IMG/VR virus record: IMGVR_UViG_3300020191_000083
Coordinates: 1 to 21,626 of that record
From: a virus
Direction: 5' to 3' (one strand)
Length of the DNA stretch: 21,626 nt
The position numbers were made by a program, and so were the translations under genes. This document shows positions 1 through 21,626 of this stretch, piece after piece (within the stretch, counting starts at the first letter, position 1; each line of letters begins with the position of its first letter). The notes under the pieces were generated by a model that made no database searches, was not told where the DNA came from, and saw only the letters and a list, made by a program, of their open reading frames with translations.

Positions 1-3000
1 TTCTCCAAGAATGATAATAGTTTTTATTTTTTTCAAATGTATCAATAAGTTCTAAACCGTTTGTGGCATCTTCGGCATCACCAAAATGACTTGCGGCAAT
101 TACATAAACCTTGCCTGTGTTTAGTTCTTCATTAAAATGTTCTAAATGATTTTCCAAGTATGCCTCTCTATCATTGTAGTCTTCATCTGTGATAGTGTCA
201 AAAAATTCTTTATCTATGTATACCCAACTGTGTGATGGTATATTAAATTTAGTTTTTTCAGAGCCTCTGATATTCTTTTCAAAATCTTTGTTGCGTTTGT
301 CCAGTTGATTTTTATTTTTAATTTCGGATTTTAAATCTAGGAAACCTTCCTTTTGGAAAATTTTATCAAATCCTGTTAAGAATTTTTTAATTGCCGCAAA
401 TCTTTCCTTAATTAATGCTTTTATTTCTGATGATTCATAATTACCAGGATCACGTGATTTTGCTTTGTACAATTCAGATAAATTAATCTGGCTAAAGACT
501 AAGTCATCATATGATTTTGGAAAATTCCACGTGTCCTGATCAGGTTCAGACATTTTTGTTAAATCATCTAAAATGTCGTTCCATTTACTTAGTCGGTCAT
601 CGTGGTCGCTGAAATTACTTATTCCTAAGAAATTTCTACCATCTTCATCATTGTCTTTTAATCCAAGTTCATTTTGAAAGTCTACAGGCTTCAATGCAGT
701 TATAAAGTCTTGTCCAATTGATTTTAATTGCTTTACTATGCTTTGATATTTTTCTTTGTCCTCAGTTTGTAAATCTTGCAAATGATCCATACGATCTCTC
801 ATTCGCTGTATCATTCTCATCTGTGCGACATTTTCATAGTTGTCATCACTTCTTATATTGATATGATGATCTGGACTTGTAGGATGTTCATATCCACTAT
901 ATGGTTCTAGGAAGGATAGTAATTCTTTAACAGCACCAGGAGTTGTTATTTTTCCTGCCTTTAATAAACCACTACTTCCGTAAGACCCACTTTTCATATA
1001 TCTAGCAAATTCGTTTTCTTGCCTTGTTTTAAATACCTGTCTTAAATCATCTTGTACTTGATCTGTATCTTTGTAGGGAGATACTTTTACTAATAATTCT
1101 ATAAATTTATTTAATTTAATATTATCTTTTTTATCATCAGACATTGCAAACTGCCAGGACTTTTTAAGTATGGCATCTACTTCTTGTGGCGTTAGGAAGG
1201 TTGGTTTTTTTATAATGTCTTGTTTAAATAAACTTTGTACACCTTTTTCTAATCTTACTATGTTCTCTTTGTCAGTACCATTAAAGTTTAAGTCATCCAT
1301 ACTTTGGATGGCAATTTTTTCTAAAGTTTTACTGTTTAATTTTATTTTGTTAGCATATTCTCTGAATATTCTTATGCTTTTTGCATTAGGCATTCCTCTC
1401 GCTTTATTGTCAGCAATATCTCTTGCAAGAAGTGTTACTGCCCTACCAAACATTTCCTGAGATCTTTTTAATGCCGCTGGTGCTCTTTTGCTGGGTGCTA
1501 TTGCGTCTGGTTGTATATAGCCTCTGATTGGCTCTCCCTCTTCAACTTCAACAATATCCATCTTGTCGCCTGTGCCTTTTTCATAATCTTTGACACTCTG
1601 TTTCCATTTTTTATCAGCATCTGGATCACTTAATTCTTCATATTCATTAAAATAATTAACAGAATTATTTAAAAATCTTATAACATCAAAATAATCTTTT
1701 TTACCAACTATTTCTTTTGCAGAATCTATCACAGGATGATTATGAACCTCTAGTTCTTTTGTCTTTTCAGGGTCTATCTCTTGGCTCTTACGGATTAATC
1801 TAAACAAAGCATTTATATAATCTGTTCTAAACGCATCTTCATCATAACCTGCGTTCATAATGGTTGCATATCTTACAACTGATTTAACAACTTTTTCATA
1901 CATTGTGTTGTAGTCAGCACCACCCATTATTCTAAATTCTATTAATTCATTTTCGCTATCATTATCTTTTTGGTTTTTAAAATGAATACTTGAAAACTTT
2001 TCTCTGCTAATGCCTTTTTCTAATTCTTTTTGTAACGTTAAGAAACTGTCTTTATTTCCACGTTTCATATCTTCTGCATGTTTTAATAAATTTTGATATT
2101 GACTTTTTGTATAACTGTTTCTACGTCTTCCCCATTGTGCTAATAAGTATTCGTCACCTAATAACAATGCCATTTTTAATTTGTTTGGTTCTAGTCCTCC
2201 TAATTCTGCATCTCCATCTCTAGATCCGTTCCAACTCATTGTTACATGTAAACCTGTGGTATTATTAGTGCCGAAGTTATCTTCGCTCCAGTTAAAAAGA
2301 CTTCTCATTTCTTCCAGCATTTTTCTAGGAGAACTATATACTGGTGATATTAATTCTGCGGCCGCACCTTCATCGGGATCTATACTGCTGTCAGTTTCTA
2401 CTGCCCATGAAGTTGTTGTATAAGTGTCTCCGTAATCTCCTGATTCTGGGTACTCATCAAAACTACTATGTTGTTTTATCCAACCATTATACAATTCATC
2501 AGCAACATCTGACACACCACTTCCGCCTCTGCTATAGTCGTATCCATACTCATCAAGGAAACTGCTCATATAACTGTATGTGTCATATATCCAGTCTTCC
2601 ATACTGTAGTCGCTTTCAGCGGCTTCTCTGGCCTCATCATTTAAATCATATTCTTCTCTGACTGCAAGGTCAAGCCATTCTAAATATTCGTCTTCGTATT
2701 CTTCTTCTACATATTCTCTAACCCAGTTCATGTATTCCCAACCATCTTCCTCACGGTTTTCGTATTCTTGTGGGTCTGCTTCTTCAAAATCTTTTTTGTA
2801 TATTTCGATTGCTTCTGAACTTGGGCCACTACTGCTGTCTATAAAGTCGTTCAACCATTCTTCATCTTCTTTGACTTCTTGGACTTTATCACTCACTAAG
2901 TCGTCCAAATATTCTGATTGTCCTTTATCATATAACCAATCTTGATAATCTTCGTATGCTTGATCTGGTAAATCACCATATTCGTATTCGATATCACTGA

Positions 3001-3649
3001 TGCTCATATCATCTACATCAGAAGAACCTGAACCATCTACACTATAAAAAAATGTTTCTGCTTCAAAGCCACACTTTACTGGCATATCTAAGGCTTCTGA
3101 TGCAATTTCTTTTTTATTAAAATTTATTTCAAAAAGTTTTGGATCTGCTTCTTTTAATCTTTTCTTGGATAACTTTTTAATTTTTCCTTTAAGTTTTCTA
3201 ATTTGGAATTTTTTACCTTTCTTTTTGGCTAATTTTTTTAATTTGCCTTCTTGTACTTCTGGGTAAGATACATCTGCATCTTTATCAAAAACCACAGGCT
3301 CATTATTTTTATCTAATGCGATAACTACATCTTCTTTATCGTTAGGTAGTGACGTTCTTTTACCTGCAGGTGAAACAATCTTTAATTCATTACCCTTTTC
3401 ATCAGGAAAGACAAAATCTTTTTTTAAGTCACCTGCTTTAGATGTAGTCATAGATAAATCTTTAGGTTGTATTGTTTTATTAGATGATGGTTTTCTTACT
3501 ATAGAAGTACTTGGTTTTTTCAAAGATGAAGAACTAGGCTTGTTTACAATACTTCCGGACTTTTGATTTCCAACAGATGTAGAGGGTCCTGAAGTCATAC
3601 CGTATTCTTTTAATAAAGATTCTATTGTCCTTACATCTTTAAATTTCAT
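1..3649 (-). CDS. Giant amidoligase-like protein, C-terminus beyond the window
   Basis: An uninterrupted frame starts with ATG at 3649 and runs off the left edge, giving at least 1216 residues. It carries the motif series of the Amidoligase_2 / glutamate-cysteine-ligase-like fold: GFEAE near residue 194, WAVETDSSI near 415, AAELISPVY near 432, TGLHV near 466 and EFRIMGG near 572. Such enzymes use ATP to form amide bonds on carboxylates. A lysine-rich stretch precedes the first motif, and a very acidic insertion of about 200 residues separates the first two. Beyond residue 610 I recognise no domain. The N-terminus (MKFKDVRTIESLLKE then YG) resembles a phage capsid-targeting peptide with an L-x-E cleavage site. 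The start overlaps the upstream stop as TAATG, and the gene belongs to the late operon begun at 4613. The fold call is fairly firm; the substrate is unknown. Confidence 0.72.
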   Translation of the reverse strand, partial: MKFKDVRTIESLLKEYGMTSGPSTSVGNQKSGSIVNKPSSSSLKKPSTSIVRKPSSNKTIQPKDLSMTTSKAGDLKKDFVFPDEKGNELKIVSPAGKRTSLPNDKEDVVIALDKNNEPVVFDKDADVSYPEVQEGKLKKLAKKKGKKFQIRKLKGKIKKLSKKRLKEADPKLFEINFNKKEIASEALDMPVKCGFEAETFFYSVDGSGSSDVDDMSISDIEYEYGDLPDQAYEDYQDWLYDKGQSEYLDDLVSDKVQEVKEDEEWLNDFIDSSSGPSSEAIEIYKKDFEEADPQEYENREEDGWEYMNWVREYVEEEYEDEYLEWLDLAVREEYDLNDEAREAAESDYSMEDWIYDTYSYMSSFLDEYGYDYSRGGSGVSDVADELYNGWIKQHSSFDEYPESGDYGDTYTTTSWAVETDSSIDPDEGAAAELISPVYSSPRKMLEEMRSLFNWSEDNFGTNNTTGLHVTMSWNGSRDGDAELGGLEPNKLKMALLLGDEYLLAQWGRRRNSYTKSQYQNLLKHAEDMKRGNKDSFLTLQKELEKGISREKFSSIHFKNQKDNDSENELIEFRIMGGADYNTMYEKVVKSVVRYATIMNAGYDEDAFRTDYINALFRLIRKSQEIDPEKTKELEVHNHPVIDSAKEIVGKKDYFDVIRFLNNSVNYFNEYEELSDPDADKKWKQSVKDYEKGTGDKMDIVEVEEGEPIRGYIQPDAIAPSKRAPAALKRSQEMFGRAVTLLARDIADNKARGMPNAKSIRIFREYANKIKLNSKTLEKIAIQSMDDLNFNGTDKENIVRLEKGVQSLFKQDIIKKPTFLTPQEVDAILKKSWQFAMSDDKKDNIKLNKFIELLVKVSPYKDTDQVQDDLRQVFKTRQENEFARYMKSGSYGSSGLLKAGKITTPGAVKELLSFLEPYSGYEHPTSPDHHINIRSDDNYENVAQMRMIQRMRDRMDHLQDLQTEDKEKYQSIVKQLKSIGQDFITALKPVDFQNELGLKDNDEDGRNFLGISNFSDHDDRLSKWNDILDDLTKMSEPDQDTWNFPKSYDDLVFSQINLSELYKAKSRDPGNYESSEIKALIKERFAAIKKFLTGFDKIFQKEGFLDLKSEIKNKNQLDKRNKDFEKNIRGSEKTKFNIPSHSWVYIDKEFFDTITDEDYNDREAYLENHLEHFNEELNTGKVYVIAASHFGDAEDATNGLELIDTFEKNKNYYHSWR

Positions 3650-3942
3650 TATCTTCTTCTAACTGGCTTATTTAAAGTTTTTAATCTTTTAGATGCTGGA
3701 TTAGTTCTTTTAGTTCTTCTTGCCTTAAAGGCTAATCTTCTACCCATACCTGCTTTTGTTCTTTTTAATGTAAGCCTTTTCTTCATATCTATTGGCTTAC
3801 TACATTGGGCCGCATTTGCTACAACTCTTCCTTTACGTCTACCAGATGTACAACGAACTGCACGTTTAACAGTATTTCCCATTCGGCGCCATACCATTCT
3901 ACCTTCTGTAATTTCTACATCTGTAAATTCGTCTATTCTCAT
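3649..3942 (-). CDS. Small, extremely basic protein with a possible capsid-targeting N-terminus
   Basis: This 97-residue protein has roughly 32 Lys/Arg, concentrated after residue 15, and only about six acidic residues, most of them in the first 13. I chose ATG 3942 because it overlaps the upstream stop as ATGA; a longer in-frame start at 4017 would lie inside the upstream gene. The acidic, hydrophobic start MRIDEFTDVEITE followed by G matches a T4-type prohead-protease site (I-x-E before a small residue). If it is cut there, the mature product is an 84-residue polycation. By inference it would be an internal head protein that contacts packaged DNA. I recognise no named family. It sits between the XhlA-like gene and the giant amidoligase-like gene, coupled to both. 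Confidence 0.75.
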   Translation of the reverse strand: MRIDEFTDVEITEGRMVWRRMGNTVKRAVRCTSGRRKGRVVANAAQCSKPIDMKKRLTLKRTKAGMGRRLAFKARRTKRTNPASKRLKTLNKPVRRR

Positions 3943-4178
3943 AATATTTTCATTAACAGTCCTACTACTGTTGTCATTAAGGTTGTGAAGGTTAAACCAA
4001 CAATAGCGATTATCCAACTTTCTAATTTGTCTAATCTTCCTTTTGTAGTTTCTTTAAATTCTCTTAATTCGGAGGTAATGCTTTCTATACGAAGCATGTC
4101 AGCAATTATGTGAGCCTCTATGTTACCGCTTTCAACATAAGGTTTAGTTGCTATTTCTGTTTTTGGCTTTTTAGGCAT
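3939..4178 (-). CDS. Small XhlA-like membrane protein (coiled coil plus C-terminal membrane helix)
   Basis: The 79-residue protein has a soluble N-terminal half, a predicted coiled coil at about residues 28-55 (heptad-like, charged, ending GRLDKLE), and one hydrophobic helix at about 56-78 ending LLMKIL. This layout resembles the haemolysin XhlA family and other small phage membrane accessory proteins, some of which act in lysis, but a simple virion or membrane-anchor role is equally possible. No catalytic motif is visible. An AGGA site precedes the ATG, and the upstream gene ends eight bases before it. Its stop overlaps the start of the basic-protein gene as ATGA, so the two should be translationally coupled. 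Confidence 0.7.
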   Translation of the reverse strand: MPKKPKTEIATKPYVESGNIEAHIIADMLRIESITSELREFKETTKGRLDKLESWIIAIVGLTFTTLMTTVVGLLMKIL

Positions 4179-4186
4179 TTTTTATC

Positions 4187-4591
4187 CTATAATAAATCTT
4201 GTTTAGTAAATTCCATATTGACTGAACTTTTTGTATCTATTGTTCCATCATTTAATACAATTCCGTCCAATTCATCTTTAAGCAAATCTATAGTATGAGC
4301 TCCTTCTCTTTCAAATGCAAATTTAAAAATCCAACCTGCACCTGTAAGGCTTGGTGCTCCGTAATTTTCTAATAAATTTGCACCTATACCATTTAATGCA
4401 ACTGGATTATTCATAACCACTGGTTGTGCTCTTAATCCTATTACTTGCACTATGCTTTCAAAATCTTTCTGTGTATTGTCATTAAAATCACCTGTTCTTG
4501 TGATATTTAATGTCGTAAACAATGTGTAGTATTCTATATTACTCGATAGTACTTCACTACTACCCATTGCACCACTTCTTATTAAACTCAT
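4187..4591 (-). CDS. Probable virion structural protein
   Basis: This 134-residue protein starts MSLIRSGAMGSSEVLSS and has the mixed beta-strand, Asn/Gly/Thr-rich composition common in tailed-phage virion proteins. I see no signal peptide, membrane segment or enzymatic motif, and I do not recognise the family. A strong ribosome-binding site (AAGGAG) lies eight bases before ATG 4591, and a GATAAATA late-promoter octamer lies about 22 bases upstream, so the gene should be expressed late. It opens the transcription unit that runs through the XhlA-like and basic-protein genes into the giant amidoligase-like gene. The structural role is inferred from composition and late expression. Confidence 0.7.
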   Translation of the reverse strand: MSLIRSGAMGSSEVLSSNIEYYTLFTTLNITRTGDFNDNTQKDFESIVQVIGLRAQPVVMNNPVALNGIGANLLENYGAPSLTGAGWIFKFAFEREGAHTIDLLKDELDGIVLNDGTIDTKSSVNMEFTKQDLL

Positions 4592-4612
4592 GTGTGTCTC
4601 CTTGTATATTAC

Positions 4613-4620
4613 TATTTATC
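4613..4620 (-). promoter_or_regulatory. Late promoter octamer GATAAATA
   Basis: On the minus strand the sequence reads CGATAAATAGTAATA. The octamer differs by one base from the T4 late promoter TATAAATA. By analogy with T4 spacing, transcription would begin near 4607, giving a 16-base leader that contains AAGGAG before ATG 4591. It stands between the terminator at 4642-4669 and the gene. Confidence 0.72.
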
Positions 4621-4641
4621 GACTTTTAATTTTCTGAAGTC

Positions 4642-4669
4642 AAAAAAATCCCCACATAAAGTGGGGATT
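4642..4669 (-). terminator. Rho-independent terminator after the 81-residue protein gene
   Basis: A perfect 9-bp stem (AATCCCCAC / GTGGGGATT) with loop TTTAT is followed on the minus strand by a run of seven or more T. It starts about 28 bases after the stop at 4698 and precedes the next late promoter. On the plus strand there is no matching T-run, so it acts on minus-strand transcripts. Confidence 0.88.
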
Positions 4670-4697
4670 AAATATTATCGTTTGTTGTTACGTTTGA

Positions 4698-4943
4698 TTA
4701 ACCACCAAATGTTGCGATTAATGTTGCGCCTGTAATAGATGGTGTTGCACCTGCACCTTGTAGTGCAATGTGTGAACCTGAAGTTAAACCTTCAACGCCT
4801 ACAACTACAAAACCTTCGTTTTGTGCTTCTAAACATGCCGCTTCAACTGTTACTGCTGTTACGTCATCAACTTCTAAAATATCTGTACGTGGACCTAGAC
4901 CGTTACTTGCTCTAACTGCCGCGTTTGGATTTGCTTGTGCCAT
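4698..4943 (-). CDS. Small, probably abundant late protein (unknown family)
   Basis: The 81-residue product begins MAQANPNAAVR and is rich in Ala, Gly, Val and Thr, with alternating beta-like segments and the C-terminal end ATLIATFGG. There is no cysteine cluster, membrane segment or known motif. Expression signals are unusually strong for this window: a late promoter at 4987-4994, a 5-prime hairpin at 4964-4977, AGGAG eight bases before the ATG, and a dedicated terminator at 4642-4669. That makes a monocistronic unit built for high output. A head decoration or other high-copy virion protein is a reasonable guess, but the sequence does not prove it. The MAQ start is shared with the next upstream unit; the rest shows no convincing similarity. 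Confidence 0.72.
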   Translation of the reverse strand: MAQANPNAAVRASNGLGPRTDILEVDDVTAVTVEAACLEAQNEGFVVVGVEGLTSGSHIALQGAGATPSITGATLIATFGG

Positions 4944-4963
4944 TATATTCTCCTATGTATTTT

Positions 4964-4977
4964 GAGCCGTTTGGCTC
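4964..4977 (-). promoter_or_regulatory. 5-prime leader hairpin
   Basis: GAGCC-AAAC-GGCTC forms a 5-bp stem with a four-base loop. Given the late promoter at 4987-4994 and T4-like spacing, the hairpin would begin about five bases from the mRNA 5-prime end and lie upstream of the ribosome-binding site. A role in mRNA stabilisation is inferred from its position and from a similarly placed hairpin in the neighbouring unit. Confidence 0.5.
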
Positions 4978-4986
4978 TCTTACTTT

Positions 4987-4994
4987 TATTTATC
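4987..4994 (-). promoter_or_regulatory. Late promoter octamer GATAAATA
   Basis: The minus strand reads TTGATAAATAAAAG. It lies just downstream of the terminator at 5006-5033 and 44 bases before ATG 4943, so it drives the 81-residue protein gene alone. The expected start is near 4981. Confidence 0.72.
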
Positions 4995-5005
4995 AACTTT
5001 TAGTC

Positions 5006-5033
5006 AAAAAAAATCCCCACATAGTGAGGATTT
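5006..5033 (-). terminator. Rho-independent terminator after the 86-residue protein gene
   Basis: The minus-strand RNA forms a 10-bp stem AAAUCCUCAC / GUGGGGAUUU with loop UAU and one U-G wobble, then about eight U. On the plus strand the wobble would become a C-A mismatch, which also assigns the terminator to minus-strand transcription. Its stem core resembles the one at 4642-4669. Confidence 0.87.
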
Positions 5034-5050
5034 TTAATATTCTGTTAAAT

Positions 5051-5311
5051 TTAGAATGATGTATCGCCGATCACGTAACCTGCAATGTCACCGTTTGCTA
5101 AATTATCAGCACCTTCAACAATTAAGTTTACTGTATCACCTGATACACTACCAACTTTAAGAACTGAAAGGTTTAAGTTTTGAGCTGAACTAACTAATTG
5201 TGTTAAATCAGAAGCACTAATGTTTCCTGATTGTTGTTGGAATGACTTTAAAAATACGTCTTTACCAATAAACTCACCAGCCGCCGCCGCTCTTCTATCT
5301 GATTGTGCCAT
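5051..5311 (-). CDS. Small, probably abundant late protein (unknown family)
   Basis: The 86-residue product starts MAQSDRRAAAAGEFIGKDVF. It has a helical first half and a beta-like second half ending GYVIGDTSF. I recognise no family and see no membrane segment or catalytic motif. It sits in its own unit: late promoter 5353-5360, leader hairpin 5327-5342, AAGGAG before the ATG and terminator 5006-5033. The same arrangement recurs for the gene at 4698-4943, which suggests the two small proteins are needed in high and perhaps matched amounts. A head or tail surface component is a plausible inference. Confidence 0.72.
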   Translation of the reverse strand: MAQSDRRAAAAGEFIGKDVFLKSFQQQSGNISASDLTQLVSSAQNLNLSVLKVGSVSGDTVNLIVEGADNLANGDIAGYVIGDTSF

Positions 5312-5326
5312 TTTATTCTCCTTTAT

Positions 5327-5342
5327 GAAGTCTTTTAACTTC
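5327..5342 (-). promoter_or_regulatory. 5-prime leader hairpin
   Basis: GAAGT-TAAAAG-ACTTC gives a 5-bp stem and six-base loop. It begins about five bases after the transcription start predicted from the late promoter at 5353-5360 and ends before the AAGGAG site. The position mirrors the hairpin at 4964-4977, although the two sequences differ. Confidence 0.45.
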
Positions 5343-5352
5343 TATATGTACT

Positions 5353-5360
5353 TATTTATC
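5353..5360 (-). promoter_or_regulatory. Late promoter octamer GATAAATA overlapping a stop codon
   Basis: The octamer contains the TAA stop of the upstream gene (AGA TAA ATA on the minus strand), so promoter and stop codon share bases. It lies 42 bases before ATG 5311 and serves the 86-residue protein gene. The expected start is near 5347. Confidence 0.7.
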
Positions 5361-5808
5361 TTTTTCTAGAATATTTTATGTTACTAGGATCGAATAATTT
5401 AGATAAATTTGAACCTACACTTACACCCGATCTAAATCCTTTACCTAATCCTTGATCTATTATGGGCAAATAGGCTTGTAATTCTTGAGGTAATTGGTCT
5501 CTTGCAACTTTAACATACTGATTACCATAAAACTTATCACTATATTTTTTGTATTTCTCTATTTTTTCTTTGCTAAGTTTTTCAACTCCTAGATCGTCAT
5601 CTTTAATTTTATCAAGAGCCGCCTTTGCTAAAATTTCTGCTTCTTGCTGAGCACTATCTATAGAAGTATGTTTAGCACTATTTCTTGTTTGTTGAAAATA
5701 ATATGCAGTTAATCTTCCCATAGGAGTATTTGTAGCAATCAAAGATTGATAAACCTGACTTGCTTCTGCTTGATCTATTTCTTCTCTGATAATTTCTTTT
5801 ATTTTCAT
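5356..5808 (-). CDS. Putative packaged head protein with capsid-targeting-like N-terminus
   Basis: The 150-residue, mostly helical, charged protein begins MKIKEIIRE followed by EIDQ. This resembles the T4 capsid-targeting peptide (internal protein III begins MKTYQEFIAE) with an I-x-E cleavage site after residue 9. The remainder is Lys-, Gln- and Ala-rich, with a Gly/Ser-rich segment (KGFRSGVSVGSNLSKLF) near residues 124-140. No catalytic motif or membrane helix is visible and I do not recognise the family. Its start overlaps the stop of the transglutaminase-like gene as ATGA, and it is the last gene of the late operon that begins at 9210. Packaging into the head is an inference from the N-terminus only. 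Confidence 0.7.
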   Translation of the reverse strand: MKIKEIIREEIDQAEASQVYQSLIATNTPMGRLTAYYFQQTRNSAKHTSIDSAQQEAEILAKAALDKIKDDDLGVEKLSKEKIEKYKKYSDKFYGNQYVKVARDQLPQELQAYLPIIDQGLGKGFRSGVSVGSNLSKLFDPSNIKYSRKR

Positions 5809-6245
5809 TTTTTTAATGTTCTTACTATTTTACTGATAACCATTTTTATTGCAGTGAAGTATGCCCAACCATATCCATAAAAAATATGGAAAGTGTGATT
5901 CTTTTCTATTGCAGATTTAGGGCCAAACTTTTTAGTCCAGTTATCTACATACTCGCCTTTATATCTTAATACTGCGTGAGATACTTTCCATTTACTTGGA
6001 CCCACTAAACAGATACCTGCTTGATGAGTAATAAGCATCCACCACATTTTTAAATGGCTTTCACCACATAGTCTGTAAAGAATTGATAGAGCATAGTCTT
6101 CGCAATCACCTACATACTTACCTTCTGCATTTGGAGAATAGATAATTTTCCATGCATCGGCCATACCATATTGTTCTTTGTCTTTTCTGTATTTCCATTT
6201 TTTATTAAACGAATCTACTATTGCATCTTTTTGTATTTTGTTCAT
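5805..6245 (-). CDS. Transglutaminase-like cysteine protease
   Basis: The 146-residue protein shows the catalytic order of transglutaminase-like cysteine proteinases (BTLCP-type): Cys48 in GDCEDYALSIL, His90 in VSHAVLRY and Asp101 in YVDNW. These enzymes hydrolyse or transfer amide bonds in proteins or peptides. The length fits a single catalytic domain. A hydrophobic stretch near residues 125-138, followed by basic residues, could anchor it to a membrane. It has no capsid-targeting-like N-terminus, unlike several operon neighbours. Both ends overlap adjacent genes by ATGA, so translation should be tightly coupled. The substrate is unknown; cell-wall peptides, host protein or virion protein are all possible. 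Confidence 0.75.
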   Translation of the reverse strand: MNKIQKDAIVDSFNKKWKYRKDKEQYGMADAWKIIYSPNAEGKYVGDCEDYALSILYRLCGESHLKMWWMLITHQAGICLVGPSKWKVSHAVLRYKGEYVDNWTKKFGPKSAIEKNHTFHIFYGYGWAYFTAIKMVISKIVRTLKK

Positions 6246-7057
6246 TTTTGTCTCTGCCTTCCACTTGCCCAGTATCCTGCTATTGCTCCAATACCTGTAC
6301 CGTACTTCTTATATTTATCAATATTTTTTCCTGTTTTTTGTGCAATCTTCTTACCTGCATACCTGCCTGCGGCCGCACCAGCAACTGCACCGGCAACTCT
6401 TTTTGCTGTACTTGGTTTTTCCTTATCAGTAACAATATATTTTTTATATCTTGTCATTGTGCTCAATGGGCTTACCATTTCACTGCCTTTTGCAATTCGT
6501 CTATATTCTTGAAGTATAGATGTAACTACTAATTGTCTGGCTGTATATTTTAAGTTGCCCCAATCACTAACAAGTCTTCTCCATTTTTTATATCTGGAGT
6601 CGCTAATTTTGAGTTGTGATTCTAATCTCATAAAAAAAGAATACATTTCACTGTTTCTATCTTTACCACTACTAATCTTAGACATATTTAACCAATGTTG
6701 TCTATTATTAAATTGTAGGGATTTTAAAAATCTTTTACTTTCGATATTATTTTTTAATTTAATATTTTTATTTTCTGGATCATTAACATGATATGCTAAT
6801 AAAAATAAATCAGTTGCATGACTTCTGAATAAAATATAAGGGCCATACTGAGTAGATTGCTTTAAATAAGATCTTGCAAAACTTTCCTGCTTACTATCTT
6901 TAGTCATCATCCATGTAGATAGTGTTGTTAAATATAATAAATTTGCTACTTCTCTGCCTGTTAAATTTCTAAAATTATTTGATGTCCTAAACAGTCTTGC
7001 TTCAGATATTTCTTGATCAATTAGTTTAAAATTAAATTTGTTTTCTGGCATGCTCAT
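6242..7057 (-). CDS. Late protein with C-terminal glycine-zipper segment
   Basis: The 271-residue protein has a helical N-terminal body with many aromatic and basic residues. Its C-terminal region (about 216-271) is a run of small residues, AGAVAGAAAGRYAGKK and then GTGIGAIAGYWASGR, typical of glycine-zipper membrane-associating segments. Near the N-terminus, LIDQEISE followed by ARLF offers an I-x-E prohead-protease site after residue 19. I know of no matching family. It starts with an ATGA overlap on the nucleotidyltransferase-like gene and ends with ATGA into the transglutaminase-like gene. A virion protein ejected with DNA and inserting into a membrane would fit; this is inference. Confidence 0.7.
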   Translation of the reverse strand: MSMPENKFNFKLIDQEISEARLFRTSNNFRNLTGREVANLLYLTTLSTWMMTKDSKQESFARSYLKQSTQYGPYILFRSHATDLFLLAYHVNDPENKNIKLKNNIESKRFLKSLQFNNRQHWLNMSKISSGKDRNSEMYSFFMRLESQLKISDSRYKKWRRLVSDWGNLKYTARQLVVTSILQEYRRIAKGSEMVSPLSTMTRYKKYIVTDKEKPSTAKRVAGAVAGAAAGRYAGKKIAQKTGKNIDKYKKYGTGIGAIAGYWASGRQRQK

Positions 7058-8310
7058 TTTCCAGGTGCTCCTGTTCCGAAGTTCAGTCTGCTAAACTCCA
7101 GTCTATCTACTAGTTTTAATGCATTACCTATTCTGTCAACTGCAACAAACCCTTCTTCGCCTGTTACTTCATATCCGTTTTCAGTTTCCTTAAATGTAGG
7201 TAACTGTCTAATTGTTTCTAACTTTTTAATTATGTTTACTTTAGATTGTATTATCTTTAAATACAGATCATATACGCTCACTATCCCAGGAACGTGTTCT
7301 TTAATAAACTTTACACCTTGTACTAATTTTTCTGTCATTTCGTCCTGTTTAGCCTGTGTTTTATAACCGTCTATTTTCTTTTGCATAAAATCTATATACT
7401 TTTGTACAAACCCCTGTGCAAACTTAGTGGGCTCATCAAATGCTCCTGCTCTAATATTATTATTTACATGGGCCTTTAGTTGTTGTAGGAAATCTTTACC
7501 TATTAAATCATTACCTTTTTCTAACCAAGCAAATGTTTCTGAATCTATACTTTTTAAATAACTATCTGCTTGTTTTATAGAATTTATAATATTATCACTT
7601 TCTTCTTGTGTAAGTGTCACTGTTCCACTAAAATCTTTTATTAATGCATCTCTATGCCAAACTTTATTACTATTACCAAGTACACTACTGTCAAAACCAA
7701 ATTTAGCAGTTGTATCGGCTAACGTAGGCCCTCCTACATACTCTGTATGCCAAACAATTCCTATTTCTGCACTAGAAATTTCTTTTGCTAGGTCACTGTT
7801 TGTGGGTACTGCATACACTATGGTATTTGGTTTAAAAACAATACATTCCTCCCCGTCAACATCTACAGTTTTCAAATCACTTTTAGAAAAAAGCATATCT
7901 CCTTGAGCAACTGTATTCCAGTTCAAACTATTTAAAGTTTTTAATGCAAGTTTTAATTTATTTTGTAACTCTTCAGCAGGATGATTCTCCTCAATGTCTT
8001 TTTCTGTAAAATTTAATTTGGGTTTTTGTGCAAATACACCTTTGGTGCCTACAAAAAATTTTCCTGATTGAGGATCTTTGCCTGCAATAATGGCTGGTGC
8101 ACCGTCCCATTTTGTTGTCATGCTGACTGGAGTTTTGGAACTTCCTTCTAGCATCTCATGTAGACTAAACAAATAATTTATTGCTTCTTTGGCGCCTTGG
8201 TATCCTTTGTTAAAAATATTGTCTTCCAAATGCTCTAAATGAGTATTTTTATTTTCTGCTTCTAGTATAATTTCCTTAAGGAAACTATTTGAGATTTCGA
8301 CAAATTTCAT
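7054..8310 (-). CDS. Ligase-like nucleotidyltransferase, probable packaged protein
   Basis: This 418-residue protein carries motifs of the covalent nucleotidyltransferase superfamily (DNA/RNA ligases and capping enzymes): K67-W-D-G as motif I, GDMLF at 137-141 as a motif III candidate, EEGFVAV near 385-391 as motif IV, and LKLVDRLEF near 398-406 as motif V with its lysine. A largely helical stretch of about 170 residues separates the front and back motifs, which is unusual. It resembles a conserved but uncharacterised protein of T4-like marine phages (I believe DUF6267; not checked). The N-terminus has a targeting-like helix ending EIILE followed by AENKN, an L/I-x-E site after residue 17. 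It begins two bases after the upstream stop. A DNA- or RNA-repair role is inferred; activity is not assured. Confidence 0.75.
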   Translation of the reverse strand: MKFVEISNSFLKEIILEAENKNTHLEHLEDNIFNKGYQGAKEAINYLFSLHEMLEGSSKTPVSMTTKWDGAPAIIAGKDPQSGKFFVGTKGVFAQKPKLNFTEKDIEENHPAEELQNKLKLALKTLNSLNWNTVAQGDMLFSKSDLKTVDVDGEECIVFKPNTIVYAVPTNSDLAKEISSAEIGIVWHTEYVGGPTLADTTAKFGFDSSVLGNSNKVWHRDALIKDFSGTVTLTQEESDNIINSIKQADSYLKSIDSETFAWLEKGNDLIGKDFLQQLKAHVNNNIRAGAFDEPTKFAQGFVQKYIDFMQKKIDGYKTQAKQDEMTEKLVQGVKFIKEHVPGIVSVYDLYLKIIQSKVNIIKKLETIRQLPTFKETENGYEVTGEEGFVAVDRIGNALKLVDRLEFSRLNFGTGAPGK

Positions 8311-8312
8311 TT

Positions 8313-8951
8313 TTAACCCTGAACTTTTTGTACACGATCAATAGGTTTTGTAAATATCACACCTGTTTTAGATTTGATTAAAAGTTTTCCTTGCGGTACC
8401 TCTGTTGCTCCGCCTTCTGAAGGTATCCCTGCTGGATAAGAATCTCCTGCAACTGCTATTACAGGACCTTGTACTAAGTCACCTTTTTTAATATTTTTAT
8501 TATTTTTTTCAGCATTCCATTGTACCATGTCGCCAACATTAATAATTTGTGTTTTTCTTTTATTACCAAGACCTCTAATTAATCTTTGTAACCCATCACC
8601 TATCACACCTGATATTTTTCCTAGGAGTGATGCATTTGGATCAGCTCTACTTGCAACACCAAGAGGTCCTCCTATCAAATTATTAATAGTACCTTTGACA
8701 GTCTTCCAGGCTCCAGGACTTAATTGGTTTACTCCATCTGGTTCATACCCTTGTGTTGCCATAAGAACCATATGTGCTTCGCTATTTTGAGGGATTGCTT
8801 GTCCGTCAGATTTTCTTAACCAAATATTATTGTTAAGATCATAAACAAATTTTTCATTACCTAAGGTAACTTCTTTACCGTGTTTTATAGGTACAGGATT
8901 ACCAGGTAAATTGACGTCTTTTTCTTTAACTACAATTTCATTTATTAGCAT
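8313..8951 (-). CDS. Late protein of unknown function, SH3-like C-terminal region possible
   Basis: The product is 212 residues if translation begins at ATG 8951 (MLINEIVVKEKDVN). I prefer this to the TTG 39 bases upstream because the ATG has an AGGGA site about nine bases before it and an N-terminus like its operon neighbours. The middle is Gly/Pro-rich and basic (ISGVIGDGLQRLIRGLGNKRK). The C-terminal 70 residues (VGDMVQW, KGDLVQGPVIAV, GKLLIKSKTG) look like short beta strands of an SH3- or KOW-like barrel. The possible cleavage site, VKE, is a weak match to L/I-x-E. The gene overlaps the upstream one by 14 bases. I do not recognise the family. Confidence 0.72.
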   Translation of the reverse strand: MLINEIVVKEKDVNLPGNPVPIKHGKEVTLGNEKFVYDLNNNIWLRKSDGQAIPQNSEAHMVLMATQGYEPDGVNQLSPGAWKTVKGTINNLIGGPLGVASRADPNASLLGKISGVIGDGLQRLIRGLGNKRKTQIINVGDMVQWNAEKNNKNIKKGDLVQGPVIAVAGDSYPAGIPSEGGATEVPQGKLLIKSKTGVIFTKPIDRVQKVQG

Positions 8952-9210
8952 TGTCAATTTCCCTTTGTGATTCTTTGATAACCTTACCAATACCTCGGGA
9001 GAATTTTTTAATATCTTTTGCTTTAATGCTGTTAATTAATCTGTTTTTAAGATCTTTAGCAGTTTGTTCATCATAATGTGTTTCAATCTGTTCTATAAGA
9101 TTAATAGCACTATTGATGACATGCTCTCCCCTATTTGAGACCACATGATTCCTATCTCTATCAACAGAAATTTGATTTAGTTCTTCTAATATACTGCGAG
9201 TTTTACGCAT
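8938..9210 (-). CDS. Small helical late protein, first gene of the late operon
   Basis: The 90-residue protein is almost entirely alpha-helical and rich in Lys, Glu, Asp and Asn. It starts MRKTRSILE followed by ELNQIS; I-L-E could be a prohead-protease site after residue 9. No motif or membrane helix is visible and the family is not recognised. It is the first gene behind the late promoter at 9238-9245, with GGAGACGAC before the ATG as a ribosome-binding site. Its 3-prime end overlaps the following gene by 14 bases. A head-internal or scaffold-like protein would fit, but that is a guess from context. Confidence 0.7.
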   Translation of the reverse strand: MRKTRSILEELNQISVDRDRNHVVSNRGEHVINSAINLIEQIETHYDEQTAKDLKNRLINSIKAKDIKKFSRGIGKVIKESQREIDNANK

Positions 9211-9237
9211 GTCGTCTCCATAAAATATGTATAATGC

Positions 9238-9245
9238 TATTTATC
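9238..9245 (-). promoter_or_regulatory. Late promoter octamer GATAAATA at the early/late boundary
   Basis: The minus strand reads AATGATAAATAGCAT. The octamer begins two bases after the helicase stop codon (9247-9249) and lies 28 bases before ATG 9210. It marks a switch from a replication gene to the late operon 9210-5356. No terminator separates them, so some read-through from the helicase transcript is likely. Confidence 0.72.
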
Positions 9246-9246
9246 A

Positions 9247-10629
9247 TTATAAATCATTCTTTTTCAGGAACTCTCGCATGTTCATCGCTTGGCCTATAGT
9301 ATCTTTCTGTTCTGGCTCATCTGCTTTAATTGTATTACTACGTTTTAGTTGATCTACTAGGCTTGAAGTTGTGATTGTATCAGCATCTTCATCTCCGTCT
9401 TGTAAATCTTCTATTCTAAGTGTATCAGGATCAAATCTTAAATCTACTTTGGTGCCTACACCACTACTAGAACGTGTTTTCATAAACTGTATTTGATATC
9501 TACCTTTTTCTCGCATAGCATTACTTGTAAAAATACCTACAACATTATCTGCTGTTTGTATTTTACTGATACCACCTGCTATATGATGATGATCAAATTC
9601 TATTTCTTCTACTGCGCCTCTGTTTAACTGTGAAGCCGTTACAAATAGTAAGTCTCTTTCTACTGCTAGGTTACGCAACTCTTCAGATACATATTTGTCC
9701 TTAATAAACAAATCACTGCCACTTACTTTTGCACTAATAGGCATCATCAAATCCAAATAATCCACAAGTAAACAATCTACTTTCTCACCACAGGATATTT
9801 CATATTCTCGCAAAAATACTCTGATATCATTTGCATTAACACCGTTAGGCATTTGTTTAACTCTTAATTTACCAGCACCTTTGGCTTTCATACGCACTTT
9901 CAAATCTACATCATCCATATTACGCATCACTTCTTTTGTGCCATAACCAGATACCATACTATCTAATCTCATACTAATAAGTTGTTCACTAAGCTCTAAA
10001 CTAATGTAAACAACGTTAAATCCTGCTAATGCCCAATTGACTGCAAAATTTTGTAAAAACAAACTTTTACCTGCACCAGAACCACCAGCAAAGATTGTCA
10101 TCTCTCCTCTGTTCAGGCCACCATAAAGTTTGTGATCTATACCCTTCCAACCTGTACTAATTGCCCCTGCTTGATCTTTGATCCATTGTAATCTTTCTTT
10201 GGGATTTTCAAAATATTCTAAACCCAAGTCTTTAACCAAACCAACTTGACTTGCATCTTTAATCTTATTTTCAACTGTGCCATAGTCTTGATTTTCTAAT
10301 AAGTCTGTGCTTTCTATAATTGCTTTTTCTAATGCTTTGTGTCTGCAAAAAGTTTCAAATTCATTCATAAACCATTCATGATGATCAGGAGTTACATTTG
10401 GAATAGGCTCTAATTGTACTCCTGCAACTGCACTTACTTGTTCAGGAGTAGGAATAGAATTGTGCTCAGTGCTATGACTTATAAATAAATCAACTGCTTT
10501 CCTATACTTTAAATTAAAGTACACCGGGTTGACTATATTCTGACACCTTGCAAATAAGTCTGAATCGCTCAACAAAAACCTTAAAAAAAGTTCTTGTGTT
10601 TCTTCATTATATGTTTTTATATCTGCCAT
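9247..10629 (-). CDS. 41: Replicative DNA helicase, gp41/DnaB-like
   Basis: The 460-residue protein is a RecA-fold hexameric replicative helicase of the T4 gp41 / DnaB type, which unwinds DNA ahead of the fork and works with the primase encoded upstream. Walker A is GGSGAGKS at residues 182-189 and Walker B is LLVDYLDLM at 287-295. A Gln-bearing segment VTASQLNRGA follows near 337-346, and a basic segment FMKTRSSSG lies near the end of the core. The N-terminal 150 residues are helical, as in DnaB-type helicases. Length fits gp41 (about 475). The start overlaps the SGNH-like gene by 13 bases with only a weak ribosome-binding site, so coupling is probable. Confidence 0.93.
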   Translation of the reverse strand: MADIKTYNEETQELFLRFLLSDSDLFARCQNIVNPVYFNLKYRKAVDLFISHSTEHNSIPTPEQVSAVAGVQLEPIPNVTPDHHEWFMNEFETFCRHKALEKAIIESTDLLENQDYGTVENKIKDASQVGLVKDLGLEYFENPKERLQWIKDQAGAISTGWKGIDHKLYGGLNRGEMTIFAGGSGAGKSLFLQNFAVNWALAGFNVVYISLELSEQLISMRLDSMVSGYGTKEVMRNMDDVDLKVRMKAKGAGKLRVKQMPNGVNANDIRVFLREYEISCGEKVDCLLVDYLDLMMPISAKVSGSDLFIKDKYVSEELRNLAVERDLLFVTASQLNRGAVEEIEFDHHHIAGGISKIQTADNVVGIFTSNAMREKGRYQIQFMKTRSSSGVGTKVDLRFDPDTLRIEDLQDGDEDADTITTSSLVDQLKRSNTIKADEPEQKDTIGQAMNMREFLKKNDL

Positions 10630-11264
10630 ATCTTTTCTATCTCACTTCTTATATATCTTGCAACTAGTTTATGACCCTGTTTGTCTGGATGACTATCACT
10701 AGTGCTAATGATGTTATTACCTGCAATTATGCTTATAGGCTTAATAAAATTTCCTGGAACAACAATATTTACATTATTTTCATGTGGCATACATCTAGAA
10801 CTCATTCCTGTAATCAAATATTTGACATCATTTTGATTAAAATATGCTATTGCCGTATTTAAAAGATTAAATGTTTCTTGTTCTACAGTTTTTATTGTTC
10901 TATGTAATAAAGAATGTTGTATAAATGTTTTAACCTTTCTATTTAATTCTTCCTGATCTATATCACTTCTATTATATGATATATCATCTAAAACAACATG
11001 ATCTTTACACATTCCTATCCATGTATCAAATTCTGCATCATACCATTCATCTCTAAACCAATCAGATAATTGTATTACAAAAAATGTATCATGATAAGCA
11101 TTATTTTCTATGTAGTTTATAGTTCTTCTTAAAATTCTTTTATTACTACTACCTATCCAACTTTCGTTTATCACATCAAAGTCTTCCATAAAATCAGGCC
11201 ATGCCAATTTATTTTCTAATGTATTACCATAACTAAAACTACAACCGTTTACATATAATTTCAT
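10617..11264 (-). CDS. SGNH/GDSL-like hydrolase
   Basis: The 215-residue protein has block I of SGNH hydrolases at its N-terminus (YVNGCSFSYG, nucleophile Ser9 or a neighbouring residue). IGSSNKR near residues 37-43 may be the Gly/Asn-bearing block, and SDSHPDKQGH at 189-198 supplies the D-x-x-H-type block V. Family members are esterases or lipases acting on small esters, lipids or acetylated sugars. There is no signal peptide, so it should act in the cytoplasm unless packaged. It sits in an operon of replication genes, starting one base after the stop of a 52-residue membrane protein and overlapping the helicase. Why an esterase-like protein lies between primase and helicase is unclear; phage DNA or sugar modification is one possibility. 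Confidence 0.72.
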   Translation of the reverse strand: MKLYVNGCSFSYGNTLENKLAWPDFMEDFDVINESWIGSSNKRILRRTINYIENNAYHDTFFVIQLSDWFRDEWYDAEFDTWIGMCKDHVVLDDISYNRSDIDQEELNRKVKTFIQHSLLHRTIKTVEQETFNLLNTAIAYFNQNDVKYLITGMSSRCMPHENNVNIVVPGNFIKPISIIAGNNIISTSDSHPDKQGHKLVARYIRSEIEKIWQI

Positions 11265-11265
11265 A

Positions 11266-11424
11266 CTAATGTCCTACATGTACTCCAAACAAATATCCCA
11301 AAAAGAAAACTATTGGTCCTAATATTAATAAGTCTACAATCCAATGTAATGCTATAGACATAGTAACAATTTCCTTCCAATGTAGTCTACAAATATTTTT
11401 CCAATGTTGAAACTTTTCGTTCAT
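11266..11424 (-). CDS. Small membrane protein, 52 residues
   Basis: ATG 11424 overlaps the primase stop as ATGA and TAG at 11268-11266 ends one base before the SGNH-like start, so this frame fills the gap between them. The product has a basic N-terminal half containing three His-Trp pairs (residues 7-8, 15-16, 27-28), of which HWKNICRL and HWKEIVTM look like an 8-residue repeat. One hydrophobic helix follows at about 29-48 (LLILGPIVFFLGYLFG), ending HVGH. The tight packing and clear membrane helix argue that it is real. Function is unknown; a single-pass inner-membrane protein expressed early with the primase is the likely picture. Confidence 0.65.
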   Translation of the reverse strand: MNEKFQHWKNICRLHWKEIVTMSIALHWIVDLLILGPIVFFLGYLFGVHVGH

Positions 11425-12398
11425 ACCATTTTAGCTCTAACTTTAATCTTTAATTCATTATCTACAGCATTTCTAATAATACTGTCCACTGTAGCAAGTC
11501 TGCCATATTTAATAACTGCATCAGCGGCATCTTTACAATCTGCATGCCAAGGCGGGAAACTTACTTCCCACCCTAGTTCAGCGGCCTGCAACATCAATTC
11601 TGTACCAGCCTCATCTCTGTCAGGACATATAATAATTCTTTTGCCCAATTTTTCTATTAGGTGTGCCTGTTCAGGCCCTACACTATTTCCTTGTATTGCT
11701 ATACCATCTATCATTATAGCATCAAAGACGCCTTCTGTCACTATAACAATTTCTCTTTTACTGTCTGCAAATCTATCTATATTAAAAACATATCCAGACG
11801 GCATATTATGTAAGTATTTAGGTGTAGTCTTATCAGGAGGATTTATATGTCTTCCTGTCCAACCAACTAATTCATTATTATAAGTAAAGGGGACTACTAA
11901 TCTTTGCTTGTACAGAGGTTCATTAAAGAACATTAAAGGGTAGAGACCATCTATGCCTCTGTCTATAGCATATTTTTTTACAGGATGATCTATATCTAAA
12001 TCATCTAAACTTATAACTGATTCTGGAAGTCGTACTGTATCAAACTTTTGCAAATTATATACATAATCAGTTTCTTGTTCAGTTTCTAATATTTCTGCAT
12101 ATTTTAAAATTTCTATTTGGACCTTATGTATTTCTTCTGCTGTCGCACCTAACTTGTCAGCAAGATCTTTATATTTCTTACCTAATGTAGGGTTAGGTTC
12201 CCAACCAGTAGTAAAGCCACAATTAAAACAATTATAGGATATTTTTGCTCCTGTTGTAATGAGACCGCCGCGTTTTCTTTTATCAGTACACATAGGACAG
12301 TCCATAGTCCTCCAGCCACTAGGTGTTTTGCTTGTCTTAATAGGCAAATGATCTAATAAGAGCCTGTGTACTTGCTCAACAAGAATATCGATATCCAT
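11421..12398 (-). CDS. 61: DNA primase, gp61/DnaG-like
   Basis: The 325-residue protein synthesises RNA primers for lagging-strand replication, paired with the gp41-like helicase of the same operon. A zinc-binding domain is visible as C34-P-M-C37 and C57-F-N-C60. A TOPRIM catalytic core follows, with Glu222 in VTEGVFDAI and Asp260/Asp262 in CPDRDEAG. Length is close to T4 gp61 (342). The start at ATG 12398 is fixed by a consensus promoter directly upstream that leaves room for almost no leader. Its stop overlaps the 52-residue membrane protein gene as ATGA. Confidence 0.92.
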   Translation of the reverse strand: MDIDILVEQVHRLLLDHLPIKTSKTPSGWRTMDCPMCTDKRKRGGLITTGAKISYNCFNCGFTTGWEPNPTLGKKYKDLADKLGATAEEIHKVQIEILKYAEILETEQETDYVYNLQKFDTVRLPESVISLDDLDIDHPVKKYAIDRGIDGLYPLMFFNEPLYKQRLVVPFTYNNELVGWTGRHINPPDKTTPKYLHNMPSGYVFNIDRFADSKREIVIVTEGVFDAIMIDGIAIQGNSVGPEQAHLIEKLGKRIIICPDRDEAGTELMLQAAELGWEVSFPPWHADCKDAADAVIKYGRLATVDSIIRNAVDNELKIKVRAKMV

Positions 12399-12404
12399 AG
12401 TATT

Positions 12405-12433
12405 ATTATACAGGATATTAAGTGATTTGTCAA
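12405..12433 (-). promoter_or_regulatory. Consensus sigma70-type promoter, apparently leaderless
   Basis: On the minus strand TTGACA (12433-12428), a 17-base spacer and TATAAT (12410-12405) match the consensus exactly. Only six bases (AATACT) separate TATAAT from the primase ATG, so initiation seven bases downstream would fall on the A of the ATG. The promoter begins right after the stop of the preceding virion-protein gene. It should be read by host RNA polymerase early in infection. Confidence 0.85.
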
Positions 12434-13234
12434 TTAATTTCTAATGTGAACTTGCGAAATATTTCCACTACTAGGTGTGTGAATTAAACGAATCCAATTA
12501 CTGTTTACCTGATAGTTTTTATTTATTATATTGCTTTCTGATGTTAAAGTCAATGTTTCTAAGTCAAACCAATCTATACTAGCATCGTCGTTCTCAGGAG
12601 TACCTTCTACACAACTGCCTTGTACTGTAATGTTTCCAGTATAAGCATCAGGATAAATGGCAATAGTGTGCAAAGCAGTTTGAAAATTTCTATCTTGATT
12701 ACCACTAAAGGCCGAAGAAACAAATATATTTGCAGAGTCACCGGCATCTACACTTGCTGTTTGAGTAAAAGTGTTTCCTACTTGTGTTTCTACTGGCTCC
12801 ATACCTAACTGATCGGTAATTTCTATATCAAATTTTACTGCATTATTTTGATTTGTAAAAACCGGATGTTCTATCCCATCTTGATCTGTTCTTGATACAT
12901 ACATTGTGTACATGCCTGCATCTACACTTTGCAAATCAGAATTTTCTAATGTAAGTTTTACTTTACCTACATCACTTGTATGTTCTAAAAGTCTATAAAA
13001 TACTCTTCTTTTTGTTGAAGGATTTATTAATGTAGCCATTAAAACATCAGAAAAAACATTTTGTAATTTTCTATCCCTGTCCCTTATATTAAAAAGTATT
13101 TCATTGTTAATACCTTTATGTGCAATTAGTTTTTTATTATTCATAGGCCTGTTATCCACATATATACCGTCAGAGTGTACCACTATATCTATAATATCTT
13201 CGTAAAGAAACAATCTGTGATCACCATAACTCAT
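12434..13234 (-). CDS. Probable virion structural protein, beta-rich
   Basis: The 266-residue protein is beta-strand-rich, with many Asn, Ser, Thr and Asp. Its middle (about 85-145, from VFYRLLEH through DAGMYTMYV to VKFDIEIT) looks like an immunoglobulin-like sandwich. The C-terminal half (TASVDAGDSANIFVSS onward) has a repetitive strand pattern typical of tail or baseplate proteins. No enzyme motif is seen. It is preceded by a GATAAATA octamer at 13278-13285, so it should be expressed late although it lies between two early operons. It is immediately followed by the consensus promoter for the primase. I do not recognise the exact family. Confidence 0.7.
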   Translation of the reverse strand: MSYGDHRLFLYEDIIDIVVHSDGIYVDNRPMNNKKLIAHKGINNEILFNIRDRDRKLQNVFSDVLMATLINPSTKRRVFYRLLEHTSDVGKVKLTLENSDLQSVDAGMYTMYVSRTDQDGIEHPVFTNQNNAVKFDIEITDQLGMEPVETQVGNTFTQTASVDAGDSANIFVSSAFSGNQDRNFQTALHTIAIYPDAYTGNITVQGSCVEGTPENDDASIDWFDLETLTLTSESNIINKNYQVNSNWIRLIHTPSSGNISQVHIRN

Positions 13235-13277
13235 ATTTTTTAATTTTTTACTCTATAATTAACTCTTTATATTACAG

Positions 13278-13285
13278 TATTTATC
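13278..13285 (-). promoter_or_regulatory. Late promoter octamer GATAAATA
   Basis: The minus strand reads TATGATAAATACTG, 44 bases before ATG 13234. It lies in the 73-base divergent region shared with the only plus-strand gene. The expected start is near 13272, with an A/T-rich leader and no strong ribosome-binding site. Confidence 0.65.
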
Positions 13286-13307
13286 ATATAATTGACTAAA
13301 TAGTTTT

Positions 13308-13688
13308 GTGGAGAAAGACAAACTAATACAAGAAACACAAGAAAAATATCCCTTCCTTACAGGTATACTTTATGGCGGTGAAGAGTACATAGGAATTGTA
13401 GTTAACCACGACAACACTATCTTAACTTTTTATGATTATGATAAACTTCCAGATAAAAATCTTAAAAAACTTTTTTTAGAATTAGGTGACATGTGGTGGT
13501 GGGAAAGTAATAGACAATTACCAATAGATGTATTTTTAAATCATGAAATGAAAATATTTCATAAATATCTTAGTACTTTTGTTATGAAAGATGTTGAGAT
13601 ACTTTTTGGTCCTACAACCAGTCTACAAAATTTGTTAAGAAAAAGAATTAAAAGAAGAGGAGTCCAATTAGTTATTAAGCCAAACTAA
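13308..13688 (+). CDS. Sole plus-strand gene, unknown function
   Basis: The frame begins with GTG at 13308, the first possible start after an in-frame TGA at 13293, and encodes 126 residues. The protein is soluble and mixed: a beta-rich N-terminal half (GILYGGEEYIGIVVNHDNTI), an aromatic cluster MWWWES near residues 62-67, and a basic C-terminus (LRKRIKRRG). I recognise no family. There is no Shine-Dalgarno sequence before GTG. A TATAAT at 13287-13292 could be a minus-10 element, giving a start near 13299 and a leader of about nine bases; its minus-35 match is poor. The gene ends one base before the stop of the convergent gene at 13690. Opposite orientation suggests separate control. Confidence 0.72.
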   Translation: MEKDKLIQETQEKYPFLTGILYGGEEYIGIVVNHDNTILTFYDYDKLPDKNLKKLFLELGDMWWWESNRQLPIDVFLNHEMKIFHKYLSTFVMKDVEILFGPTTSLQNLLRKRIKRRGVQLVIKPN

Positions 13689-13689
13689 T

Positions 13690-14268
13690 TTAACTGTTAA
13701 GACTTTCAACCATTAAATTCAATTGTACAATAATAGCAAGAGCATAGCCAAAACTATGACTCTTTTTAAAGAAGTATGTATTGTCATTAGGTTTTACCCA
13801 AACGTCTTTTTCGATTTCCTTCCAAGCCTTTCCTACCAAATGGCGTTTACCGGGTCTTATCATAGCAAGTATCATTGCTAATTGATCTATGCTTTTAGGT
13901 GGATGTTGTTTTACTATTTCAAAGTGATTATTAATATGAAATAGTTGCTCAACTATTTCTTTGTGTTCTAATAATTCCCACATTGGTTCTGTATTAATCA
14001 ATTTATCTAAATGTGTTTCGTCCTTCACTCCTTCATATACATGGTTATTAAGTACGTCTAATTTAAACCAGCCTTCTTGTTCTGCTTGTTTATGATCTAT
14101 TGTACTATAACCTTCAAGAGGAAACTTCGAAATATTTTGAAAGTAAACACCAGTGTTATGCTTTGTAAACTTACCGTCTTTTTCAATACTTGCAGGTGTG
14201 ACATTAACTAACTTGAGAAAGTCATCTCTGTTAGCCATATCAATATCTACATCAAAATCTATTTTCAT
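13690..14268 (-). CDS. Miniature DnaE-like (C-family DNA polymerase) protein
   Basis: The 192-residue protein follows the motif order of the bacterial DNA polymerase III alpha palm and fingers, greatly shortened. [20 protein letters not shown] at 2-21 parallels E. coli [29 protein letters not shown] at 36-44 parallels KHAGGVVIA, and GWFKLDVLN at 66-74 parallels [21 protein letters not shown] parallels ALVALFRPGP, and [10 protein letters not shown] near 168-177 parallels NKSHAAAYAL. Asp6, Asp8 and Asp71 align with the catalytic D401, D403 and D555 of E. coli. The PHP, C-terminal and most finger regions are missing; full DnaE exceeds 1100 residues. It overlaps the zinc-finger gene by ATGA and sits near clamp-loader and helicase genes. 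The homology is my reading by eye; whether it polymerises DNA is unknown. Confidence 0.65.
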   Translation of the reverse strand: [192 protein letters not shown]

Positions 14269-14975
14269 ATTCCTGCTATTTTACATGCCCCTTTAACATC
14301 AGTAACTTCTGATTTATTGTTTGCAAATAATTTCATCCAAAATGTTGCATCAATTATATGCTCTATCATTTTTACCTGCTCATCACTAAATCTTGTTAAT
14401 AGTTCATCTCCACTTTCACACAAATACAACATCCAAGGAGAAACTTTTGCACTTCTTAAATCATATACTGCTCTAGGAGTAGTAACCTTTGAAAAATAAT
14501 CTTGCCAATCACAATTATGTTCTTCAGCCCATTTAGAAAGATACATTATAGTTCTTTCCAATGCTTTCATACCTGGTTCTTTTTTTACATATGTTAATAG
14601 CCATTCGTCATAAAGACTATCTTTAGTCCAATCGGCTAATTTTTTACCATTTTTAATTAACCATTCTGCAAATAGTTCTGGGTTCAAGTATTCATTTGTA
14701 ACACAACTTCTACCAAATTTTACAAATCCATCATAGTATTGGCTTTTAACAAAATCTTCCTGAGATTTTGGTTTAGATGCAGAAGTATTCAATTCATAAA
14801 ACATCTGAAACACTCTATATCCTAATCTAGTATGTGTTAGATCTTTATCTGCCATACGTCTTTTCTTTATACACATATGAGCACTCAGAGTTCTTTCGCT
14901 CATAAATGTCTTTTCACACCATTTACAAGTATTACTTTCCGAAGATGTCTTTGATTGTGTTGTCATTGTATCCAT
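14265..14975 (-). CDS. Zinc-finger protein of unknown function
   Basis: The 236-residue protein has a C2H2-like finger at its N-terminus, CKWCEKTFMSERTLSAHMC at about residues 17-35, with ligands from CxxC and the His/Cys pair, followed by the basic KKRRM. The rest is helical and Trp-rich (ADWTKDSLYDEWLL, LSKWAEEHNCDWQDYF) with no motif I recognise. It could bind DNA or act as an adaptor. Two close starts are possible, ATG 14975 and ATG 14966; the latter has GGA at suitable spacing. The gene overlaps the clamp-loader-like gene by about 44 bases and the mini-DnaE gene by ATGA. That context suggests a replication or recombination accessory role. Confidence 0.7.
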   Translation of the reverse strand: MDTMTTQSKTSSESNTCKWCEKTFMSERTLSAHMCIKKRRMADKDLTHTRLGYRVFQMFYELNTSASKPKSQEDFVKSQYYDGFVKFGRSCVTNEYLNPELFAEWLIKNGKKLADWTKDSLYDEWLLTYVKKEPGMKALERTIMYLSKWAEEHNCDWQDYFSKVTTPRAVYDLRSAKVSPWMLYLCESGDELLTRFSDEQVKMIEHIIDATFWMKLFANNKSEVTDVKGACKIAGI

Positions 14976-15399
14976 GTGATAATGCTAATTCTTTGAGTTC
15001 TTCTTTTGTATTTAAATTTATAAGATGATTTATATCTTCTGTTTTCATATGAGGGAAAATTTCATATATAAAATCAAATATTTTATTTTTCTTTTTTCTT
15101 GCATTAGGTGGTTTAAGATACGGATGAAATTGTACCTTACCAACCCCACAGGTGCTCAGCAAGAGCCATTGTAATTCAGGGTGTTTACTTACTTCCATAA
15201 ACTGATAGTTAACCAGTTCATTAGTCATATAAATGTAATTCGCCGCTTCTTTTCCTTGTACACTACTACAATACCTCATCATCATCCAGGCACTAAAAGC
15301 CTTTTTCTGTTCATCACTTAAACGATTATAAAAACCTCTATCTTTTTTATCTATTGCCGCCATAATTTCTTTGAGCGGTATTTGAGGTTTTTTAGGCAT
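14932..15399 (-). CDS. Probable clamp-loader small subunit, gp62-like
   Basis: The 155-residue helical protein has the pattern I associate with the short gp62-type clamp-loader subunits of T4-like marine phages: an N-terminal helix with ID-K, then KKAFSAWMMMRYCSS, NELVNYQF and HPELQWLLL, then a Gly/His/Pro segment (GVGKVQFHPYLKPP) and a basic linker. Clamp loaders place the sliding clamp on primed DNA. No ATPase motif is present, as expected for the small subunit; the large ATPase (gp44) is not in this window. The start overlaps the apt stop as TAATG. The assignment rests on pattern memory and context, so it is only moderately supported. Confidence 0.5.
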   Translation of the reverse strand: MPKKPQIPLKEIMAAIDKKDRGFYNRLSDEQKKAFSAWMMMRYCSSVQGKEAANYIYMTNELVNYQFMEVSKHPELQWLLLSTCGVGKVQFHPYLKPPNARKKKNKIFDFIYEIFPHMKTEDINHLINLNTKEELKELALSHGYNDNTIKDIFGK

Positions 15400-15932
15400 T
15401 ATTCTCCTTCGTATTCAACAAGTGCGGCGGCATTATAGCCTTGCTCTATAATTTTAGCAAATCCTCCCAAGTCTGTCAAGTCTATAACAGCCAGTATTAA
15501 AATATTATCTCTGGGTACATCAAAACATTCATGTACTAAGTCAGCACATGCAATCGCAGTACCGCCAGTTGCTATTAAGTCATCTATTATTACAACTTTA
15601 TCTGTGGATTTAATATTTGTATTTTTTTGTATTTCCAAACTTGTACTTCCATATTCTAAGTCAAAATCTCTTTTGTGTGTTTCGTTGGGCAGTTTTCCAG
15701 GCTTACGAGCCATTACAAAAGGAATATTAAGATTATTGGCTATAGGTGCTCCAAAAACAAACCCCCTGCTTTCAATACCTACAATACAATTTGCTTGTAG
15801 AGATAAATCTTCCATTTCTTGTAATGTATATTTAAATGCATCAGGGTTTTCTATTAGACTTGTAATATCTCTAAATTGTATACCTGGGATAGGAAAATCA
15901 GGTACTGTTCTTATTGTGTCTTTTAAATTCAT
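15399..15932 (-). CDS. apt: Adenine phosphoribosyltransferase
   Basis: The 177-residue enzyme converts adenine and PRPP into AMP and pyrophosphate, a purine-salvage step. The family signature is clear: FPIPGIQFRDIT at the N-terminus, GIESRGFVFGAPIA, ARKPGKLP, and the PRPP-binding loop VVIIDDLIATGGTA near 112-125. Length matches the bacterial enzyme (E. coli, 183). It begins inside an ATGA overlap with a small unknown gene and ends in a TAATG overlap. In the same operon as metK it may recycle adenine released from SAM by-products during infection; that link is inference. Confidence 0.93.
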   Translation of the reverse strand: MNLKDTIRTVPDFPIPGIQFRDITSLIENPDAFKYTLQEMEDLSLQANCIVGIESRGFVFGAPIANNLNIPFVMARKPGKLPNETHKRDFDLEYGSTSLEIQKNTNIKSTDKVVIIDDLIATGGTAIACADLVHECFDVPRDNILILAVIDLTDLGGFAKIIEQGYNAAALVEYEGE

Positions 15933-16180
15933 ATTTCACTCATTTTTATATTTAATATTTCGTCCCATGTAGCAAATTGTTTTTTGCTATAAGGACCAGC
16001 CGGATATGTAGGTGGTGTCCATTCTATCACTACATTTCTAGTGTAAATAGACTTCATCCAAATCTTTTTACCCCCTAAGGTTGTTTTAGGTATCCAAGCA
16101 AATACTTTTTTCCATTCTGTATATTGTGGTTCCGTCTTTGTTTTTAAATCCGGGTACCTAGTATATGCAGGATGATTCAT
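15929..16180 (-). CDS. Small protein of unknown function between metK and apt
   Basis: The 83-residue product starts at ATG 16180 (MNHPAYTRYPD), which overlaps the metK stop as TAATG; a longer frame from 16204 would start inside metK. It is Trp-, Lys- and Pro-rich (WKKVFAWIPK, KIWMKSIYTRN, VIEWTPPTYPAGPY), apparently beta-rich, and lacks a membrane helix or recognisable motif. Its stop overlaps apt as ATGA. The tight coupling to both genes argues that it is translated. Function is unknown. Confidence 0.68.
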   Translation of the reverse strand: MNHPAYTRYPDLKTKTEPQYTEWKKVFAWIPKTTLGGKKIWMKSIYTRNVVIEWTPPTYPAGPYSKKQFATWDEILNIKMSEI

Positions 16181-17274
16181 TAAAAAATATCTACAACTTC
16201 CCACGGTAAATCTTGTTTACCAAAATGCCCATAATTAGTTGTTGTGGTTAAATCTAAATTAAATAAATTAAATTTATCAATTATACCTTTAGGTGTCAGG
16301 TCTATATTATCTCTAAAATAATCTGCAAATTCCTTTCTAACTTGTCCGTCAGCATAAACATATATATTTGTAGGTTCTTTTACACCAATAGCATAACTTA
16401 ATTGTACTGTGGCATTTTTAGCCTTGCCGCCTGCCACAATGTTTTTAGCCAAGTATCTAGCCATATAAGCCGCACTTCTATCCACTTTGGTACAGTCTTT
16501 ACCACTAAAGGCACCGCCGCCATGTGGTGCATATCCACCGTATGTGTCTACAATTATTTTTCTACCTGTTAATCCTGTGTCGCCATCTGGACCACCAATA
16601 ACAAATCTGCCTGTTGGATTGATTAACCATTCTGTGTTATCTATATCTATCTTTCCTTCTACTACAGGAAAAATTATAGCCTTTACACGTTCTCTAACCT
16701 CTTCTATAGATAATTTATCACTATGTTGCGTACTACATACGATAGTTTTAATATTGATAGGCGTACCTACTTTATCATAGTTAAGTGTAACCTGTGCTTT
16801 ACTATCTGGTCCTAACCAATCAGCACCGTTTTTTCTTTCGTGTTCTAATTGTTTTAATATCTCATGGCTGTAATAAATTGCACTTGGCATATAATTAGGC
16901 GTTTCGTCACAGGCATAACCAAACATCAGTCCTTGATCTCCTGCACCAAAGTCATCTGTACCTAAGGCAATGTCCGGAGATTGACCATGCAATTCATTGT
17001 AGACTTTTAATTTATCCCAATGAAAACCATCTTGCTCGTAGCCAATATCTCTTACAGTTGCTCTAACAAGTTTTTCAATATAAACTTTATCAAATTTATC
17101 ACTTTTGTATTCACCAGCAAGTGTAACCATATTGGTTGTCACTAAAGTTTCTACAGCCGCTCTATGGCTAATATTTTTATCTATTAAGTAAGTTGCTACA
17201 GCATCAGAAATTCTATCTGCTACTTTATCTGGATGTCCACTACTTACACTTTCACTTGTGAATTCATAACTCAT
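16180..17274 (-). CDS. metK: S-adenosylmethionine synthetase
   Basis: The 364-residue enzyme makes SAM from methionine and ATP. Hallmarks are in place: FTSESVSSGHPDK with His14, GAGDQGLMFGYA, INPTGRFVIGGPDGDTGLTG, and the phosphate-binding GGGAFSGKD followed by KVDRSAAY. Compared with E. coli MetK (384 residues) it lacks about 15 C-terminal residues, ending shortly after YGHFGKQDLPWE. The active site looks intact. It starts one base after the upstream gene. A phage metK could raise SAM for DNA or RNA methylation during replication, though no methyltransferase lies in this window. Confidence 0.95.
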   Translation of the reverse strand: MSYEFTSESVSSGHPDKVADRISDAVATYLIDKNISHRAAVETLVTTNMVTLAGEYKSDKFDKVYIEKLVRATVRDIGYEQDGFHWDKLKVYNELHGQSPDIALGTDDFGAGDQGLMFGYACDETPNYMPSAIYYSHEILKQLEHERKNGADWLGPDSKAQVTLNYDKVGTPINIKTIVCSTQHSDKLSIEEVRERVKAIIFPVVEGKIDIDNTEWLINPTGRFVIGGPDGDTGLTGRKIIVDTYGGYAPHGGGAFSGKDCTKVDRSAAYMARYLAKNIVAGGKAKNATVQLSYAIGVKEPTNIYVYADGQVRKEFADYFRDNIDLTPKGIIDKFNLFNLDLTTTTNYGHFGKQDLPWEVVDIF

Positions 17275-18075
17275 TTATAATTTTCCTTCTTTTTTCATTT
17301 GTTCTCTGATTTTAGTTGCACTGATTTTTTGTGTTTCTTCATCAAGAACTTCTTCTTCTATTTTATATCCTACACCTCTACCATATGTGATATTCATTAT
17401 GTTTGGTACAGGATAACACCTAAATTTACCTGCAAATTCTGCCAGTTCCTGCTCTATATTATCACAGATATCGTCTACTGTCCAAGGATTGCTATCATCT
17501 CTTGGCATATCTCTTACAAGAACAGCAACCTGGCCATGTTTTGCTAATGCTCTTTCAAACAACTTTTGATGACCTTCATGCCATGGTTGAAATCTTCCTA
17601 GCATCTGTGTGGTTGGTTGCTTTGGTTGAAATAGATTATCTTTTATGTCAACTGCAATAAGCCTAGCCCATTTTTCTATTGTTTCTTCAGTCCACCAATC
17701 TTCTTCGTTAATTTGTATATCAACATTTACAGTATCATCTGGTCTTTCAAATACTTTGTTAGTATCTTCATATCGGCCTTTAGATATAGTGTTCATCCAA
17801 ATTACATATTCAGGTTGAAACTTTCTTCTTAATTCATTAGTAGGACAAACAAAATCTGCAATAGCATAATTACCATTGCCTACTGTTTTTAAACAATAGT
17901 CGTTCATCCTTTTCATTTGTCTTTCTCTGCCTTCTGGAGAGAAATCCCAATCATTAAAAAGTTCTCTTATTTCATCTGCATTATGCCATTTGGCATTTCC
18001 TAATACTTCTACTAGGCGTTCTGCTAACGTTGATTTTCCTGAGCCTGGTAGGCCACAGATTAGTATTCTTTTCAT
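17275..18075 (-). CDS. APS-kinase-like P-loop kinase fused to an NMN-adenylyltransferase-like domain
   Basis: The 266-residue protein has two domains. Residues 1-145 form a P-loop kinase: Walker A GLPGSGKS at 8-15, NADEIR at 32-37, DWDFSPEGR at 42-50 and ADFVCP at 73-78. These track the adenylylsulfate kinase pattern (DGDNxR, GFS..R, ASFISP). Residues 155-266 form a nucleotidylyltransferase with GRFQPWHEGH at 160-169 and ISATKIR at 251-257, as in NadM/NadR-type adenylyltransferases. The order recalls NadR or PAPS synthetase fusions, but the kinase is APS-kinase-like. The substrate could be a nucleotide, a nicotinamide compound or a sugar phosphate. AGGAG precedes the ATG. Confidence 0.8.
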   Translation of the reverse strand: MKRILICGLPGSGKSTLAERLVEVLGNAKWHNADEIRELFNDWDFSPEGRERQMKRMNDYCLKTVGNGNYAIADFVCPTNELRRKFQPEYVIWMNTISKGRYEDTNKVFERPDDTVNVDIQINEEDWWTEETIEKWARLIAVDIKDNLFQPKQPTTQMLGRFQPWHEGHQKLFERALAKHGQVAVLVRDMPRDDSNPWTVDDICDNIEQELAEFAGKFRCYPVPNIMNITYGRGVGYKIEEEVLDEETQKISATKIREQMKKEGKL

Positions 18076-18090
18076 TTAACTCCTAAAAGT

Positions 18091-18873
18091 TTATCTATTT
18101 TCCCTTTCCCATTCTGCGTTTTCTTCAAACTCTGCAAGATATTCATCTAAGTTTTCTTGTATGTTTTCCTGAGTATCATGCCACTTAGTATTTAACCAGC
18201 CAACCTGTGCATCATAACTTTTACCGGTTGAATCCATGTAATCATAATCACAATCTAATTCTACTTTATCGTAAAATACAGCATCAATAAATTCGCCTAA
18301 ATTTGTTTCAACAACACCCATTCCAAGTTTAAACTCATCAAAATCTTCGCCGTCTGTTTCCACAAACCAAGCACCAAAAGAACCTTTTTCGCAACTATGA
18401 AACATTAATACAGGTACATGTTTGTTGCCGTCTTCATCCTCTTCGTTAATTACTTCTGGTTCTTCATCAGTATTAAAGTATCCGCCTTCTCTTCCATATA
18501 CATGGATTGCTTCGCCTTCATATACTTCTTTATCATAGTCCCAATCATCTGATCCATCTGCTGGAACTTCATATACATAAAAGCCACCGTCAGCATAGGC
18601 ACTATTAATGTGTTCAAACTCATCATTTTCCCACATATTAAAGTATTCGTCTTCATCTGTAGCAGGACCTGGAGGAGTATCTGGATCTATTAACGAGTCA
18701 TCTGGTTCCTCATCATCTCCATATCCCATTTGATCTGATTCCAATACAGCATCTATAAGTTCACTGGTATCGTCTAAATCTGCATAATATCTTGCAAATG
18801 CTGGATTTACTGAACCGAAAACTAGTTCGCCTCCATATCTGCCGCCTTCTATTCTAAATTTTCTTTTTGCCAT
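18091..18873 (-). CDS. Highly acidic protein of unknown function, possible nucleic-acid mimic
   Basis: The 260-residue protein holds about 73 Asp/Glu against about 16 Lys/Arg, a net charge near -57, with acidic runs such as YGDDEEPDDSLIDPD and INEEDEDGN. The first 12 residues are basic (MAKRKFRIEGGR). Aromatic residues are frequent and spread between acidic ones, and the central region has beta-like segments, so it is probably folded. No known domain is recognised. It has the best Shine-Dalgarno in the early operon (AGGAGG, seven bases before ATG), suggesting strong translation. Such proteins can mimic DNA and block host nucleases or nucleoid proteins, but a chaperone or metal-binding role is possible. 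Confidence 0.75.
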   Translation of the reverse strand: MAKRKFRIEGGRYGGELVFGSVNPAFARYYADLDDTSELIDAVLESDQMGYGDDEEPDDSLIDPDTPPGPATDEDEYFNMWENDEFEHINSAYADGGFYVYEVPADGSDDWDYDKEVYEGEAIHVYGREGGYFNTDEEPEVINEEDEDGNKHVPVLMFHSCEKGSFGAWFVETDGEDFDEFKLGMGVVETNLGEFIDAVFYDKVELDCDYDYMDSTGKSYDAQVGWLNTKWHDTQENIQENLDEYLAEFEENAEWERENR

Positions 18874-18882
18874 AATAACCTC

Positions 18883-19380
18883 CTATAGTAAATCAGCAAT
18901 CTGAATATCTTTTATTTTTTTATACTCTTTAACAAAAAGAGCACATTTGGGTTCTGGACCATCTTCTAATGGTACTGCCAACATGTGACCGTTTTTTAGT
19001 TTTGGAAAATACCATTTTACATCCTGGTACACGTTGGTAATCTGTATTTCTTCTGATCTTGGCATCCAACTGTGCATTGGATTAAGAACAGGACTTAAAA
19101 ATCCTCTATTGTTTAAACTTGCTAATGGTACAATCTCTAAATCAGCGAACTCCTCATCACAAGTTAATATACTCCAGTCCATAGGCATCTGTATTTTGTA
19201 AGGTCCTATTTCTAAACATATTGCTGGAGCATGAAAACTTTCTAAAAATATTAAAGGTAGCCAGTAATAATCTTGATATTCAGGGTCACCACCGTCAAAA
19301 ACACAATATCTTATATCTTCTATTTCATCAGGTACGCAATCTATATCGTATGATTTATTATCTATTGTTAAAATTTTCAT
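18883..19380 (-). CDS. Conserved-looking protein of unknown function next to uvsW
   Basis: The 165-residue protein is mixed alpha/beta with many Pro, Trp and aromatic residues (YYWLPLIFLESFHAPAICLEI, KIQMPMDWSILTCDEEFADL, MHSWMPRSEEIQ). It ends GPEPKCALFVKEYKKIKDIQIADLL. There is no signal peptide, membrane helix, P-loop or metal-binding motif I can name. ATG 19380 overlaps the uvsW stop by ATGA, and the stop lies ten bases before the acidic-protein gene. The coupling with uvsW suggests a role in replication, recombination or gene regulation, but nothing in the sequence specifies it. Confidence 0.7.
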   Translation of the reverse strand: MKILTIDNKSYDIDCVPDEIEDIRYCVFDGGDPEYQDYYWLPLIFLESFHAPAICLEIGPYKIQMPMDWSILTCDEEFADLEIVPLASLNNRGFLSPVLNPMHSWMPRSEEIQITNVYQDVKWYFPKLKNGHMLAVPLEDGPEPKCALFVKEYKKIKDIQIADLL

Positions 19381-20834
19381 TTATATTCCACCTTAGTTAT
19401 TGAATGTCTAAAATTCTGCTCTCTGTAAAAGGCTTTCCTTTTAGTCAAGTGTCTTTTACTATACTTTAAATTACTTGTTATGTCAACTATATTAACATAA
19501 TCTTTATCTTCTGCTTTACGAATACCTCTTCCAATACTTTGAATTACCCTAACAAAACTTTTGCCTGGTTCCAATAATATTAGATTAAATATCCTTGGTA
19601 TGTTAATACCAACTGCCGCTACACCATAAGTAGCAACGATCACTTTATTATTCATGTCACTTATTTCATTATAATTATCTTGCCTGTCTTCTGTTTTCAT
19701 TGAGCCTCTAACAAAAGCCCAATCAGGATTTCTTTCTGCTAACATTTCACCTGTTTTAATCCTATCTATTAATACCAGTGTATTTCCGTTTTCAGCAAAA
19801 CCATTTATAATTTCAGATAAATGATCTATTCTTTTAGGGTCTGTGACTAACCATTTAAGTTCTTGTGCATAACTTCCAAATTGTATTGCACCATCTTGTA
19901 ATTGTAAAATACTGATATCCAAGTCTGCCAGAACACCCATATCTTGTAATTCTTTACTGCTCATTTTTCCTATCACAGGACCTAAACTACAGGTACAACC
20001 TACTGCTTCATGTTCATCTTTAGGTATTGTTCCTGTGAGTCCCCATCTAATAGGAACTTCTCTAAAAGGACCACTCAATAAATTCTTTAAAACGTCTGCT
20101 TTTGCTTTATGAACTTCGTCAACCATTACACAAACAACATTATCTAAAAATTCATCAATTGGAAAGTCTGCTTCAAAACTTTTGCTTTTCTTTTCCATTA
20201 TACTAAGACTTTGCCATGTACAAATAGTATGTGTTTTATCGTATTCTTTTCTATCCCCAAACAGAACACCCACATCAAGTCCTAAATTTATATAGTCTTT
20301 TTCGGTTTGTACTACTAAATCTTTATTAGGGACAATCACTATGGTTCTTCCATAAGGTTCACATTTATGACTTAGTACCGCAGTTATAAGTGTTTTACCA
20401 GCACCTGTGGCAATCTCTTGTAATGATTGTGTATTATCTAAAAATCTGTTTATAATATCTACCTGATAATCTCTAAGTATTACAGGTTGTCCCTCTGCTG
20501 GATGCCGTTTAGGCCATTTAACATGTTGATAACTATTTTGATTAACTTGGTCAAACTCAAATTTCCAAGACTTACGCATATCCTTTATTTCGATTTCGTA
20601 CCCATCATCAGTAACAATAGGTACTAATTTATCTAATAAATGAAAATATGTTCTTCCACCAATGTCACAATATCTCACACAACCATCCCAACGACCTAAT
20701 TTATATGCCGGCATATGATATGCGTAGGGTAAAAAATATTTACAAGCATCAGATATTTTACGTCTTGTTTTCACATCAAGACCAGTAAATCTTACATTCA
20801 CTTCATCTCTGATTTCTAAAACACATTTACCCAT
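19377..20834 (-). CDS. uvsW: SF2 DNA/RNA helicase, UvsW-like
   Basis: The 485-residue protein is a superfamily 2 helicase of the T4 UvsW type, which unwinds branched DNA and R-loops and helps shift replication from origin- to recombination-dependent initiation. Motif I is ATGAGKT at 142-148, motif II is VDEVHKA at 238-244, motif III is LTGTIPKDE, and motif VI is QSIGRGIRKAED. A short N-terminal region (1-110, with WPKRHPAEG before the Q-like segment) matches the UvsW layout, and length is near T4 UvsW (about 500). The ATG follows a consensus promoter by five bases, so the mRNA probably lacks a leader. It heads the operon running down to 13690. Confidence 0.92.
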   Translation of the reverse strand: MGKCVLEIRDEVNVRFTGLDVKTRRKISDACKYFLPYAYHMPAYKLGRWDGCVRYCDIGGRTYFHLLDKLVPIVTDDGYEIEIKDMRKSWKFEFDQVNQNSYQHVKWPKRHPAEGQPVILRDYQVDIINRFLDNTQSLQEIATGAGKTLITAVLSHKCEPYGRTIVIVPNKDLVVQTEKDYINLGLDVGVLFGDRKEYDKTHTICTWQSLSIMEKKSKSFEADFPIDEFLDNVVCVMVDEVHKAKADVLKNLLSGPFREVPIRWGLTGTIPKDEHEAVGCTCSLGPVIGKMSSKELQDMGVLADLDISILQLQDGAIQFGSYAQELKWLVTDPKRIDHLSEIINGFAENGNTLVLIDRIKTGEMLAERNPDWAFVRGSMKTEDRQDNYNEISDMNNKVIVATYGVAAVGINIPRIFNLILLEPGKSFVRVIQSIGRGIRKAEDKDYVNIVDITSNLKYSKRHLTKRKAFYREQNFRHSITKVEYK

Positions 20835-20839
20835 AATCT

Positions 20840-20869
20840 ATTATACTACCACTTATACCCTAATGTCAA
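20840..20869 (-). promoter_or_regulatory. Consensus sigma70-type promoter, apparently leaderless
   Basis: The minus strand reads TTGACA (20869-20864), an 18-base spacer, and TATAAT (20845-20840), then AGATT and the uvsW ATG. The minus-35 lies within the last codons of the TonB-receptor-like gene, and its TAG stop falls in the spacer, next to the minus-10. A start seven bases after TATAAT would fall within one or two bases of the start codon. Confidence 0.83.
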
Positions 20870-21626
20870 GTAATACTCAGTACCTTTTGTATTATAAAAA
20901 GGAACTACTTCTACTACTTCGTCTGTAATGTTTTCTGCTTTAAAGGAAACTGTTAAACCATTTGTAAACTCTTTGGTTACATACAAGTTTAACTTATTTA
21001 GATCTTCCAAATACTCCTGGCCTTCTTCTAATACATCATAAGGTCCAGGTGCTCTATCTAAATTAAAAGCATATTTTAATCTAAAGTTCACATCAAAAAA
21101 GTTTTCGCTGTATTGTAATACACCAGAAAATTTAGGTACTCTGGTTTGATCTGTATCTGTATATTTTAACATTACAAAAAGGGGACCAAAGTTATTTGCA
21201 TATCTCATACCTGCTGTGGTATATTCTCCTGTGTTGGCATAAGTAGGCATAGTATAAACTGGATTATTGTCTTCTACTAATGTGTAAACACAACCTAATG
21301 GCATACCATCTGATGCTGTATAATTAGGATCTAATACACAACCACCATATGTGCCGTCTGTATTTACAGATAGATCAGGATTTAGTTCCAATGTTGCTGT
21401 AATATTATCTGTATAATATCCTGGAACATATTCTATTGCTTCTTCAAAATCATACATGAATACACTTAATACACCATATCCCAATTCAACACCTACACCT
21501 TTTTCAGGATCTAGTTCTTCATTGCCTTGTACATATCCATCACCAAACTTTTCATATAAGTTCGCTTTTCTAAAACTGTTACCAATGTTAAAAAAGAAGT
21601 CTCCTTTTTCTATACCCAGTCTAAGA
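20846..21626 (-). CDS. TonB-dependent receptor-like outer-membrane protein, C-terminal part
   Basis: The frame is open from the right edge to TAG at 20846, giving about 259 C-terminal residues; the N-terminus lies outside. It shows late-barrel landmarks of TonB-dependent receptors: NSFRKANLYEKFGDG, then GNEELDPEKGVGVELGYG, the usual GN-x-L-x-PE...E-x-G box. Alternating strands with periplasmic-turn and loop spacing follow, then FKAENITDE and a last strand EYYLTLGYKW ending in an aromatic residue as BAM substrates do. A loop cysteine pair (GGCVLDP, GCVYTL) may form a disulphide. Such receptors import iron chelates, B12 or glycans. Plug domain, signal peptide and TonB box are not visible here. 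It lies directly before uvsW, whose promoter overlaps its end. Confidence 0.75.
   Translation of the reverse strand, partial: LRLGIEKGDFFFNIGNSFRKANLYEKFGDGYVQGNEELDPEKGVGVELGYGVLSVFMYDFEEAIEYVPGYYTDNITATLELNPDLSVNTDGTYGGCVLDPNYTASDGMPLGCVYTLVEDNNPVYTMPTYANTGEYTTAGMRYANNFGPLFVMLKYTDTDQTRVPKFSGVLQYSENFFDVNFRLKYAFNLDRAPGPYDVLEEGQEYLEDLNKLNLYVTKEFTNGLTVSFKAENITDEVVEVVPFYNTKGTEYYLTLGYKW

Follow-up and report, generated by a model that had tools for sequence, protein, structure and literature searches.

What role is played by the exceptionally acidic 260-residue protein encoded at positions 18,091 to 18,873 of a 21,626-nucleotide stretch of viral DNA, which makes up an entire virus contig record and is referred to here as the window? 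A sequence-only reading had described it as a strongly expressed early protein and a candidate DNA mimic, possibly with an anti-defence function. The features on which the present analysis was based are as follows.

17275 to 18075, minus strand: kinase/nucleotidyltransferase gene, next after the acidic gene (family match and conserved order)
18091 to 18873, minus strand: acidic-protein gene, 260 aa, net charge -57 (homologues and AlphaFold2 model)
18879 to 18884, minus strand: Shine-Dalgarno sequence (AGGAGG) for the acidic gene; it overlaps the preceding gene's stop codon
18883 to 19380, minus strand: g165, phrog_11279 (annotated as unknown function), E 1.8e-45, always adjoining uvsW
19377 to 20834, minus strand: UvsW-type DNA helicase, first gene of the unit (family match)
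20840 to 20869, minus strand: perfect sigma70 promoter TTGACA-N18-TATAAT before uvsW, its -10 element ending 5 nt before the ATG

The acidic gene starts with an ATG at 18873 on the minus strand, and the plus-strand frame of 18091-18873 is riddled with stop codons. The protein contains 35 D and 38 E (73 acidic residues) against 9 K and 7 R (16 basic residues), which reproduces the net charge near -57 reported earlier and corresponds to -21.9 per 100 residues; the runner-up among the 26 minus-strand window ORFs listed reaches -8.5 per 100. The abundance of aromatic residues noted in the sequence-only reading was also recovered (38 F, Y, or W, 14.6%), and its description of the ribosome-binding site as the strongest of the operon holds: AGGAGG lies 5 bases before the ATG, compared with AAGGTGG for the upstream gene and AGGAG for the downstream one, uvsW having no clear site.

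Placement of the gene in an early operon is supported by the perfect sigma70 promoter just before uvsW. Two perfect sites were observed on the minus strand of the window, against 0.025 expected from Markov shuffles, and the regions upstream of uvsW in relatives carried a perfect site in 28 of 40 distinct cases, the other 12 including several with a doubtful automatic start call. At both window sites (20840-20869 and 12404-12433, minus strand) the -10 element ends 5-7 nt before the ATG and there is no Shine-Dalgarno sequence. Among 172 distinct perfect sites with an ORF starting no more than 80 nt away, 41 were of this close-spaced kind, those of uvsW and primase included. Most of this count was contributed by uvsW orthologues; the arrangement suggests leaderless early messages.

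The window is part of the genome of a large marine T4-like phage. This assignment follows from its gene content (UvsW, primase, DnaB-type helicase, and S-adenosylmethionine synthetase, the primase and DnaB-type helicase being named by their translations and by a gene order that agrees with the annotated region of Paride) and from the jumbo-phage kinship of g165, whose best named relatives are found, at 61% identity, in Pseudomonas phages of the PA5oct/Paride type, followed by Phosso, Atu_ph07, Munch, CBB, and GAP32. In Paride, the genes uvsW, g165, g155, a zinc-finger-like gene, and phrog_11778 are ordered as in the window, but the acidic gene is absent, at uvsW and elsewhere, as are the metabolic genes found in the window. 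The latter form an insert at 15399-18075 (minus strand) between g165 and g155, with APRT-like, S-adenosylmethionine synthetase, and kinase/nucleotidyltransferase genes. No acidic homologue was present in the stretches examined around g165 relatives in other jumbo phages (20 loci and four named records).

Relatives of the acidic protein were retrieved from IMG/VR, 36 with the single protein as query and 79 with an alignment; broader alignments counted 134 and 131 relatives, the best 80 of each being listed. The 79 viral contigs, designated clade 1, encode relatives 50-100% identical to the window protein, linked to uvsW wherever the contig extends far enough. The g165 gene precedes the acidic gene in 73 of the 79 loci, and the remaining six contigs begin inside the acidic gene or less than 400 nt before it; in some loci at least one small gene is inserted between the two, leaving gaps of 101 to 878 nt. 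With relatives on 79 contigs and in the wider family described below, a reading of the gene as an orphan was dropped.

Other genes near uvsW were recorded in passing. The end of the window cuts a gene for a TonB-dependent receptor-like protein, of which the C-terminal part is encoded at 20846-21484 (minus strand). Full-length relatives precede uvsW in much of clade 1, as in L002:52-2022 (about 657 aa; Plug domain, E 6.3e-10), and the copy upstream of uvsW in the 250-kb contig G001 begins like a signal peptide and is preceded by a separate sigma70 site. A literature search on phage-encoded TonB-dependent receptor-like proteins found no paper. Contig G001 also carries three adjacent genes, at 87139, 89576, and 90711, with lipoprotein- or signal-peptide-like starts, which are possibly a secreted or surface system.

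A second group, clade 2, was found by a DNA search for one conserved octapeptide, which returned 53 stretches. Of these, 27 encode a longer version of the protein (310-326 aa where complete) with a C-terminal extension, a net charge of about -55 to -62, and, across the 12 loci that were compared, 43-48% identity with the window protein. Here the gene order, established from PHROG and Pfam matches, is portal, prohead protease, gp22-like, gp23, acidic gene. No UvsW relative was found on any of seven clade-2 contigs searched, one of which extends about 70 kb beyond the acidic gene. In locus L208, gp23 is followed by a terminator-like hairpin with a T-run, then by TTGACA-N17-TATAAT, and then by the acidic gene, which is therefore not simply a member of the capsid unit. 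Among distinct clade-2 upstream regions, 12 of 14 had a perfect sigma70 site and the other two a site at 11/12, located 53-63 nt before the start, and a 128-kb clade-2 contig has three perfect sites in all, one of them at the acidic gene. The acidic gene thus appears, judging from these motifs, to be under sigma70-type, early-looking control at two unrelated genomic positions, in clades 1 and 2 only. Since the full AGGAGG was found in 24 of 53 clade-1 members and in none of 16 clade-2 members, it is not general among relatives; shorter forms were more frequent in clade 1 (GGAGG in 31/53, GGAG in 51/53), and clade 2 had GGAG in 16/16 and GGAGG in 0/16.

Several metagenome samples gave both clade-1 and clade-2 copies, and one phage may carry both on contigs that were never joined. 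The family was single-copy in each of the ten contigs searched with a profile, and G001, which includes both the uvsW region and the gp23 region, has one acidic gene only, about 54 kb away from gp23. Two further observations concern the clade-2 neighbourhood. A 237-aa gene lies right behind the acidic gene in L208 (7543-8253), is also present in L237 and L213, and had no match in Pfam or PHROG. Still more acidic proteins are encoded in contig G005 at 81406 (-67 in 277 aa) and in G001 at 108023 (-93 in 268 aa); their L208 equivalent is located between portal and prohead protease, and they are probably scaffold proteins.

To this was added a wider set, obtained with a two-gap pattern search on EKG.F, FD..K, and YDG, which matched at least 120 contigs, 80 of them among the matches listed; fewer than one chance match was expected by a rough hand estimate. 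The pattern was drawn from clade-2 sequences and from a prior expectation of a wider family with such motifs, this expectation not being counted as evidence. The proteins are 190-420 aa long and have in common motifs outside the search pattern, namely an N-terminal G.GGE, W-(Y/H)-E-x-D-D-x-x-H, and T-x-G-K. Comparison of the profile of clades 1 and 2 with the wider set using hhalign gave a probability of 99.1 (E 1.4e-18, 187 columns), and a profile of 29 wider members, which contained neither of the two genes, detected the G005 clade-2 gene with E 5.2e-21 and the G001 clade-1 gene with E 1.4e-13. On this profile similarity, clades 1 and 2 and the wider set are assigned to one family, named GGE/EKG here after its conserved motifs. 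Some wider members (such as L341, L354, L387, and L394) have C-terminal additions, either a zinc-ribbon-like stretch with four cysteines or a module that has W-(R/Q)-G at its end and in L394 matches phrog_26541 (E 1.3e-6).

Acidity runs through the family. In clades 1 and 2, each of 80 distinct full-length proteins has a net charge of -46 to -63. The 67 wider-family proteins that are at least 150 aa long and have no open ends are negative without exception, with a net charge of -27 to -63 and a density of -7.0 to -22.4 per 100 residues. Ranked by acidity among the ORFs of its locus, the wider-family protein comes first in 56 and second in four of the 60 loci that have enough neighbours for the comparison. 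Because of the uniform charge in clades 1 and 2 and this rank, the acidity is not attributed to chance; an extreme charge is not obligatory, since values as mild as -7 per 100 residues occur in the wider set. No constant neighbour was found in the wider-family loci. Of ten large wider-family contigs, three have a gp23 that is 78-80% identical to that of clade 2, with the family gene 60 to 95 kb from it; the other seven may be fragments. Promoters at 11/12 or better were directly upstream of 7 of 63 wider-family genes, compared with 105 of 861 background ORFs. With no enrichment over this background, early-type control is supported for clades 1 and 2 only, and promoter enrichment as a family-wide trait was dropped.

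Searches for a named relative were performed against several collections, and the absences reported mark the limits of the searches used and are not proof of absence. With 49 members of clades 1 and 2, nothing convincing was obtained from Pfam, PHROGs, NCBIfam, or PADLOC, the PADLOC defence and anti-defence HMMs giving 0 families; weak Pfam and PHROG matches (best PHROG E 0.003) were scattered across unrelated families and were rejected. Nine wider members had no match in Pfam or PHROGs except for the C-terminal module in one. A tblastn comparison of seven different members with 50,697 phage records produced no credible match (chance matches at E 0.3 or above), a profile search of the whole records of ten named phages produced none, 72,556 plasmid records yielded only one chance match (E 4), and bacterial and archaeal genome contigs contained no relative. 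In the databases searched, the GGE/EKG family therefore appears to be restricted to phages, and no cultured representative was found. The portions of the literature available on this family or on DNA mimics in jumbo phages contained nothing naming it. No homologue of known role, related or unrelated to mimicry, was found.

Structure prediction was performed using AlphaFold2. A usable model of the acidic protein needed an alignment of 69 diverse sequences (pLDDT 88.3, pTM 0.84), the alignment of 22 close homologues giving a pLDDT of 49.7. The protein is predicted to be folded rather than disordered throughout, with pLDDT below 50 at residues 51-57 only. Beta structure predominates in the model, which also has helices at 24-31 and 36-48 and a C-terminal helix at 235-259. 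Against viral models (BFVD), Foldseek returned five matches (A0A6J5T6J3, A0A6J5T0V2, A0A6J5LUA2, A0A6J5LGW5, and A0A218MMX5) with E 1.2e-11 to 2.8e-10, probability 1.00, and 239-265 aligned columns. These uncharacterised proteins of uncultured Caudovirales or uncultured virus are 15-20% identical to the acidic protein; judging from the models, they very likely share its fold family, and we infer that they belong to the wider set. When solved structures were searched, Foldseek gave no E value better than 0.99, and VIA-align gave a Z of 2 or more for 0 of 640 chains; the profile search of PDB sequences had a best E of 0.1, to an unrelated entry. The lack of similarity to known DNA mimics claimed in the sequence-only reading was therefore borne out. 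At the level of the predicted model, the missing structural match is no proof of a new fold but rules out any plain resemblance to DNA mimics of solved structure.

The distribution of charge was examined on the 69-sequence alignment. Of the window protein's 57 net negative charges, 30 lie in segments 46-79, 123-150, and 234-260, which are variable, with a mean frequency of the commonest residue of 0.51-0.64; the mean charge is -9.5 in segment 46-79 and -7.9 in segment 234-260. Charge is kept where sequence varies, which is the pattern expected of a charged surface. The best-conserved stretches, 151-173 (0.82) and 219-233 (0.81), have net charges of 0 and -1 in the window protein, and this conserved near-neutral core looks like a specific fold or contact. 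An argument for direct selection on total charge from low variance was dropped, as the standard deviation of net charge (3.80) was within the range of column shuffles (mean 4.19, range 3.03-5.64).

The reading that we prefer, tentatively and at somewhat less than an even chance, is that the protein is soluble, attaches to a host protein with the help of its acidic loops and helix, and serves host takeover or counter-defence. It would be made early by the host RNA polymerase and would act in the infected cell by stoichiometric binding. The fold and one specific contact would come from the conserved neutral-to-aromatic core, and a basic host protein that binds nucleic acids would be drawn in by the acidic loops and the C-terminal helix. 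In favour of this reading are the single-copy, phage-only distribution, the early-type promoters in two contexts, the conserved acidity, the confidently predicted fold, and the lack of any matching enzyme or structural family in the libraries searched. The varying neighbours and varying distances from gp23 are as expected of an independent early gene. Counting against it are the lack of a fold precedent among solved structures, the promoters of the wider family at background level, the mild charge of some wider members, and a variance of net charge no lower than in column shuffles. The tie of the clade-1 gene to replication genes also counts against this reading and suits an accessory replication or recombination factor acting with UvsW and g165, both the acidic gene and g165 being in the uvsW unit in the order seen in 73 of the 79 clade-1 loci. 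Such a factor is nevertheless unlikely: clade 2 is located behind gp23, with no UvsW relative found on the seven clade-2 contigs searched, the wider family has no constant neighbour, and Paride and Phosso retain uvsW-g165 without the acidic gene. The clade-2 order, running from portal to gp23, would fit a head-assembly or virion protein, as would the nearby scaffold-region protein of -67 in 277 aa, since T4-like scaffold proteins are acidic. We regard this as very improbable in view of the hairpin after gp23, the consensus sigma70 promoter before the clade-2 gene, and the distances from gp23 of about 54 kb in G001 and 60-95 kb in three wider contigs; assignment as a T4-like head protein was rejected, with no credible Pfam or PHROG match and proximity to gp23 in clade 2 only.

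A true DNA mimic, whose acidic surface would copy the phosphate pattern of B-DNA and block a DNA-binding host protein (putatively a restriction enzyme, a RecBCD-like nuclease, a nucleoid protein, or RNA polymerase), is a rather doubtful alternative to host-protein binding of the kind preferred above, of which it would be the most daring version. The early-type promoters, the charge retained in the variable segments, and a charge density close to that of Ocr argue for it, and Ocr, in the available text of PMC7064336, illustrates that such a protein can strike several targets; the model resembles no solved structure, however, the best-conserved stretches are near neutral, and some wider members are only mildly acidic. 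Of the original proposal, the description of a folded, acidic, early protein with no known relative stood, whereas mimicry as stated was left unsupported by any likeness to a solved structure and by the neutral core. Conservation of a different kind, namely the invariant residues H88, W81, R128, K163, K218, and W231 and the conserved D-rich loops around 207-218, would suit a ligand- or metal-binding protein or an unrecognised enzyme in which acidic D/G/N-rich loops would bind divalent cations. That reading is distinctly unlikely, as several members have a shorter version of the most D-rich loop (about 140-150) or lack it, and no enzyme or structural family was matched in the family libraries searched, nor any solved fold.

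Acidic early phage proteins are a proven source of new inhibitors, whose targets include restriction, recombination nucleases, nucleoid proteins, and RNA polymerase. The GGE/EKG family is found on at least 80 environmental phage contigs, is missing from all four family libraries searched, and has a confidently predicted fold without a match in solved structures. It is conceivable, if on balance improbable, that it represents widespread early nucleic-acid-mimicking inhibitors with a fold absent from solved structures, used for counter-defence or takeover by large uncultured T4-like phages. If so, this class of inhibitors would have escaped notice because the family is carried by none of the cultured phages examined. 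Should the acidic protein be an inhibitor, it would offer a testable handle on host takeover by large marine and freshwater T4-like phages, whose hosts are hard to grow.

Among known DNA mimics, Ocr is the product of an early gene. According to the available text of PMC4872106, Ocr (T7 gp0.3) has 34 acidic and 6 basic residues in 116 and forms an elongated, DNA-shaped dimer. From this published composition, its charge density is -24 per 100 residues, similar to the -21.9 of the acidic protein, and Ocr is less than half as long; the dimer has the shape of DNA, whereas the model of the acidic protein is mostly beta, with no structural match between them. Arn of phage T4, Gam of phage lambda, and UGI are small viral inhibitors called DNA mimics in the available text of PMC7064336; they showed no sequence or fold similarity to the acidic protein in database-wide searches, as distinct from one-by-one comparison. 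The traits of the DNA-mimic class that the acidic protein displays are its strong negative charge and its predicted folded state.
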